Shown here one piece after another: positions 1-64,000 of a stretch of DNA of 64,000 nucleotides. Numbering within the stretch: position 1 is the stretch's first letter; the number at the start of each line of letters is the position of its first letter. The notes under the pieces are model-generated. The model did no database searches, was not told the DNA's origin, and was given only the letters and a program-made list of their open reading frames with translations. The translations under genes and the position numbers were made by a program. The stretch spans positions 372,001 to 436,000 of the forward strand of contig JAVQMD010000002.1 in NCBI GenBank assembly GCA_032595675.1. Reading direction: 5' to 3'. The stretch comes from Candidatus Electrothrix rattekaaiensis (lineage in GTDB: Bacteria > Desulfobacterota > Desulfobulbia > Desulfobulbales > Desulfobulbaceae).

Positions 1-2
1 TC

Positions 3-1736
3 GCTCTACAAATCCCGGAATATCTGGTTCCGCAAGGACGCGCCTGTGTTCTTCTCCCTTCCAAAGTGCTGCTCAACAGCACCTCCAACCGTTTTCAATT
101 GCAATGGTTGCAATCCGTCACTCTGGAAAAGATTGTCCAGTTGGCCGATTACAGTTTTATTCTTTTCAAGAATGCGATTTGCCCGAGCATTATCGCCCGG
201 TTCACAGCAACCCCTCCAGATCACGCAACCCATTTAGTTGATTATGAGACCCCGAAGGTAAGACGGATTGACCTTCGTAAGGGAATTATTCCAATAGCTC
301 CCTGTGATCGAAAACGAATCCCGCTTCGTGAACTCCTACATGGTGCCCGTAAAAAAAAGGCTCCCGTCATCTGGAAACAGCATCTTTGGGGGACACCAAG
401 AGACAGTAAGTTTTTACAGCTTCTACTTGAAATGCCGACACTTGGGGATTCAGCAGATATTCTCAGCAAATTAAAAAAGAATAAATCATCCCGCTCAAAA
501 CGTTGGGTTGTTGGGCAGGGATTCAAACCATATAAGCAGGGAAATAAACCTCCTGATCGTCCTCTGGTTTCGCTTGATTGGCGATTGGACGAATTATTCG
601 TTTCCCCCAAAGATATCAAAGGTAAACTTTTTCCTCAGCAAGATGAATGCATAAGTCTAGGTGCTCAACTTGCAAAGCAAAATTGCTATCAGGATAGACT
701 TTACAGTAAACCTCCGGCAGAATTGTTTTCTCCCCCTTTTATCCTCATTAACCAAGGGTTCACGATATGCTCTTTTTTTGATTATCCTGTTCGGTTTCAA
801 GATTCCCTTCAATCCATTGCCGGACCGCCGGAAGATGAAGACCTGCTGCTTTTCTTAGCCTGTTATTTGCGATCAAAATTAGCCCGCTATTTCCTCTTTC
901 ATACAGCAGCAAATTGGGGAATGGAACGAGACAAGGTTCATCTGGATGAACTGCTTCGCCTGCCTTTCCCGCTTCCCGGCAGTGAAGATGCTGTTGAAGA
1001 CGCTGAAGAAATTGTGAGAACAATTGCCGAAAAGGCCCGGAGGCTCAAAGAGAAAATAAAGCAGGAATGCACTGTCAACGCTGGAGATGATTTTCCACTT
1101 TCCGGAGATACTCCAGAGTTATCGGCATTGCGGCGTCAAGAGGCGGTCAACGCACTCCAAGCCGAGGTTGAGCCGTTGATATATCAATATTTCGATCTGA
1201 TTGATCAGGAAATTATCTTAATTGAAGATACTGTCGAGGTGTTTATCAAAAGTGCCACTCCGCCCAGCCTTGCTTCCCGTATTCCCACCTTAGAACTCAT
1301 CCATAAAAATGATCTTCCTGTCTATCGGGACGGTCTTGAAGCCTATGCCACGACTCTAGCGGACACCCTCAACAGCTGGGCTTTGCAAGCGGGCAGTGGA
1401 GTTCGAGTTTCACCATCAGGCGGTGTGGATGTAGAGAAAGGCTTGGCCTGTGTTACTCTGCAACAAACTGACGAGCCTTTTTCTTTCAGAACGGAAGAGT
1501 TGTCCGGCGGCTTGTCTGAAGCCCTTGTGCAACTGCAAAATACCGTAAAGCAATCGGCTGGTCACTTGGATTATCTGCGGGGGATTTTTTGGTTTGATAA
1601 TACGCGCATTCATTTTATCAAACCTTATACCGTCGAATATTGGACCAGAACTGCCGCCCTCAACGATGCGGCAGAAACGTATGCCAGTATCGCAAAAGCA
1701 CGTCAGGCAACACGGAGGAGTTCGTTTGGACGCTGA
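3..1736 (+). CDS. N6-adenine DNA methylase, C-terminal part (5' end outside window)
   Basis: The frame is open from the first bases, so the start lies upstream of the window. The visible part begins after the catalytic domain. It has the hydrophobic FILFKNAICPSIIARFTA segment seen after the NPPY motif in N-6 methylases of restriction systems, followed by a target-recognition-like region. A helical segment around residues 330-400 of the visible part is rich in E, K and R. No catalytic motif can be seen, because it would precede the window. The 3' end overlaps the next gene by 11 bases, so the two probably form one restriction-modification operon. The family call comes from the overall pattern. 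The system type (I, II or BREX-like) cannot be decided from this part. Confidence 0.6.
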   Translation, partial: ALQIPEYLVPQGRACVLLPSKVLLNSTSNRFQLQWLQSVTLEKIVQLADYSFILFKNAICPSIIARFTATPPDHATHLVDYETPKVRRIDLRKGIIPIAPCDRKRIPLRELLHGARKKKAPVIWKQHLWGTPRDSKFLQLLLEMPTLGDSADILSKLKKNKSSRSKRWVVGQGFKPYKQGNKPPDRPLVSLDWRLDELFVSPKDIKGKLFPQQDECISLGAQLAKQNCYQDRLYSKPPAELFSPPFILINQGFTICSFFDYPVRFQDSLQSIAGPPEDEDLLLFLACYLRSKLARYFLFHTAANWGMERDKVHLDELLRLPFPLPGSEDAVEDAEEIVRTIAEKARRLKEKIKQECTVNAGDDFPLSGDTPELSALRRQEAVNALQAEVEPLIYQYFDLIDQEIILIEDTVEVFIKSATPPSLASRIPTLELIHKNDLPVYRDGLEAYATTLADTLNSWALQAGSGVRVSPSGGVDVEKGLACVTLQQTDEPFSFRTEELSGGLSEALVQLQNTVKQSAGHLDYLRGIFWFDNTRIHFIKPYTVEYWTRTAALNDAAETYASIAKARQATRRSSFGR

Positions 1737-2355
1737 AAATGGTATCCCACTTTTTCCTTCGGAAGAAATACCTCGTATCCTTGATCTGGTGCTATTCCAC
1801 GCTGGCAAGATTCGAAAAAAGCATGAAGCGGAAAGAGAAGACGTTATATCCGATCGACTTTTTAAGCGGTTACGAAAGGATAAGATCTTCCGGGCTGCAC
1901 CTTTTGTCCTTATCCGGGAGCACCAACTTTTTGACGAAAGTGATGAGGAAGGTCAGAGCGGGAGAATAGATATCAACTTTATCCGCCCTCCGGGCGACGA
2001 GACCTATTTTGCCATAGAAGCCAAGAGACTGCATGTGACATTTCCTTCCGGCTGGAAATCCTTGGTCAGTGAGTATGTGACTGGCAGCCAGGGGATGATG
2101 TGTTTTATCTCAGGAAAATATTCGCCATCGCAACAGACTGCGGCTATGCTGGGCTATGTCTTTGACGGTGACATTGTCCGAGCCGGAAGCAAAATTGCCG
2201 TATCTGTTTGCAAAAACGCGGAACAGCTCAAACTCACGCCACCGTATAAAGTTCATGATTCATCAATATCAGCAGGAAATCATGTAAAAGAAACACACCA
2301 TGCCTTGCCATCACGAGAATTTGTTATTTATCACATGCTGGTTTCCGTGTTATGA
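1726..2355 (+). CDS. PD-(D/E)XK nuclease-like protein paired with the upstream methylase
   Basis: I chose the TTG at 1726, five bases after a strong GGAGGAG ribosome site (1714-1720). The start lies inside the end of the methylase gene, which points to translational coupling. A longer reading from 1594 would overlap the methylase by 140 bases and is unlikely. The 209-residue product has D82 and then E98-A99-K100 in the context RIDINF..YFAIEAKRL, the D-x15-E-x-K pattern of the PD-(D/E)XK nuclease fold. It probably supplies the cleavage activity of the module. Another reading is a nuclease-fold protein without activity. Gene order and motif support the role; the specific family is not recognised. 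Confidence 0.6.
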   Translation: MDAENGIPLFPSEEIPRILDLVLFHAGKIRKKHEAEREDVISDRLFKRLRKDKIFRAAPFVLIREHQLFDESDEEGQSGRIDINFIRPPGDETYFAIEAKRLHVTFPSGWKSLVSEYVTGSQGMMCFISGKYSPSQQTAAMLGYVFDGDIVRAGSKIAVSVCKNAEQLKLTPPYKVHDSSISAGNHVKETHHALPSREFVIYHMLVSVL

Positions 2356-2412
2356 CTCAATTTTATCAAGTCAAGACATAGATTTGTTTTTGTTTGAAAA
2401 AATATAACAATA

Positions 2413-2434
2413 TGGCTGTTAGCTTAAGCCAGGA
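2413..2434 (-). repeat. Solo arm of the inverted-repeat element seen at 12926-13008
   Basis: The reverse complement of these 22 bases matches the right arm of the element at 12926-13008 at about 18 of 22 positions, sharing the core CTGGCTTAAGCT. The second arm here is reduced to GCTTAAGT. It lies in the gene-free stretch 2356-2907, which otherwise holds only the 21-bp array. Confidence 0.35.
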
Positions 2435-2531
2435 CTTTGCTTAAGTGAAGCGAAAGCGGACAAGGAGGGAACCGTCAAAACATTGATGACTCTTGTTTGC
2501 CGTTTTCATCGTCCCAAAGTCAATCGGAATT

Positions 2532-2804
2532 GACCCGATGTCAATTTGAATCACCCCGATTCCGATTGGAATTAAGACGATTCCAATTTGAATTGATCCA
2601 TTTTAAACTTGAATCAGGTCGATTCACACTTCAATCAAAGCGATTTAAATGTAAATCAGGCCAATTTAAGTTTAAATCAGGTTAATTCACACTTCAATCA
2701 GGGCAATTTAAATTGAAATCGGACCGATTCAAATGTACATCAGGCCGATTGAAGCGTAAAATATGTTGATTTCAATTTGAATTGAGATGATTTCAGCGCG
2801 ATTT
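2532..2804. repeat. Degenerate 21-bp tandem repeat array, 12-13 units
   Basis: Cutting the sequence every 21 bases from 2532 puts the same pattern in register twelve times, with a partial thirteenth unit. Each unit has the form AGGnCGATTn followed by an AT-rich run ending in GAATC or AAATC. Units differ widely in sequence, yet no insertion or deletion breaks the phase. A 62-residue reading frame (2497-2685) runs through part of it as heptads such as SGRFTLQ and SKRFKCK, but it stops inside the array and has no convincing ribosome site. The 21-base unit equals two turns of B-DNA, so a structural role is possible. The array fills most of the gene-free stretch 2356-2907. Confidence 0.85.
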
Positions 2805-2907
2805 GCACCGGAAAAGCTGTATGACAATTGTCCATTTGTTGGATTGAATTAATGGTAATCGGTTCCAATTCCTTATTCTTTGCTAAACAATACAAGAGAG
2901 ATAACCT

Positions 2908-3249
2908 ATGAGTCAACTCCCACCTTGTCCCAAGTGCAACTCCGAATATGTGTATGAAGATGGCCTGATGTTGGTATGCCCGGAATGCGCTCACGAATGG
3001 TTGGTCAACGCCGACGAAAGCGCAGAAAAAAACGAAGCAGCAGTAAAGGATGCAAATGGTGCCACTCTGAGCGATGGTGATGCGGTTGTGGTGATAAAAG
3101 ACCTCAAGGTTAAAGGCTCATCCTCTGTTATAAAAGTTGGGACCAAGGTTAAGAATATCCGCCTGGTGGACGGTGATCATAATATTGATTGCAAGATTAA
3201 AGGGATCGGCGTGATGAAACTCAAGTCAGAGTTTGTCAAGAAAGCGTGA
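2908..3249 (+). CDS. yjdM: YjdM/PhnA family zinc-ribbon protein
   Basis: The 113-residue product matches YjdM (formerly PhnA) over its full length. It has an N-terminal zinc ribbon with C7-x2-C10 and C24-x2-C27, an acidic linker, and a C-terminal small beta domain ([16 protein letters not shown]) that ends in the typical [10 protein letters not shown]. coli YjdM has no settled role despite old links to phosphonate use. The start ATG follows a purine-rich AAGAGAG site. The gene stands alone between the 21-bp array and a membrane protein gene. The family call is safe; the function is open. Confidence 0.9.
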
Positions 3250-3412
3250 GTTGAGGATATGGTTATTGCGAACAGCAACGCCAAGAGAAGACGTTGTTAC
3301 AAAATAATGCATAATCATCGGCTGAACTGAATGTAATAGCTCCGGGGCGTTGATGGACAATGTCTTAGGCGGTCTTGCTAGATAACATTTTAATATTTCG
3401 AGGTAAGAAGAA

Positions 3413-4033
3413 ATGTCTATAATTCATTTGATAGTCTTCCTGTTGCAATTTTTCCTCTTTGTCCCTCTCTTTTTCTTCCTTTTTATAAAGTCCCCCAAAG
3501 GCAGCAAAAATAAGAAGGTATTCTTAGCGGTAGCACTTATATCTATCTGTTACGCATCAGTTGATGCGTACTTCCATAGATACCTGATCGCAAGTGATTT
3601 TTACTACGCTCAGGGTGATTGGAAGAAAAGTGGGGAGATTGCTGAAAAAGGATTTAATTATCTTGAAGATAAATCAGAAGTCTATGACTTTGCTTATGGC
3701 CGGTTTAGCCTGTATCGCAAAATGAAACGCGCTAAAGAAAAAGATCCTGAGCAGAAAGGATCTGCGGTGAATGAAGCAATTACTGTGGAGCAAGAGGTTA
3801 TAGAACCAAATGAGCCTGCCGGGAATGAAGAGGTTAGTGCGACACAAGAAGCTATAGAGCAGAACGAACCTACTGAGAGAGAAGAAGTTACAGCAGAGCA
3901 AGAGGTTATAGAGCAGAACGATCCTGCCGGGAGTGAAAAAGTTAGTGAGGAGCAAGAGGGTATAGAGCAGGAAGAGCCTGCTGAGAATGAAGACGTTGCT
4001 ACGCCGCAACAAGCTGTAGGTCCGCTTGAGTAA
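3413..4033 (+). CDS. Small membrane protein with acidic 18-residue C-terminal repeats
   Basis: I do not recognise this 206-residue protein. It has two N-terminal hydrophobic segments (about residues 4-26 and 36-50). A short soluble part follows with a TPR-like pattern (SDFYYAQGDWKKSGEIAEKGF). The C-terminal half is an acidic region of about four tandem 18-residue units of the form IEQNEPxExEEVTAEQEV, at residues 125-200. A GAGGTAAGA ribosome site precedes the ATG. A decayed copy of its middle part lies at 9563-9784 just before the intact murD, so this gene was once part of a duplicated block. The acidic tail is an expandable repeat and is absent from that copy. Confidence 0.7.
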   Translation: MSIIHLIVFLLQFFLFVPLFFFLFIKSPKGSKNKKVFLAVALISICYASVDAYFHRYLIASDFYYAQGDWKKSGEIAEKGFNYLEDKSEVYDFAYGRFSLYRKMKRAKEKDPEQKGSAVNEAITVEQEVIEPNEPAGNEEVSATQEAIEQNEPTEREEVTAEQEVIEQNDPAGSEKVSEEQEGIEQEEPAENEDVATPQQAVGPLE

Positions 4034-4145
4034 AGCGAAAACGGATTTTTCAAATCGTCTGATTTCGTAAAGTATGGTTGGTATCGTATTGATGCCAGAG
4101 GGAGAGGCGGATCTTCCAGAAATTTGGTAAAATCTGAGGTCAATT

Positions 4146-6002
4146 TTGTCGCACGATATCTTACTGCAACTTACTGGAATTTTTATTCTGGGGATTATTT
4201 CCCAGTGGACAGCATGGAAGTTGCACTTGCCGTCTATCCTGTTCCTGCTGATCGCTGGCCTGATCGTTGGACCTGGTCTTGACCTGCTCCATCCTGACCA
4301 GCTCTTTGGAGAACTGCTGTTCCCTATGGTCTCCCTTGCTGTCGCGGTGATTTTATACGAAGGCGGTATGAACCTGCGCTTTCGGGAGCTGCGCAAACAA
4401 AAAATCCGTGGCGTGTTGTTGCAGATATTGACCCTTGCCGTGTTGATTTCCTTAGTGCTTGGCACAGTTGCGGCGCATTATATTATCGGCTTCCCTTGGC
4501 CGGTGGCTACCTTGTTGGCGGCAATCCTTGTTGTGACCGGGCCCACAGTCATCGGTCCTATGTTGCGGCATCTTCGCCTTCGTGGTCGAGTCAGTTCACT
4601 GCTGAAATGGGAAGGCATTGTTGTTGACCCCCTAGGGGCAACCTTGGCGGTCTTGGTCTTCACTGTAGTGCATCATAACAGACTTCGTGATGGTCTTACA
4701 GAGGCTCTCATTGATTTTTGGGTTACCTTTGCTGTCGGCGTGTCATTTGGTTTTATTGCTGCCGCTGTGCTGATCGTGATGCTGCGAAGATTCTGGCTAC
4801 CTGATGCCTTGCACAATCCCGTGTCGCTGATGCTGATGTTCGCCTCCTTTGCAGCAGCCAATGTTGTTCAGGATGAAGCAGGCCTGCTGGCGGTGACGGT
4901 CATGGGGATCACGCTTGCTAATCAGAAGTGGGTTTCCATTCGGCACGTTATTGAGTTCAAGGAAACCTTGACAACCCTGCTGATCTCCTGCCTTTTTGTG
5001 GTGCTGGCAGCTCGTCTTCAGCCGGAAGATATCAGAGGGCTTGGTTGGGAAAGCGTGCTCTTTGTTGCATTCATGATTGTGGTGGTGCGCCCTGTCTCCA
5101 TTCTGGCAGCCACAATTGGTTCATCATTGCCTTGGCGGGAACGGCTGTTTATGTCCTGGATGGCACCGCGCGGTATTGTGGCTGCTGCGGTTGCTTCAGT
5201 GTTTGCGCTGGAGCTTGCAGCCAAAGGATACCCGCAGGCTGTAGAGCTTGTTCCTGTCACCTTTCTGATGGTTTTTTCTACCGTACTGATCTACGGCCTT
5301 TCTGCTGTTCCGTTGTCACGGAAGTTTGGTCTGGCCCGGGCGAATCCGCAGGGCATTCTCTTTATCGGTGCGCATAAGTGGGCAAGGGCAATGGCTCAGG
5401 CACTCATGAATGAAGGGTTTTCAGTCGTGTTGATTGATACTGATCGGGAGAATATTGCCCTCTCTCGGATGGCAGGCATGCCCGCTATCTATGGAAGTGC
5501 TTTGGCGAAAAAGACGCGTGAGGAGATTGATTACGGCGGGTTGGGCCGTATGCTTGCGATAACAGCGAATAATGCGATCAATGCCTTGACCTGCGCACAT
5601 TTTCTTGAAGATTTCGGTCGGCAGGAAGTCTATCAATTGTCCCTTCCTCCTGTGGAGCAGGATAGCCGCCATGAAGCGATTCCGCAGGAACAGCATGGGC
5701 GGCTGCTCTTCGGCGAGGGACTTGATTTTTTTCGGCTTAACGATGTTTTTGGCAGGGATCCGAAAATCAAGCTGACTAAGTTGACCAAAGAATTCGATTA
5801 TCAGGCCTTCATGTCTGAGTACGGCGAAACCGCAATCGTGTTGTTCATTCTCAAGCCGAATCGTTCCATTGAAGTATGCACTGTTGATAGTCTGGCAGAT
5901 CCCGTGGCTGGGGATGTATTGATCAGCATCATCCAGCAGACACCGCGAAGTTTGGTGCCGATCCAGACATTGCACTCGGAAGAAGAGCAGGTGGCACTGT
6001 GA
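4146..6002 (+). CDS. CPA1-type Na+(K+)/H+ antiporter with C-terminal TrkA-N domain
   Basis: The first 390 residues carry about twelve membrane segments with cation/proton antiporter motifs: ILYEGG near residue 70, WEGIVVDPLGA near 158, and APRGIVAAAVAS near 342. Residues 400-500 form a TrkA-N nucleotide-binding fold (GILFIGAHKWARAMAQAL and a following VVLIDTD), which usually gates transport in response to NAD(H). It would exchange Na+ or K+ for protons at the inner membrane. The start is a TTG preceded by TGAGGT. At 618 residues it is normal for the group. Its 3' end is 30 bases before a broken murD copy, where mraY or another dcw gene would be expected. Confidence 0.88.
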   Translation: MSHDILLQLTGIFILGIISQWTAWKLHLPSILFLLIAGLIVGPGLDLLHPDQLFGELLFPMVSLAVAVILYEGGMNLRFRELRKQKIRGVLLQILTLAVLISLVLGTVAAHYIIGFPWPVATLLAAILVVTGPTVIGPMLRHLRLRGRVSSLLKWEGIVVDPLGATLAVLVFTVVHHNRLRDGLTEALIDFWVTFAVGVSFGFIAAAVLIVMLRRFWLPDALHNPVSLMLMFASFAAANVVQDEAGLLAVTVMGITLANQKWVSIRHVIEFKETLTTLLISCLFVVLAARLQPEDIRGLGWESVLFVAFMIVVVRPVSILAATIGSSLPWRERLFMSWMAPRGIVAAAVASVFALELAAKGYPQAVELVPVTFLMVFSTVLIYGLSAVPLSRKFGLARANPQGILFIGAHKWARAMAQALMNEGFSVVLIDTDRENIALSRMAGMPAIYGSALAKKTREEIDYGGLGRMLAITANNAINALTCAHFLEDFGRQEVYQLSLPPVEQDSRHEAIPQEQHGRLLFGEGLDFFRLNDVFGRDPKIKLTKLTKEFDYQAFMSEYGETAIVLFILKPNRSIEVCTVDSLADPVAGDVLISIIQQTPRSLVPIQTLHSEEEQVAL

Positions 6003-6032
6003 ATCCAGGTTACTTATCGTGGTTGCTCAATT

Positions 6033-6287
6033 ATGATTGAATTAAAGGCGGGCATGAAGTCCGTGGTGGTTGGTTTGGGAAAATCCGGGTTGGCAGCGGT
6101 GAAATATCTGCACCAACAGGGTATAGGGCTGGAGACAGGTGGCCATACGACTGCCTTTTTTGATGGCTCCGTTTTATCTTCTCATTTTGAGAAGAAGGGG
6201 TGGGCGGAACCACAGGTTGTTATTCGATTTTGGATTATTTCTATAATCCTTGGGTTGATGGTGTTGGCGACGTTGAAATTGAGGTAA
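6033..6287 (+). pseudogene. murD: Truncated, internally deleted copy of the murD 5' end
   Basis: The first 30 codons match the intact murD at 9872 at 87 of 90 bases. An in-frame deletion of 28 codons follows, then 11 codons matching LETGGHTAAFF of murD, and then unrelated sequence to a stop at 6287. Only the start of the N-terminal Rossmann-like domain remains, with no ATP or substrate site, so it cannot act as a ligase. The high identity suggests a recent duplication or gene conversion. Together with the membrane-gene scar at 9563-9784 it brackets the R-M module, which looks like a footprint of insertion or recombination. Confidence 0.92.
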
Positions 6288-6395
6288 GCGGACGGCTCAT
6301 CTGCTGAATTTATTGCGTTGAATAACATAGAAAAATTTTACTTATTGGCAACTGTTCGGCTGTTAAAATAGCGAGCGATATATACAGTTTCCTGT

Positions 6396-6424
6396 TTGAC
6401 AAAAACAATAATTTTGAATACTAT
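6396..6424 (+). promoter_or_regulatory. Sigma-70-type promoter for the methyltransferase gene
   Basis: A perfect TTGACA (6396-6401) is followed by a 17-base spacer and TACTAT (6419-6424), 41 bases before the ATG at 6466. The surrounding DNA is AT-rich. This is a pattern reading only. Confidence 0.6.
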
Positions 6425-6465
6425 AGGTAGCAATTATTAAACTTGCTCAAACAAGGTTACAAAAT

Positions 6466-8208
6466 ATGAATACCAGCGTCCTCTTTGCCCCGAGATATAA
6501 AAAAGCAACACGAAAGAAAGCTGAAGGTGCCACGTTTACACCCGAAAATCTTTCTGATTTTGTGGCTCAAAATATAGTGACTGCGGCTCAGGACGTAATT
6601 GGGAGCAAGAAAAAACTTCGCATATTAGACCCTGCTGTCGGCGAAGGTGAACTCCTTTTATCATTAATTGGAGAATTGCGTAAATGTACAAATCATGAGC
6701 TGGAGGTATACGGTTTTGATCAACACGAAAAATCGTTAGCAATCGCTGCATCACGAATTCATAAAATATTCCCCGATATCAATCTGAAATTAGAGAAAAT
6801 TAACTTCCTTGATTTCGTTTTAAACAAAACAGGTCAAAGAATTTTATGGGACATTCTTGATAATTCAACGCCAATAACTTATGACTTAATAATTGCGAAT
6901 CCTCCTTACGTTAGAACTCAAATAATGGGTGCTGAAAAAACCCGTCAATTATCTCGAGATTTTGGTCTCACAGGAAGAGTTGATTTATATTATGCTTTTA
7001 TTATAGGTATATCAAAAGTTCTTGATCCTAAAGGAACTGCCGGGATAATTGTATCTAATCGTTTCATGACGACGAAATCAGGTGGTTCCGTTCGCAAAGC
7101 AATACTTAATCAATTTAATCTTCATCATATTTACGACCTTGGAGATACAAAATTATTCGATGTTGCTGTTTTGCCATCCGTTTTGATCGCGGGCGGAACA
7201 AAAGCAACAAGGAGCCAAGCACCCGAATTCACATCCATATACGAAACAACGGGGGAATCTGAACAAAAACTGGAAAATGCTATTGAAGCCGTAAAAAGAG
7301 AAGGGGTATTCTCTATTAATGACGGTCGTGTTTTTGAAGTGCAGAAAGGTATTCTTGACGTAAATAAAAATCTCACCTCGGTATGGCGAATTCATACAAA
7401 ATCTAACGGAACATGGCTTTCGGCTGTAAAAAAGAACAGCGTCGGAACTTTTCGAGATATTGGCAAAATTCGTGTAGGTGTAAAAACATGTGCTGATAAA
7501 ATTTTCATACGGTCTGATTGGGCCAATGAAACCTCTGGGAATGTCCCCGAGATATTAAGACCGTTAATTACCCACCATATAGCAAGACGGTACAAAGCAA
7601 TTCATTTAGAAAATTCATTAAAAATTTTATATCCCCACACGATTATTAATGGAAAAAGAAAGCCCATTAATCTTAAAAAGACACCAAATACTGAAATATA
7701 TCTTGAAAAATATCGTCAGGAATTAGAAGCAAGGACTTATGTGATAGAGGCGGGCAGGACGTGGTATGAAATATGGGTACCTCAAGACCCAGCCGCATGG
7801 GAGAAAACTAAATTAATCTTTCGTGATATTTCGGCTGAGCCTACTTTTTGGATAGATGAAAGCGGAGGGGTGGTTAACGGTGATTGTTATTGGTTGATAT
7901 GTAACCATGGTGTTGATTCAAATATGCTTTGGCTGGCCGCCGCAATTGGCAATTCTACTTTTATTGAAGAATATTATGATTGTATGTTCAAAAATAAACT
8001 TTATGCAGGTAGAAGAAGGTTTATTACTCAGTATGTGGAAAAATTTCCTCTTATCGATCCGAATAGCGATATAGGTAAAGAAATTGTCAGTATGGTCAAA
8101 GAAGTATATTCATCCATAGATTCACAAGAGACAAAGAAAACACAAGAAAAAATTGATAGCATGGTCTGGAGAGCTTTTGGGTTATCTCGTAAAAAAATTT
8201 GCCGGTAA
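6466..8208 (+). CDS. Type II N6-adenine DNA methyltransferase (Eco57I/TaqI-like)
   Basis: This 580-residue enzyme would methylate adenine in the target of the adjacent endonuclease. Motif I is DPAVGEGELL (residues 55-64), and the catalytic NPPY lies at 145-148 in IIANPPYVRTQ. The order of motifs is that of the gamma-type TaqI/Eco57I group. Residues 360-560 look like a TaqI-type C-terminal specificity domain. The last 27 bases overlap tail-to-tail with the endonuclease gene on the other strand. The gene is AT-rich compared with murD, and truncated gene copies flank the pair, which fits horizontal acquisition. The recognition sequence cannot be read from the protein. Confidence 0.88.
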   Translation: MNTSVLFAPRYKKATRKKAEGATFTPENLSDFVAQNIVTAAQDVIGSKKKLRILDPAVGEGELLLSLIGELRKCTNHELEVYGFDQHEKSLAIAASRIHKIFPDINLKLEKINFLDFVLNKTGQRILWDILDNSTPITYDLIIANPPYVRTQIMGAEKTRQLSRDFGLTGRVDLYYAFIIGISKVLDPKGTAGIIVSNRFMTTKSGGSVRKAILNQFNLHHIYDLGDTKLFDVAVLPSVLIAGGTKATRSQAPEFTSIYETTGESEQKLENAIEAVKREGVFSINDGRVFEVQKGILDVNKNLTSVWRIHTKSNGTWLSAVKKNSVGTFRDIGKIRVGVKTCADKIFIRSDWANETSGNVPEILRPLITHHIARRYKAIHLENSLKILYPHTIINGKRKPINLKKTPNTEIYLEKYRQELEARTYVIEAGRTWYEIWVPQDPAAWEKTKLIFRDISAEPTFWIDESGGVVNGDCYWLICNHGVDSNMLWLAAAIGNSTFIEEYYDCMFKNKLYAGRRRFITQYVEKFPLIDPNSDIGKEIVSMVKEVYSSIDSQETKKTQEKIDSMVWRAFGLSRKKICR

Positions 8209-9477
8209 TGGAATTTGCAATTTCTTATTAAGAACTTTTCCTTGGAATTGGGGAAACCGTTGAAAAAACATTTCTCCGGTCGTTAAGAAGAGATGTGTGA
8301 TGGTAATCATTTTTCCATCTGTTTGAGCATAAAACAAGGCATAGCGGACATCGCAGTGCCTGATCTGTTGCCCCTGTAATTTGGGAATCTCTAAAGGAGT
8401 GGTATTATCCGGGCAAACTAAACCAAGGTCAATGGTCGGAGATGTTTGAAGTTTTACTTCAAGAAGTTGGTTGCGAATGTCCGGGAATCTTCCATTATCA
8501 CGGTACATAGAGTACCCCAATGTTTTACACACAAAACTATGTAATGCGGCTCCTCTGTTTCGTTCTTGGTTATGCCCGTTATCAGGGAATTGTGTCCCGA
8601 TAAGTTGGATTAATCTATCAAAAATAATCTTGATAGGTAAAATACTACCTGCTGTAGGGGGGGCAATCGGGATAAGATCGTTCAGGATCGCATGAGGATT
8701 CACTGAGGGAAGAATAACATTTGTGTCGGTATCAGTTATTAATTCTCCATGATGTTCCGATGGGATAAGTCGAGCTTGGTATTTCTGTGTCAGCGTCCCT
8801 GTTGTATCAAGCAGGGCTAGATCTTCACCGGTTACCACTTTTACTTTGGTTATTTCATCATTTGGTGAGAGGCTTATTAATACGTAGCGCCTTGTTGCAT
8901 CAAGTTCTTCATTCCAGATTTGTAAATTATTTGATTTTTGCACATAAGTATCTAACTTTTGTCCGGGAAACCGTGGTTGAGTTTTTTGAAATGATTTTGG
9001 TACGGGGTAGCCTAATGCGCTGCATACATATTCTTTTACGACTTTTGAGCGGGTGCGCAAAGGGAGGCCCGACAGTTTAATGCCGCAAAGACTGGTATCA
9101 AGAATCGTTTCAAGTTCAGGAGAGGGTATCCATAGTACGGGGTCACCGATTTCTATCTCATCATAAATAGAGAGGCCGCTTTTAGAGAGATTATAGATAT
9201 AAAATTTTATGTGTTCAGGCAAGTTAGCTTTCACTTTTTTTTCTGGAGTAAGAAGCCTAGGGATATTTGTATCGAGAGCCGCAGCAAGTGCTTCAAGCGT
9301 GCTGAGAGTTGCATTTCTTTCGCCACGTTCTATTGAACCAACATATGTACGATGCAGACCACATATATTGGCAAGATCCTCTTGGGATATTTTTTGTTTT
9401 TGCCTGAAATTTCTTATATTTTCAGCGAGAATAGTTGTTATAGCAAGGCTGGGCTTGCGTAATTTTTTTTTGTCCAT
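8182..9477 (-). CDS. Fused XRE controller and PD-(D/E)XK type II restriction endonuclease
   Basis: Residues 12-75 form an XRE helix-turn-helix (ENIRNFRQKQKISQEDLAN, then TYVGSIERGERN), like stand-alone C proteins of R-M systems. The rest of the 431-residue chain ends in a nuclease-like domain with FPDIRNQLLEVKLQ, giving D333-x6-E340-x-K342, the PD-(D/E)XK active-site pattern. One protein would therefore cut DNA and regulate its own gene. Twin C-box-like operators lie 47-72 bases upstream (9524-9549), which supports self-regulation. A GGGAG ribosome site precedes the ATG. The gene converges with its methyltransferase. The middle region (about 80-310) is not recognised and may bind the target sequence. 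Confidence 0.8.
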   Translation of the reverse strand: MDKKKLRKPSLAITTILAENIRNFRQKQKISQEDLANICGLHRTYVGSIERGERNATLSTLEALAAALDTNIPRLLTPEKKVKANLPEHIKFYIYNLSKSGLSIYDEIEIGDPVLWIPSPELETILDTSLCGIKLSGLPLRTRSKVVKEYVCSALGYPVPKSFQKTQPRFPGQKLDTYVQKSNNLQIWNEELDATRRYVLISLSPNDEITKVKVVTGEDLALLDTTGTLTQKYQARLIPSEHHGELITDTDTNVILPSVNPHAILNDLIPIAPPTAGSILPIKIIFDRLIQLIGTQFPDNGHNQERNRGAALHSFVCKTLGYSMYRDNGRFPDIRNQLLEVKLQTSPTIDLGLVCPDNTTPLEIPKLQGQQIRHCDVRYALFYAQTDGKMITITHLFLTTGEMFFQRFPQFQGKVLNKKLQIPLPANFFTR

Positions 9478-9523
9478 AGCTCCCGATATTTTTATTTTTT
9501 TGGAGATATATTACTTTTATGAT

Positions 9524-9549
9524 GCTTATGAGTCGACAGACTATAAGTA
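9524..9549 (-). promoter_or_regulatory. Twin C-box operator overlapping the endonuclease promoter
   Basis: On the minus strand TACTTATAGTC (9549-9539) and GACTCATAAGC (9534-9524) are separated by four bases. Each is close to the GACTnnnAGTC box bound by R-M controller proteins: the first differs from GACTTATAGTC at one position, the second from GACTCATAGTC at two. The second box overlaps a possible -35 (TCGACT), with TAATAT 17 bases further on. This layout matches classical C-protein autoregulation, where the distal site activates and the proximal site represses. The box consensus is known; binding here is inferred. Confidence 0.6.
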
Positions 9550-9562
9550 GTAAATTTGCGTT

Positions 9563-9784
9563 TATATCTGTTATGCTTCACTCAACACCTATTTTCATAG
9601 ATTTCTGATCGCCAGTGACTTCTACTACGTTCAGGGTAATTGGAAGAAAAGTGGGAAGATTGCTGAAAGCGGATTTCAACGTCTTGAAAATACCTCTGAA
9701 TTATAGGATTTTTTTTATGGTCGATATAGCTTATATCGAAAAATGAAAAGAGCTAAAAAGATGGAAGAAACTGTTAGTGAGTAA
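9563..9784 (+). pseudogene. Decayed copy of the membrane protein gene at 3413-4033
   Basis: Read in one frame this stretch gives YICYASLNTYFHRFLIASDF, then YYVQGNWKKSGKIAESGF, and later YGRYSLYRKMKRAKK. It is a clear copy of residues 44-115 of the gene at 3413. It lacks the start and both the first membrane segment and the acidic repeat tail, and it has an in-frame TAG after NTSEL. Divergence from the intact gene is much larger than between the two murD copies. It ends 87 bases before the murD ATG, so it probably marks the old junction upstream of murD. Confidence 0.88.
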
Positions 9785-9871
9785 CGTTGAGCAGGTGCTC
9801 GAAGCCTCGAAAATATATCAGGATGTTGTAGGCAACTTGCCGGATATACAAATTATCTCGCTTGAGAAATT

Positions 9872-11263
9872 ATGATTGAATTAAAGGCGGGCATGAAGTC
9901 CGTGGTGGTTGGTTTGGGCAAATCCGGGCTGGCAGCGGTGAAATATCTGCATCAACAGGGATTGGAGATCGTGGTTTCTGAGTTTCGGGAGACGATCCCG
10001 GAGGAAGAACAGGCCGTGCTTGCGCAATGCGGCATAGATCTCAGCGTCGAGCTAGAGACAGGCGGCCATACGGCTGCCTTTTTTGTCGATGCTGATCTGA
10101 TCGTGCCCAGTCCTGGTGTTCCTGCGGATTTGCCGGTGCTGGCTGCGGCCCGAAAGCGGGGTGTGCCGGTGGTCGGCGAATTAGCCTTGGCCGCCGGACG
10201 CATTCAGGTGCCTGTTATCGCGGTGACCGGCTCCAACGGCAAAACCACCGTAACCAGCCTGATCGGTCATCTCCTGCGCAGCGCGGGCAAGAAGGTCTTT
10301 GTCGGCGGCAATATCGGCACCCCGATTTTGGAATATCTGCTGGAACCGGGAGAAGCGGAAGTTGTGGTGCTGGAGCTGTCCAGTTTTCAGCTGGAAGCAG
10401 CTGGAGATTTTCGACCCGATATCGGTCTGCTGCTCAACCTGTCGCCGGATCATATCGACCGGCACGGCAGTTTTGAGGAATATGCCGCAGCCAAGATGCA
10501 GCTGTTTGCTTGGCAGGGCAGGGGAGATACAGCGATTATCGGTACGGATGATGTGCTGCTTGCAGCTGCACCGCCCACTGCTGGTGAAAAATTGTATAGC
10601 TTCGGTACTCAGCCCGGTTGCCGTGCTAGGGTGGAAGGAGAGGCCGTGCGCCTAGAGCCTGAATTCGGCCCGGAAGGTACGGGTGAGTTGTACGAGCTTT
10701 CAGGGACTCGGTTGCATTCTAGGGTCAATTTGTATAATGCCGCTGCCGCCATTCTTGCGGTCCGGGCCTTTGGCTGTGAAGAAGAGAGCATCAGGGCTGG
10801 ACTGGCCGATTTTCAGCCGCCGCAGCATAGAATGACCTTGGTGGGTGAGATCGACGGTGTCCGGTTTATCAACGACTCCAAGGCCACCAATGTGGGGGCC
10901 GTGGTTGCGGCTCTGGCTGGATTCGGGCAGGGAGCCGAGAAAGAGGTGATCCTGATTGCAGGCGGACGGAATAAGGGGGGCGATTTTGCGGCCTTGGTTC
11001 CGTCATTCCGGCAGTATGCCAAACATGTTGTGTTGATTGGCGAATCTGGGCCGGACTTGGCTGCGGTTGCTGAGCAAGCCGGTGTTGATTATCAGGTTGC
11101 CGCTGATATGGAAGAGGCGGTTGCTTCAGCCTTTGCTGCTGCGGCCCAAGGCGATACCGTGCTGCTGGCCCCGGCTTGCGCTAGTTTTGATATGTTTAGG
11201 AGTTATGAGCATCGGGGAGAGGAGTTTGGGCGGTGTGTTGGTGAGCTAGAAGGAGGCATTTGA
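9872..11263 (+). CDS. murD: UDP-N-acetylmuramoyl-L-alanine--D-glutamate ligase
   Basis: This cytoplasmic Mur ligase adds D-glutamate to UDP-MurNAc-L-Ala in peptidoglycan precursor synthesis. The 463-residue chain has the N-terminal nucleotide-fold domain ([16 protein letters not shown]), the P-loop GSNGKTT (about 115-121), LELSSFQLE, the NLSPDHIDRHGS stretch, and the C-terminal NDSKATN and GGRNKG motifs. The start matches that of the truncated copy at 6033. In most bacteria mraY precedes it and ftsW and murG follow. Here a membrane-gene scar precedes it, and a GIY-YIG gene, a macro-like gene and a toxin-antitoxin pair follow. Confidence 0.97.
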   Translation: MIELKAGMKSVVVGLGKSGLAAVKYLHQQGLEIVVSEFRETIPEEEQAVLAQCGIDLSVELETGGHTAAFFVDADLIVPSPGVPADLPVLAAARKRGVPVVGELALAAGRIQVPVIAVTGSNGKTTVTSLIGHLLRSAGKKVFVGGNIGTPILEYLLEPGEAEVVVLELSSFQLEAAGDFRPDIGLLLNLSPDHIDRHGSFEEYAAAKMQLFAWQGRGDTAIIGTDDVLLAAAPPTAGEKLYSFGTQPGCRARVEGEAVRLEPEFGPEGTGELYELSGTRLHSRVNLYNAAAAILAVRAFGCEEESIRAGLADFQPPQHRMTLVGEIDGVRFINDSKATNVGAVVAALAGFGQGAEKEVILIAGGRNKGGDFAALVPSFRQYAKHVVLIGESGPDLAAVAEQAGVDYQVAADMEEAVASAFAAAAQGDTVLLAPACASFDMFRSYEHRGEEFGRCVGELEGGI

Positions 11264-11403
11264 TAGCTCAACAAAGCACGCGGGGAAACTGCTGCGCGGA
11301 TTCGTGTAGAATTTAACTGCTTTAATTAGCTGGTATTGTGAGGTTGTTCGTTGGATTTCTGTGAAAAAGTAACTTCTATGCTAATAATTTTAAAAAATTG
11401 ATA

Positions 11404-11886
11404 ATGAATACTGAGTTGTTCGACCAGAAAATTAAAAATATAAAACAACTGTTTGAAGAATTAAGTAAAGCTTCGTGCGTCAAGCCATCGGAATATATTT
11501 ATCAAAAAATAAGTGATAAAATTAGTGGGATATATGTATTTTCTGAATGTTTTGATGGTAAGGAAGATTGCTATTACGTCGGCCAATCAAATAGTATTTT
11601 TGATCGATTGCGCGAGCATTGCGCAACTAGAACTGTAGAAAAAGCAAACTTTGCATATAAAATGACGGTTGATTTAACAAATTTAAAACCAATTCCTGGT
11701 TCACCAAACTCTACGAAGATGAGTATGTTTTATCTTTCTGAATTCCAGGGTAAATTCGATGAAGTGATATCAAGGATTAAGGAGATGGACTATCGTTGGA
11801 TTGAGGTTGGTGACAAATTAGAAAAAAATCTCCTTGAAATATATGCCTCAGTAGTCCTTGAGAGTAAATATAATGATTTTAAATAG
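11404..11886 (+). CDS. GIY-YIG nuclease-like protein
   Basis: The 160-residue product carries SGIYVFSE (GIY at 42-44), CYYVGQSN (YVG at 58-60), FDRLREHC with R68, R70 and H72, and a C-terminal LLEIYAS whose glutamate would bind metal. Together these are the order of motifs in a GIY-YIG endonuclease domain. It has no extra domain, so it may be a stand-alone nuclease of a defence or mobile module. The gene is AT-rich next to GC-richer murD. No clear ribosome site precedes the ATG; a TTG two codons upstream is the only alternative. It lies where ftsW would be expected in a dcw cluster. Confidence 0.68.
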   Translation: MNTELFDQKIKNIKQLFEELSKASCVKPSEYIYQKISDKISGIYVFSECFDGKEDCYYVGQSNSIFDRLREHCATRTVEKANFAYKMTVDLTNLKPIPGSPNSTKMSMFYLSEFQGKFDEVISRIKEMDYRWIEVGDKLEKNLLEIYASVVLESKYNDFK

Positions 11887-11928
11887 ATCGTTAGTGTCGT
11901 TCGTTATATTTCTCTGCAGGAGACCCCA

Positions 11929-12924
11929 ATGACATGGTTTGAAGAATTAACCGGCTTTCTTGAAAAGAACCCGGATCAGGTTCGCAGGAATTTCTCGCTT
12001 GACGGATCGATGCTGGTTTCCAAAGTAAACGGGTGGGAACTGGTCTGGGGCCGTTTGGAAACGCCGACGCTGGCCGAGCTGAGAGAGCGTGTTCCGTCCG
12101 TAAAAGGTGGAGCTCGCAAAATAACAGTGCGAGAAGTTGTTGCCGACACCCAGATTCTGCATGCAGACCCTGCTAACGCAGGTTCGCTGTTTCAGGTAGC
12201 TTCTCAGTTCAATCTGCTGGAAATGGTGTCTCCGAACGTAACGCCGGAACAGGGAGTGGGCATTTATGAAAATGATTTCACGCAGGGACCTGCATGCGCG
12301 ATTGCAGCTGGTGCCGGAACGATTTATCGGAACTACTTTGCGCCGGTAAAGGGCAGGGTCGGGCAGACCGCAGGTAATCAGATCGACTGCCTTGCGGATA
12401 TGGGCAAGGCCTTGGGAAATACTGACAATCGCCTTTGGCGAATGTGCAACGGGTATGCTTTACCGGCACGAGACGGATTGGTTGAGATTTCCAATCGTCT
12501 TCGATCACTCCGTGAAGACGAACTTGATGGACTCCGCAGGCTGCTACGTATTGGAATTCAATGGGACACCCAGGTTACACTCGGTAGTTCGTCGCACTTG
12601 GTTTCACAAGCCTATTGCTCTGCCTTGCCGGTTGCTTACTCAGCCTTTTCTGTTGGTCTGTGGCAGCATTTTGCGCGGCTGGTCTTGGAGGCATCTTATG
12701 AAGCAACGATCTGTGCCGCTATCCTGAATCGCGAGAACACCGGCAATAATAATGTGTACCTTACGCTGATCGGCGGCGGAGCATTCGGCAATGAAGCAGA
12801 CTGGATCATGGATTCTATAAAGCGAGTGCTTACCTTGTACGCAGATTATAATATCAATGTCGTAATGGTAAGCTATGGAAGCTCAAAGCCGCATGTTCGG
12901 CAACTTGTGTCGGAGTTTTCATGA
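11929..12924 (+). CDS. Macro-domain-like protein, possible ADP-ribose binding or hydrolysis
   Basis: The 331-residue protein has a conserved-looking block FQVASQFNLLEM (about 85-96), followed by QGVGIYENDFTQGPACAIAA and RNYF. The C-terminal strand-loop-helix is VYLTLIGGGAFGN with a following IMDSIKRVL (about 284-305). This resembles the fold and glycine loop of macro domains, where FQVASQFNLLE-type and GxGxFG segments line the ADP-ribose pocket. I place it in that superfamily with moderate trust; the exact family is not recalled. It has no signal peptide, so it is cytoplasmic. A CAGGAG site precedes the ATG. It sits in an accessory stretch with GIY-YIG and toxin-antitoxin genes. Confidence 0.5.
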   Translation: MTWFEELTGFLEKNPDQVRRNFSLDGSMLVSKVNGWELVWGRLETPTLAELRERVPSVKGGARKITVREVVADTQILHADPANAGSLFQVASQFNLLEMVSPNVTPEQGVGIYENDFTQGPACAIAAGAGTIYRNYFAPVKGRVGQTAGNQIDCLADMGKALGNTDNRLWRMCNGYALPARDGLVEISNRLRSLREDELDGLRRLLRIGIQWDTQVTLGSSSHLVSQAYCSALPVAYSAFSVGLWQHFARLVLEASYEATICAAILNRENTGNNNVYLTLIGGGAFGNEADWIMDSIKRVLTLYADYNINVVMVSYGSSKPHVRQLVSEFS

Positions 12925-12925
12925 C

Positions 12926-13008
12926 GGCTACCCCAACTTAAGCCGGGACATTGGTCGAATTTAAAGACCGAACAAGCCGATTTTTTGTTCTGGCTTAAGC
13001 TGGTAGCC
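12926..13008. repeat. Inverted-repeat element with two inner hairpins
   Basis: The outer arms GGCTACCCCAACTTAAGCC (12926-12944) and GGCTTAAGCTGGTAGCC (12992-13008) pair over about 17 bases. The 47-base interior holds two smaller hairpins, GGTC..GACC and GAACAA..TTGTTC. The structure begins two bases after the stop of the macro-like gene. It may act as a terminator for that gene or be a small non-autonomous repeat; a solo arm occurs at 2413-2434. Confidence 0.65.
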
Positions 13009-13040
13009 TATGTTCGGGAAGATAAAAAATAGGGGGTATC

Positions 13041-13268
13041 ATGCAAGCAAGAAAAATGTTTCTTGAAACAGATCGGCACGGAAGGCTGGTGAACCAGCCA
13101 AAATTACCGCCAAATATCCGTATGGAGGCAATCTTTCTCATACCGGAAAAGAAAAGGAAAGGTAAGAAAAGAAGGAAACCTTCTCCTGTTATTGCTGGAA
13201 AAGGGAAGATTCTCGGGGATATTGTATCCCCTGTTTCTCCGTCTGAAGATTGGGACGTATTGCAATGA
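13041..13268 (+). CDS. VapB-like antitoxin
   Basis: This 75-residue protein precedes a PIN toxin and overlaps it by ATGA, the classical antitoxin-toxin layout. It starts with an RLVNQPKLPPN segment and ends with RRKPSPVIAGKGKILGDIVS, a pattern typical of short antitoxins that accompany PIN proteins of the Sll0205-like type. The C-terminal part would wrap the toxin active site, and the N-terminal part would bind DNA for autoregulation. A run of five G precedes the ATG. The assignment rests mainly on context. Confidence 0.75.
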   Translation: MQARKMFLETDRHGRLVNQPKLPPNIRMEAIFLIPEKKRKGKKRRKPSPVIAGKGKILGDIVSPVSPSEDWDVLQ

Positions 13269-13657
13269 TTTTGCTGGATACACATATCTGGATTCGCTGG
13301 CTGATGCCGACTGACCCGTTACCACCAGACTTGACGGAGTTAATTGAAACAGCTGATGGATTGGCCGTTTCCTCCATTTCGTGCTGGGAGGTTATTCTGC
13401 TGGAAAAGTTTAACCGGATAGAATTACCGTTACCGGTTGACGAATGGCTGAAGGAGGCATTGGGCGGTTCGGATGTAGCAATATTGTCCATAGACGAGAG
13501 AATTGCCAGTCTGGCTGCTCGGCTTCCATACCACCATAAAGACCCGGCAGATAGGTTTATTATTGCCACCGCAATTATCAATCACATAGAATTGATCAGT
13601 TTGGACAACTGCTTTCCGTTGTATGTCGAGTTAACTGATCTACTCATTACCGCCTAA
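13265..13657 (+). CDS. vapC: PIN-domain toxin (VapC-like RNase)
   Basis: A 130-residue PIN domain with the acidic residues of the family: D5 in ILLDTHIWIRWL, E42-type acid in SISCWEVILLEK, and DPADRFIIATA near residue 96. Such toxins cleave RNA in the cytoplasm when the antitoxin is lost. I took the ATG at 13265 because it overlaps the antitoxin stop as ATGA. An upstream start at 13250 would extend into the antitoxin without a reason. The pair lies between the inverted repeat and the broken murG copy, inside the accessory stretch of the dcw cluster. Confidence 0.88.
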   Translation: MILLDTHIWIRWLMPTDPLPPDLTELIETADGLAVSSISCWEVILLEKFNRIELPLPVDEWLKEALGGSDVAILSIDERIASLAARLPYHHKDPADRFIIATAIINHIELISLDNCFPLYVELTDLLITA

Positions 13658-13680
13658 CGTTTGACGACACATTGAACTCC

Positions 13681-13758
13681 ATGCGTATAATCATCCCCGG
13701 CGGTGGCACCGGCGGACATATTTTTCCCGGTATTGCCTTGGCAAGCACATCGCAGTAG
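13681..13758 (+). pseudogene. murG: Truncated copy of the murG 5' end
   Basis: The 25 codons read MRIIIPGGGTGGHIFPGIAL, then ASTSQ and a stop. They match the start of the intact murG at 15184 at about 61 of 75 bases, and the AACTCC before the ATG is shared too. Weak similarity (AAATAT) continues to about 13770. Of 13 differing codons, 8 are synonymous, which suggests that both sequences were once under selection as functional genes rather than one being a fresh copy. The fragment precedes the AAA ATPase module, and the intact murG follows it. Confidence 0.92.
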
Positions 13759-13807
13759 AAAAAATATGGGTAATATTTTTTAAAATCATATCGTAAAAGA
13801 ATGAAAC

Positions 13808-14939
13808 ATGACGCAGCCGTTAAATAAATTAACCATTAAAGGCTTCAAGTCTATTCAGCACCTTGAAGGCTTTCATCTTACAAGTCTCAACGTCCTCATC
13901 GGCGGCAACGGAGCAGGGAAAAGTAACTTTATTGATTTTTTTCGGATGCTACGGACCATGATGGAACTGCCTCTGCCCGGTCTTGCCAGCGCAAGCCTGA
14001 AAACCTATATCGCAACCGGCGGCGGCAGTGATGATTTTTTATTTAACGGACCCAAGATAACTGAACAGATAGAGGCAGAAACAATATTTGGCCAAAACGG
14101 CTATCGTTTCAGATTGGTTCCCACTGCCGATGAAACATTCATCATTGTTGATGAGGAAATATGTCTTGACGACCAATGCTCAGAATGGAAGGAGATGGGA
14201 AGCGGTCATGCAAGACCGGAGCTCCTTAAAGAGAAGGAGAGTGACCGGGGAGATACTATTTCTTCCTCTGTTTACGAGGCTGTTTCTTCCTGGCAGATAT
14301 ATCATTTTCACGATACCGGCAAAACTGCTGCAATGCGTCGCTCTGAAATAATTGATGATAATAAATATCTGCGTTTTGATGCTGCGAATATTGCCCCGTT
14401 TCTCTTTTATTTGCAGAGCTCTGAAAAGGATATTTACAGCCAGATCGTGGATACGATTTGTTTGGTAGCACCTTTTTTTTGATGATTTTGTCTTGGTTCC
14501 GGATAAGAACGAGAAGGTCCGGCTTCGTTGGCAACAAAGGGGAGCAGATTATCCGCTCAAACCGCATCATCTTTCCGATGGTACGCTCCGGTTCATCTGC
14601 TTGGCAACGGCATTATTGCAGCCTGACCCTCCGGCAACCATGATTATTGATGAGCCGGAATTAGGGCTTCATCCCTATGCGATTGATATTCTCGCTGAGC
14701 TGATTTATGCCGCATCGCAGAGGATACAGCTTATTGTCTCAACCCAGTCTCCGGCACTTGTTGATTGTTTTGAGCCGAGCGATATTATTGTGGTGAATCG
14801 GCGGAACGGAGCCTCTGTTTTTAAGAGACTGGATGAAAGGGAGCTTGCAGCGTGGCTTGAAGATTATTCTTTGGGTGAGCTTTGGCAAAAGAATATTGTC
14901 ACCGGCGGCCCTAATTATGACTCAGTATGCTCACCCTGA
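13808..14939 (+). pseudogene. AAA/ABC-type ATPase (RecF/OLD-like), broken by a +1 frameshift
   Basis: The first frame (13808-14482) gives LTIKGFKSI, the Walker A GGNGAGKSN and an N-terminal lobe. It stops right after VAPFF. The second frame (14493-14939) continues with VPDKNEKVRLRW, the signature LSDGTLRFICLAT, Walker B MIIDEPELGLHP and VSTQSPALVD. One T too many in the eight-T run at 14473-14480 explains the break, since seven T would read VAPFFDDFVLVP in one frame. It may be a real mutation, a sequencing error or slippage. Such ATPases pair with a TOPRIM-like DUF4276 protein in defence-like modules, and a remnant of that partner follows. If the frame is restored the protein would have about 376 residues. 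Confidence 0.85.
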
Positions 14940-15116
14940 AGAAATAAACGATGATCCTGAAAAATCTCCGAGCAAGGGCTTGAATCGCTCGTTATTGGCT
15001 ATCGAAAAGTTGCTCTGGGGAAGAGTATCTCCGAGGCCATAGGCATTCAGACTATCCGTCAGCAATGCCCTCATTTTAATGAGTGGCTAACACGGCTTGA
15101 ACGCTTGGGGAAATGA
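14920..15116 (+). pseudogene. DUF4276 gene remnant (C-terminal part only)
   Basis: The sequence reads PEEINDDPEKSPSK in one frame. After a one-base loss near 14985 it continues in another as LESLVIGYRKVALGKSISEA, then IGIQTIRQQCPHFNEW, then LTRLERLGK, ending at the TGA at 15114-15116. This is the characteristic C-terminal block of DUF4276 proteins that follow AAA ATPases. The N-terminal part with the expected VEGxTE motif is missing, and the remnant is fused out of frame to the end of the ATPase. The partner has therefore been deleted and the module is dead or dying. Confidence 0.8.
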
Positions 15117-15183
15117 TATTTACTCGGAAGTTTTTTGAAATATGTTGAGAAATGAAACAGAAGAGCTTGAGGATATAAACTCC

Positions 15184-16308
15184 ATGCGCATAATAATAAC
15201 AGGCGGAGGCACCGGCGGCCATCTTTTCCCCGGCATAGCCTTGGCAACCGCATTGCAGCGGAAATATTCCGGCTGCGAGATACTATTTATCGGAACGCAG
15301 CGGCAACTTGACAAAAAGACGCTGGCCGGGTTTGATTTTCAACAGGAATCCATTTCCTGTATGGGGCTGAAGGGTATGGGCTTGAAGCACCGCATCAAGA
15401 GCCTGCTCAGTCTGCCCGTAGCGGTGCTGGAATCATGGAAGATAATACAGCGCTTTCAGCCGGATTTGGTTTTTGGCGTGGGCGGTTATGTCACCGGGCC
15501 GGTGCTGCTGGCTGCCCGGTTGCGTTCTGTGCCCACCTGTATCCATGAACAGAACTCCATACCGGGGTTGGCTAATAGGATTATTTCTCATTTTGTCACC
15601 AGGATTTTTATCTCCATCCCCGGAGAATATCCTTTCCCTGAACAGAAAACTGTGGTCTCGGGCAACCCGGTTCGTCAGGAAATATTGGCAGCAGCAGAAC
15701 GCAGGCAGCAGGAGGCGGAGCAGGAGGCGGGCAACGGAAAAACTGATAGTGGAAAAGCAGACAGCCCCATGACCCTGCTGATCATGGGCGGCAGTCTTGG
15801 GGCCCATCGTATCAATATGCTGATGCTTGATGTTGCAGCCCAACTTAGTAAGGAGCAAAAAAAGGCGGTACAGCTGATTCATCAAACCGGTACAGCAGAT
15901 GAGGAAAAGGTCAGAGACGGGTATGCGGCAGCCGGAGTCAAGGCCGAGGTCAGGGCCTTTTTTACTGATATGGCATCCCTGTATAGTCAAGCAGATCTGG
16001 TCCTTGCTAGGGCCGGAGCCACCTCGCTTGCCGAGCTGTCTGTTATGGGCCTGCCAGCTGTGCTGGTTCCGTACCCCTATGCAGCGGATGATCACCAAGC
16101 AAGGAATGCCGAGTACTATGTTGCCGGAGGCGGTGCGGTAATGTATCGGGAGTCGGCATTGGATGTAGAGCTGCTTGGTAAAATTCTTTGGCAATTATTG
16201 GGTGATATTGATAAGCTGAAACAAATGGCTCGTGCCATGAAAAATATGGGGCAACCTAGAGCAACCCAGAGAATACTGGACAGTTGTATGGGCCTTATCG
16301 ATAACTAA
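15184..16308 (+). CDS. murG: UDP-GlcNAc transferase to lipid I (MurG)
   Basis: MurG adds GlcNAc to lipid I at the inner face of the cytoplasmic membrane to make lipid II. The protein of 374 residues has the N-terminal GGGTGGH loop, the HEQNSIPGLANR segment, the second-domain GGSLGAHRIN, and the donor-binding RAGATSLAEL and YPYAADDHQ..NA blocks. I chose the ATG at 15184 because the product then starts MRIIITGGG, as is usual and as in the truncated copy at 13681. An ATG at 15142 would add 14 unusual residues. A short insert of E, Q and K (about 170-195) is a local oddity. Confidence 0.96.
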   Translation: MRIIITGGGTGGHLFPGIALATALQRKYSGCEILFIGTQRQLDKKTLAGFDFQQESISCMGLKGMGLKHRIKSLLSLPVAVLESWKIIQRFQPDLVFGVGGYVTGPVLLAARLRSVPTCIHEQNSIPGLANRIISHFVTRIFISIPGEYPFPEQKTVVSGNPVRQEILAAAERRQQEAEQEAGNGKTDSGKADSPMTLLIMGGSLGAHRINMLMLDVAAQLSKEQKKAVQLIHQTGTADEEKVRDGYAAAGVKAEVRAFFTDMASLYSQADLVLARAGATSLAELSVMGLPAVLVPYPYAADDHQARNAEYYVAGGGAVMYRESALDVELLGKILWQLLGDIDKLKQMARAMKNMGQPRATQRILDSCMGLIDN

Positions 16309-16442
16309 ATGGTCATTAAACGGTAAGTAAAGGAGCAGGGATGCGCTACCGATGGAGTTTTTTACCCCGTCGGGCGGGATTTCTTTCCTGCTGTTAAGAA
16401 GAGACTGAACTGTGCAGAGGACACTCTGCCGAGCAAGACTGG

Positions 16443-17825
16443 ATGTATAAGAGAAAAGAACAGAAGCATATCCATTTTGTCGGAATAGGCGGCATCGGCA
16501 TGTCCGGAATTGCCGAACTCCTGCTCCATTTGGGTTATAAGGTCAGCGGCTCGGACCTGCGCAAAACAGACATTACTCGCCGACTGGAATTGGCTGGTGG
16601 AACGATTTATGAGGGCCACCAGACAAATAGGGTGTCTGGGGCCGATGTTGTTGTGGTTTCAACCGCTGTTGCTGAAGATAATCCTGAAGTAGTGGCAGCG
16701 CGGGAGGAGCAGATACCGGTGATTCAGCGGGCCGAGATGCTTGCCGAACTCATGCGCCTGAAGAAATTTGGTATTGCCATTGCCGGAAGTCACGGAAAGA
16801 CGTCTACGACCTCTTTGGTTGCATCGATTCTTGATGAGGCCGGACTGGATCCCACTGTGGTGGTGGGTGGCAAGGTAGACTGTTTTGGCGGCAGTAATGC
16901 CCATTTTGGTGACGGCGAATTTCTCGTGGCTGAGGCTGATGAGAGCGATGGTTCTTTTCTCAAGCTTTCCCCGGTGATAGAGGTGGTCACTAATATTGAT
17001 CTAGAGCACTTGGATTATTATCGGGATCTGGATCATATCAAGGAGACCTTTCTTGAATTTATTAATAAAATACCCTTTTACGGGGTTGCGGTTGTCTGTC
17101 TTGATGACCATAATCTTGCTACCCTGTTGCCCCAGATTCAACGGAGAAAGATCACCTACGGCTTGACAGAACAGGCCGATATCCAGGCGACCAAGATTTC
17201 CGTTGATGGGCGCAGGAACGAGTTTACCGTTTTATACCAAGGTAAAGAGCTGGGAAGGATCAAACGGAATACACCAGGATGCCATACGGTGTATAATACT
17301 TTGGCTGCCATTGCGGTTGCCCTGGAATTGGAAATAGAATTTCCCCTGATTGCTCATGCTCTTGAACAGTTTGAGGGGGTCCAAAGGCGGCTAGAGGTCA
17401 AGGGAGAAAAACAGGGGATTCTGGTGGTCGATGATTACGGTCATCATCCTACGGAAATCCGGGCAACGCTGGATGCTGTCCGGGACGGTTGGCCGGATCG
17501 CCGTCTTGTTGTGGTTTTTCAGCCCCATCGGTATACTCGTACCCAGGGGCTTTTTGAGGAGTTTACAACGGCGTTTTATCGAGCAGATGTCCTTATCCTG
17601 ACAGATATCTATGCTGCCGGTGAAGCACCTCTTGAAGGGGTGAACAGCGAGGCCCTGCTTGATGCCATAAAGCGGCATGGCCAGCGGAATGCCTTTTATC
17701 ATGCGGATCTGTCCACTCTTCCTCATGGCCTGCTTGATTTTATCTTGGAAGGGGATTTGGTGCTGACCCTTGGGGCCGGGAGTGTCGTTCAGATTGGTGA
17801 ACAGCTGCTTGAGCTGCTGGGTTGA
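16443..17825 (+). CDS. murC: UDP-N-acetylmuramate--L-alanine ligase
   Basis: The first Mur ligase of the pathway, joining L-alanine to UDP-MurNAc in the cytoplasm. The 460-residue chain has the N-terminal [17 protein letters not shown], the P-loop [18 protein letters not shown], the [14 protein letters not shown] stretch and QPHRYTRT near the C-terminal third. Length and motif order are normal. It lies between murG and murB in the usual order, with a 134-base gap from murG and 15 bases to murB. Confidence 0.97.
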
Positions 17826-17840
17826 AGGGGGGGCGGGAGC

Positions 17841-18830
17841 ATGAATCGACACCAGCGTGAGAGTCTAGCAGGATTGACGAGAAATTGGCCATCGGCAATA
17901 CAGTTCGATGTGCCTATGGCCACATATTCCACTTTGCGGGCAGGCGGGAGAGCCGCAGCCCTGATTGATATTCACAGTCTGGCTGAGTTGCAGAAGCTTC
18001 TTGGGCAATTGCACGAACAACAGCTTGTTTTTCGGGTTATTGGTCGTGGTTCCAATGTCTTGGTGACAGATAAGGGCTTTCCCGGAGTAATGATCCGGCT
18101 GAAGGGTGAGCTTGAACAGGTTGGTTCTGTAGGAGTCTCTGAGGAAAATTTTGATGGTCTAAAGACAGAGAAGGCAGGGAAGATAGAAAAGGTTGAGGGC
18201 GGAGAGCTGCTGGTCAAAGCGGGTGGCGGTTGTTCGCTGGGCAGGTTCCTTTCCTGGTGTACCAAACAGGGGATGTCTGGATTGGAATTTATGGCAGGTA
18301 TTCCTGGCTCTGTGGGTGGGGCCGTGCGGATGAACGCCGGGGCTTTGGGTGGAGAAATCGGTGATCGGCTGCATTCCGTTGAATGTGTTGATGCCTGCGG
18401 CAGTGTCATCCAGGTGCCGAAATTAGAGTTGCAGCTTTCCTACCGCAAGGCGGAAGTGAAAGGCAGGGATATTAATACGCTGATTGTCGCCTCGGCTAGT
18501 TTCAGGCTGATACCGGGAGCGCAGGAGGAGATACGTTCGCGCTGTACGGATTTTTTAGCGCAGAGGAAGGGAAAACAACCGACCGGAGTGGCTTCGGCAG
18601 GCTCGTTTTTTAAAAATCCCGCAGGAGATGCTGCGGGCCGATTGATTGAGGCTGCTGGATTGAAAGGGCGATGTTGCGGAGAGGCAGTGGTGTCTCCGGT
18701 GCATGCCAATTTTATCGTCAACACCGGAAAAAGTACGGCAACAGATATTCTGACTTTGATGGAGCAGGTACAGGAAACCGTTTTTCAAAAATTTTCCGTC
18801 AGATTGGAACCGGAAGTAGAGATTATCTAG
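17841..18830 (+). CDS. murB: UDP-N-acetylenolpyruvoylglucosamine reductase
   Basis: MurB is an FAD enzyme that reduces UDP-GlcNAc-enolpyruvate with NADPH to UDP-MurNAc. The 329-residue protein has the STLRAGGRAAAL entry of the FAD domain, RVIGRGSNVLVTD, and GLEFMAGIPGSVGGAVRMNA, where the reductase binds FAD. ASAGSFFKNP carries the catalytic serine, and a final glutamate-containing LEPEVEII closes the chain. A linker around 95-120 is rich in E, K and G and is longer than in E. coli. It belongs to the murC-murB-ftsQ-ftsA-ftsZ run. No ddl gene lies between murB and ftsQ. Confidence 0.96.
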   Translation: MNRHQRESLAGLTRNWPSAIQFDVPMATYSTLRAGGRAAALIDIHSLAELQKLLGQLHEQQLVFRVIGRGSNVLVTDKGFPGVMIRLKGELEQVGSVGVSEENFDGLKTEKAGKIEKVEGGELLVKAGGGCSLGRFLSWCTKQGMSGLEFMAGIPGSVGGAVRMNAGALGGEIGDRLHSVECVDACGSVIQVPKLELQLSYRKAEVKGRDINTLIVASASFRLIPGAQEEIRSRCTDFLAQRKGKQPTGVASAGSFFKNPAGDAAGRLIEAAGLKGRCCGEAVVSPVHANFIVNTGKSTATDILTLMEQVQETVFQKFSVRLEPEVEII

Positions 18831-18916
18831 AGAATCTCCGAGGGAATTTTTGCGTTAGCCCGAAGAATAAGGCTGAAGAACAAGGCTGAAGAAAAGTGGG
18901 ATAGGGGTAGAGTCTC

Positions 18917-19855
18917 GTGGCTCGAAAAAAAGTACAATATAGGCGACAGAGTGCAGGACGCTCTCCCATGCTTCGCCAATTTCGTTCCAATTATATCCGA
19001 CCGTCTGCGCAATTGCGGATTCGGGTCAATATGGGGCGGTATCAGCAACCGACCTCTGTTGCCCGTAAGCCTGAGTGGAATATTCAGCTTATCAGAAAGA
19101 GTTTTTTTTTGCTGGTATTGGTGATGCTGTTTGGCGTTGCTGGTCGTTGGGGTTTCCAAGTCTTGGAACGTTCAGGGATCTTTTCGGTGCGCTTAGTCAC
19201 GGTTCAGGGTAATCGGATGAGCAATGAGGCGCAGATACGTACCCTTGCGGATATTAAGCAGGGAGATCAGCTCTTCAGGGTTCCCCCGGAGGAGATTGCG
19301 GAGCGTGTTCGTCAGCATCCTTGGGTTGATCAGGTGGAGGTCGAGCGTGTTTGGCCGGATACTCTGACCATACGGGTTCATGAGCATCGTCCCTTGGCCA
19401 TGATCAATATTGAAGGTAAACAGCAGGGGCTGTACTACCTTGACCATCACGGGATTATTTTTGTGCCAGTGGAGTCTTTGCAGGATATTGACTATCCTGT
19501 TATAACGGGTTTTGCCCCCCAGGATGAAAGCGGGGATGTGTCGGGGCTTGACTTGGGAGAGGGTGCATTGGCAGAAGATGTGCTTGAATTTTTGCATATT
19601 GCAGCGCGAGGAAATCCGATTTTGCCGTTGCAGTCTATCTCCGAAATACATATGAACCGTGAAAAAGGAATTATTGTTTATCTTGTTGAACACCCCTTTC
19701 CTATTTATGTAGGATATGGTAATGTCGAAAAAAGATATTATCAGCTCGTTAAATTGCTTGAGCGGTTTTATCGGAAGAAAAGAATAGAGGGGATTGAGGA
19801 AATTCGAATGGATTATCATGAGGGCCGTATTCTTGTGGCCAGGTCAGAGCCGTAG
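18917..19855 (+). CDS. ftsQ: Cell division protein FtsQ
   Basis: FtsQ is a bitopic inner-membrane protein that links early and late divisome parts through a periplasmic POTRA domain. The 312-residue chain has a basic cytoplasmic N-terminus of about 58 residues, one membrane segment (FFLLVLVMLFGVAGRWGF), a POTRA domain with VTVQGNRM and IRTLADIKQGDQLFR, then HPWVDQVEVERVWPDTLTIR, and the C-terminal beta domain. The start is GTG at 18917. The long N-terminal tail is basic and otherwise featureless. The next gene, ftsA, begins three bases after the stop. Confidence 0.92.
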   Translation: MARKKVQYRRQSAGRSPMLRQFRSNYIRPSAQLRIRVNMGRYQQPTSVARKPEWNIQLIRKSFFLLVLVMLFGVAGRWGFQVLERSGIFSVRLVTVQGNRMSNEAQIRTLADIKQGDQLFRVPPEEIAERVRQHPWVDQVEVERVWPDTLTIRVHEHRPLAMINIEGKQQGLYYLDHHGIIFVPVESLQDIDYPVITGFAPQDESGDVSGLDLGEGALAEDVLEFLHIAARGNPILPLQSISEIHMNREKGIIVYLVEHPFPIYVGYGNVEKRYYQLVKLLERFYRKKRIEGIEEIRMDYHEGRILVARSEP

Positions 19856-19858
19856 GCG

Positions 19859-21157
19859 ATGTGCGCAATGGAAGAGCTGGATATAAAGGTTGCTGCTGAA
19901 GCGGAAGAAACAGAGCAAATTCAAGAAACCAATAGAGTTGAACCGAGTCGTGGGACCGGAGAATTGGTTGCCGGTCTTGATATCGGTACCACCAAGATAT
20001 GCGCTGTTATAGGTGAAGTTTTTGAAGATGGCTGTGTGAACATCATAGGGGTAGGAACAGCTGCGTCTTCGGGAATGAAAAAAGGCGTTGTGGTTAATAT
20101 TGAGTCAACGGTCAAGGCGATTCGTCAGGCCATTGACAGTGCCTCGGACATGGCTGGTTGTGATATTGAGACCGTGTATGTCGGTATTGCTGGAACCCAT
20201 ATCAAGGGCTTTAATTCTCCCGGAATTATCGCCATTAATAACCAGCAGATCAGGCAGAAGGAAATTCAGGCGGTTATTCACGCGGCGCAGACGGTCAAGA
20301 TTTCTGATAACCAGCAGATCATTCATGTCCTACCGCAGGAGTACATGGTTGATGATCATACCGGTATTCAGAATCCGCTGGGAATGACCGGGGTCCGCTT
20401 GGCAACCAATGTCCATATCGTGACAGCTGATGTGACCTCTTTGCATAATCTGGTCACCAGTTGTAGTCGGGCCGGATTGAACGTTGCTGAAGTGGTTTTG
20501 GAGTCCGTGGCCTCTTCTCGCGCTGTGTTGACTTCCGATGAGATGGAACTGGGCGTGGCCCTGCTGGATATCGGTGGGGGTACTACAGATTTGGCTGTTT
20601 TCTGTAACGGTACCATTAAGTACACCTGGGAGTTGGCCTTGGGCGGCAATAATTTGACCAATGATCTTTCTGTGGGGCTGCGCACACCCTTGCAGGAAGC
20701 AGAGATGCTCAAGTATAAATACGGCGGTGCTGTCTCTTCTCTGGTCAAGGAAAATCACATTATTGAGGTGCCTACGGTCGGTGATCGCAAGGCCCGTAAG
20801 GTTTCGCAGAGGGTGATGGTTGAGATCTTGGAGGCCCGGATGGAAGAAATCCTTCAAGTGGTGAATAAGAAAATCTGTGGTTCCGGTTACCGAAACCGAA
20901 TTAATGCGGGCATGGTTATTACTGGAGGTACAGCCTTGCTAGCCAATGTGGTTGAAATGGCGGAGCAGGTTTTTGATATGCCGGTACGGGTCAGCTTCCC
21001 TCGGGGCGTTGGCGGAAGGATAGAAGATGTTGAATCTCCGCGTTGTACGACTGCGGTCGGTCTCGTTTTATATGGTTGTAATAATAAGGAGATTGTGCCG
21101 GTTGAGCATGAAGGTGTTGTGAGCAGGCTGCGGAGTTTTCTGAAAAATATTATTTAG
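19859..21157 (+). CDS. ftsA: Cell division protein FtsA
   Basis: The actin-like ATPase that tethers FtsZ to the membrane. The 432-residue protein has the phosphate-1 loop LDIGTTKICAVIGE, the FtsA-specific 1C domain with VNIESTVKAIRQAID, the phosphate-2 loop LLDIGGGTTDLAVF, the adenosine motif MVITGGTALL, and a C-terminal amphipathic tail VVSRLRSFLKNII that would bind the membrane. About 30 extra residues at the N-terminus are acidic and not conserved in E. coli. The ATG at 19859 is three bases from ftsQ; an alternative ATG lies at 19868. Confidence 0.97.
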   Translation: MCAMEELDIKVAAEAEETEQIQETNRVEPSRGTGELVAGLDIGTTKICAVIGEVFEDGCVNIIGVGTAASSGMKKGVVVNIESTVKAIRQAIDSASDMAGCDIETVYVGIAGTHIKGFNSPGIIAINNQQIRQKEIQAVIHAAQTVKISDNQQIIHVLPQEYMVDDHTGIQNPLGMTGVRLATNVHIVTADVTSLHNLVTSCSRAGLNVAEVVLESVASSRAVLTSDEMELGVALLDIGGGTTDLAVFCNGTIKYTWELALGGNNLTNDLSVGLRTPLQEAEMLKYKYGGAVSSLVKENHIIEVPTVGDRKARKVSQRVMVEILEARMEEILQVVNKKICGSGYRNRINAGMVITGGTALLANVVEMAEQVFDMPVRVSFPRGVGGRIEDVESPRCTTAVGLVLYGCNNKEIVPVEHEGVVSRLRSFLKNII

Positions 21158-21275
21158 TACTGGAAAAGATTCTATGACAGCTTTATAGTAAAACTGTTAT
21201 AAAAGAATCATTGTAATTGTACTATAATTTAATAATTTGATTTGCTGCGGGAGCAAAATGCTTGAGGGGGAAGGC

Positions 21276-22484
21276 ATGTCATATAGAATGGCAGAAGAAG
21301 AGTCAGTGGCGACTATCAAGGTGGTCGGTGTCGGTGGTGGCGGGGGTAATGCTATTAACACCATGGTTGATAATCGACTTACCGGTGTCCAGTTTATTGC
21401 CGCCAATACTGATATGCAGGCTCTGGAGAACTCAAAAGCGGATATTCGTATCCAGCTGGGGCCGACTATTACTAAAGGAATGGGAGCTGGCGCAGATCCT
21501 TCAATGGGAAGAGATGCGGCTCAGGAGAGTCTGGACGATTTGGCCAATGCTCTCTCTGATGCGGATATGGTTTTTGTCACCGCCGGTCTTGGCGGAGGTA
21601 CCGGTACAGGAGCTGCACCGATTATTGCCCGGCTCAGTAAGGAGCAAGGTGCCCTGACCGTTTCCGTTGTCACCAAGCCTTTTTATTTTGAAGCAAAGAA
21701 ACGCATGCATAATGCTGAGGCCGGTTGGGAGGAGCTGAAGAAAAATTCCGATACCATTATCACGGTCCCCAATGATCGTCTGTTGGGGCTTATGCAAAAG
21801 AATTCCACCTTGGTCGATATGATGAAGATGGTGGATGACGTTTTGTTGCAGGCTGTTAAGGGTATTACCGATCTCATCAATTTGCCCGGCCATATCAATG
21901 TGGACTTTGCCGACTTGAAGACCGTTATGAAGGAAGTCGGTCCGGCAATTATGGGCTCGGGTTCGGCTTCTGGAGAGAATCGCGCCAGCGAGGCTGCCAA
22001 GCGGGCTATAGATAACCAATTGCTGGAAGATGTAGGGATTGACGGTGCCTTGGGCATTCTGATCAATATCTCCGCCACCAGCTCCTTGACTATGGGTGAA
22101 TTTATGGAGGCCTCTGCCCTGATTCAAGAAAAAGCCCACGAGGATGCCAATATTATTATCGGTGCCCTGTTTGATGACAATATGGGTGATGAGTTGCGCG
22201 TGACCGTGATTGCCACAGGCATTGCTAATTATGAGGATGCTGCTGAGACTATTTCTGAGTTTGACGTGGTTGGCCGCGCCGGTAATAAGAAGGTGAAGCC
22301 GCTCAATGTGACCGAGAAAGCGAGGCTTGACCTGGAACGTCCGCCCCATAATCAGCCGATGAGCTTTGCTCGCCCTAATCCGGTACCCAAGGGATTACGC
22401 CCTATGCCCACTCCGATCTTTGATGAACAGAATGATCTGGCAGAATGGGATGAGCCTGCGTATATCCGGAAGAAAGCCAATTAA
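21276..22484 (+). CDS. ftsZ: Cell division GTPase FtsZ
   Basis: FtsZ polymerises into the division ring. The chain has [16 protein letters not shown], the tubulin signature [10 protein letters not shown], the T7 loop [11 protein letters not shown], and a C-terminal peptide [14 protein letters not shown] that fits the FtsA/ZipA-binding tail. I chose ATG 21276, which follows GAGGGGGAAG with good spacing and starts [13 protein letters not shown] 21258 after GGGAG is also possible and would add six residues. An AT-rich 118-base gap from ftsA with TATAAT near 21222 may hold an extra promoter. The linker before the tail is short. Confidence 0.97.
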
Positions 22485-22570
22485 CATTTTCTTTTCCTCT
22501 TTGTGGGCTGTTAGGTCTGTATTGCGTGCTCCCGTCCTGCGCATGATCTGCCGTTAGTATCTTTTTTGTT

Positions 22571-24304
22571 ATGCACCCCCTGCTGACAACTGAGGCCGGA
22601 ACAGTCTGTAAAAAATGGAAGGGCCGCCTGCCGGTGGCCCTTTTGTATCCCAATACCTATCCCCTTGCTGTCTCCAATCTCGGGTTTCAGCTCCTTTATC
22701 GCCTGCTGAATGCTTCGGAAGATATTGTCTGCGAGCGTTTTGTCTATCCTCAGGAGCAGGAGTCTTTCCGTTCCTTGGAATCCAGTCGTCCTTTGACGGA
22801 TTTTCCCCTTGTTTTCGGGTCAATCAGTTTTGAACAGGATTATGCCCATCTGGCGGCTATGTTGGTCGCCGGAGGCGTGGCCCCGTATGCGGCAGACAGA
22901 CCTGCAGAGATTGCACCGGGCAGCCCCCTTGTGGTACTCGGCGGGGTGGGTGTTTTCATGAACCCTGAGCCCTTGGCTTTGTTTGCCGATCTGATGGTGA
23001 TCGGCGAGGCAGAGGTCGTGCTGCCTCGACTGCTGCCTGCGCTGGCCGAGTTGGCTAGTCGGCGTAACCTTATTGAAATCGGGAGGATAATCCCCGGCTG
23101 TTATGTCCCGTCAGCATATAGTTTCAGGTATGACAGCGACGGACGGGTGCGTGAAATCTCGGTAAGTGACGGTTTGCCACAGCAGGTCCGTCGGGTTGCC
23201 TTGAGAAAAAGCGATCAAGCAGCCCATTCCGAAATCCTTTCTCCTGAGGCTGAATTGGGAATGTACATGACCGAGTTGGGGCGAGGGTGCGGCCGTGGCT
23301 GTCGTTTCTGCGCAGCCGGTTTTATCTATCGCCCCCCTCGGCTCTGGTCCGCTGAGGCGGTGTTGGAGGGGCTTGATCAGCGTCCTGCCGAGGTCAATCG
23401 AGTCGGGCTGTTGGGTATGGAAATGGCGGACCCGGAACTCCTGGATCGTATTGCCGACTTTTTGCAGACCAATGCCTGTTCGCTCTCTTTTTCCTCATTG
23501 CGGGCAGACCGAATTTCCCCCCGACTGCTTGAACTCCTTGCCCATTCCGGCCTGAAATCCGTTGCCATTGCTCCTGATGGTTGTTCGGAGCGATTACGAG
23601 GGGTTATCAATAAAGGACTTTCAGAAGATGATTTGATTGCAGCGGCTGTCGCTCTGGTGGATGCCGGGATCTACACTCTGAAGCTCTATGTCATGGTCGG
23701 GCTGCCCACAGAAACTGAACAGGATCTGGAAGAATTTGTTCAGCTGGTGCAAAAAATTCGGGAAAAAATTCGGCCTATCGGACAAAAAAAAGGACGTCTC
23801 TGCGAATTGATTCTCTCGGTAAACTCCTTTGTCCCCAAGCCGTGGACACCGTTTCAATACCTCTCCTTTGGCGGACAGGAAAGGAGGCAAGCCATGCAAG
23901 ATCGGGACTGTACGGCGGCGGTGCTCAATCTGAAGAAGAAGATTAAATATTTGAAAAAATCCTTTGCCAAGGTAGATAATCTGCATATCAAGGTTGATCG
24001 ACCGGATAAGGTGCTTGCTCAGGCTGTGTTTTCACGAGCGGATCGCCGTATCGGTCCGGCCTTGCTGGACATCGGTATGGGGAAGGCAACCTTTAAACAG
24101 GCTATGAAGAAACATAAACTCTCCTCCTGGCAATATGCGGTTCGACCGAGGGAAAATGATGAGTTGTTTTGCTGGCAGGTGCTTGATCAGGGGATTCAAG
24201 CGGAGTATCTTGTCAAGGAGCTGGAGCGTTCCTTGATAGGCCAAAGCACCCCGCCCTGTGATCCGAGTTGCTGTCGTCGTTGTGGTGTGTGTGTGGGGAA
24301 GTGA
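22571..24304 (+). CDS. B12-binding-type radical SAM protein (TIGR03960-like)
   Basis: The 577-residue protein has an N-terminal Rossmann-like region of the type that binds B12 in related enzymes (VALLYPNTYPLAVSNLGFQL; IGEAEVVLPRLL), although no DxHxxG is obvious. The radical SAM core carries C240-x3-C244-x2-C247 in GCGRGCRFCAAG, binding a 4Fe-4S cluster and S-adenosylmethionine. A GMEMADPELLDRI loop and YVMVGLPTETEQDL follow. The tail has CDPSCCRRCGVC, possibly a second metal site. The protein belongs to the group named TIGR03960, often found next to cell-envelope or tRNA genes. The substrate is unknown. Confidence 0.85.
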   Translation: MHPLLTTEAGTVCKKWKGRLPVALLYPNTYPLAVSNLGFQLLYRLLNASEDIVCERFVYPQEQESFRSLESSRPLTDFPLVFGSISFEQDYAHLAAMLVAGGVAPYAADRPAEIAPGSPLVVLGGVGVFMNPEPLALFADLMVIGEAEVVLPRLLPALAELASRRNLIEIGRIIPGCYVPSAYSFRYDSDGRVREISVSDGLPQQVRRVALRKSDQAAHSEILSPEAELGMYMTELGRGCGRGCRFCAAGFIYRPPRLWSAEAVLEGLDQRPAEVNRVGLLGMEMADPELLDRIADFLQTNACSLSFSSLRADRISPRLLELLAHSGLKSVAIAPDGCSERLRGVINKGLSEDDLIAAAVALVDAGIYTLKLYVMVGLPTETEQDLEEFVQLVQKIREKIRPIGQKKGRLCELILSVNSFVPKPWTPFQYLSFGGQERRQAMQDRDCTAAVLNLKKKIKYLKKSFAKVDNLHIKVDRPDKVLAQAVFSRADRRIGPALLDIGMGKATFKQAMKKHKLSSWQYAVRPRENDELFCWQVLDQGIQAEYLVKELERSLIGQSTPPCDPSCCRRCGVCVGK

Positions 24305-24376
24305 AAGGTAGGGGGGCTTCCTTGGTTGACTACTGGTATGATCGTTACTACCATCCTACTTTACCCACGCATTTTC

Positions 24377-24405
24377 TTGACAAAAGAGGCGGTAGTTTTT
24401 AGGAT
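24377..24405 (+). promoter_or_regulatory. Promoter for the omptin-like gene
   Basis: TTGACA (24377-24382), a 17-base spacer and TAGGAT (24400-24405) lie about 130 bases before the ATG at 24535. The leader contains no clear hairpin before the AAGGAG ribosome site. Confidence 0.5.
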
Positions 24406-24534
24406 GGCAAAAGATAGGGTGTTGAGGAAAAGGGCTCTCATCCCTCTGAAAGCCCATATTTTTTTTCAGATTTTGTCAGGTTTTGTCGAGGTTGGGTTGG
24501 CAAAACGAATGTGTCCTTTTAAAGGAGAAGAACA

Positions 24535-25515
24535 ATGAAACAATCAGCACAGAAAAAGGCGATATGCAAGATACGAGGGCTTGGGTTGGTAGCCGGATTG
24601 ATCAGTACTGGTATGCTGGTTACGCAGGCTCAGGCTGCTGCCTACGTTGACCCTTATTTCGCCAGCAAGGTTGATCTGTCCTTTGGTTTGGAAGAAATGA
24701 CCGGCGACCTGACCTCTTCCATCGGCGGAGAGATCAATCATGCGAATGGGGAAAATGAAAGCACGTTCTTCCCGATCAGCGAGCTTGAGTGGCCGATGGA
24801 TATCCTGCTGGCCCGATTTGAAGGTTCTTTGACGCTCAACCCCATGTGGCGCATAAACGGTATTTTGAAAACAGCTGTTGATGATCCGGGCGAGACCATG
24901 ATTGATCGTGATTGGTTTTACCCGGATGGATGGGTAGATGTCTATTCGGAAAGCAGTATCTCTGAATTTGAAGCATTTATTCTGGACATAGATTTTGAGT
25001 GGACCTACCTTCAGCAAGGACCGTGGAGCCTCTCTGCCGGTGTTGGTTATCTGTATCAGGATTTTGAGTACCAAGGAAACCTGATCAGGCAGTACTCTCC
25101 CAGCGGCATTACGGGATATAATTATGTGGGGAACGGATCAACCGGGGTTGCCTATGAAAATACCTTTTCCATGGTTTATTTTTTGCTCGGTGCTGATTTG
25201 CAGTTGACCCAGAAGTTTGATCTTTCAGGAAAATTTTCTGTGGCACCTCTGGCCTCTTCCGAGGATGAGCTGCATCATCTTTACTATGATAAAGTGTCTA
25301 CCGGAGATATGGACGGTGTCGCCTATATGTTTGAGGTGAGTTGTAATTTTCAGTTCACTCCTTGGTGGTTCGTGAAATCTGGCGTACAGTTTACCACCAT
25401 TTCTGTTGACGGAGATCAGTATCAGGTGCTTGCTGGAGAGCCGTTGGGGCAGATTGATCAGGAGGTTGAAAGTAACCAGTCTTCAGGATATATAAGTATG
25501 GGATATTCGTTTTAA
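24535..25515 (+). CDS. Omptin-like outer membrane protease
   Basis: The 326-residue product has a signal peptide with cleavage near AQAAA (about 35) and alternates aromatic beta strands to a terminal F (GYISMGYSF), as in a ten-stranded barrel. SELEWPMD and MIDRDWF (D124, D126) line up with the OmpT segments SQLDWKF and MVDQDWM that hold the catalytic aspartates. ASSEDELHHLYYD (D244/E245, H247/H248) lines up with SSDNDEHYD, the Asp-His pair. Both catalytic pairs of an omptin therefore appear present. It would cleave peptides outside the cell, typically between basic residues. The start follows AAGGAGAAG. A plain porin-like barrel is the alternative. Confidence 0.75.
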   Translation: MKQSAQKKAICKIRGLGLVAGLISTGMLVTQAQAAAYVDPYFASKVDLSFGLEEMTGDLTSSIGGEINHANGENESTFFPISELEWPMDILLARFEGSLTLNPMWRINGILKTAVDDPGETMIDRDWFYPDGWVDVYSESSISEFEAFILDIDFEWTYLQQGPWSLSAGVGYLYQDFEYQGNLIRQYSPSGITGYNYVGNGSTGVAYENTFSMVYFLLGADLQLTQKFDLSGKFSVAPLASSEDELHHLYYDKVSTGDMDGVAYMFEVSCNFQFTPWWFVKSGVQFTTISVDGDQYQVLAGEPLGQIDQEVESNQSSGYISMGYSF

Positions 25516-25578
25516 CATAATTTTCTGCGGTATTTCGAGCAATGGCGATGGATTGATTTGTCGCCATTGCTGCTTTTG

Positions 25579-26496
25579 CTATATGTTAGGGAGTTGAAAA
25601 CATATGGTTTCATCGACCCCGTCCATTTCTCGCACCTCCTTCACCTTATATCTTTCGCGCAACCAAGCTATCAGCTCTGTAACAAGGTATTCAGGTGCCG
25701 ATGCACCGGCTGTGATTCCTATTCGTTCGGCATTACGCAGCCAATTCGGATCTATTTCTTCCGCATGGTCAATAAGAAAGGCTGGGATATGATTTTTTTG
25801 CGCAACCTCACGCAACCGGTTTGAGTTCGAGCTGTTTTTTGAGCCGACAACCAGGATGATATCGACAGATTCGCTGAGTTCTCGGACAGCAGCCTGCCGA
25901 TTGCTGGTGGCAAAGCAGATGTCTGTTCGGGAAGGCTCTGAGATTTCGGGAAACTGTTTGCGAAGGGCTGTCAACATTTCTGCGGTGTCATCAATGCTGA
26001 GCGTGGTTTGAGTCACATAACCGACCCGATTCGGGTTGTTAACCTGGATACGCTGGACCTCATCAGGTGAGGAAACCACATGCACCGAGCCGGAGGCATG
26101 GCCACAGGTGCCTTCAACCTCTGGATGCCCTTTATGGCCGATCACCACCACATCATAATTTATTTTATTGAGGCGGCTGACACGACGATGCACCTTGGAG
26201 ACCAAGGGGCAGGTTGCGTTGATGGCTCGGAGGCCCAGATGTTTCGCCTGCTCTTTGATGGCTTGGGACACCCCGTGGGCACTGAAAATGGCTATTGAAC
26301 CGCCGGGGATATCCTCAAGCTGCTCAACAAAAACAGCCCCTTTTTCTTCCAGTTCCCTGATCACATGGGTATTATGGACAATCTCATGCAGGACATACAC
26401 CGGCGGCTTATAGACCTCCAAGGCCTTATTCACGACGTTGATGGCTCTGTTAACACCTGCGCAGAATCCGCGCGGTCGGGCAAGAATGACTTCCAT
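25579..26496 (-). CDS. ispH: 4-hydroxy-3-methylbut-2-enyl diphosphate reductase
   Basis: IspH is the last enzyme of the MEP pathway, making IPP and DMAPP with a 4Fe-4S cluster. Cluster cysteines appear at C12 (PRGFCAGV), in NATCPLV (about 96) and in DICFATSNRQAA (about 195). Histidines in LHEIVHN and FSAHGV, and the SKNSSNSNRL block that binds diphosphate, are present. At 305 residues it is normal. It is the last gene of a three-gene minus-strand operon after a DUF493 gene and a hypothetical, with a four-base gap. Confidence 0.96.
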   Translation of the reverse strand: MEVILARPRGFCAGVNRAINVVNKALEVYKPPVYVLHEIVHNTHVIRELEEKGAVFVEQLEDIPGGSIAIFSAHGVSQAIKEQAKHLGLRAINATCPLVSKVHRRVSRLNKINYDVVVIGHKGHPEVEGTCGHASGSVHVVSSPDEVQRIQVNNPNRVGYVTQTTLSIDDTAEMLTALRKQFPEISEPSRTDICFATSNRQAAVRELSESVDIILVVGSKNSSNSNRLREVAQKNHIPAFLIDHAEEIDPNWLRNAERIGITAGASAPEYLVTELIAWLRERYKVKEVREMDGVDETICFQLPNI

Positions 26497-26500
26497 CTGC

Positions 26501-27055
26501 TTACTCCTGTTGTTCCGTCTCTTGAATCGGCGCGGTGCTTTTTACGGGCTTGACGATGCCCGCTTCTGCGCCGAGCTTTCGCACAGACAGCATAAAGGTG
26601 GAGGGCAGGGGAAGTTCCCGCGCTTCGTCCAATAAACCCAATTCCTTGGCAAGCAGTAGGCAGGGAATGGAATGAATTCCTTCATGATTATCGCAGAGGG
26701 TCTGCATGCGCAGGCTGTCCGTGATATGGGGGATCAGTTCCGCCACCCGGCTGCTGAGTCCACGTAATTCCTCTTCAATAAGCTCCCGATGATTACGGGC
26801 AAAGAGGTTGACTTGGGGATCAAGCGCATCGCTACCGTAGAGATTATTGACAACGGCTCCGGCTAGTTGAATTTTTTCTTCTTCGGAGTGACCCGAATAT
26901 TTCGAACCTTCCGAAGATCGCTGGGAAATACTGTCTTTCAGGCGCTGAAAAAGAATCATCTGTACCGTGGTAATGGCCTCCCGCATGACTGGGATGATCT
27001 TGGCATCAAAGGCGGGCGCGGCCTCTTCGATGGCATTTTGTACTGCCTTGTTCAT
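26501..27055 (-). CDS. Conserved hypothetical protein between DUF493 and ispH
   Basis: The 184-residue protein is not recognised. It is predicted to be mostly helical and cytoplasmic, with no signal peptide and no metal motif. Its start overlaps the end of the DUF493 gene by ATGA, and ispH follows after four bases, so the three are co-transcribed. Stretches such as FARNHRELIEEELRGLSSRV suggest a coiled or helical-bundle protein. A role linked to isoprenoid synthesis or to the DUF493 partner would be a guess. Confidence 0.7.
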   Translation of the reverse strand: MNKAVQNAIEEAAPAFDAKIIPVMREAITTVQMILFQRLKDSISQRSSEGSKYSGHSEEEKIQLAGAVVNNLYGSDALDPQVNLFARNHRELIEEELRGLSSRVAELIPHITDSLRMQTLCDNHEGIHSIPCLLLAKELGLLDEARELPLPSTFMLSVRKLGAEAGIVKPVKSTAPIQETEQQE

Positions 27056-27333
27056 AAGACCAGCTTGATAGAGGGATCGGCTGTCAGGGCACTGTACAGA
27101 TAGAGTCGCTGTTCCTCATTATGCACGGTCAATGCCAGGTTAAGGCTGATATATTTCCCTTGCTTGGAGGTACGGGATTCGGAGAGTGAGTAGGGTGCAT
27201 CTCCGAGTTTTTTGGAAAGAGCTGCCTGTACGGCTTTTTTTTCCATTCCAATGATTTTGTACTGCCAGACGCAAGGATAGTGAATTTCCGGTTTGCAGCC
27301 TTTCAATGACTGCGGGGATATTTTTTCGTTCAT
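27052..27333 (-). CDS. DUF493 (YbeD-like) family protein
   Basis: The 93-residue chain fits the DUF493/UPF0250 fold, a small ferredoxin-like domain seen in E. coli YbeD: YPCVWQYKIIGMEKKAVQAA near the start, SKQGKYISLNLALTVHNEEQ in the middle, and YLYSALTADPSIKLVL at the end. The family resembles the regulatory domain of D-3-phosphoglycerate dehydrogenase and may bind a small ligand. It is the first gene of the operon with the hypothetical protein and ispH. Gene-free DNA upstream (27334-27623) shows no gene; the promoter should be there. Confidence 0.82.
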   Translation of the reverse strand: MNEKISPQSLKGCKPEIHYPCVWQYKIIGMEKKAVQAALSKKLGDAPYSLSESRTSKQGKYISLNLALTVHNEEQRLYLYSALTADPSIKLVL

Positions 27334-27623
27334 GAGCGGATAGAATTGAGAGAATTTTTGTTGAGTATGTAACCTGCGATGTTATCGTATGACCTCGGAA
27401 ATAGCAAGGGGATTAAGGCGGGAAGAACGGGGCGGAGGTCTTCTTTTTTACTTCTCTCAGAAGCTTTGGGCCGAGGTAATGTATGGTGATTGTTTCGTTT
27501 GAAGTCGGTCGGAATCTCTGTTATACATCTGTATGGGTTATACGCAGTTGGCGGAGATGTGTAGATGATTAGGCGGAAGGAGTAATTCGGAGAAATGCCG
27601 AAGGTTACTTCTTCTTGTATTTT

Positions 27624-27772
27624 AACAATGGTTCGGTAAAATTTCCTTCCTTACACACAGGAAGCCTCTGTAAAGCTAACTGTTTGAAAGTATACAAATT
27701 CAACACGCTCTTCCTGGAAAGGTAACTAGCTAAAATTGTTAAACTAAAAATTAATTTCCGAAGAACCATTGT
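27624..27772. repeat. MITE-like segment with ACAATGGTTC terminal inverted repeats
   Basis: ACAATGGTTC at 27624-27633 and GAACCATTGT at 27763-27772 are perfect inverted ends of a 149-base AT-rich segment, and weaker pairing (CGG..AAATT) extends inward. It has no reading frame. Together with 27334-27623, in which I see nothing, it makes up the 435-base gene-free stretch before the methyltransferase gene. It may be a small non-autonomous element or a chance inverted repeat. Confidence 0.4.
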
Positions 27773-27825
27773 TTGGTTATTTTCAATTAATTACTTACTT
27801 GAGAAGTAAGAAGGGCGGAAGCTGT

Positions 27826-28737
27826 ATGATTAAAAACATTTTTAGAAAATTTGCTGTAAAGATTGGTGTTAGAAAGCCCGTTAATAAGTTTATGCGTATA
27901 ATTTCAAAAGATCCTTTAAACGCGAGCCTGCATCTCCAGTACGCTGTCCGTTCTTTTAAACGCGGTCAAAACTATTTAGCATTTGCCGAATTGAAAACGG
28001 CAGAATTTCTCGGAGTCAATGACGCGGAATTACTGGAGTACAAAGATTCAATTTTGAACTCAATGCCACGAAATGAAATTATGAATCACAATCAGTATTT
28101 CAGATTGAAGTCTCTTGCTTCGGAACTCAAAGATAGAAGCAAGAGTAATCACTTCAGTGTACTGGATGTTGGCGGAGGAGCGGGGGTGCTGGCTTCGTTT
28201 ATCCCTGAAGCCTCTTATTGCTTAGCAGAGCCAAGTGTGAACGGCATTTCAGGAACAGATTTACCGTTTCCTGATCGTTCGTTTGATTATGTTGTTTCAT
28301 GCCATGTCCTTGAGCATATACCGCCTGAGCAGAGAGAATCTTTTTTAGACCAATTGCTCGCTAAAAGTAAATACGGTCTGATTCTCCTTAATCCATTCTA
28401 TATTGAAGGAACTTCTGTTGAAGAACGGTTAAAGCTCGTGATAGATGTCACAGGTGCAGATTGGGCAAAGGAACATTTAAAATGTACTTTGCCTAAGATC
28501 GAAGACGTTAAAAAGTATGCTAAAAAGAAGAAAGTGAAAATAACTATTCGGCCAAATGGAACTTTAACAACAACGCAGGCATTGGTGTTCGTTGATTACT
28601 TCTCTGGAAAATCATTTTCCAGATCGGATAGGGAAAAGGTAAATTGCTTTTTTAATACTAACTTTGATAATAATATTCTTGATTCAGAGAAGTATCCCGT
28701 AGGATATCTCGTATATCTTAGCCGGTCAGAAGGATAG
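27826..28737 (+). CDS. Class I SAM-dependent methyltransferase
   Basis: The 303-residue product has a helical N-terminal part with a TPR-like look (SLHLQYAVRSFKRGQNYLAF). A methyltransferase domain follows: motif I VLDVGGGAGVLASFI (about 110-124), the acidic-loop counterpart CLAEPS, and DRSFDYVVSCHVLEHI (about 148-163), typical of the Methyltransf_11 group. The end is lysine-rich. The start at 27826 follows GGGCGGA; a start at 27769 would place 19 residues inside the terminal inverted repeat and is less likely. The neighbours do not tell the substrate; surface sugar or lipid methylation is possible given galE downstream. Confidence 0.7.
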   Translation: MIKNIFRKFAVKIGVRKPVNKFMRIISKDPLNASLHLQYAVRSFKRGQNYLAFAELKTAEFLGVNDAELLEYKDSILNSMPRNEIMNHNQYFRLKSLASELKDRSKSNHFSVLDVGGGAGVLASFIPEASYCLAEPSVNGISGTDLPFPDRSFDYVVSCHVLEHIPPEQRESFLDQLLAKSKYGLILLNPFYIEGTSVEERLKLVIDVTGADWAKEHLKCTLPKIEDVKKYAKKKKVKITIRPNGTLTTTQALVFVDYFSGKSFSRSDREKVNCFFNTNFDNNILDSEKYPVGYLVYLSRSEG

Positions 28738-29133
28738 AATTGTTTGTTTTGGTTCTTCAGTTAAGGGAGGCGGATGGAAATACTCACCCAAGATATTATC
28801 TGTCAACGGTATCAATATATTTAATATTAATCATGATTCCAGACAGGAACCTGTAGTATATTCTGGGCAATTGGACAAATATAATTTTCCGTCCCCCTAA
28901 GTGGAGTCTCTCCCTGTACACGATGATAGGTTGAATCATAACTAGCCATAGGTTCTTCCTCTCCCGGAGATAAAAAATTTATAAATACCTGAGTTAGACG
29001 TGAAGCATTCCTCGTACCTGGCGATAAATCACCGGACTATTGGAAAATGTCCCTCCAGGACACCTCGTCCCGAGGGGACGAACGATCATAGCCCATCGTT
29101 TTAACGGTGGGCGGAAGACTTGTGGAGAAATCA
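28738..29133. other. Gene-free stretch with a truncated gene start and hairpins
   Basis: This stretch has no full gene. At 28763-28770 a strong AAGGGAGG ribosome site precedes an ATG at 28774 that reads only 16 codons (MEILTQDIICQRYQYI) to a stop, which looks like the cut 5' end of a gene. Further on the DNA is AT-rich and unrecognised until the hairpin cluster at 29049-29112. The galE ribosome site follows. Confidence 0.5.
29049..29112 (+). repeat. Three consecutive hairpins, IS200/IS605-end-like
   Basis: Three stem-loops follow one another: GTCC-CTCCA-GGAC (29049-29061), TCGTCC-CGAGG-GGACGA (29065-29081), and GCCCATCG-TTTTAA-CGGTGGGC (29091-29112, one G-T pair). The last has the look of the subterminal hairpins at the right ends of IS200/IS605 elements, which can also form the 3' part of an omega-RNA. 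No transposase or TnpB gene is nearby, so at most it is a solo end. A simple transcription terminator before galE is the plainer reading, though it lacks a T run. Confidence 0.4.
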
Positions 29134-30153
29134 ATGCATATTATTGTTACCGGCGGAGCCGGATATATAGGCAGTCACACCTGCCTGGAACTGCTGAATA
29201 GCGGTCATGAAGTAACCGTTATTGATAATCTCTGCAACTCGGGCCGGGAAGGCTTGCGGCGGGTGGAGAAACTCACTGGTAAAACACTTAATTTTTTTCA
29301 GGTTGATCTGCTGGATGCCGATGCCCTGGACACAGTGTTTCGCCAGAATGCCGATGCCACAGCGGTTATTCATTTTGCTGGCCTGAAAGCTGTGGGTGAG
29401 TCTGTGGATAAGCCCCTGCTTTACTACCACAATAACCTCACCGGCACCATTCATCTCTGCCAAACCATGCAGCGGCACGGAATCAAAAATATGGTCTTCA
29501 GCTCTTCAGCCACAGTGTACGGAGACCCGGCTTCGGTGCCTATTACAGAGGATTTTCCTCTGCTCGCCTGCACCAATCCCTATGGTCGAACCAAGGCTAT
29601 GATTGAAGATATCCTCCGTGATCTGCATGTTGCAGATGGGGAATGGAATATCAGCCTGCTTCGCTATTTCAATCCGGTGGGTGCCCATGAAAGCGGTGAG
29701 ATCGGTGAAGATCCCAACGGTCTTCCCAATAACCTGATGCCCTATATCTCTCAAGTGGCAGTGGGGCGGTTGGAGCAACTTTCCGTGTTCGGCAATGATT
29801 ACCCAACCCCTGACGGAACAGGCGTTCGTGATTATATCCATGTGGTTGACCTAGCCAAGGGCCATCTCTGCGCCTTGGGAAAATTGGCGGAAAAGCCGGG
29901 TGTGGTCACCTATAATCTGGGAACCGGCCAAGGCTACTCTGTGCTGGAGATGATCAGGGCCTTTGAAAAGGCATCCGGGAAAAAGGTTCCCTATACCATT
30001 ACGCCCCGTCGGCATGGTGACATAGCCCAATGTTATGCCGATCCTACCCTAGCCGCCCAAGAGCTGGGCTGGAAGGCGGAACTGGGCCTTGATGCGATGT
30101 GTACTGATACCTGGAATTGGCAGTCCAAAAATCCTGACGGGTATGCCGGTTAA
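29134..30153 (+). CDS. galE: UDP-glucose 4-epimerase
   Basis: GalE interconverts UDP-glucose and UDP-galactose with bound NAD, feeding surface polysaccharide synthesis. The 339-residue chain begins [16 protein letters not shown] with the NAD loop. It has [10 protein letters not shown] with the catalytic serine, and YGRTK with the tyrosine-lysine pair at about 148-152. [11 protein letters not shown] and the C-terminal ARRHGD-like [14 protein letters not shown] are typical. I chose the ATG at 29134, preceded by GGAGA, over 29107, which lies within the hairpin region. Confidence 0.95.
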
Positions 30154-30235
30154 CAGCCGTCTCTTTAGCTTCTTTTCTCTATCGTAACATTATTAAATCA
30201 TCATTACCGACGTATTGCCGGGGGAGCAGAATGCA

Positions 30236-31195
30236 ATGTCCCTAAAAGAACAGGATTCCTGCGGATGCGAAGGGCATGTCCCGTCATCCTTGCCAGAGAA
30301 TGATTATATTCCTTCCATTGTCAGTCAGTTGGCAGAGGGGTTTATCTCCAAAAAATGGTCAAGCCATATTGAACCGGTCGCTATTCCCTCCAAGGAAGAG
30401 GTGGTGGACCTGGTGCTCCAGGCCCAGCGGATCATGTTTCCCGGTTATTTCAGCTCCACCATGCTCAATCCGTCCAGTCTGGAATATCATCTGGGGTATA
30501 ATCTGACGATCTTTTTTAGGAATTTGAGTAGGCAACTGAATTCGGCCATTCGCCATGATTGTTTTCGCCACAATCAGCCCTGTTCCAATTGTAATGCCCG
30601 TAGCCATGAGTTGGCATGCCGATTTATCAGGGAAATACCTAAGATTCGGGAAGCCTTGGAATCGGATATTCAGGCGACCCTTAACGGCGATCCGGCAGCC
30701 CGTAATGTGGATGAGGTGATTTTCAGTTATCCCGGATTCTTTGCCGTGTTTGTCTATCGTTTGGCCCATGCCCTGTTTACTTTGGGTATTCCAGTGATAC
30801 CGAGGATTCTCAGTGAGTACGCTTATCATCGGACGGCTATTGATATCCACCCCGGCGCGGATATCGGCGAGTCTTTTTTTATTGATCACGGTGCAGGCGT
30901 TGTTATCGGGGAAACCTGTGTTATCGGGAATTGGGTGCGTTTGTATCAGGGCGTGACCCTTGGTGCCCTTTCTCTCCCTAAAGGAGCAGGCAGGAAGCTG
31001 AGGGACATCAAGCGGCATCCGACTATTGAGGATGATGTGATTATCTATGCCAATGCCACTATTCTTGGCGGAGACACGGTGGTCGGAGCACGCTCCATTG
31101 TGGGCGGTAATGTCTGGCTGACCAGAAGCATCGACCCGGATACCAAGGTGCTGCTGAAACAGCCGGAGCTGGTGTACATCGGCAAAAACGAGTAG
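30236..31195 (+). CDS. Serine O-acetyltransferase (EpsC/CysE family)
   Basis: The enzyme acetylates serine for cysteine synthesis. The 319-residue chain has an N-terminal helical region (about 1-160) with CFRHNQPCSNCNARSHE, an unusual cysteine-rich stretch. The left-handed beta-helix hexapeptide domain follows with IDIHPGADIGESFFIDHGAG, VVIGETCVIGN, VRLYQGVTLGAL and DDVIIYANATILGGDT, the serine-acetyltransferase signature with catalytic Asp-His. The C-terminus ends with the hydrophobic LVYIGKNE. The ATG at 30236 follows GGGGGAGCAG. It is longer than EpsC of Bacillus and resembles plant or proteobacterial forms with the long N-terminal helix bundle. Confidence 0.9.
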   Translation: MSLKEQDSCGCEGHVPSSLPENDYIPSIVSQLAEGFISKKWSSHIEPVAIPSKEEVVDLVLQAQRIMFPGYFSSTMLNPSSLEYHLGYNLTIFFRNLSRQLNSAIRHDCFRHNQPCSNCNARSHELACRFIREIPKIREALESDIQATLNGDPAARNVDEVIFSYPGFFAVFVYRLAHALFTLGIPVIPRILSEYAYHRTAIDIHPGADIGESFFIDHGAGVVIGETCVIGNWVRLYQGVTLGALSLPKGAGRKLRDIKRHPTIEDDVIIYANATILGGDTVVGARSIVGGNVWLTRSIDPDTKVLLKQPELVYIGKNE

Positions 31196-31210
31196 TGAAA
31201 AAAGAACATT

Positions 31211-31777
31211 ATGAAGAGGATAAACAAATTGAAGGCGTTATATTGTACTGAACAAAAAGAACAGAGTGAACACAGAGGGAAGGGGACTGCCAGTCGTCGA
31301 TATACCACTATCTCGTTTCTATTTATTTTTTTCGTACCAGCCTTATTGCTCCTGTTGATGTCGGGGCGCGATTGCTCGGCAATGGTTGGCATTTCTTTTG
31401 GACAGGACGAGATCTCCTGGAAAGGCTATAAAGAGGGGCTGGCCCAGGCCAAGCGAGAGGGCAAACCAGCACTTGTTGTTTTTTATTCTGAGTCATGCTC
31501 TGCCTGCAAAAAGTATAAAGGTGTGCTTCAGCACAGCAGCATTGTTGATGCGTCTGCCTCTTTCGTTATGATTCGGGTGAATACTCGTCACGAGCCGCAG
31601 TTAAGTGCAAAATATCAATTTGACGGCAAGTACGTACCCAGAACCTTTGCTGTCTTTCCTGATGGAAAGATCATGCACCATCTGTATCCTTCCAAAAAAT
31701 ATAAATACTTTATCGAGCTTGAGCCGGAGAATCTGCTGAGCCTGATGCAGAAGGCGCAGGCAGAGATGAAACCTTAA
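31211..31777 (+). CDS. Exported thioredoxin-fold protein
   Basis: The 188-residue protein has a membrane or signal segment at about 33-50 (TISFLFIFFVPALLLLLM). A thioredoxin-like domain follows with VVFYSESCSACKKYKGVL (CxxC at about 97-100) and YVPRTFAVFPDGKI with the conserved cis-proline region. It should act in the periplasm in thiol-disulfide exchange or delivery of reductant. It starts 15 bases after the serine acetyltransferase gene, so the two may be co-transcribed. The N-terminal 32 residues are charged and unusual for a signal peptide; an internal start could exist. Confidence 0.8.
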   Translation: MKRINKLKALYCTEQKEQSEHRGKGTASRRYTTISFLFIFFVPALLLLLMSGRDCSAMVGISFGQDEISWKGYKEGLAQAKREGKPALVVFYSESCSACKKYKGVLQHSSIVDASASFVMIRVNTRHEPQLSAKYQFDGKYVPRTFAVFPDGKIMHHLYPSKKYKYFIELEPENLLSLMQKAQAEMKP

Positions 31778-31818
31778 ATAACACGTTAAATTAAACGTCA
31801 ATCCCCCGGTTTTCCTTT

Positions 31819-34572
31819 ATGAGTCAACAGACAGAGCTGTTTCCTGCTCCTCCGAAAAAGAAAGAAGTTTACCTGATTGACGGCAGTGCCTATATCTATC
31901 GGGCCTACCATGCTATCAAACCCCTGAGCAATAACAGCGGGCTCCCCACCCATGCTGTCTATGGTTTCACCACAATCTTACGCCGTCTCCTGCGGGAGAA
32001 ACAGCCGGAATACCTAGCAGTGGCCTTTGATACCAAGGGGCCGGTTTTCCGTCATAAGATTTCAGCTGATTACAAGGCCAATCGCCCACCCATGCCCGAG
32101 GATCTTGTCCCCCAGATCCCCTATATCCACAAGATGGTTGCTGCCTATAACCTGCTGAGCATGTCGGCAGATGAGCTGGAGGCCGATGACCTGATCGCCT
32201 CGGCAGCTCGCTTGCTGGTCGAGCAGGGCTGTAAGGTGGTGGTGGTCTCCGGGGATAAGGATCTCTTGCAGCTGGTTTCCGAAGACATCACCATGTGGGA
32301 TCCCATGAATGACCGGCTCATGGACGTGGCTGCGGTGGAGGAAAAATACGGCCTCAGCCCGCTTCAGCTCCTTGATTATCTGTCGCTTACCGGGGATTCT
32401 GCGGATAATATCAAAGGCGTCCCAGGGGTCGGGCCCAAGACTGCGCAGAAGCTCCTTGCAGAACACAAGACCTTGGAAGGGCTGTATGAGCAGGTTGACG
32501 GCTTGAAAAAGTCTAAGATGAAGGAGCGACTCATCGTCCATAAGGAAGATGCCTTTCTTTCCCGTGATCTGGTTCGTCTCCAGGATAAGGCTGAGGTGGA
32601 GGCAGATCTCCAGGCCTATTTGGTGCGTGAATCCGACCCGGAGGCCCTGCGGGAGCTGCTCACTGAACTGGAATTTTTCACCCTGCTCAAGTCCGATGTC
32701 CCCGCTGCAAAGGTTACCACAGAGGGTTTTACCCTGGTCCGGCAGCGGCAGGAGTTGGAGCGGCTTATCAATCAGCTTGGGGAGCAGCTTGGAGAGCAGC
32801 TTGGAGAGCAGCTGCAAGGGGCTACGCATTTGGTTGTAGATACAGAAACCACCTCCCTTGATCCCCTGGAAGCGGAACTGGTGGGGATATCCCTTTGCAC
32901 TGAGACAAAACAGGCTTGGTACCTGCCTTGCGGTCATCGGGATACAGGAGGAAATCTCCTGCCGGATCAGCTGGCCTTGCAGGATATTGTGGATTTACTC
33001 GGTCCTCTCCTGACTGATTCGACCCTTGCTAAGATCGGCCATAATCTCAAGTATGATTACGCCATCTTGGCAGCACCCCAGAACGGCGGCATCCGTTTAG
33101 CCGGTCCGCTCTACGACACCATGCTCGGGGCTTGGTTGCTTGAGCCCAGTCGTCGTTCCTATAAATTGGATGATCTCTGTCAGGAACTCGACCTGAAACT
33201 CACTCCTTTTAGCGAGGTGGTGGCCGGGGATAAGGCCCCGGATGCCTTTTGCCGGGTTGCCCCTGAAGCTGCTAAAAATTACAGCTGTGAGGATGTTTAC
33301 GGTAGCCTGCGTCTTTTTGAGGAACAGCGAGCCGAGCTGGAAAAGCAGGGGCTGTGGAAGCTCTTTGCCGAGGTGGAAGGGGCCTTGATCCCGGTACTGG
33401 CCGCAATGGAAGAGACCGGCATCCTGCTGGATAAGGCGGTGCTGCAAGGCCTGACCCAGGAGTTCGGCGAGCGGCTGGATGTGCTGGAACAGGAGATCTT
33501 TGCTGTTGCTGGACACGCTTTTAATATCAACTCGTCCCAGCAGCTGGCGGAAGTGCTCTTTGACGAACTCGCCCTGCCCAAGGGCCGCAAAACCAAGACC
33601 GGCTATTCCACGGATATCAAGGTGCTGGAAAAGCTTTCCCATAAGCACGAATTGCCCGCCCTGATCGTCCGTTTCCGTAATCTGGCCAAGCTGAAATCCA
33701 CCTATGTGGATAAATTACAGACTCATATCAGCCCGATTTCTGGCCGGGTTCATTCCTCGTTTAATCAATGGGGCACAGCCACGGGTCGCCTCAGCTCCAG
33801 CAATCCAAACTTACAGAACATCCCCATCCGTAGCGAGGAAGGCCGCCGAATTCGTTCCGCCTTTATTGCTCCGCCGGGTAGCCTGTTGCTGTCAGCAGAT
33901 TACTCCCAGATTGATCTGCGGGTCATGGCTCATTACAGTCAAGACAAGGCCTTATTGGAGGCCTTTAGGGGGGAGGGAGATATCCATAGCCAGACTGCTG
34001 CTGAGATTTTTCAGGTGTCCCTGCCCCTGATCACCGGGGAAATGCGGCGGGTGGCTAAGAGTATCAACTTCGGCATTGTCTACGGCATGTCCGCCTTCGG
34101 GTTATCAGAGCAGCTGGGAATTACTCGTAAGGAGGCCCAGACCTTTATTGACCGCTATTTTGTCCATTATGCGGGGGTTCAGCAGTTTATGGATGATATT
34201 ATGGATCAGGCTCGGGTGGACGGTTATGTCACTACCCTGTTGGGCAGGCGCAGGCAGCTGCCGGAGATCAACGCCTCCAACCGCAACCGTCGCCAGTTTG
34301 CTGAACGGATGGCTATCAATACCCCGATCCAGGGAACGGCCTCGGATATCATCAAGTTGGCTATGATGAAGGTGCATCATGAACTGATTGCGCAACAGGC
34401 CCAGGCCCGACTGCTGCTCCAGATTCATGATGAGCTGGTCCTAGAAGTACCGGAGGATGAGCTGGAATCGATCTCCGTCATGGTCAAAGAGGCGATGGAG
34501 TCGGTTATGACGCTGGATGTGCCGTTGAAGGTGAATACTGAGGTTGGGGGGAGTTTGGATAAGGGGGAATGA
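31819..34572 (+). CDS. polA: DNA polymerase I
   Basis: The 917-residue enzyme fills gaps and removes RNA primers. The 5' nuclease domain (1-290) begins with YLIDGSAYIYRAYHAI and has GDKDLLQL and TGDSADNIKGVPGVG. The 3'-5' exonuclease domain (about 330-510) keeps VVDTETTSL with D341 and E343 and NLKYDYAIL, so proofreading is likely active. The polymerase domain shows NLQNIPIRSEEGRRIR, LLSADYSQIDLRV, AKSINFGIVYGMSAFG and the final QIHDELVLEVP. A small expansion of four residues (GEQL) repeats three times at about 315-326 between the first two domains. Confidence 0.98.
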   Translation: MSQQTELFPAPPKKKEVYLIDGSAYIYRAYHAIKPLSNNSGLPTHAVYGFTTILRRLLREKQPEYLAVAFDTKGPVFRHKISADYKANRPPMPEDLVPQIPYIHKMVAAYNLLSMSADELEADDLIASAARLLVEQGCKVVVVSGDKDLLQLVSEDITMWDPMNDRLMDVAAVEEKYGLSPLQLLDYLSLTGDSADNIKGVPGVGPKTAQKLLAEHKTLEGLYEQVDGLKKSKMKERLIVHKEDAFLSRDLVRLQDKAEVEADLQAYLVRESDPEALRELLTELEFFTLLKSDVPAAKVTTEGFTLVRQRQELERLINQLGEQLGEQLGEQLQGATHLVVDTETTSLDPLEAELVGISLCTETKQAWYLPCGHRDTGGNLLPDQLALQDIVDLLGPLLTDSTLAKIGHNLKYDYAILAAPQNGGIRLAGPLYDTMLGAWLLEPSRRSYKLDDLCQELDLKLTPFSEVVAGDKAPDAFCRVAPEAAKNYSCEDVYGSLRLFEEQRAELEKQGLWKLFAEVEGALIPVLAAMEETGILLDKAVLQGLTQEFGERLDVLEQEIFAVAGHAFNINSSQQLAEVLFDELALPKGRKTKTGYSTDIKVLEKLSHKHELPALIVRFRNLAKLKSTYVDKLQTHISPISGRVHSSFNQWGTATGRLSSSNPNLQNIPIRSEEGRRIRSAFIAPPGSLLLSADYSQIDLRVMAHYSQDKALLEAFRGEGDIHSQTAAEIFQVSLPLITGEMRRVAKSINFGIVYGMSAFGLSEQLGITRKEAQTFIDRYFVHYAGVQQFMDDIMDQARVDGYVTTLLGRRRQLPEINASNRNRRQFAERMAINTPIQGTASDIIKLAMMKVHHELIAQQAQARLLLQIHDELVLEVPEDELESISVMVKEAMESVMTLDVPLKVNTEVGGSLDKGE

Positions 34573-34628
34573 GCTTGCTCAACAGGCGATTATTTTTCAA
34601 TCAGCATTATAACCCGTCGATTTCGATG

Positions 34629-34651
34629 CCATCAGCTTTTAAAGCTGATGG
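34629..34651. terminator. Perfect palindromic hairpin after polA
   Basis: CCATCAGCTTT (34629-34639), a single T, then AAAGCTGATGG (34641-34651). It lies 57 bases after the polA stop and 16 bases before the acyltransferase ATG. The following TTCTTTTG is a weak T run, so a terminator for polA is plausible; a mobile-repeat origin is possible. Confidence 0.5.
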
Positions 34652-34666
34652 ATGTTCTTTTGTGTA

Positions 34667-36094
34667 ATGATTTTTAATAGTTTTACATTCTTTATATTCT
34701 TCGCCTTTGCTTTTCTCTGCTATATCCCTCTCAAGCACAGATGGCAGAATCGTCTGCTTTTGGCTGCCAGCTGCTTTTTTTACGGATGCTGGGATTACCG
34801 TTTTTTGCTCCTTCTTTTACTGACAGTTGTTGTGGATTATTCGGCAGCAAGGCTGATCTATGCCAGTGAAGATGAGAAGCGAAGAAAGCGCATTCTACTC
34901 GTCAGCGTCTTGGTGAACCTGGGAATTCTCAGCTCTTTTAAATACGCCAATTTTTTCCTGGAGAACGCCCTACTTCTGCTGAACAGTATTGGGTTTCATG
35001 TCGACCCGATTACCTTGCAGATTATCCTGCCTGTAGGAATCTCTTTCTACACATTTCAATCCATGAGCTATACCATTGATGTTTTTCGAGGCAGAGTCGT
35101 TCCTGCGTCCAACATAATGGATTATGCTCTCTATGTTTCTTTTTTCCCCCAGCTAGTTGCTGGACCGATAGAGCGGAGCACCCATCTGCTGCCGCAGATT
35201 CTTTCCCCAAGAAGCATTTCTTTTGAAAAGATTCAGATCGGTTTTTACTACATTGCGTGCGGTTTGTTTCTCAAAATTTTCATGGCCGACAACCTTGCTC
35301 GCTTGGTTAATCCCGTCTTTGCGGCCAACGACCCACAGACAGGATTCTATTATCTTCTGACAGGTTATGCTTTTGCCTTTCAAATCTATGGTGATTTTGC
35401 CGGTTACTCCTGGATAGCTAAAGGCTTAGGGGCGATACTCGGCTTTGACATCATGGATAACTTTAATCTGCCCTATTTTTCCAAAAATCCTCAGGAATTT
35501 TGGCGGAGATGGCATATCAGCTTATCCTCTTGGTTACGAGATTATCTGTACATTCCCTTGGGTGGGAATAGAAACGGGCAAGTCAGAACGGTTCGTAATC
35601 TTTTTTTGACCATGCTGCTCGGTGGCTTATGGCACGGTGCGAAGATGACTTTTGTCGCCTGGGGCTTTTTTCACGCGGTTTTGCTTGCCCTGCATCACCT
35701 TGTCAGTCCAAGCATTAAAGGCGTTGGGCCGGAAGGAAAGAAAAGAAGTCCTTGGTTTGTCAACCTAGTTAAGACGGTTTTCTTTTTTCACCTTATTGTT
35801 ATCAGTTGGTATTTTTTCCGGGCAAACAACTTTGAGCAAGTGCTGGTAATATTCAAAGCTCTGCTGACAGACTTTCATTTTAATTTCGCTGGCAACAAAC
35901 TGTTTATGCAGAAAATATTCTTTTATATTTCACCTGTTCTGCTTATGCAGATTATCCGGTACCATACCGATAACCAGCTCTTTATTTTTAGGCTACCGGT
36001 TCCGGTACGCGCCCTTATCTACAGCGGAGCGTTTTATCTTGTCGTTATATTCGGTGTAACCCATGCTCATGAATTCATTTATTTCCAATTTTAA
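34667..36094 (+). CDS. MBOAT family O-acyltransferase (AlgI/DltB-like)
   Basis: A polytopic inner-membrane protein of 475 residues with about ten membrane segments. It has the MBOAT features of the alginate acetylase AlgI: SFYTFQSMSYTIDVFRG, FFPQLVAGPIER, FAFQIYGDFAGYSWIAKG, and EFWRRWHISLSSWLRDYLYI followed by LGGLWHGAKMTFVAWGFFH with the catalytic histidine. It would move an acyl group across the membrane for modification of a surface polysaccharide. The following SGNH-like gene overlaps by 32 bases and would be the periplasmic partner. The start at 34667 gives MIFNSFTFF; the codon 34652 is less likely. Confidence 0.9.
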   Translation: MIFNSFTFFIFFAFAFLCYIPLKHRWQNRLLLAASCFFYGCWDYRFLLLLLLTVVVDYSAARLIYASEDEKRRKRILLVSVLVNLGILSSFKYANFFLENALLLLNSIGFHVDPITLQIILPVGISFYTFQSMSYTIDVFRGRVVPASNIMDYALYVSFFPQLVAGPIERSTHLLPQILSPRSISFEKIQIGFYYIACGLFLKIFMADNLARLVNPVFAANDPQTGFYYLLTGYAFAFQIYGDFAGYSWIAKGLGAILGFDIMDNFNLPYFSKNPQEFWRRWHISLSSWLRDYLYIPLGGNRNGQVRTVRNLFLTMLLGGLWHGAKMTFVAWGFFHAVLLALHHLVSPSIKGVGPEGKKRSPWFVNLVKTVFFFHLIVISWYFFRANNFEQVLVIFKALLTDFHFNFAGNKLFMQKIFFYISPVLLMQIIRYHTDNQLFIFRLPVPVRALIYSGAFYLVVIFGVTHAHEFIYFQF

Positions 36095-37016
36095 AAGATT
36101 CCCCTATGCCTTCTGTCTTGCCATAATCATTATAGGCTGCTGTGAGTATGTTGTCTCAAGAAAGTTCGATGGAGTTTTTTGGAGTCATGAAGTGGACCAA
36201 CAAGTACAGCAGCTTAAAACAATTCGATATAATGCAGAATATGTTTTGATAGGGGATAGTGTTGGTCTCCAGCTTTCCCAGCAATATTTGAACGATTCGA
36301 GGTTCGCGCTTTTTGCGACGAATCAAGCGATAGAGACAACAGGACAATACTTCCTCATCAGGAGATTTTTAGAAAAGAATAGCCCGCCAAAAGCTGTCAT
36401 ATTCACAGCCCTTCCATTTATTGATAGAGATCTAAACCAAGCGGTTACAGAAAACTTTGTTTTGCGAGTCTTTACGAATTTCAGAGAAATATATGAGGTT
36501 TTTCTTGCGAAATATGATCTGACAATGATTTTTAAAATGCTTACGTATAAGATGTTGTTTTCATATAAGCATAAGTTGCAGCTGCAAAAAAAAATACTTG
36601 GTTATACGAATGCAAATATGTATTCCGGGGTTGATCAAAAGTCTTCCTCATTCAGGTATAATGAGCACTCCTTGTTGAAGATGTACAAAAAAATAAAACA
36701 AAAAAGGACAAACTCTTCCATTGTTCATTTTGAGAAGTTGGCCTCTCTCCTTCGAGAAAAGGGGGTTGATTTTTATTATATCCCGGCACCGATTCAGCAT
36801 AAAAATAAATATGCCAAAGGCGAATATAAAAAAATGTTTTCAGGGTTTATTCCTGAAATGAAAAAGAGACATCATAATGTTTTTTTTGTTGAACATTACG
36901 AGGAATACCCTGAAAATTTATTTAGAGATTTTGTTCATTTTAATGAAGAAGGGTTGGTCCCTGCCTATAAAATTATGAAAGGGAAAGTTGACTCTATTAC
37001 AGATAGATACAGGTGA
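36063..37016 (+). CDS. SGNH-hydrolase-like partner of the MBOAT acyltransferase
   Basis: The 317-residue protein has an N-terminal membrane anchor (FPYAFCLAIIIIGCCEYVV) and then an SGNH-type block 1, YVLIGDSVGLQLS, with the serine at about 66. Near the C-terminus RDFVHFNEEG supplies the Asp-x-x-His pair (about 289-293). Such proteins (DltD, AlgX and AlgJ types) complete acyl transfer in the periplasm with a paired MBOAT. The gene overlaps the MBOAT gene, which supports a shared function. It is more AT-rich than its partner. The acceptor polymer is not shown by the neighbours. Confidence 0.78.
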   Translation: MLMNSFISNFKRFPYAFCLAIIIIGCCEYVVSRKFDGVFWSHEVDQQVQQLKTIRYNAEYVLIGDSVGLQLSQQYLNDSRFALFATNQAIETTGQYFLIRRFLEKNSPPKAVIFTALPFIDRDLNQAVTENFVLRVFTNFREIYEVFLAKYDLTMIFKMLTYKMLFSYKHKLQLQKKILGYTNANMYSGVDQKSSSFRYNEHSLLKMYKKIKQKRTNSSIVHFEKLASLLREKGVDFYYIPAPIQHKNKYAKGEYKKMFSGFIPEMKKRHHNVFFVEHYEEYPENLFRDFVHFNEEGLVPAYKIMKGKVDSITDRYR

Positions 37017-37247
37017 ATTCACTCTCACTCAAAGAGTGAGGCTGGGTTGATTCTTCCGGCTGTGACAGCAAAAACAGCAGTAAATGCACCTTGCAGCACT
37101 GTGGTCATAACAGGAATCAGAGACAGGCTGTTTTGGTCGAAAGCTTGTTTTTCCAGAACATCATAGTGATGTGTGTTTTAAATTGAACGGAACCAGTGCC
37201 CAGAAAGAGCCATGAGATAGGCTTATGCACCGCTTGGTGAGGAGATT
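37017..37247. other. Gap with a possible minus-strand gene remnant
   Basis: Under 300 bases, but the minus strand from 37177 down to 37025 is open for 50 codons without a start and reads protein-like (SLSLIPVMTTVLQGAFTA, VFAVTAGRINPASLFE, stop). It may be the C-terminal scar of a lost gene or chance. A small hairpin CTCACTCAAAGAGTGAG overlaps its end. Confidence 0.3.
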
Positions 37248-39341
37248 ATGGCAGATCCCTTTAGAAAAAAATTAGTCCCTATCAACAAGCTGCAAAACAT
37301 TCGCGGGGTGGACCTTCCTGTGGGCCTGACCTTTGTTCAGCTGCTGGTGACCGGACCGCCGGGCGTAGGAAAAACTTTTTATATTAAAAAAATACACGGA
37401 TGGCCCAATGAGGGCTATATTGATCTGACCCGCAAGGGCTGGTGGAAGGATAAGACCCTTATCTACCGTCCCCGGGAAATACACCTTGGTTTACCCTTTG
37501 AAGACTTTCCCCAGGCTTTAACTGTCTTTGATTCGGAATGGAAAGATGCGGAAAAACCTCTGCGCCTGCAACTGGAACGTATTCAGCTCCCGCCGGAAGG
37601 GTATGATTTTCTCCAGAGCAACTGGCGACAACGCTATATCTTTGAATTTCTCCTCCCCAAGCCGGATGTCATCTTCAAACAACGCCAGGAACGCAAATCA
37701 GAGGGCTATTTTCCAGTGGACGAGGTCATGACCCTTGATATGGTCAAACGACAGGTGGCTGTATACCAGGAAATTGTCCTCTATCTCCACCGGGTGAAGA
37801 TGCAGGTTTATATTCGGGAAGCCCTAGACCAACCGCCCATGTGTATTGTGGAAGAAGGCGAACCTGGCATTCCGGCCTGGGCCACAGCTACCTCCGGCCC
37901 AAGGCCGAGCCTGACCACGCTGGATGGCTGGAAATGGCTGATCCTTCGTCGCGATCCGAGTAATTGGTTGCCACTCACCGACCAATGGCAGCACATAAGA
38001 AAAGAAACTCGGATCTCCTTTGACGGCAATCCCTTTGAGCTGAAACTCGGCAGTAAAATTCTGCGCTTCTACCCTGAAATGCCCTTGGGCGTGCGAAGAA
38101 AATATTTGCGTAGAAATTGGTTAATCACAGATCCGAGTACTTATGGCATGCACCTCTGTCGATTCACCCGTGTTTGTCCGGGTGAAACGGTGATGATAGG
38201 CCGTTCCAATGAAGAATATCAAGCAGCTTTTGCTTTTGATCAAAGCGTTGCAGCTCGCCACATCACCCTCTGTAATATCAAAGGTGATATTATCATCACC
38301 CCCCTGACGGAAAAAAGTCCGGTAGAAATTATCCAGATCACGGATGTTGAACGCGAAGACAGAGTCGCACAACGTCGCTATCAGGCCATGAGAACAATCC
38401 GCCGTATCTACGGCGGCGGGATCAGCTTGCTACCCCCGGACCAAGCCATTGTGCTCTTGAAAGATGTGAACGCACTCCTGGAGCAGGAGGCCTATCGCCC
38501 GGAGAACGACGTGGGGAAGCCCGGCGGACTCATCGAACTGCCCAATAACCGAGCCCCGATCATTGTCGGCGACCTCCATGCCCAGGTGAATAACCTTCTC
38601 AAAATTATTACGGAAAACAGGTTTCTGGCTGCCCTAGAAGCAGATACTGCCTGTCTGATCATTCTTGGCGATGCTGTTCATTCCGAAGTGGATGGCGAAA
38701 TGGAGGATATGGATAGTTCTATTCTGATGATGGATCTGATTCTCCGCCTCAAGCAGCATTTCCCCAAAAACCTTTTTTATCTCAAGGGCAATCATGACAC
38801 GTTCTCAGAGAGTTTGAGCAAAAATACGATTTCCCAGGGGTTGTTAATGCGTCGACGACTTCAGGAATTGCGCGGCGAGGAATATGTAGCGGAGATGGAG
38901 CGTTTTTACAGCCTACTTGCCTATGTTATCTGCTCTGATTCTTTTATCGCTTGTCATGCTGGCCCGAGCAGGAGAAGGGTTACCCGCAATAAACTGATCA
39001 ATTTGCATGATCATCCCAAGATCAGCAACGACCTCATCAACAGCCGCTTGAAACGACCCCATTATCTGGCTGGATACACCAAGAGTGATGTGAAGCATTT
39101 TCGGAAGAATCTAGGCCTAGCCAAACATACCCCCTTTATTGTCGGCCATACCCCGATAGACCCCTCGGGTAGTGTTTGGCGGAATGTCGCTGACATCAAG
39201 GGACATCACATTATTTGCAGCAGCAACCCTGACGGCCCTAGTCTGTTTGAGGAGGTTAACAATGAAATGATTTCGATTAGTTATCCCGCTGAGCCGTTGA
39301 TAGGATTTATCGAAAGAATCGACGAGAACAAGGTGGCATAA
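37248..39341 (+). CDS. P-loop / FHA-like / PPP-type phosphatase three-part protein
   Basis: This 697-residue protein joins an N-terminal P-loop domain (LLVTGPPGVGKTFYIKK, G36-T43), a middle segment like an FHA domain (ETVMIGRS with R319, then VAARHITLCNIKGD), and a C-terminal metallophosphatase of the PPP type. The phosphatase signatures are IIVGDLHAQ (D442, H444), LIILGDAVHSE (D475), YLKGNHDT (N515, H516), IACHAGP and IVGHTP. It resembles in outline the kinase-phosphatase part of bacterial Pnkp RNA repair enzymes, but the ligase is absent and the middle differs. It could phosphorylate and dephosphorylate RNA or protein. It lies upstream of a DUF47-PiT phosphate transport pair. A GAGGAG site precedes the ATG. 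Confidence 0.72.
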   Translation: MADPFRKKLVPINKLQNIRGVDLPVGLTFVQLLVTGPPGVGKTFYIKKIHGWPNEGYIDLTRKGWWKDKTLIYRPREIHLGLPFEDFPQALTVFDSEWKDAEKPLRLQLERIQLPPEGYDFLQSNWRQRYIFEFLLPKPDVIFKQRQERKSEGYFPVDEVMTLDMVKRQVAVYQEIVLYLHRVKMQVYIREALDQPPMCIVEEGEPGIPAWATATSGPRPSLTTLDGWKWLILRRDPSNWLPLTDQWQHIRKETRISFDGNPFELKLGSKILRFYPEMPLGVRRKYLRRNWLITDPSTYGMHLCRFTRVCPGETVMIGRSNEEYQAAFAFDQSVAARHITLCNIKGDIIITPLTEKSPVEIIQITDVEREDRVAQRRYQAMRTIRRIYGGGISLLPPDQAIVLLKDVNALLEQEAYRPENDVGKPGGLIELPNNRAPIIVGDLHAQVNNLLKIITENRFLAALEADTACLIILGDAVHSEVDGEMEDMDSSILMMDLILRLKQHFPKNLFYLKGNHDTFSESLSKNTISQGLLMRRRLQELRGEEYVAEMERFYSLLAYVICSDSFIACHAGPSRRRVTRNKLINLHDHPKISNDLINSRLKRPHYLAGYTKSDVKHFRKNLGLAKHTPFIVGHTPIDPSGSVWRNVADIKGHHIICSSNPDGPSLFEEVNNEMISISYPAEPLIGFIERIDENKVA

Positions 39342-39359
39342 AAATTATGTCTTGAAGAG

Positions 39360-39422
39360 ACAAGAATTGTAGAATACAAAACAAGAATTGTAGCATATAA
39401 AACAACAATTTTAATGAGAGCA
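39360..39422. repeat. Short 21-bp tandem repeat, about 2.5 units
   Basis: ACAAGAATTGTAG plus eight more bases repeats exactly 21 bases later (39360-39380, 39381-39401), and a third partial unit (ACAACAATTTTA) follows at 39402. It fills most of the 85-base gap between the phosphatase fusion and the DUF47 gene, so it may be part of the leader of the phosphate pair. The unit length equals that of the two long arrays in the window. Confidence 0.8.
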
Positions 39423-39426
39423 TTAT

Positions 39427-40113
39427 ATGACATTGAAATCGACCAGCCCCTTAGCCGGGCTCCTGCACAAATCACCTTTTAAGCCGATTCAGGAACATAT
39501 GCGAACGGTTTTCAGCTGTGTGTCTTTGCTGCAACCTCTGTTTGCTGCCCTGTATGCACAGGATTATGAAGGGGTCAAGAAAATTGCCGACCAGATTGAT
39601 GAGCTGGAAACAGCGGCGGACAAGCAAAAAAGTATTTTTCGTCTCAATATGCCAACAACACTTTTCCTGCCTGTGGACCGCAGAGATCTGCTTAAGCTCC
39701 TGCATGATCAGGATTCCTTGGCTGATAAAACGGAAGAAATTAGCCAAATCCTGATCAGTCGGGACATGGAAGTGCCTGAGGCGATCAAGGATCTCCTCAA
39801 CACCCTGTTGGTCAACACCTTAGGTATCTGCACTGAAGCCAAATCAATCATTGAGGAGCTGGATGAATTGGTCCAAGTCGGCTTCAGGGGCATAGAGCAT
39901 GATAAGGTTATCAAGATGATAGATGCCCTACGAAAAAGCGAGCATGATATCGACCAAACCCTGCATAAAATCAGGCGTACACTGTTCACCATAGAAGACA
40001 GCTTGTCGCCTGTCTCGGCAGTTTTTTGGTATAAAATTATAGATTTGCTCGGTGGCATATCGGATCTTACGGAAAACATGTCGGATCGGTTACTGTTGTT
40101 CCTGTCAAAGTAA
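39427..40113 (+). CDS. DUF47 (TIGR00153, PhoU-like) phosphate transport accessory protein
   Basis: The 228-residue all-helical protein is of the DUF47 group that accompanies PiT transporters. HMRTVFSCVSLLQPLFAALY and VKKIADQIDELETAADKQK near the start, and FTIEDSLSPVSAVFWYKIID near the end, are typical. The E/D-x-x-x-D clusters match the PhoU metal sites. It would control or support Pit in the cytoplasm. The PiT gene follows 101 bases later after a purine-rich repeat. Confidence 0.88.
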   Translation: MTLKSTSPLAGLLHKSPFKPIQEHMRTVFSCVSLLQPLFAALYAQDYEGVKKIADQIDELETAADKQKSIFRLNMPTTLFLPVDRRDLLKLLHDQDSLADKTEEISQILISRDMEVPEAIKDLLNTLLVNTLGICTEAKSIIEELDELVQVGFRGIEHDKVIKMIDALRKSEHDIDQTLHKIRRTLFTIEDSLSPVSAVFWYKIIDLLGGISDLTENMSDRLLLFLSK

Positions 40114-40137
40114 ACAGCTCGGCAATAATCAATCGCC

Positions 40138-40198
40138 CCAAGCACAAAGAAGAGCACAAAGAAGAGCAAGAAGAACGAGAAGAACGAGAAGGAAACAT
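40138..40198. repeat. Purine-rich microsatellite in the DUF47-PiT leader
   Basis: GCACAAAGAAGA-type 12-base units occur twice and GAACGAGAA 9-base units twice, between the DUF47 stop and the PiT ribosome site (AAGGAGCAGG). Such AG-rich runs may vary in copy number and affect translation. Confidence 0.6.
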
Positions 40199-40214
40199 AA
40201 CAAGGAGCAGGACA

Positions 40215-41480
40215 ATGGAAGTGATAACGGCCTACGGAACAATTCTGATCATCTTGGCGATGATCTTCGGCCTGTACATGACCTGGGGGGTCGGAGCCAA
40301 TGACCTTGCCAATGCCATGGGAACCTCGGTGGGCGCGGGCGCGATCACGGTGAAACAAGCCATCGTCATCGCTATTATCTTTGAGTTTGCCGGTGCTGTG
40401 CTTGCTGGCGGGCATGTCACCAAGACGATCCGCAAGGGGATTATTGATCCCACCAGCATCGTAGATAAACCGGAAATCCTGGTCTATGGTATGCTGGCGG
40501 CCTTGCTGGCTGCCGCTGTCTGGCTGATGGTCGCTTCAGCAAAGGGTTGGCCGGTTTCCACCACCCATTCCATCGTGGGTGCCCTGGTGGGCTTTGCCTT
40601 GGTTGGCATCGGACCAGAGGCTGTTAACTGGTCAAAGATCTGGAAAATTATTGCCAGCTGGGTCGTTTCTCCGGCTGTGGGCGGAACCATCTCCTTTCTT
40701 CTGGTCATGAGTACCCGCAAGCTTATTTTCGACACGGAGAACCCGCTCAAAAATGCCAAAAAATACGCACCGTTTTACATCTTTTTGGTCGGCTTTATCA
40801 TCTCTCTGGTCACCTTATTCAAGGGCCTGAAGCACCTGGATGTCGAACTGACCGCTGGCCAGAGTCTCGTTGCTGCGGTGTTTATCGGCCTACTCACGGC
40901 CTTATTCGGCTGGTCCTTGGTTCGTAAGGTTGAAGAAGATCCGGCTGCGGATCGGAATTTTCATTTTGCCAGCGTGGAAAAAGTCTTCACCCCGATGATG
41001 CTGTTCACAGCCTGCTCCATGGCCTTTGCCCACGGCTCCAATGATGTGGCCAACGGTATCGGACCGCTGGCAGCAGTGGTCAGTATTGTCTCCTCCGGCG
41101 GCGAGGTCATGCAGAAATCCGAAATGCCTTTTTGGATACTTCTCCTCGGTGGCGGGGGCATCGTGACAGGGCTTGTCACGTTAGGTTATCGGGTTATGCT
41201 CACTGTGGGCACCAAGATCACCGAACTGACGCCTTCCCGTGGATTTTGCGCCGAGCTTGCTGCGGCCTCCACAGTGGTGCTCGCCTCCCGTACCGGTCTG
41301 CCCGTCTCTACCACCCATATCCTGGTTGGGTCCGTGCTCGGTGTTGGCTTGGCCCGAGGCATCGGTGCCCTGGACCTACGAGTGGTGCTCAATATTATCA
41401 TTTCCTGGCTGGTCACCCTGCCAGCAGGAGCTCTTATGGCGATGGTCTTTTTCTTTATCTTAAAGGCAATCTTCAGCTGA
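40215..41480 (+). CDS. pit: PiT family inorganic phosphate transporter
   Basis: A 421-residue inner-membrane carrier that takes up phosphate with a cation. The two family repeats are clear: GANDLANAMGTSVGAG near residue 30 and GSNDVANGIGPLAA near 275, each followed by the STTH motif (WPVSTTHSIVGAL at about 114 and LPVSTTHILVGS at about 363). About ten membrane segments are visible. With the DUF47 gene it forms a low-affinity phosphate route, separate from the high-affinity Pst locus at 57-64 kb. Confidence 0.95.
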   Translation: MEVITAYGTILIILAMIFGLYMTWGVGANDLANAMGTSVGAGAITVKQAIVIAIIFEFAGAVLAGGHVTKTIRKGIIDPTSIVDKPEILVYGMLAALLAAAVWLMVASAKGWPVSTTHSIVGALVGFALVGIGPEAVNWSKIWKIIASWVVSPAVGGTISFLLVMSTRKLIFDTENPLKNAKKYAPFYIFLVGFIISLVTLFKGLKHLDVELTAGQSLVAAVFIGLLTALFGWSLVRKVEEDPAADRNFHFASVEKVFTPMMLFTACSMAFAHGSNDVANGIGPLAAVVSIVSSGGEVMQKSEMPFWILLLGGGGIVTGLVTLGYRVMLTVGTKITELTPSRGFCAELAAASTVVLASRTGLPVSTTHILVGSVLGVGLARGIGALDLRVVLNIIISWLVTLPAGALMAMVFFFILKAIFS

Positions 41481-41581
41481 GCACAATCGAATCGGGCTCG
41501 TACTCTTTTCTTCAGAGTACGAGCCCCATTCCTCCCCTGCAAATCTTTCGCAAAAACGCAGGCCACATTCCCCGCCTCAAG

Positions 41582-42112
41582 TTACCCCTGCTGCTCTGCC
41601 CGTTCCTTGATCCGTTCCAGAATTTCCTCGCGCAGGGTCTCTGCCCATTGCAGCAGATTGTCATCAGGAGCAGGATCCCTCTTGATGATTTTGCTCAGGC
41701 AGGCATTGGCTGCCCCGTATTTTTGGAATTCTTGGGACAGGATCTGGGCCTTGAGGAACAAGGCTTCCGGGTGTTCCGGGTCGCGGACGAGTATGGTCTC
41801 TGCGGTTTCAAGTGCGGCTGTGAATTTTTTTTCCCGCTTCAGAATTTTAATTTTATCCAGATCTCCGGCGATTTGATCCTTTAGGGTATTTTCTCCGCTC
41901 CCGCCGCTGTAAAGAAAAACAAAAGCGTCGGCGATTCTTCCGGTGGCGTACATGGCGGGGAAAGGGAGGAGAAGGCCGAGCAGCATGATAGTGATAAAGG
42001 CTAACCAGCCAGAGGCGAAAAGGGCAATAATTCCAAAAATCAGGCTGGCAGGAAACACCTTGATATACATGCCTACATATTGAGTTCTGGCGAACGAGTC
42101 TTGGTCTTTCAC
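41582..42112 (-). CDS. Membrane protein with C-terminal TPR-like region
   Basis: Not recognised. The 176-residue product has two membrane segments (about 17-36 and 37-58) and then a soluble domain with a TPR-like helix pair (FTAALETAETILVRDPEHPEA, LFLKAQILSQEFQKYGAANA). It may be a small scaffold at the inner membrane. It converges with the PiT gene, and a gene remnant lies upstream. Confidence 0.7.
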   Translation of the reverse strand: MKDQDSFARTQYVGMYIKVFPASLIFGIIALFASGWLAFITIMLLGLLLPFPAMYATGRIADAFVFLYSGGSGENTLKDQIAGDLDKIKILKREKKFTAALETAETILVRDPEHPEALFLKAQILSQEFQKYGAANACLSKIIKRDPAPDDNLLQWAETLREEILERIKERAEQQG

Positions 42113-42217
42113 GATGTGGTCTCCATATCATCAGGCTCCGCGATACATCATGAGTTTTTTTGGGTGGGCGTTCCTTTGGGACAGGAAGAAGATAATATAT
42201 AGATCTTCGAGCGTTCG

Positions 42218-42352
42218 TCAACGACGATAATTGTACCCGATGGTAACACCCGGATCAACCCGGATAAAGACGTTGCCGAAGATGTCCGGGATGTTGATCT
42301 CAAAGGAAGTGCGGGGCAGGCCGCTTTTGTCGGTGAGTGTTTCAGGGTTAAT
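42218..42352 (-). pseudogene. C-terminal remnant of a lost minus-strand gene
   Basis: Read on the minus strand the stretch gives INPETLTDKSGLPRTSFEIN, then IPDIFGNVFIRVDPGVTIGY, then NYRR and a stop: 44 residues with a protein-like composition but no start. Going upstream it runs straight into a short repeat (TGTCCCCTATTTT, twice) that seems to have replaced the rest of the gene. I do not recognise the family. Confidence 0.5.
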
Positions 42353-42408
42353 TAGGGTCTGTCCCCTATTTTCTGTCCCCTATTTTCACTATTTTCACTA
42401 TTTTCACT
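42353..42408. repeat. Short repeat tract at the break of a gene remnant
   Basis: GGGTCTGTCCCCTATTTTC is followed by a second CTGTCCCCTATTTTC and three CACTATTTT units. The GGTCTGTCCCC-type string is of a kind found scattered in deltaproteobacterial genomes near Y1 transposases; that link is recalled, not checked. No gene lies between 42353 and 42494. Confidence 0.55.
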
Positions 42409-42494
42409 TGAAAGATAATGCTTTGATTTGAATTGCAATACAGACTGATATTGTTTCGGGAAATCCTCATGCGCTGGACACCGTTTTTTTTATA

Positions 42495-43064
42495 TCAAAC
42501 AGTATCGTCAATAAGTAAATATTGAAGCATAGGCTCGGCTATTTTCCATGCTTTATTCCATTCGGAAATTGGAGCTTCAAACATAACAAGATAAAGTGTT
42601 CCTGTATTATCATTGGCAATTAATAGGTTATGAACTCTGAAGTCACCTGCTTTATCCTTTTTATCAAATACAAAACCTACAGACCTGAAAGGCCCCATGT
42701 CCTTATTCCATTCTTGTGTAATTTTTTCAGATTTTCTTGTAGTTTCTCTGTATACACGAGCATATTCATATGGTGACATAGATTGTTTTTTCGGAATATC
42801 CGGAATGACATTAACGGTTAATCCAGTCATAAACTGCCCATTCTTTGAAATATTCTCTTTTGTAATGAAGAATCCAAGAGTGCTTCCCTGCTTACTCTTT
42901 TTAAAATGCCAGCCGTGAGGACGAAGAAATGCTCCTTTAATCTCTGGACACTTAGCCCATTTATACCCTTTAGGTGGTGTTGGCAAATTGACATCTTTAG
43001 CCAGTACTGCACTTGAAAAAAAAAGTAACAAAAAAAGCATGAAGGGAAAGTGGCTTATTTTCAT
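42495..43064 (-). CDS. Secreted hypothetical protein
   Basis: The 189-residue product has a clear signal peptide (FPFMLFLLLFFSSAVLAKD, cleavage near residue 22) and a compact domain with PHGWHFKKSKQGSTLGFFIT in the first half and TLYLVMFEAPISEWNKAW near the end. This arrangement recalls PsbP-like or DUF1795-type folds, but I cannot assign it. It should be periplasmic. An adjacent signal-peptide gene (43250-43852) of the same orientation has a similar size, so the two may be distant relatives. Confidence 0.65.
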   Translation of the reverse strand: MKISHFPFMLFLLLFFSSAVLAKDVNLPTPPKGYKWAKCPEIKGAFLRPHGWHFKKSKQGSTLGFFITKENISKNGQFMTGLTVNVIPDIPKKQSMSPYEYARVYRETTRKSEKITQEWNKDMGPFRSVGFVFDKKDKAGDFRVHNLLIANDNTGTLYLVMFEAPISEWNKAWKIAEPMLQYLLIDDTV

Positions 43065-43249
43065 TTTTTTCTCCTTAATTAATTGTAGCGCAAGTTGTTA
43101 CTGTAAAATTTAACCCGCTGACTTTTCGTTGGGACAATTAATAAACGTGTCCTATGTGCCCAATTTGCAGTTTTCCTTGAGAAACAGGGGTTCTGCAACG
43201 AGATAATGACAGGGATACCAAGAAGAGTTACACATTTCCCGGTATATAG

Positions 43250-43852
43250 TTATATCTTCTTCTTTGCTTTAATCGTCCTTTGCCATTTAGCACATAATTT
43301 TCGAGTTCTTTTAATAAAACTTTTCCGAGATTCTGACTCTTTTCTTTTTAAGTGCATTGCACATTCAATATAAAATCCATTTTGCACAAATGTAAGACTT
43401 ATTCCTATAGACTGAACATCTTCAGAAATTCCACTTCCACCCAATCCATAAGGAAAACTTTGACCATAACCAGCATTTAAAAAAACTAACTCCTCAATTC
43501 GAGGTTTTCGTTTTGAAACGGTGCGTAGCAAAACAATTTTTTTCCCAACATGTTTCTGTAAATTTTTAGATTTCGATATTGTTCTATCTAATAAACTGTC
43601 ATCCTTAGGATAATCCTGTCTAATTTTTGTTATCACAAGTACTGCTGAAGCATCTCCAGTTTCTTCAAAGCGATACTCCTGGGTAATGGCGGGAGTAATA
43701 GTTCTTGCAATCGTTCTTACATGCTTAAAAACTTCCGAAGGGAGAGTATGATATACTTTGCCAAACGAAAACTCGTGTTTTTTTTGTAATTCATCAGCAA
43801 TACAATCAGTCCCAATAATTAACATAAACATAATGCAAATTATTTTTTTCAT
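43250..43852 (-). CDS. Secreted hypothetical protein
   Basis: The 200-residue protein has an N-terminal signal peptide (MKKIICIMFMLIIGTDCIAD, possibly a lipobox-like C17) and a basic C-terminus (RTRKLCAKWQRTIKAKKKI). No known motif is seen. The neighbouring genes are other small hypotheticals on the same strand with AT-rich DNA between them. Confidence 0.6.
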   Translation of the reverse strand: MKKIICIMFMLIIGTDCIADELQKKHEFSFGKVYHTLPSEVFKHVRTIARTITPAITQEYRFEETGDASAVLVITKIRQDYPKDDSLLDRTISKSKNLQKHVGKKIVLLRTVSKRKPRIEELVFLNAGYGQSFPYGLGGSGISEDVQSIGISLTFVQNGFYIECAMHLKRKESESRKSFIKRTRKLCAKWQRTIKAKKKI

Positions 43853-44026
43853 AATTTCTCCTCATTTTTTCTTTGCCAGTTATTTACAAGTTTCCTGCAG
43901 TCGTCGCTAACGGGTAATGATAACCGGCGGCGGCGCGATATTAAGGCCTACCACCTCAATTTGGTTTTGTTTGTCAATTTAGCAGAGACGTATCTTCCGT
44001 CCGGTTGATTAATTGGTTAGCAATTT

Positions 44027-44398
44027 TTACATTTTTTTCGAAATAGCTACCACTTTGTCTTTACCGCTTTCTTCTGTAAGTTCAGCACTTAAAACTTGAG
44101 TTTTTACTTTTGGGTATAGGCTGAGTTTTACACTAATTAATTTTCTCATGTCTTCTTCGTAATGCTTGGTATCTTCTTCAGTTGAATTGTTGATAGTTTT
44201 AAAACTCATGACTGTATCAAAGATACACTTTTCACGATTACTTTCTGGAAGACAGGCTATATTCCAAGCGGTGCAGACCGATCTTAGATAATTTTCTTTT
44301 TCCTCGCGGTTAGTACCCATTTGAATAAATCCATCACCAACCTTGAGGAGCATTTCCGATATCTTTTGGGTTTTTCTTTTCTTCAGTTTCATTTTCAT
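44027..44398 (-). CDS. Small hypothetical protein
   Basis: A 123-residue basic-to-acidic protein of unknown role, with no signal peptide or membrane segment. It begins with a lysine-rich stretch (MKMKLKKRKTQKISEMLLKV). Coding is supported by length and codon look only. It lies in an AT-rich run of short minus-strand genes. Confidence 0.5.
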   Translation of the reverse strand: MKMKLKKRKTQKISEMLLKVGDGFIQMGTNREEKENYLRSVCTAWNIACLPESNREKCIFDTVMSFKTINNSTEEDTKHYEEDMRKLISVKLSLYPKVKTQVLSAELTEESGKDKVVAISKKM

Positions 44399-44572
44399 TC
44401 TTTCAGATTGCTAACAGTATTAATAAGTGGAAATTTGTCCTGCTATTGACCGTAATAGGTACCGCAAAAATCCACTTATTCAGATATTGACACGGTAAAA
44501 GTGGAAACCTTTTCCACTTATCAATTTTTACCTGCATCTTTCCTCTTATCCAGTGGCTAACATGGAAAAGTC

Positions 44573-44956
44573 TTACTGGCTATCTCCATCACCACCACCT
44601 CCCGACTCCTCTCCATCCTTCTTTTTAGGCTTTTTGCGCTCACTCAACCGAGTTCCACCCGCCATCTCATACTCATTGCTATCCCTGCCATACTTCACTT
44701 TCACGCCAGAAAGCATCTGCGAAGACATATCACGAAGATCCTTTTCATCTGCCCTGAAATTATTGCCTCCCGCATCAGCTTGGGCCAACTGCCCGTTATA
44801 GGTATTCTCGGATGTCTGTGTTTTGTTTATCAGGGCTTCAAAAGCAGCAACAGTGAGGCCGTTGCCCAGATCAAGATCAGGATCAATTGCCTTGAGATTG
44901 GCAAGACGTTCAAGGGCTTCGGCGATAACACGGGATGATTTACGTTGATAGGCCAT
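44573..44956 (-). CDS. Small hypothetical protein with glycine-rich acidic tail
   Basis: The 127-residue product starts MAYQRKSSRVIAEALERLAN with a helical segment, followed by LDLGNGLTVAAFEALINKTQ and a coiled region. It ends with a low-complexity KKPKKKDGEESGGGGDGDSQ. A GGAGG-type site precedes the ATG on the minus strand. No family is recognised. The disordered tail suggests a structural or binding role. Confidence 0.55.
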   Translation of the reverse strand: MAYQRKSSRVIAEALERLANLKAIDPDLDLGNGLTVAAFEALINKTQTSENTYNGQLAQADAGGNNFRADEKDLRDMSSQMLSGVKVKYGRDSNEYEMAGGTRLSERKKPKKKDGEESGGGGDGDSQ

Positions 44957-45193
44957 GAGACTTCCTCCCTGCTGAATAAATTTATCTGAAAGAAAAGGCG
45001 GTTGTAGGAATCAATTAATCTGCTTAAACCGTTTTGCTGTGCCTGTCAAGAAATATGATTGAGGTTAACCAGGAGAAATCAAGAGGATATAGAGGTTTTT
45101 CTTTCTGCCACAAGGAAATTTCGTTTAATGATACTTGTTGTCGTATTGCTCGCCAACCCTAGTTGATGACGCAACCTTCCTTGCTGATAGACA

Positions 45194-45592
45194 ACAGACC
45201 CTTGTTGGTCGCAAACAACCTTCCTGCAAGAGCAAACAACCTTCTGTTGGTAGCAAACAACCTTCTGTTGATAACCAAGAACCTTCTGTTGATAACAAAC
45301 AACCTTCTGTTGATAACAAACAACCTTCTGTTGGTAGCAAACAACCTTCTGTTGATAACAAACAACCTTCTGTTGGTAGCAAACAACCTTCTGTTGATAA
45401 CAAACAACCTTCTGTTGGTAGCAAACAACCTTCTGTTGATAACAAACAACCTTCTGTTGGTAGAAAACAACCTTTTGTTAGTAACCAAGAACCTTCTGTT
45501 TATAGCAAACAACCTTTTGTTAAGAGCCGCGAACCTTTTGTCGGAAGCAAACAACCTTCTGTCGGTTATTAATAACCTTTTGCCAGCGAGCA
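45194..45592. repeat. 21-bp tandem repeat array, 19 in-register units
   Basis: Nineteen units of 21 bases fill the stretch exactly (399 bases) with no insertion or deletion, plus one degenerate unit before it. The shared core is ACAACCTTCTGTTG. In the centre two variants alternate, one with GGTAGC and one with GATAAC after the core, which gives a 42-base higher-order period (B B A B A B A B A). Five overlapping frames stay open through it (such as TEGCLLS or RRLFVIN heptads), which is a by-product of the repeat, so I do not call a gene. It fills the gene-free stretch 44957-45631. Confidence 0.95.
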
Positions 45593-45631
45593 GAATCTCC
45601 CTGTTGACAAGGAACTACACCATTTAATCTC

Positions 45632-46816
45632 CTAAAACGGCGGCAGCCAGCTTTGACCGAAGAACCCTTTGCTGAAATATCTAAGGCCCACATAAACAGC
45701 GAGAACCACAAAGATCCATTTCAAGATTTTTTCCGGGATGTACTTCTGTGTCTTAGGACCGATAAAGGCACCCACTGCCACGCCAGCCATCTCAACACCC
45801 ACCAAGCTCCAGCTGATAAAGGTTCCTTTCAGCACGACATAAGAGAAAACGCTGGTCACCATGCTCAACAGAACAGCCAAGGCCGACGTTCCTGCCACGA
45901 TGTACATGGGCAACCCGATAACACTGGTCAGAAAGGGCACATAGAGAAATCCGCCGCCGATTCCCAGGAAGGAAGCAATGGAGGCAATGACCACACCGCC
46001 GAGCACGGCAAGGAGTGGATTAAAGGTGAATTCTGTACCGTAAAAAGAAAAAACTATCTTGGTCAGTCCCAGTGAGGAAATCGTCACACCCTGAGCATCC
46101 GCCCCTCCTTCCTTGATTGCCTTCTGGAAATTTTTTGCTGCCTCGTTGGCTTTGCTCTTTGAGGATCGGCTGCGCTCTGTGGTACCGTAAAAGAGAAATC
46201 CTCCAATCACCAGAACCGCGATACCGAACCAGCCAATGTATTGACTGAGCTGTACTTTGCCCGCAGTTAACCAAGGGATCAAAATTCCTCCCAAAACACT
46301 GCTCAAACCAAGAGTTAGTCCTAAAGGGACCACCAGTCGCTTCATCCTGTAAAAACTGTAGGTGGAGATCAAAGCGGCCAGTCCGACCAGAAACTGATTG
46401 GAGGCCCTGATCGTATCAGTCAGCAGCGCGTTCAATTCGGGATTGGTGCTTTTAAAACCCGTAGCATAGACTCCGAGGCCAAAAATGGTGAGGTGCCCGA
46501 CCCCGGCCATGATGCCCCCAAAAGCTCCCACTGTGGTAAAGATCCAACCGACCCAGATCGCCCAGAAAAAGGCGACAACATAATTGATCTTCGGTGCGCC
46601 CGGTATCCCGGCAAAACCTTTTTCCGCCTGAAGATTGATATGTCCCGCCTCTGTCCCGGTCGGGGTATCGGCAATCACCTTTGCCAACTTGCCGGGCAGG
46701 TCAATCTGCGTGGCAGTGGATGCTGTTTCCTGTCCTGAAAGCAGGGGAGGACTGTTCAGCAGCAGTATTGCTGTCAGCATCATAATCCCCCACAGACTCC
46801 ATCTCTGTTTGTTCAT
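45632..46816 (-). CDS. TSUP family (TauE/SafE-like) sulfite or sulfur anion exporter
   Basis: The 394-residue inner-membrane protein has a signal-like N-terminus (IMMLTAILLLNSPPLLSG), a periplasmic stretch of about 50 residues, and then about nine membrane segments. The TauE/SafE signature GVVIASIASFLGIGGGFLYV and VPFLTSVIGLPMYIVAGTSA lie in the C-terminal half, with a related GAFGGIMAGVGHLTIFG in the N-terminal half. Members export sulfite, sulfoacetate and related anions. A cytoplasmic loop (about 205-240) is rich in K and S. It is divergent from the molybdopterin oxidoreductase gene, so the two may share control and serve sulfur metabolism. Confidence 0.85.
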   Translation of the reverse strand: MNKQRWSLWGIMMLTAILLLNSPPLLSGQETASTATQIDLPGKLAKVIADTPTGTEAGHINLQAEKGFAGIPGAPKINYVVAFFWAIWVGWIFTTVGAFGGIMAGVGHLTIFGLGVYATGFKSTNPELNALLTDTIRASNQFLVGLAALISTYSFYRMKRLVVPLGLTLGLSSVLGGILIPWLTAGKVQLSQYIGWFGIAVLVIGGFLFYGTTERSRSSKSKANEAAKNFQKAIKEGGADAQGVTISSLGLTKIVFSFYGTEFTFNPLLAVLGGVVIASIASFLGIGGGFLYVPFLTSVIGLPMYIVAGTSALAVLLSMVTSVFSYVVLKGTFISWSLVGVEMAGVAVGAFIGPKTQKYIPEKILKWIFVVLAVYVGLRYFSKGFFGQSWLPPF

Positions 46817-46918
46817 TTTCTCCTCCCTGAACTTTTTGGCATGTTGTGCATGGTTTGATCCGATTATCTATAACAAAATCGCCCCAAACGCTTTATTTTT
46901 TCAACACATAAAATCCGG

Positions 46919-46948
46919 TTGACAAAGAATAACAGACCATGATATACC
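46919..46948 (+). promoter_or_regulatory. Promoter for the TorD-molybdopterin fusion gene
   Basis: TTGACA (46919-46924), an 18-base spacer and TATACC (46943-46948) lie in the divergent region 46817-47086, about 140 bases before the chosen ATG. Nothing else is evident in this 270-base region. Confidence 0.45.
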
Positions 46949-47086
46949 ACATTTTTCTTCTCCAGGGTATTGATTTTTTAAGTTTTATATGAAACAGATA
47001 ATCAAAATCAAGAACAAGAAATTCTTTACTGAGAGCCAGTGTCCGAGAACCGGACAAAACCATCAGCAACACATAAGGACTGGATA

Positions 47087-49900
47087 ATGCGCAACACAAC
47101 AGCACGAGTATACCGTTTTTTTTCCTTCCTCTATCATGACGAAATCCCGCTTGCCTTTCTTGAAGAGATGCGGACGCTTCCCTTTCTTGACCGATTGCGT
47201 GAAGCAGCTACCGAGTCCTCATCTGTCGGATTCCGTTCCGGCCTGAACAACATGCTGACAGCTTTGCAGAAAAGTTCAGCACAGGAAATCTATAACGAGC
47301 TGCGTTATGAGTATGCGGAACTTTTTCTCAACGCGGGCAAAAATCCTGTGTTCCCCTATGCCTCCTGCCATATCAGCGGAGAACCCTTGATTATGCAGAA
47401 GCCGGTTTTCGAGGTACGTCAGGTCTATCGCGATAACGAGGTCCATAAAAATCCTGCGTACCCGGATCTGGACGATCATATCGCGGTTGAGCTGGAGTTC
47501 ATGGCCTCTCTGGCGGATCAGCAGGGAACCGAGGAGCAGCAGCGTTCTTTTCTGGAACAGCATCTGGGATGGGCTGATGCCTTCTGTGCAATGCTTCGCT
47601 CTGCTGCCCGAACTGAATTTTATCAGGGACTGGCTGATCTGACGCAGGCTGTGCTGGGGGCTGTACGGACAGAAACGGAAACAGAGACAGAGGTAGATGG
47701 AGCTGATACGGCGAATGATCTGGAAAAACTTGCTCAGGTTCTTACCTTGCTTGATCTTGATGCTCAAGCGAACACTCTGTGCCAGGGGACAATCCCCCGT
47801 GAAGCGAATTGCACCGTCAAAACCCATTGCTATATCTGTGGCGGACTCTGCGGCCAGGAGGTTACCGTGCAGGATAACATTATAACAGGATGCAAAGGCT
47901 TGGCCGGTGATCCCAAAGGCGGGGGAAGGCTCTGTATTAAAGGGGCCAATGCTCATAAAAATACCTCTTCGGCCTATCGCCTCAAAACACCTCTGATCCG
48001 GGAAAACGGCAGATTCAGAAAGGCTTCTTGGGACGAGGCCCTTGATCTGACCGCTTCCCGCCTGAAAAGCTTTGATCCCAAGACGGTCGGTTTCCACCAG
48101 GGTAATGATTTTAACAGCTGGTGCCATGACGCAGTGATGGCTGCCTATGGAACGCCGAACAAGACCACCCATCGCCAGATGTGCGACAATCCGAACCGAA
48201 TGGCCAACGAGCATTGCGGCAATGATAAGCGTCCCTGGATTGACTATGCCCATTCCGAATTTATTCTGCTCTTCGGTATCAATGAGCTGGTCACCTCTGC
48301 CGGACAACGTAAGCTCAATCTGCTCAAGCAGGCCGTCAAGCGGGGTGCCAAGTTGGTAACAGTTGATCCCCGACGCTGTGAAACCGCTGAAGCATCGACC
48401 GAATGGATTTCTATTCTGCCGGGGACGGATGGAGCAATGGCCTTGGCAATGGCCTATGTCTTGGTGACAGAAAATCTGTACGATAAGGTATTTGTTGAGG
48501 AATGGTGCTACGGTTTTGCGGCCTTCAAACGACGGCTGCTGGGGAAGGAAGACGGCATTCTGCGCACCCCCTTTTGGGCGGAGGCCATCTGCGGAGTTCC
48601 TGCTGCGATCATTGAACGGCTGGCGCGGGAATTTGCCGCTGCCGCTCCGGCTGCTGCCGCGCTGTCCTGGACCGGTGTGGCCCAAGTACCTAATGCCGTC
48701 CACGCGACCCAGGCCATCCAGGCATTGAATGCTCTGGTGGGGAATTTTGATGCACCCGGCGGCCCGAGCCTGATTGGCAAACGGAAACTCTCCTCACCTT
48801 GGGGAGATGACCAGCCTAAGCCCCCCAATAATGCGGAAAAATTCAAGCTGAACAGCAGCAAACTCTGGCAGGGATGGATTCCTGCCTATTTTGCAGAGGA
48901 TGTCCACGCCGGACGACTCAAGGCCATGCTTTGTTATTTCGGTAATCCGGTCATGTCCAACTCCTCAGAGCCTTCGATGCGCCGGGCAATGGAGCAGCTA
49001 GAATTCTCCTGCGCCATTGATTGCTTTATGAGCAATACCACGGAACTCTGTGATGTGATCCTGCCGGATTGCACCTATCTTGAACAGAGTCGGGTGATAT
49101 CGGACTGGATGTACGAGTCCTTTGTTTCACTGGGAAAAAAGGCCATTGCACCGATGTATGATTCCCGTTCCGTGGTCGCCATTTTTACCGAGCTGGCGGA
49201 ACGCCTCGGCTACGGCGACTATTTCCCCTGGAAAACCGAAGAGGAATACATGGGCAATCAGCTCCAGGGACAGGAGATCAGTCTGGAGGAGCTTGCCGAG
49301 AAGGGCTATTTTGTCACGGACGCACAGCAATTCTATAAGTATCGGGAATGGGGATCGTTCAACCCGCCAACCGGCTTCGGTTCTTCCGGCAACAGCGTGA
49401 CCGGGAAGTATAACTTCATTAATCCGGCAGCGGAAAAGGCCGGTCTCAATGCCCTGCCTGATTATATATCTCCTTATCTAGACTGGCCCGAGCTGCAACC
49501 TGATCGTCATTATCCCCTGATCATCGGGTATTTCAGAGTCATGGAACATGAGCACTGCTCCACCTTCTGGAACCCGGCTCTCATGAAGAAATGCGGTTCA
49601 AATCCGGTCTGGATCAATTATCAGGATGCCAAGCAATTCAATATTACTGACGGCGATGAGGTGCTCATCACCTCACCCTGGGGGGAAGCCAAGGCCACAG
49701 CCAAGGTGACCTGGGGCATTCGCCAGGGAGTTTTGGCGACTGCCGGAGGCTTCGGTGGAAAATACGGTTTGGAGGGTGATCCGAAATATCCGCAAATCAA
49801 AGGCTTCAATACCAATGTCCTGCTGCCGCCCAATCTGGCCTGTGCATGGTCGGGTACTCCGCCGCTGAAGTATATCAAAACGCGGATTGAGAAAATATAG
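47087..49900 (+). CDS. TorD-type chaperone fused to a molybdopterin oxidoreductase
   Basis: The 937-residue protein has a TorD/DmsD-like helical chaperone domain at residues 1-200 (YNELRYEYAELFLNAGK, then VFPYASCHISGE). A linker with TETETETE follows, and from about 243 a DMSO-reductase family catalytic chain: HCYICGGLCG gives C248, C251 and C255 for a 4Fe-4S cluster with a later RLCIKGA cysteine, then NANEHCGN- and ILPDCTYLEQ-type segments, and the C-terminal barrel domain with NITDGDEVLITSPWG. A cysteine in NSWCHDAVM may ligate Mo. There is no Tat signal, so it should be cytoplasmic. The ATG 47087 follows AAGGA; GTG 47039 is the alternative. Substrate is probably a sulfur or arsenic oxyanion, by likeness only. 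Confidence 0.85.
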   Translation: MRNTTARVYRFFSFLYHDEIPLAFLEEMRTLPFLDRLREAATESSSVGFRSGLNNMLTALQKSSAQEIYNELRYEYAELFLNAGKNPVFPYASCHISGEPLIMQKPVFEVRQVYRDNEVHKNPAYPDLDDHIAVELEFMASLADQQGTEEQQRSFLEQHLGWADAFCAMLRSAARTEFYQGLADLTQAVLGAVRTETETETEVDGADTANDLEKLAQVLTLLDLDAQANTLCQGTIPREANCTVKTHCYICGGLCGQEVTVQDNIITGCKGLAGDPKGGGRLCIKGANAHKNTSSAYRLKTPLIRENGRFRKASWDEALDLTASRLKSFDPKTVGFHQGNDFNSWCHDAVMAAYGTPNKTTHRQMCDNPNRMANEHCGNDKRPWIDYAHSEFILLFGINELVTSAGQRKLNLLKQAVKRGAKLVTVDPRRCETAEASTEWISILPGTDGAMALAMAYVLVTENLYDKVFVEEWCYGFAAFKRRLLGKEDGILRTPFWAEAICGVPAAIIERLAREFAAAAPAAAALSWTGVAQVPNAVHATQAIQALNALVGNFDAPGGPSLIGKRKLSSPWGDDQPKPPNNAEKFKLNSSKLWQGWIPAYFAEDVHAGRLKAMLCYFGNPVMSNSSEPSMRRAMEQLEFSCAIDCFMSNTTELCDVILPDCTYLEQSRVISDWMYESFVSLGKKAIAPMYDSRSVVAIFTELAERLGYGDYFPWKTEEEYMGNQLQGQEISLEELAEKGYFVTDAQQFYKYREWGSFNPPTGFGSSGNSVTGKYNFINPAAEKAGLNALPDYISPYLDWPELQPDRHYPLIIGYFRVMEHEHCSTFWNPALMKKCGSNPVWINYQDAKQFNITDGDEVLITSPWGEAKATAKVTWGIRQGVLATAGGFGGKYGLEGDPKYPQIKGFNTNVLLPPNLACAWSGTPPLKYIKTRIEKI

Positions 49901-50002
49901 TATTGATAACTACAAGATAGGATGGGCGAGGTGGCAAGATCAGTGCGTTAATGGAATAATTATGGCATAATCCTTTTGAAAAAAGAAGATCATGTTTCCA
50001 GC

Positions 50003-50031
50003 TTGACAGCTCACTGCTCATTAGTAATTAT
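50003..50031 (+). promoter_or_regulatory. Possible promoter of the four-gene island
   Basis: TTGACA (50003-50008) is followed after 17 bases by AATTAT (50026-50031). The transcript would start about ten bases before the ATG at 50050, which has no ribosome site, so the first gene may be read with a very short leader. Confidence 0.4.
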
Positions 50032-50049
50032 TATTTTTACTGTTAATTC

Positions 50050-51129
50050 ATGAAGTTAAAAAAAATATATATAGGTATTGATATCTTTTCAGGAGCAGGA
50101 GGATTAAGCCTTGGTGCTACTAACGCAGGAATAACTATATCAACTGCAATAGAAAAAGATCGAAATGCTGCTAACACATTCAAACGCAACCATCCTGATA
50201 CCAAGTTACTCGTTGAAGATATTGCAAATGTCAATCCTGACCTATGTGCATTGGAACATCCCTTGATTGTTTTTGGGGGATCTCCTTGTCAAGGCTTCTC
50301 ATTTTCAAATTCAAAAACAAGAAACGAAAGAAATAAAAATAACGTTTTGTACCATGAGTTTATACGTTTTATTAGTTCGCTAAAGCCCGCATGGTTTCTG
50401 TTTGAAAATGTTGAAGGAATTATGAGTTTTAACGGAGGAAAAACTGTCTGGCAACTAATTAAAATTTTTGAAGAATTAGGATACACGGTTAGTAATGACG
50501 TTCTTAACGCATCAGATTATGGCGTTCCGCAGGATAGAAACAGGTTCATACTTGTCGGAAATAAAAAAGGAATTCATTTTGATTTTCCAAAAAAGAAAAA
50601 AATCAAAGTATCTGTAATGGATGCCATTGGTGATTTACCTTTTCTTGTTAACGGTCAACTTGAAGAATCCCTTCCTTATAAACACGTTGAAGATTTACCT
50701 GCATACGCAAAAAAGATGCGTAACCGCTCCAAAAGTGCAAAACAAAATTTTGTATCAAAAAATAACGATCTGGTTATAGAACGTTACAAGTATATAAAAC
50801 CTGGACAAAATTGGAGGGCAATCCCTGATTACTTAATGCAAAATTATAAAAATAAAAATAATTGCCATAGCGGCATATATAAACGTCTTAATCCTGCAAT
50901 TCCGTCCGTTGTAATATCAAATTACAGAAAGAACATGTTGATTCATCCAGAACAGGACAGAGGGTTATCTGTCAGGGAGGCTGCACGCATCCAGAGTTTT
51001 CCGGATGATTTTATTTTTGAAGGAAATTTAATGAGTATACAACAACAGATTGGTAACGCAGTACCTCCGCTTTTAGCAGAAGCAATTTTCAAACAAATCA
51101 TGAGATACGAATGTCAGAGCAGAAAATAA
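50050..51129 (+). CDS. DNA (cytosine-5) methyltransferase
   Basis: The 359-residue enzyme has all main C5 motifs: IDIFSGAGGLSLG (I), GGSPCQGFSF with catalytic C80 (IV), WFLFENVEGI (VI), DYGVPQDRNRFILVG (VIII), and the C-terminal IGNAVPPLLAEAIF (X). The target-recognition region is about residues 190-285. No restriction endonuclease gene lies next to it. Instead a double-GHKL ATPase gene overlaps its end by 19 bases and begins an operon with a receiver-domain and a caspase-like gene. The DNA is AT-rich compared with the flanking genes. The mark may label self DNA for the downstream system. Confidence 0.93.
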   Translation: MKLKKIYIGIDIFSGAGGLSLGATNAGITISTAIEKDRNAANTFKRNHPDTKLLVEDIANVNPDLCALEHPLIVFGGSPCQGFSFSNSKTRNERNKNNVLYHEFIRFISSLKPAWFLFENVEGIMSFNGGKTVWQLIKIFEELGYTVSNDVLNASDYGVPQDRNRFILVGNKKGIHFDFPKKKKIKVSVMDAIGDLPFLVNGQLEESLPYKHVEDLPAYAKKMRNRSKSAKQNFVSKNNDLVIERYKYIKPGQNWRAIPDYLMQNYKNKNNCHSGIYKRLNPAIPSVVISNYRKNMLIHPEQDRGLSVREAARIQSFPDDFIFEGNLMSIQQQIGNAVPPLLAEAIFKQIMRYECQSRK

Positions 51130-53240
51130 ATACATTAAAATTCAAATTTGATGTCAGTGCTTACCGTCTATTAGGAAGGGAGCTTATTAGCGATAGAATT
51201 ACGGCACTTTTTGAGCTGGTAAAAAACTGTTATGATGCTAATGCTGAGAATGTACTCGTTAAATTTCAAAATGTAAATCCGCGTTCCCTAAAAAGTATGA
51301 TTCTAATACAGGACGACGGAACGGGAATGAGTCTTGAAGATCTTCGAGACAAATGGATGGTCATTGGAACGAGCAGTAAAAGAAAAAATCGCCTTTCTCC
51401 TCCTCCATATAACAGAAAAGTTGTGGGCAAGAAAGGTGTAGGTCGCTTTGCTGTGGACAAACTTGGAGCTAAATTGCTTTTAAAAACAACAAAGAAAGGC
51501 TCAAAAGATCTCTTATGTCTTGAAACTGATTGGTCATACTATGCTGCTGAGGAATCTCGACAGCTTCGACTTGATTCTTTAGGAAAAAATAAATTTTTTA
51601 CCGATATTGAAAATAAATATTGGACTGAAGTAACAGAGGAAAGTATTTCTGGAACTACTCTTGAAGTATCAATGGTAAATGATTCTTGGACTGAAAATGA
51701 TGTTAGTAGAGCAAATAAAGAGTTATCAAAATTAATATCTCCGAGTAATAAATTGAAATACCCTTTCAATATTGTAATAGATGCTCAGGAATATTCCTCT
51801 TTCAAAAAAAGAGAAGTTACAACAGCAGCAATAGAGTTGGCAACACTTCAAGTTGAATTAGGGTATGATGTAGAAAAAAAACAGCAAGAAATTTTGAGTG
51901 TTGAGAATGGAGATCTTATAAAAATTGAAGTACCTGAGAGGAAATGTGGCTTTATCGGCATGACTCTTTATTATTTTGATCAGTCTTCTAAAAGGAAGTT
52001 CAACAAATCATTTCCTGATGATTCAATTGATGGAATAAAATTATACCGAGATGGTATCATCGCAACTCCATTTGCGGAGTACGCAAGCAATAGAAATGAG
52101 CAGAAAGATTTACTTGGAATAGATAAGCGTCGTTACTCAGGATTTTTTGACAAATTAAGTACCCGAGATTTGTTAGGGTGGATTGAAATATCAGACGAAT
52201 ACAATCCTGATATTATTGATGCAACAAACCGACAAAATTTTGTTGAGAATGACGCATGGAAGGAGCTTAAACTATTTGTTATCGAACAGCTCCGAAAAAT
52301 TGAGGAGTTCCTCAAAAAGAAAAAAAATACTGAAAAGAAAAAGACTAATTCTCAATTTAAAGCTGCAAAAGATGAGATAGGATCTCTCCGTAAACAACTT
52401 AATGCCGTAAAAGAAAAAATTGAATCGCCGGAAGCAAAAGAAACAATTATCAATGTTGAAAAAGAATTAGCTAAAACACAAGCTACTGTTCAGAGGTCGT
52501 TAGCTGATTACCAAAATTTGGAAAAAGAAAAAAAACAGCAGGAAAATTTGTTTTTCAGTTTAGTATCACTTCAAACTTATGCTGGAATGTTGTCGCATAT
52601 CACCAGAACTTCCACAGGAAAAATTAAAAGGGATGCTGAATTTATTTATAAATGGATACCCGACCCGCGATTCACTGAAAGCTATAAAAAAATGGGATTT
52701 AATATTTTCACTGAAATGAATCGCTTGGGAGATGCTGTTGACTTCTTGTTAAAGTATGCAAAAGACGATCAAAAATTTGAGGAAATAAATATTAAAGAAA
52801 CACTTGAATGTATCTTTAATAAAATATATTTTGATGAATTCGAAAAACGTGGGATAAAAGCATCTTTAGATATAAATCGAGACATTATTGTTAATTACAA
52901 CTTAAAATCATTTGAAGAAATTTTTGATAATTTGATCAGTAATTCCTTTAAAGCAGTAGAAAAAAACAGCGGCGAAAAAAACATTAAATGTAGCGTAATA
53001 GTAGAAAAAGATAAATTTATAATACTATTCTCTGACAATGGAGTTGGTATCCCTGAAGAGGATAAATTTAGGATTTTTGACGTTTTTTACACAACAACCT
53101 CAGAACAAGGAGGGGCAGGTTTGGGATTGTTTATTGTTAAATCACGATTGGAAGCCTTAAAAGGTACAATTCAAGTTGTTGAAAATGAATTTAGACCAAC
53201 GGGAGCTACATTCAGGATTGAACTCCCTTTCAAGCGATAA
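51111..53240 (+). CDS. Double-GHKL ATPase / histidine-kinase-like sensor
   Basis: The 709-residue protein has an N-terminal GHKL ATPase domain like that of MORC or Hsp90 proteins (ELVKNCYDANA, QDDGTGMS, GKKGVGRFAVDKLG). A middle part and a coiled coil at about 400-480 follow. A C-terminal histidine-kinase-type half has LSHITRTS (H496 as possible phospho-acceptor), the N box IFDNLISNSFKAVEKN, and the G boxes SDNGVGIP and GAGLGLFIV. It has no membrane segment, so the signal it senses must be inside the cell. It overlaps the methyltransferase gene, and the receiver gene follows after three bases. It is probably the sensor and signal transmitter of the island. Confidence 0.85.
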   Translation: MSEQKINTLKFKFDVSAYRLLGRELISDRITALFELVKNCYDANAENVLVKFQNVNPRSLKSMILIQDDGTGMSLEDLRDKWMVIGTSSKRKNRLSPPPYNRKVVGKKGVGRFAVDKLGAKLLLKTTKKGSKDLLCLETDWSYYAAEESRQLRLDSLGKNKFFTDIENKYWTEVTEESISGTTLEVSMVNDSWTENDVSRANKELSKLISPSNKLKYPFNIVIDAQEYSSFKKREVTTAAIELATLQVELGYDVEKKQQEILSVENGDLIKIEVPERKCGFIGMTLYYFDQSSKRKFNKSFPDDSIDGIKLYRDGIIATPFAEYASNRNEQKDLLGIDKRRYSGFFDKLSTRDLLGWIEISDEYNPDIIDATNRQNFVENDAWKELKLFVIEQLRKIEEFLKKKKNTEKKKTNSQFKAAKDEIGSLRKQLNAVKEKIESPEAKETIINVEKELAKTQATVQRSLADYQNLEKEKKQQENLFFSLVSLQTYAGMLSHITRTSTGKIKRDAEFIYKWIPDPRFTESYKKMGFNIFTEMNRLGDAVDFLLKYAKDDQKFEEINIKETLECIFNKIYFDEFEKRGIKASLDINRDIIVNYNLKSFEEIFDNLISNSFKAVEKNSGEKNIKCSVIVEKDKFIILFSDNGVGIPEEDKFRIFDVFYTTTSEQGGAGLGLFIVKSRLEALKGTIQVVENEFRPTGATFRIELPFKR

Positions 53241-53243
53241 TTT

Positions 53244-53861
53244 ATGGAAAAACTAAACGCCACTATTGTCATAATAGATGATGATAAGTCCTTAAATGAT
53301 CCTGATTCAGGCTTGATGCTTGAACTCAATATGAATTTTGAAACCATCTGTTTTTTTTATAAGCAGAATGACGGGTTGAAATTTATCAAGGAAAATTTAG
53401 ACAAAAGAATCATAGTGTTACTTGACCTTGGGTTTCCATCCCAGACTCCTGACGGGCATGATATTTTAGAGTCAATAAGGAAAATTTCATTTCTTATTCC
53501 GGTGCTTATTTGGAGCGGTGTAGATGAAGATAAAGAAACTTTTGCTGATTTAATAAATAACAAAGCTTATGCGTTCCTAAATAAAAATGCATCAAGTGAT
53601 GAGATAATTACAAAATTACAAAAAGCTTACAATGATATTAATAACGATATAAGTATTGCATTGGAGGAATGGATTACCTCACATTCAGATGAACAAAAGG
53701 AAAAGCCCTACATGGTAACCGCTGAAGGTAAGCGACTTTCACTTAATGAAATATTACATGAAATTCGAGTCCAATCAGATATTGGGATAAATTTTTCAAA
53801 AAATTTATCGAAGTTGACAATTGATCTATTAGCCAGAAATAAGGAATCATTTAATGATTAA
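53244..53861 (+). CDS. Receiver-domain protein (response-regulator-like)
   Basis: The 205-residue chain has an N-terminal receiver domain: acidic pocket IIDDDK (residues 11-15), phospho-acceptor D61 in VLLDLGFP, and a conserved lysine in AFLNKNAS (about 114). The C-terminal 70 residues are helical and show no DNA-binding motif, so the output is probably protein binding rather than transcription. It lies between a kinase-like gene and a caspase-like gene, overlapping the latter by eight bases. Phosphate from H496 of the sensor to D61 is the natural guess. Confidence 0.82.
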   Translation: MEKLNATIVIIDDDKSLNDPDSGLMLELNMNFETICFFYKQNDGLKFIKENLDKRIIVLLDLGFPSQTPDGHDILESIRKISFLIPVLIWSGVDEDKETFADLINNKAYAFLNKNASSDEIITKLQKAYNDINNDISIALEEWITSHSDEQKEKPYMVTAEGKRLSLNEILHEIRVQSDIGINFSKNLSKLTIDLLARNKESFND

Positions 53862-54531
53862 CACATTACTTGTGTGCGATAACAATGATAATGAATTAGG
53901 TGGATTCTTTAAAAAATGCCATGATAAAATCAAAATTATACTCGATTCATCAGAATGCCAATTTAATACTATTCCAATAACAGGAAATTCGTCATTTGAG
54001 ATGTTAGTTTCGATAAACGCAGATGCCATAAATTCTGAACCTTTTCTATTTATGTCCTATTCGCATGGTTCAGAAAATGAACTACTTCAAAATGGCGTAA
54101 CTCCTTTTTTATCAACAGTCAACGGAATTGATTGTCTTAAAAATTCATTTGCTTATTGCTATGCATGTAAAGCAGGGGGTGTTTTAGGGAAAGAGTTATG
54201 CAAAAAAGGAGCATTATGCTTCATAGGATATAGTCAAAACATCACAATTCAATTCTACTTTGGTGCAGAAGATGCCTTAATCGAATGTGCTACTTGTGGA
54301 ATTAAAGTTTTTGTTGATGGAAAGACAACAGGCCAGACACTTAAGACAATAAAAGAAAAATATACAAAATGTGTGGATGAATTTTATTTAAAAGATATGT
54401 TCACAGCAAGTTTATTTATGCAGAATAGAGATGCATTAGTTTTACATGGTGATTCAGAATTAATGATTAGTGATATAGATTCTCAAAAGATTCATTACGA
54501 CAACTCTCATAATAAAGAAAGACTCCGATGA
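53854..54531 (+). CDS. Caspase-like (CHAT/C14-type) cysteine protease, putative effector
   Basis: The 225-residue protein has a caspase-fold dyad pattern: FLFMSYSHGSENEL with H71 and FAYCYACKAGGVLG with C105, followed by GALCFIGYSQN, as in CHAT and related clan CD proteases. It has no signal peptide. The spacing of H and C is about 34 residues, short but within the range of such proteins. It would be the toxic or processing output of the upstream sensor and receiver. Its stop overlaps the ATG of the rhodanese gene (ATGA). The nearest family is not recognised by name. Rich in cysteine for a bacterial cytoplasmic protein. Confidence 0.6.
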   Translation: MINTLLVCDNNDNELGGFFKKCHDKIKIILDSSECQFNTIPITGNSSFEMLVSINADAINSEPFLFMSYSHGSENELLQNGVTPFLSTVNGIDCLKNSFAYCYACKAGGVLGKELCKKGALCFIGYSQNITIQFYFGAEDALIECATCGIKVFVDGKTTGQTLKTIKEKYTKCVDEFYLKDMFTASLFMQNRDALVLHGDSELMISDIDSQKIHYDNSHNKERLR

Positions 54532-55061
54532 AAAAGAAAAGAACTACCTTATTCCTTGCTGCCCTGGCTCTTTCACTCACCCTGCCTGTCAGCTCTTTTG
54601 CCGCTGCGGATCTCAAGGCCGGTGAAGCAGCGTTCTACCACGAACTCAGAGCGGCAATCCCCAAAGACAAAATCAAAACCGCAGTTGATCTGTACGCAAA
54701 ATGGCAGGAAATTCAAAGCGGGAAGAGCAAGGCGGTTATTATTGATGTCAGGACCGAGGCTGAATTCGATGTCGGACATATTTTGAACTCCAGTAATGTG
54801 CACTCCGGCCACGCCTACGGATTATATAAGAAAATAGCAGACCCTAAGGCTGAGATCTGGGTCACCTGTCGAACCAAACATCGCGCTTCTTATTTTGCTG
54901 GTATGCTTTATAAATATGGCTATACAAATGTGTATCTTGCTGAGGGCGGGATCAAGACCTGGGCGGAAAAAGGCTATCCTTTGGTCAATAAATACCTAGG
55001 AACTATCAAGGTTACAGGATACCAGAAGGAACTAACAGAAGACTATCTCTACCGGGAATAG
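54528..55061 (+). CDS. Periplasmic rhodanese-domain protein
   Basis: The 177-residue product has a signal peptide (LFLAALALSLTLPVSSFAAA, cleavage near residue 26) and a single rhodanese domain with VIIDVRTEAEFDVGHI, the active-site loop WVTCRTKHRA (cysteine at about 113) and LAEGGIKTWAEKGYPL. It would bind or move sulfane sulfur in the periplasm, which fits a sulfur-metabolising organism. The ATG overlaps the stop of the caspase-like gene, but composition returns to the level of the core genome here, so the link is probably an insertion junction. A terminator follows. Confidence 0.9.
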   Translation: MKKKRTTLFLAALALSLTLPVSSFAAADLKAGEAAFYHELRAAIPKDKIKTAVDLYAKWQEIQSGKSKAVIIDVRTEAEFDVGHILNSSNVHSGHAYGLYKKIADPKAEIWVTCRTKHRASYFAGMLYKYGYTNVYLAEGGIKTWAEKGYPLVNKYLGTIKVTGYQKELTEDYLYRE

Positions 55062-55064
55062 AAT

Positions 55065-55094
55065 AAAAAACCGAGCCCGGAGGGCCCGGTTTTA
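55065..55094 (+). terminator. Terminator of the rhodanese gene
   Basis: AACCGAGCCC, GGA, GGGCCCGGTT (55069-55091) form a ten-pair stem with one mismatch, preceded by an A run and followed by TTTA. It begins a few bases after the stop of the gene. Confidence 0.8.
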
Positions 55095-55097
55095 CGA

Positions 55098-55730
55098 TAA
55101 CCCCTAAAAGGGGATAAAATGCTTTTGCCCCCAGAGGGGGCAAAAGTGAGCTGCCCTCTTTATTAAACTGACATTTGGGAAGAGTTAATGGATTGTCTTT
55201 TCAGAATCCTTTTCTTTCTCTTCCTGGTACTTAACATACTTACGAATCATCTCTGTATCAAGACCGACGGTATCAACACAGTAACCGCGAGCCCACAAGT
55301 GATTACCCCAAAAAGGCCTCTGCTTCAATTTACGGAACTTATTTAAAACTCGAATTGCTGTCCGACCTTTAACAGTTCCCATATAAGTTGATACTGAAAC
55401 TTTGGGCGGTATCATCACAAGATGATGAACATGGTCAACCTGTACATTCAACTCTATCAACTCACATTTCTGAGCTGAAGTGAATGTTTTTATGCAATCT
55501 TCAACTTCCTTTTTTATACTGCCTTTCAAAACTCTGAAACGGTATTTGGGACAAAATACTATATGATATTGGCAATGCCATACCGTTTGTGATAATTTAC
55601 GAAATCTACTCATTTGTTACTCCTTGGTTGTAGTTGTTGTCGAGGCAACTCAACCTTGGGGTAACAAATCACTGCTCAGATGGCAAAGCCATTGAGCACT
55701 GACCTTGCCCTGAGGGCAAGGTTTTCACTG
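55098..55730. mobile_element. IS200-type insertion sequence
   Basis: A single tnpA gene lies between strong subterminal hairpins. On the left are CCCCTAAAAGGGG (55101-55113) and CTTTTGCCCCC-AGA-GGGGGCAAAAG (55122-55146). On the right is ACCTTGCCC-TGA-GGGCAAGGT (55702-55722), with a smaller one at 55676-55697. There are no terminal inverted repeats or target duplications, as expected for the Y1 family. No tnpB is present. The exact ends are not fixed by the sequence alone. Confidence 0.8.
55185..55613 (-). CDS. tnpA: IS200-like Y1 transposase
   Basis: The 142-residue HUH transposase starts MSRFRKLSQTVWHCQYHIVF and has CPKYR. The HUH metal site is in VQVDHVHHLVMIPP (H61, H63), and the catalytic tyrosine lies in MIRKYVKYQ (Y126). 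FWGNHLWARGYCVDTVG is the conserved late block. It acts on single-stranded DNA at hairpins and is complete, so the element may be active. The start ATG follows a GGAG-type site on the minus strand. Confidence 0.95.
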   Translation of the reverse strand: MSRFRKLSQTVWHCQYHIVFCPKYRFRVLKGSIKKEVEDCIKTFTSAQKCELIELNVQVDHVHHLVMIPPKVSVSTYMGTVKGRTAIRVLNKFRKLKQRPFWGNHLWARGYCVDTVGLDTEMIRKYVKYQEEKEKDSEKTIH

Positions 55731-55742
55731 CTAGAATAAAAA

Positions 55743-55776
55743 ACAAAAAAAGGGACGCTCCTGAAGAACGTCCCTT
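55743..55776 (-). terminator. Terminator of the porin gene
   Basis: On the minus strand AAGGGACG, an 11-base loop and CGTCCCTT form an eight-pair stem followed by a run of seven T. It ends the transcription of the porin and perhaps of the whole phosphate locus. Confidence 0.85.
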
Positions 55777-55838
55777 GCAAAACAGTTATCTCCGTACCCG
55801 CCGTTGAAACAGCGTCTCGGAGGGACTGCCCAAAATAG

Positions 55839-55858
55839 CCCGGTCTTGCAAGACCGGG
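55839..55858. repeat. Perfect 20-base palindrome after the porin stop
   Basis: CCCGGTCTTGCAAGACCGGG reads the same on both strands. It lies 11 bases after the porin stop without a T run, so it may be an mRNA 3' hairpin or a palindromic repeat similar in kind to those at 58598 and 63828. Confidence 0.7.
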
Positions 55859-55869
55859 TGTGTTCTAAC

Positions 55870-57012
55870 TTAGAATTTAATCCGGGCACCGGCCAGAGCC
55901 AACGAGATGGGTTCGTAATCAGCACTGGTATTATCTTCCAGTTCAAAATTACGGTAGGCTGCAAAAATCTCAGTGTTGTACTCAGACAGCTTCTGAACAA
56001 GCTGAACACCATAGGCCGTGCCTTCTTCTTCAGTGTTCTGGGTTTCGATATTGGAGTACACCCCATAATCAAAAGAACAGGCTGTGGAACCGACAGAAAA
56101 GATCTTGGTCTTATAACCGATCTTACCGTACATAAAGGTCGGATCATCACCATTTACAGGCATATTATCCAAGTCTCGGGAACCGCCTGCCACAGTGAAG
56201 TTAAGTCCAAAGCCGAACAGGACAGAAGCAGAACCGCTGATCAGGGTGTAGTCCACCCCTTCACCTGGTTCAGAGTAGGCGACAACTGCTTTCAGTTGCG
56301 TCTCATCAGCAAATTTACCGGAATATGTGAGAGCGACATCAGCACGCTCCTTTTCACCTGCGGATACACCGAGAGATAAACCTCCAAGGGTTGGCGTGTC
56401 GTAGCGCACCCTATTCCGTCTGCTCAATCCATCCATCTGGTCAAAAACATCACCGACTGTAATGCTCTTAGCCTCTTCACCCTCAGCCACTACTACAGGA
56501 GTCGTATTATAGAAGACAAAGCCACCACCGGCATCGGCTGCACCGGAGTTACCAGCAACACCGGTGCCGGACAAGTCAACTTCCGAGCTTCCATTTGAGA
56601 CCATATCCCCCCGCCCTACGGACAATTTACCGAGCTTTTCAGAATCAAAATAAACGTCCATTTTTCGTTCTTTAAGCTCGCTGGAGATGCTCTCTTCCTG
56701 CATTGATACTTTATGTGAAGGGTTGGATTGCCATTCCACTTCAACAGTTCCACCTATTGTCAGGGAGTCATATGCCGACACTTCTCCATTGATGCCGAAT
56801 CTGCTTTCAGAATTGGTATTATCAACATGAAAAACCTTGCTTTCGTTGCCGTCGTCAACAGCCATAACTGCCCGGTTGATATGACCATACAGCTTTAGCC
56901 CCACCTTATCGTTACCTGAATTCACCTCAAGAGCTGAGGCTGACACAGCTCCGCCGAGCAGCATTGCTCCGACCGTCAGGGTGACTGCACCGGTTGTATA
57001 CACTTTCTTCAT
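55870..57012 (-). CDS. Outer membrane porin
   Basis: The 380-residue protein has a signal peptide (GAVTLTVGAMLLGGAVSASA, cleavage near residue 28) and begins the mature part with LKLYGHINRAVMAVDDG, as in general Gram-negative porins. Amphipathic strands run to a C-terminal phenylalanine (ALAGARIKF). SRFGINGEVSAYDSLTIGG is the typical second strand block. It follows the pst genes on the same strand, so it may be a phosphate-induced porin, in the role of PhoE. Terminators lie downstream. Confidence 0.88.
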   Translation of the reverse strand: MKKVYTTGAVTLTVGAMLLGGAVSASALEVNSGNDKVGLKLYGHINRAVMAVDDGNESKVFHVDNTNSESRFGINGEVSAYDSLTIGGTVEVEWQSNPSHKVSMQEESISSELKERKMDVYFDSEKLGKLSVGRGDMVSNGSSEVDLSGTGVAGNSGAADAGGGFVFYNTTPVVVAEGEEAKSITVGDVFDQMDGLSRRNRVRYDTPTLGGLSLGVSAGEKERADVALTYSGKFADETQLKAVVAYSEPGEGVDYTLISGSASVLFGFGLNFTVAGGSRDLDNMPVNGDDPTFMYGKIGYKTKIFSVGSTACSFDYGVYSNIETQNTEEEGTAYGVQLVQKLSEYNTEIFAAYRNFELEDNTSADYEPISLALAGARIKF

Positions 57013-57130
57013 AAGCGTTCTCCTCCTCTTCCTCTTTGTTTTCTTCTCTTTTTTAGTGCGTTAAGAGTATTTACAGACTCTTTCTCTATAAATACCTTAT
57101 TCTGATATAGTATATTTTACATAAAATTTT

Positions 57131-57595
57131 TTATTCTTGAAGAAAAAAAGAAATCTTCTGACGAATTTGTTCTCTGATCCGACGAACTTTCTCCTGCTTC
57201 TCTTCATCGCACCCTGACAGAGCTGCCGGGTCATCAAAGCTCCAGTGCAATCGTTCTGCCTGACCCGGAAAAACCGGGCAGCGTTGACCGTTCGCCGCAT
57301 CGCAGACCGTAATGATATAATCAAATTGCCTGCCCTGACGGATGAGATCGTCAACCAAATCCGTTTTCTGCTGACTGATATCAATATCCACTTCCTGCAT
57401 AGCCTCAACGACCAAGGGATGAAGAACTCCGGCCTCCAGCCCTGCGCTCTCAACGGAAAAACACTCACCGCCCATTTCGCGCAAAAAGGCTTCCGCCATC
57501 TGGCTGCGGGCGGAATTATGGATACAGACAAAGAGAACCGAAGTTTTTTTGTTCGGCACCCTCGTCACATCATTTGAATCAGTTGAATCAGCCAA
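57131..57595 (-). CDS. arsC: ArsC-type arsenate reductase / low-molecular-weight phosphatase
   Basis: The 154-residue protein has the LMW-PTP loop [15 protein letters not shown] (C24 to R30) and later [15 protein letters not shown] with two more cysteines (about 98 and 105), the triple-cysteine pattern of thioredoxin-coupled ArsC. Asp in FDDPA is the general acid. It would reduce arsenate, which enters through phosphate transporters. The gene begins inside the end of pstB (overlap of eight bases), so it is co-expressed with Pst. The first 15 residues are an acidic extension. Confidence 0.88.
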
Positions 57596-58538
57596 AACGT
57601 CCTGTGATATAGTCTTCTGTTAAGCGGTGACCGGGGTTGGTAAACAGCTGATCTGTAATGCCCACCTCAACCAACCGACCAAGATGAAAATAGGCAGTAC
57701 GCTGGGAAACCCGTGCAGCCTGCTGCATATTATGGGTGACGATAACGATGGTATACTGCTCACGCAGCTCGTCAATGAGATCTTCCACGGTTGCGGTGGC
57801 AATAGGATCCAAGGCTGAACAGGGTTCATCCATCAGGATAATCTCGGGCCGAACAGCAATGGCGCGAGCAATGCAAAGACGCTGTTGCTGCCCTCCGGAA
57901 AGACCGGTGCCCGGCTGATCAAGCCTGTCCTTGACCTCACCCCACAATCCGGCCTTGGTCAGAGAATACTCCACCACCTCGTCAAGCTCGGTCCGATTAT
58001 TCACCAGCCCGTGAATCTTGGGGCCGTAGGCAATATTATCGTAGATCGACTTGGGAAAGGGATTCGGTTTCTGAAACACCATCCCCACCTGGGCACGGAG
58101 CGGCACCACATCTATATGTTTATCATAGATATTCAATTTGTCCAGAATAATATCACCGAAAACCCGGCACACGGGAATGGTGTCGTTCATCCTGTTTAAA
58201 CAGCGGAGAAAGGTTGATTTTCCGCAGCCGGACGGCCCGATCATGGCGAGAACCTGATTCTTGCCGATGTCAATATTCACGTCCATAATCGACTGCTTAT
58301 CGCCGTACCAGACATTGACATCCCGACAGGTCATGCGGGGAGCATCAACAAAGGGTTGGCCGACCGTTTTCTCGATAGTTTCCTTGACCGGCCCCTCGCT
58401 CTTTGAGAGCGTATTTCCCGTATTCCCTGTATTTTTGGTAACGGAAGGGGAAGCGGTCAGAGCGGTCTTCCGGTCGTCCTCACCGTAGCTGGCAAAATAT
58501 GGCATTTTATTCATGGGCCTCTGTTCTGCGGTAATCAT
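57588..58538 (-). CDS. pstB: Phosphate ABC transporter ATP-binding protein
   Basis: PstB powers phosphate import through PstC and PstA. The core has Walker [11 protein letters not shown], the Q loop [35 protein letters not shown], Walker [14 protein letters not shown], and [12 protein letters not shown]. At 316 residues it has about 60 extra N-terminal residues with a repetitive NTGNTGNT stretch before the usual start near [13 protein letters not shown], so the true start may be internal. It lies after pstS, and arsC overlaps its end. Confidence 0.97.
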
Positions 58539-58597
58539 CTTGATTCCTCGGGCCGCCGGGATGTTCTTCCTCGACGGCTTGTGTTGCGCATAAAGAG

Positions 58598-58625
58598 TAG
58601 GGACACGGCATGCCGTGTCCCTACC
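58598..58625. repeat. 28-base perfect palindrome of the GTAGGG type
   Basis: GTAGGGACACGGCA is followed by its exact reverse complement. It lies between pstS and pstB, seven bases from the pstS stop. Such GTAGGG..CCCTAC palindromes are dispersed in many bacterial genomes, as recalled. It may shape mRNA stability between pstS and pstB. Confidence 0.9.
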
Positions 58626-58632
58626 AAACTTT

Positions 58633-59667
58633 TTACAGCTGTAAGGGTGTCAACTCCTTAACAGCTTTCTCAACCTGAGCACGTTCTTCTTCCGGCATGG
58701 GGATAAGTCCTTTCTCCGACAGATATCCCTCATCGCCCCAGGCACGGTCGCTGGTGAATTCAGACAAAAATTCTTCCATCCCGGGAATCGCTCCGACATG
58801 AGAATTTTTTACATACATGTACAGCGGGCGTGAAATGGAATAGCTACCGCTGGCGATGTGATCAAAATCAGGTGCAACTCCGTCGATAACAGCACCCTGA
58901 ATCTTATCAGCATTCTGATCAAGATAGCTGAAACCGAAGATCCCTAACGAATCAGGATTAGCTTCCAGTTTCTGGATAATCAGGTTGTCGTTTTCACCGG
59001 CTTCAATATAGGCACCATCCTCACGCAGGGCCTGACAAACCGCCTTAAACTTTTTTTTATCGGTCTTTTTGAGATCATTCACCCAGGGAAAGGTCTTGCA
59101 GCCGCCCTCCATTGCCAATTCATCAAAGGCATCACGGGTTCCTGAAGTGGGCGGCGGCCCCATGACCTCAATCTCCATATCAGGCAGCGCGGGATTCACC
59201 TCTTTCCAGGTCGTATACGGATTATCAACAAAGGTTTTGCCGCCCTTGGGATCAGGCACAGAGCGAGCCAACGCCAGATAGAGATCTTTCTTGGTCAACG
59301 AAAAGCGGGCTGCTTTTTTTGAGTTGGCAACAACAATACCGTCGTACCCGATCTTTACCTCAGTTATCTCCTTGACCCCGTTGCTCATACAGTCGTCATA
59401 TTCGGATTTTTTCATCCTGCGGGAGCAGTTGGTGATATCCGGGGTATCAATACCGGTACCGGCACAGAACAGCTTCATTCCCCCGCCTGAACCGGTTGAT
59501 TCAATCTTGGGGGTTTTGAAGGAACTTGTCTTGCCGAATCGTTCCGCCACAGTGGTCGCAAAAGGATAGACTGTGGATGATCCCACAAGAGAAACATAGT
59601 CTCTCCCGCCTGCCCAGACATCAGAAGCCAGCAGCATACAGGCTGCAATCAACAACGTTTTCTTCAT
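58633..59667 (-). CDS. pstS: Periplasmic phosphate-binding protein
   Basis: PstS captures phosphate for the Pst importer. The 344-residue chain has a signal peptide ([17 protein letters not shown]), then [20 protein letters not shown] and [17 protein letters not shown] with the serine/threonine phosphate contacts, and [18 protein letters not shown]. The start at 59667 follows AAGGAGAGAAG; an ATG six codons earlier lies before this site. Two cysteine pairs may form disulfides in the periplasm. Confidence 0.96.
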
Positions 59668-59849
59668 CTTCTTCTCTCCTTGCATTCTTTTCTGTAATAT
59701 TTGCCCAGCAGGGCAAAAGCTCAGGATATTTTTCCCGATATATAAAAAAAGATGCGAACGAGGGGCTGTTTATTTTGTAAGGAGATGGATAGCCCCCCAT
59801 CCGCATGTGGTGCCTTAATAATGGTGCCTTAACAACAACGGAGGAAAAA

Positions 59850-61142
59850 TTACCACCGCCGTTCAAATTTCATCCGCAGATACACAGCCAGTCCGTTCAT
59901 GGAAATCAGGACTGTCAATAAGACGAGAATAGCAGCGGATGTGCGCTCGACAAAGGCGCGTTCCGGTGAATCGGCCCAGAGAAAGATCTGCACCGGCAAA
60001 CCGGTGGCCGGGTCCGTGATACTGGCCGGCACATCGACAATAAAGGCGACCATGCCGATCATCAGCAGGGGGGCGGTTTCGCCCAAGGCCCGTGACAGGC
60101 CGATAATGGTTCCGGTCATCATGCCGGGCATGGCCAGCGGAAGAACATGGTGGAACACGGTCTGCATCTTGGATGCGCCCACACCCAAGGCGGCCTCTCG
60201 AATGGAAGGCGGCACTGCCTGTAACGAAGCCCGGCTGGCGATAATGATCGTGGGCAGGGTCATCAGAGAGAGAACTAACCCGCCGACCAGGGGCGACGAG
60301 CGGGGCATCCCGAAAAAGTTCAGGAACACGGCCAGTCCCAGCAGGCCGAAAACAATAGAGGGGACAGCGGCCAGATTATTGATATTCACCTCGACCAGAT
60401 CGGTCCACCTGTTTTTCGGGGCAAACTCTTCCAGATAGATAGCAGAGGCGACAGCGACCGGAAAGGAAAGCACCAAGGTCACCAGCAGAGTAAAGAGGGA
60501 ACCCATCACCGCTCCTCTGATACCGGCCAGCTCCGGCTCCCGCGAATCACCGGCCTGGAAAAAGGTGGTGTTAAAATGCCGCTCCAGTCGCCCCTGCGCG
60601 ATAAGCTGATCAATCCACTGCATCTGCTTATCCGACATGGCACGCTCTGACTCCGGGGTATCTCTGTCGATTCTGCCCTTCATCAGCATGTCGGCCAGAT
60701 CATCGGCAGGCAGCCACAGAGAGACGGTCTTCCCGATCAAGGCCGGATCAGCCGTCACCATCTTCTGCAATGTATATGCGGCACCGGAGCTGACCAGTCT
60801 GTACATTTCCCGTTTATCCCGTCGTGCCGTAACATCAGGCAGCACCTCTCGCATGGCCTGCTTAACAAGCTTGCCGTAATTCGCCTTCACCAGACTGTTG
60901 ACATCCAAAACCTCGCGGTCAAAATGAACATCCAGCAGGATATCGGTACGGAGAAAGGCTGACCAGCCATTGGAGATAATCGAGGCGAACAGGAGCACGA
61001 GAAAGCCGAGACTCAGCATCACGGCGGAAAAGCTCAATCTGCGAAAACGATTCTCTTTCCGACGACGACGGATCAGATTGCGTTCAGCGCGTTCCATAGC
61101 TGATGCTCCTGTTGTTATCTTGTTCTTTTTCTGATTACCCAT
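59850..61142 (-). CDS. pstA: Phosphate ABC transporter permease PstA
   Basis: The 430-residue permease has a first membrane segment at about 40-62. A long periplasmic insert of about 140 residues follows (DUF3333-like, with VKANYGKLVKQAMREVLPDV), and then five membrane segments holding the permease signature EAALGVGASKMQTVFHHVLP (EAA loop). FPVAVASAIYLEEFAPKNRW is typical of PstA. The start is preceded by about 120 bases that contain a Pho-box-like array. It converges in operon sense with pstS, 180 bases downstream. Confidence 0.95.
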   Translation of the reverse strand: MGNQKKNKITTGASAMERAERNLIRRRRKENRFRRLSFSAVMLSLGFLVLLFASIISNGWSAFLRTDILLDVHFDREVLDVNSLVKANYGKLVKQAMREVLPDVTARRDKREMYRLVSSGAAYTLQKMVTADPALIGKTVSLWLPADDLADMLMKGRIDRDTPESERAMSDKQMQWIDQLIAQGRLERHFNTTFFQAGDSREPELAGIRGAVMGSLFTLLVTLVLSFPVAVASAIYLEEFAPKNRWTDLVEVNINNLAAVPSIVFGLLGLAVFLNFFGMPRSSPLVGGLVLSLMTLPTIIIASRASLQAVPPSIREAALGVGASKMQTVFHHVLPLAMPGMMTGTIIGLSRALGETAPLLMIGMVAFIVDVPASITDPATGLPVQIFLWADSPERAFVERTSAAILVLLTVLISMNGLAVYLRMKFERRW

Positions 61143-61239
61143 GTTCTTCCCGATAGATATATCATTTCCTGCTTGCTTGGCCCGCAGGTTCTTTCTTATT
61201 CAGACCATCCGTCGGCGGTCCTTTTGTCTATAGAAGCTG

Positions 61240-61293
61240 TTTATAGCGAACACAGATTACAGCTCGGTTAGATGTTTGTTAGAATTATGTTAG
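61240..61293 (-). promoter_or_regulatory. Pho-box-like array and -10 upstream of pstA
   Basis: On the minus strand CTAAC occurs three times at exact 11-base spacing (61293-61289, 61282-61278, 61271-61267), followed 21 bases later by TATAAA (61245-61240). PhoB-type boxes consist of 11-base direct repeats placed where a -35 would be, so this fits phosphate control of pstA. The region is divergent to the HNH gene, so that gene could respond too. The 360-base stretch 61143-61502 holds no gene. Confidence 0.55.
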
Positions 61294-61502
61294 TTGACAT
61301 GGTGTCCGAGGATCGGTGAGGAGGATCGTTTGACGAGTTCTGTTGACAAGCTGGTTTTATCGGTGTTACTGTGCGGATTGTGGCTGATAACAGTACGATC
61401 ATCTCTTGTCAGGGATGAGCACCTGAGAATCAATGGTTGGGCAGGTTCAGTAAAATCACACTGACATCTTTTATTTTTACAACGCATCATTTTTGCATAA
61501 AA

Positions 61503-62195
61503 ATGTTTCAGAATATAAGCGATTTTTTTGAAAAGTTTCGCAAAAAAAATTACGATGATTATCTGGGTTCGAGGCGGTGGGAAGAACTGAGACGTATGGC
61601 ATTGGAGCGAGCGGATTACAAATGTGATTTCTGCGGCGAGCCTTATAAGGCGGTACATCATATCGCCTATCCGAAAAGATATAAAGATGATCATGTTGAC
61701 AATCTTCTTGTTGTCTGCGGAAAGTGTCATGCCAAACTTCACGGAATCCGAAACGGTCATTCGTTAAAAAACGAAGCGAGGCTGTATTTAGAAGAACTTC
61801 CGGCAGGTGGACGTACATATTTTTTCGATGTCCGCTATGATGCAGGAACCGGAAGGAGGTATCTGTCAGTTTCGGAATCATGGAAAAGAGGAAAACGTCA
61901 GATCGTAATTTTCGAGAATTGGTTTCAGGCATTTTCCGACAGTTTCAGGAAGTCTATAACTTTTATGAACACAAGGGAAAATCTGAACGAATTGTTTTCT
62001 GAAAAAGTTTTGGCCGGAAAAAGCACATATTTTTTTGATATGCAGTATACGGTTAATGAATATCTGTATCTCACGATTACCGAAGCCGAAAAAATGACCG
62101 ATAACTCCTTCAAAAGGAATAAGATAATGGTCTTTGAAGAGGACTTTCAGCCATTTTCTCACAGTTTGGATAAAACAGGGGATTACTTCAAATAG
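61503..62195 (+). CDS. HNH nuclease fused to two PUR/DUF3276-like repeats
   Basis: Residues 18-85 form an HNH domain with YKCDFCG (C41, C44), AVHHIAYPKRY (H52, H53), DNLLVVCGKCHAKLHG (N67, C72, C75, H80). Two copies of a PUR-alpha-like unit follow, RTYFFDVRYD..YLSVSES..IVIFENWFQAF (104-145) and STYFFDMQYT..YLTITEA..IMVFEEDFQPF (174-218), as in bacterial DUF3276 nucleic-acid-binding proteins. The protein may cut structured or single-stranded DNA or RNA. It is on the plus strand inside the minus-strand pst genes. No ribosome site precedes ATG 61503; a TTG at 61437 in the same frame is possible. Confidence 0.78.
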   Translation: MFQNISDFFEKFRKKNYDDYLGSRRWEELRRMALERADYKCDFCGEPYKAVHHIAYPKRYKDDHVDNLLVVCGKCHAKLHGIRNGHSLKNEARLYLEELPAGGRTYFFDVRYDAGTGRRYLSVSESWKRGKRQIVIFENWFQAFSDSFRKSITFMNTRENLNELFSEKVLAGKSTYFFDMQYTVNEYLYLTITEAEKMTDNSFKRNKIMVFEEDFQPFSHSLDKTGDYFK

Positions 62196-62377
62196 AATCC
62201 CTGTTTATGCCCGGTACGCGACATGAAGGATAACTGCTGACGTTTGTACACAGCATTGTAGCTGTTCAGGAAGAATAAATTGAGCCGGAACGGTTCTGAT
62301 ATGATAAGAGTTTCCGACTCTTCGCCTCTGATTTCGCTGGCAACTCTCCCTCCGAACTCCACCGCTCCCCCCTCTCC

Positions 62378-63805
62378 CTACTCATACTCTTCCCGATATT
62401 TCCGAACAATATGCAGGGCGATCACGTTCAGGATCAAGGTCACGATAAAGAGCAGAAGCCCCAGGGCAAAGGCGGCCATGGTCTTGGGGCTGTCAAATTC
62501 CTGATCGCCGACCAGCAGGGTCACGATCTGCACGGTCACCGTGGTCACCGCTTCAAGAGGATTTGCCGTGAGGCGAGCAGAAAGCCCGGCAGCCATGACC
62601 ACGATCATGGTTTCGCCGATGGCCCGTGAAACCGCAAGCAGCACTCCGCCGACAATACCGGGCAGAGCAGCAGGCAGCACCACCTGCATCACCGTCTCGT
62701 TCTTGGTCGCTCCCAAACCGTATGAGCCATCCCGCAAGGACTGGGGCACAGCATTGATTACGTCATCGGAAAGAGACGAGACAAAGGGAATAATCATAAT
62801 CCCCATTACCAAGCCCGCTGCCAAGGCGCTTTCCGAGGACACATCAAGTCCGATCAGCGTTCCTGTCTGGCGAATAAAAGGCGATACAACAAGGGCGGCA
62901 AAGAAGCCGTACACCACGGTGGGAATCCCGGCCAGAATCTCCAACAACGGTTTGACCACGGCCCGGAAGGTATTGCCTGCGTACTCTGATAAATAGACCG
63001 CTGAAAGCAGACCCACCGGCACAGCAACAAACATGGCAATGGCAGTAATCATGAAGGTTCCCGCCATCACCGGTATGGCCCCAAAACTGCCGGAACTCCC
63101 TGCCTGATCCGCCCGCATGGCCATTTGCGGACTCCATTTCAAGCCGAAGAGAAAATCAGACACCGGGATCTGCTGAAAAAAGCGGATGGATTCAAAAAGG
63201 ACTGAGAGAACAATGCCGATTGTGCAGAAGATAGCCAGGGTGGAGCAGGCGATGAGGGCATAACGAATAATGCGCTCCACATGATTGCGGGCACGTAAGG
63301 CAGGCTGAATCCGGCGATAGACCACGACAAAGGCCGCAATGGAAGCCGTCAGGATAACCAGGGCCAGGGCTACGGAGCTGATAAATTCCAAACGATGATA
63401 AAAATCAGCGGCAGCCTGCATGGCCGGGTCCACGCCAGCAGCGACATGGCCTGCAACAAGGTTTTGCAGATCATTGAGGAGCAGGTTGAGCTGATCCCCT
63501 GACAGGTTCCGCATATCCGCAGGCAGGGTGCGCAGCACAAAGCTGCTCAGAACCCAGTCCGAAGCTGTCAACCAGAACAGGTAGAGCAGCAGTCCGGGAA
63601 TACCGCACCAGAAGGCGGTCAACAGCCCGTAATAGGCTGGCCTAGAATGCAGTCTGCGGCTCCTTCCTTCCCTTGCTTTATAGCTCAAGGCAAAGGCTTT
63701 TTCTCGTCCCTGCCAATAGGCAAGGGAACTCAGTATCAGTAATGCAGCCGGAATATAAAATAACATATTGTCCTGTAATCTTTTCAGGAATGAAACAAAA
63801 AACAT
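62378..63805 (-). CDS. pstC: Phosphate ABC transporter permease PstC
   Basis: The 475-residue permease has membrane segments at the N-terminus, a periplasmic insert (about 75-130) with LRTLPADMRNLSGDQLNLLL, and a core with the permease block DGSYGLGATKNETVMQVVLP (EAA-like loop), YLSEYAGNTFRAVVKPLLEI and LAGIPTVVYGFFA. It pairs with PstA. The gene is separated from pstA by the HNH gene, so the pst genes are in at least two transcripts. Confidence 0.95.
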   Translation of the reverse strand: MFFVSFLKRLQDNMLFYIPAALLILSSLAYWQGREKAFALSYKAREGRSRRLHSRPAYYGLLTAFWCGIPGLLLYLFWLTASDWVLSSFVLRTLPADMRNLSGDQLNLLLNDLQNLVAGHVAAGVDPAMQAAADFYHRLEFISSVALALVILTASIAAFVVVYRRIQPALRARNHVERIIRYALIACSTLAIFCTIGIVLSVLFESIRFFQQIPVSDFLFGLKWSPQMAMRADQAGSSGSFGAIPVMAGTFMITAIAMFVAVPVGLLSAVYLSEYAGNTFRAVVKPLLEILAGIPTVVYGFFAALVVSPFIRQTGTLIGLDVSSESALAAGLVMGIMIIPFVSSLSDDVINAVPQSLRDGSYGLGATKNETVMQVVLPAALPGIVGGVLLAVSRAIGETMIVVMAAGLSARLTANPLEAVTTVTVQIVTLLVGDQEFDSPKTMAAFALGLLLFIVTLILNVIALHIVRKYREEYE

Positions 63806-63827
63806 CTCATCCTTTATGCCAAGTGTC

Positions 63828-63889
63828 GTAGGGGCGAACCTCTGTGTTCGCCCTGTTATTGCCGGGCAGACACGCAGGTCTGCCCCTAC
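63828..63889. repeat. GTAGGGGC inverted-repeat element with inner hairpins
   Basis: The outer arms GTAGGGGC (63828-63835) and GCCCCTAC (63882-63889) enclose the inner pairs GAAC..GTTC and GCAGAC..GTCTGC. The layout and ends are like the palindrome at 58598. It lies in the 107-base gap between phoU and pstC and may be a REP or MITE-type repeat. Confidence 0.8.
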
Positions 63890-63912
63890 CCTCCTGCGCC
63901 TAAAAAGGAATC

Positions 63913-64000
63913 TTATTCGTTTCTGACAATATCCCCTTCAACAAGATAGATCACCTCTTCCGCAATATTGCAGGCCCGGTCGCCGATACGTTCCAAATGG
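63913..64000 (-). CDS. phoU: PhoU, C-terminal end (5' part outside window)
   Basis: The minus strand reads HLERIGDRACNIAEEVIYLV, then EGDIVRNE and a stop. This is the conserved PhoU C-terminus, whose E/D-x-x-x-D pattern binds metals. PhoU represses the Pho regulon and Pst when phosphate is abundant. The gene is cut by the window edge and lies upstream of pstC on the same strand. Confidence 0.92.
   Translation of the reverse strand, partial: HLERIGDRACNIAEEVIYLVEGDIVRNE

Follow-up and report, generated by a model that had tools for sequence, protein, structure and literature searches.

A family of putative kinase-phosphatase proteins with an FHA-like middle domain encoded beside DUF47-PiT phosphate transport genes in Candidatus Electrothrix and its relatives

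The stretch of the Candidatus Electrothrix rattekaaiensis genome that we analyzed (64,000 nucleotides [nt]; here, the window) encodes a 697-amino-acid (aa) protein in which a P-loop kinase-type domain, an FHA-like domain, and a PPP-family phosphatase domain follow one another in a single chain, upstream of genes for a DUF47 protein and a PiT-type phosphate transporter. What is new is a bifunctional kinase-phosphatase of a known kind, with putative activities, in a new setting beside phosphate transport. We consider the chances evenly balanced that it is a cytosolic bifunctional enzyme controlling phosphate import via the neighboring PiT and DUF47 regulator. The protein family is well defined, and neither Pfam nor NCBIfam holds a dedicated model for it; a literature search, covering mostly sources outside subscription journals, returned no paper describing the protein.

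The open reading frame with its stop codon spans exactly positions 37248 to 39341 on the forward strand of the window, with a ribosome-binding site (AGGAG; 37240 to 37244, +) just 5' of the ATG, and the gene is present in a single copy in this genome. Best-segment identity to the protein reaches 93% in Ca. Electrothrix aarhusensis, 91% in Ca. Electrothrix marina, and 81% in Ca. Electrothrix gigas. In a 57-row alignment, lengths range from 691 to 710 aa, the 56 other proteins are 47 to 90% identical to that of the window, and 96 columns are invariant. With its full-length homologs, this is a real gene conserved over its whole length. Two copies depart from the pattern: the gene of one Ca. Electrothrix aarhusensis locus (L003, 6001 to 8084) lies in two overlapping frames split near residue 415, by error or by a true break, and that of another genome (G033) has stops within its first third.

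The N-terminal domain (residues 30 to 215; 37335 to 37892, +) carries the Walker A motif GPPGVGKT (residues 36 to 43; 37353 to 37376, +), of which GPPGxGK is invariant in all 57 sequences, with A, S, or V at residue 40 and either T (34 sequences) or S (23 sequences) after the lysine. Equally invariant are D59, the R74-P-R-E77 stretch, D158, and two LID-type arginines, R146 and R149 (37683 to 37694, +). Mean AlphaFold pLDDT was 84.9 for the whole chain and 79.7 for residues 1 to 372, and we regard both models as good enough for comparing folds. Structural alignment of residues 30 to 215 with VIA-align recovered an Odinarchaeote adenylate kinase (Z 8.1, rmsd 4.0, 139 residues), Bacillus YorR (Z 8.0), and the Clostridium thermocellum polynucleotide kinase (4gp7; Z 7.8, rmsd 3.8, 132 residues), and the further matches listed include deoxynucleoside kinases and PPK2 (Z 6.3 to 6.7, 156 to 170 residues aligned). 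The roughly 18 kinase-type matches listed score moderately and are tied at Z 6 to 8 with none standing out as a family; judged from the predicted fold, the kinase class is clear and the kinase family is not.

Profile comparison points the same way. The AAA_33 kinase profile aligned with the P-loop domain at 79% in hhalign over 128 columns, setting D59 against the SDxxR aspartate and placing R146 and R149 in the LID region. The AAA+ profile scored 88%, but over just 30 columns at Walker A, and AAA_33, a true kinase family, matched AAA+ likewise over 31 columns (profiles were built from 20 of 30 loci for AAA_33, 10 of 15 for PPK2, and 20 of 30 for AAA). A plain AAA+ reading was set aside as less probable, the profile match being the Walker A stretch alone; the listed fold matches are kinases, which leaves room for AAA+. 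The natural reading is that the domain is a putative kinase. A PPK2 origin is kept only within a metabolic alternative given below: it had been suggested by a VFDKEW stretch, which we take to resemble the FDRSWY of PPK2, and by the VIA-align rows, and the PPK2 profile scored 0.3% in hhalign, a weak test given that PPK2 scored 0.6% against AAA_33 itself.

The middle domain (residues 245 to 366; 37980 to 38345, +) is all-beta in the AlphaFold model; P-loop proteins took up the structural matches listed, and the absence of FHA chains among these does not speak against an FHA fold. A profile of 30 FHA domains from the phylum, part of the FHA matches listed, aligned with residues 313 to 360 at 86% in hhalign (E 4.8e-6, 46 columns), spanning GETVxIGR...VAxRH...GD, whereas eight other valid profiles scored at most 0.7% and FHA controls with reversed or 20 column-shuffled alignments at most 1.65%. 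The Pfam FHA model (PF00498) matched weakly, in 4 of 57 members, with a best E value of 0.007. FHA domains bind phosphothreonine (pThr) through residues of the G-R, S-x-x-H, and N-G motifs. Among the 57 sequences the glycine is kept in all, the arginine in 49, and the histidine in 55, while the pThr-contacting serine position, three before the histidine, holds alanine in 37, glycine in 10, serine in 9, and aspartate in 1, and the NG motif expected after the histidine is absent. Because the serine is mostly replaced by alanine or glycine and the NG motif is missing, pThr binding is doubtful; judged on its sequence, the domain is FHA-like and is unlikely to recognize pThr in the standard way. 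Thus, of the sequence-only reading that preceded this work, the FHA likeness stands and the suggestion of phosphothreonine recognition is weakened. We note that no domain in the whole genome of the window reaches the Pfam FHA model, so the FHA-like domain described here may be the only one that this genome encodes.

The C-terminal domain (residues 380 to 687; 38385 to 39308, +) bears the motifs GDLH, GDAVHSE, GNHD, CHAGP, and GHTP, and all 57 members match Metallophos (PF00149). Its model superposes on human PP5 (Z 27.5, rmsd 3.1, 266 residues, 18% identity) and also fits the PP1/PP2A/calcineurin group. D442, H444, D475, N515, H516, H570, and H634 are invariant in all 57 sequences, and we take them, by motif correspondence, to be the PPP metal and acid residues; the ligand set of the PPP superfamily (GDxH, GD, GNH, H, H) is present in every member. 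PPP Ser/Thr protein phosphatases carry GDxxDRG and GNHE, and the arginine of DRG binds substrate. Throughout the family, a GDAVHSE-type motif, with H478 in all 57 sequences, replaces GDxxDRG, and GNHD replaces GNHE. From its motifs and modeled fold, the domain is predicted to be an intact, active member of the PPP enzymes whose substrate pocket is altered; since the DRG arginine is missing, the substrate may be something other than a phosphoprotein. The three-domain composition put forward from the sequence alone is thus supported: by profile and modeled fold for a PPP phosphatase domain with its ligands intact, by profile for an FHA-like middle, and by modeled fold for a P-loop domain that resembles P-loop kinases and is probably not plain AAA.

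Downstream on the same strand lie the DUF47 gene (PhoU_div, TIGR00153, a PitR-like accessory regulator; 39427 to 40113, +; PF01865, E 1.2e-46), after a gap of 85 nt in which zero terminator-like sites were found, and the PiT gene (PHO4; 40215 to 41480, +; PF01384, E 6.7e-122). Across 43 loci from 42 genomes (L002 and L078 belong to one genome), 40 have PiT after the gene in the same orientation and 39 have DUF47 in between, the difference being a genome (G197; L060, 7347 to 11009) with PiT directly after the gene and DUF47 not found. The DUF47-PiT pair is missing beside the gene in three loci, L050 (G182), L054 (G132), and L074 (G237); in G182, PiT is located on another contig. Despite the missing neighbors, the proteins of these three genomes keep all 96 invariant residues. 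In G237, three short, unrelated ORFs (231, 196, and 194 aa) occupy the place of the pair (L074, 11236 to 13232) and may represent a mobile insertion.

Upstream genes are variable in the family of the window, with MBOAT and others, and in a second family, f12, they comprise MutL-TrmFO on the opposite strand (genus g25) or a glutamate synthase operon (other f12 genera). Because the upstream genes differ between clades, only the trio is constant. The sequence-only reading had left it undecided whether the place upstream of DUF47-PiT was functional or fortuitous; as it is conserved across two families and three unrelated upstream contexts, the placement is not chance. Other features of the window were noted in passing. 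At 34652 to 37016 the MBOAT gene (DltB-like, below the NCBIfam cutoff) overlaps a gene for a 317-aa protein without a Pfam match, a pair that resembles acyl-transfer pairs and is not conserved elsewhere beside the 697-aa protein gene. A tandem array at 45172 to 45562, which can be read as 18.5 copies of a 21-base unit or 8.6 copies of a 42-base unit, is open in several reading frames of both strands, and positions 52001 to 56000, which may be a foreign insert, have a GC content of 36.5% against 44 to 51% around them.

Across the class, PiT matches were sorted into subtypes by alignment length. Full-length PiT of the window's subtype occurs in 71 genomes, of which 69 also carry the 697-aa protein. 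Two do not: in G010 the contig breaks off within DUF47, and G131, from another family, encodes DUF47 and PiT of this subtype but not the 697-aa protein, with an unrelated gene upstream. In 67 of 71 located gene-PiT pairs the two genes share one contig and strand, with PiT 394 to 1,435 nt downstream (median, 998). In the other direction, 15 of the 84 genomes with the gene have no full-length PiT of the window's subtype: PiT is cut by a contig end in G045 and G221, G132 (99% complete) and G237 (95%) seem to be without it, and others are fragments or low-completeness genomes. Six gene-less genomes examined encode DUF47 and PiT proteins 29 to 32% and 46 to 49% identical, respectively, to those of the window. 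A strict partnership is contradicted by G131, with the pair but not the gene, and by the genomes with the gene but no PiT, and co-inheritance with DUF47-PiT can follow from closeness alone.

Two candidate phosphosites were considered and rejected. T131 of DUF47 is kept in 40 of 40 sequences here and is V in G131, yet 9 of 77 conserved columns change in G131; S253 of PiT is kept in 41 of 43 and is A in G131, yet 5 of 252 conserved columns change there, and the loci L057 and L058 carry the 697-aa protein, yet have A at PiT position 253. A PiT 58.7% identical to that of the window was also seen in NZ_AP026896.1 (L236; Aeromonas caviae KAM479), which is entered as a plasmid but, at 4.9 Mb, looks like a chromosome.

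The protein has a narrow distribution. It was matched in 38 of 195 relatives searched and, in the class set, in 84 of 257 genomes, some of these matches being fragments (for example, in G193, G207, G212, and G233), and a phylum-wide search with the full profile matched 2 of 395 genomes, both in the window's order. Matches are confined to two families of that order, that of the window (f1) and f12, and the protein was found in none of the genomes sampled outside it. Zero relatives turned up among the phages, plasmids, and viral contigs searched, PADLOC gave a weak Walker A match only, and PHROGs gave weak phosphatase matches. The idea of a wider PPP subfamily in the phylum was dropped: a PPP-only profile, made from 28 of the 57 rows, gave 3 matches in 247 genomes, one of them the window and the other two weak (E 1.3e-8 and 8.3e-7). 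Within the genus of the window, one genome that is 97% complete (G001) has neither the gene nor PiT of the window's subtype. One study describes cable bacteria as storing polyphosphate, with PiT present in some species and not in others and with the cable bacterium YB6 lacking it (PMC12093952).

We compared a phylogeny of the 697-aa protein with one of the joined DUF47 and PiT sequences, each covering the 36 genomes for which all three genes were available, and the two agree in their main groups. Both place the cable-bacterial group beside the f12 genus g25, and both place two genomes of the window's family, G036 (genus g2) and G058 (genus g8), inside the f12 genus g62 (support, 1.0 and 0.992). 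The sole PiT found in G036 and G058 is of the window's subtype, and the other members of these genera with PiT (21 genomes of g8 and three of g2) have other PiT types. The simplest account suggested by these trees is that the whole cassette was transferred and replaced the resident PiT.

We hypothesize that, if the protein controls phosphate import, the N-terminal kinase-type domain would phosphorylate a target and the C-terminal PPP domain would remove the phosphate from that same target, with the FHA-like middle holding both ends or docking a partner. The balance between kinase and phosphatase would report ATP or phosphate status and set PiT through DUF47. The target could be DUF47, PiT, or a small signal that they read, and both ends would be active, both on the same target. 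A reversible phosphorylation switch for import is suggested because both sites are intact and because the gene is tied to an importer and its regulator. A more specific version, which we consider less probable than not, is a make-and-erase signal enzyme in which the kinase would write and the PPP domain erase a phosphosite or messenger gating PiT via DUF47, the three genes forming a cassette that is inherited as a unit, passes between families, and replaces ordinary PiT; if true, the enzyme would be a bacterial functional counterpart of the eukaryotic PPIP5K.

Other accounts of the same protein give its ends different work. Some PPP-superfamily enzymes, including ApaH and Ppn2, act as polyphosphatases or dinucleoside-polyphosphate hydrolases, and the protein might similarly belong to phosphate metabolism and not to regulation, with the kinase storing phosphate as a nucleotide or other product and the PPP domain releasing it. 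The missing DRG arginine would fit such a nonprotein substrate, nucleotide kinases (up to Z 8.1) and PPK2 are among the fold matches listed for the N-terminal domain, and cable bacteria contain polyphosphate (PMC12093952). The PPK2 profile link is only 0.3%, in the weak test noted above, and it is not obvious what the FHA-like domain would do in an enzyme of this sort. We find this account somewhat improbable. It is unlikely, in our estimation, that the phosphatase alone is catalytic, with the P-loop domain a nucleotide sensor gating it and the target phosphorylated by another kinase. The genome does encode at least one Ser/Thr protein kinase, and P-loop domains often serve as switches, but invariance extends beyond Walker A to D59 and the LID arginines, which would be needless for a pure sensor.

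Least probable to us is that the protein heals nucleic acid ends in the manner of Pnkp and that its place beside PiT is frozen and functionally meaningless. A kinase and a PPP phosphatase do share one chain, the best fold match listed outside the nucleotide kinases is the C. thermocellum polynucleotide kinase, and the AAA_33 alignment sets D59 at the SDxxR aspartate; yet the ligase domain is absent, the conserved neighborhood holds no ligase or methyltransferase gene, and co-inheritance with DUF47-PiT is tight.

The reading as a regulator of import bears on how phosphate is sensed. A study of Staphylococcus aureus describes the DUF47-type PitR as a regulator of phosphate homeostasis that is tied to PitA and acts with its transporter, and leaves the signal unknown (PMC13170248). 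From the protein family and the gene pair, we infer that the DUF47 protein here equals PitR. A dedicated kinase-phosphatase within the unit would offer a concrete, testable signal through which PiT and its DUF47 regulators might sense phosphate. The question touches cable bacteria in particular, as polyphosphate storers with species-dependent PiT.

Bacterial Pnkp combines an N-terminal P-loop kinase and a PPP-family phosphatase in one chain, and the sequence-only reading had likened the protein to that part of Pnkp without the ligase. The shared P-loop kinase-type and PPP domains and the lack of a ligase agree with this likeness (no ligase or adenylyltransferase domain is among the Pfam matches of the 57 members, and the three domains account for all 697 residues), whereas the order kinase-FHA-phosphatase, with an FHA-like domain in between, the absence of a Hen1-like neighbor, and GDAVHSE, without the arginine, in place of GDxxDRG do not. 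With the ligase absent and the domain order different, the protein is not a Pnkp. Animal PNKP also unites FHA, phosphatase, and kinase in one chain, a likeness in the list of functions only, in that its phosphatase is HAD and its FHA domain comes first, where here the phosphatase is PPP and the FHA-like domain lies in the middle. PP5, PP1, and calcineurin share the fold over about 265 residues (Z 26 to 27.5, 15 to 19% identity) and the same metal ligands, and differ in that all 57 family members lack DRG and have GNHD for GNHE. PFK-2/FBPase-2 and PPIP5K, the latter acting in phosphate homeostasis, likewise unite in a single polypeptide a kinase that makes a signal and a phosphatase that erases it, with a phosphatase of the histidine phosphatase fold where here it is PPP. 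The last comparison is with PitR, which forms a genetic unit with PitA and is proposed to control phosphate homeostasis (PMC13170248); the 697-aa protein is neither DUF47 nor PhoU and is an extra third member of such a unit.
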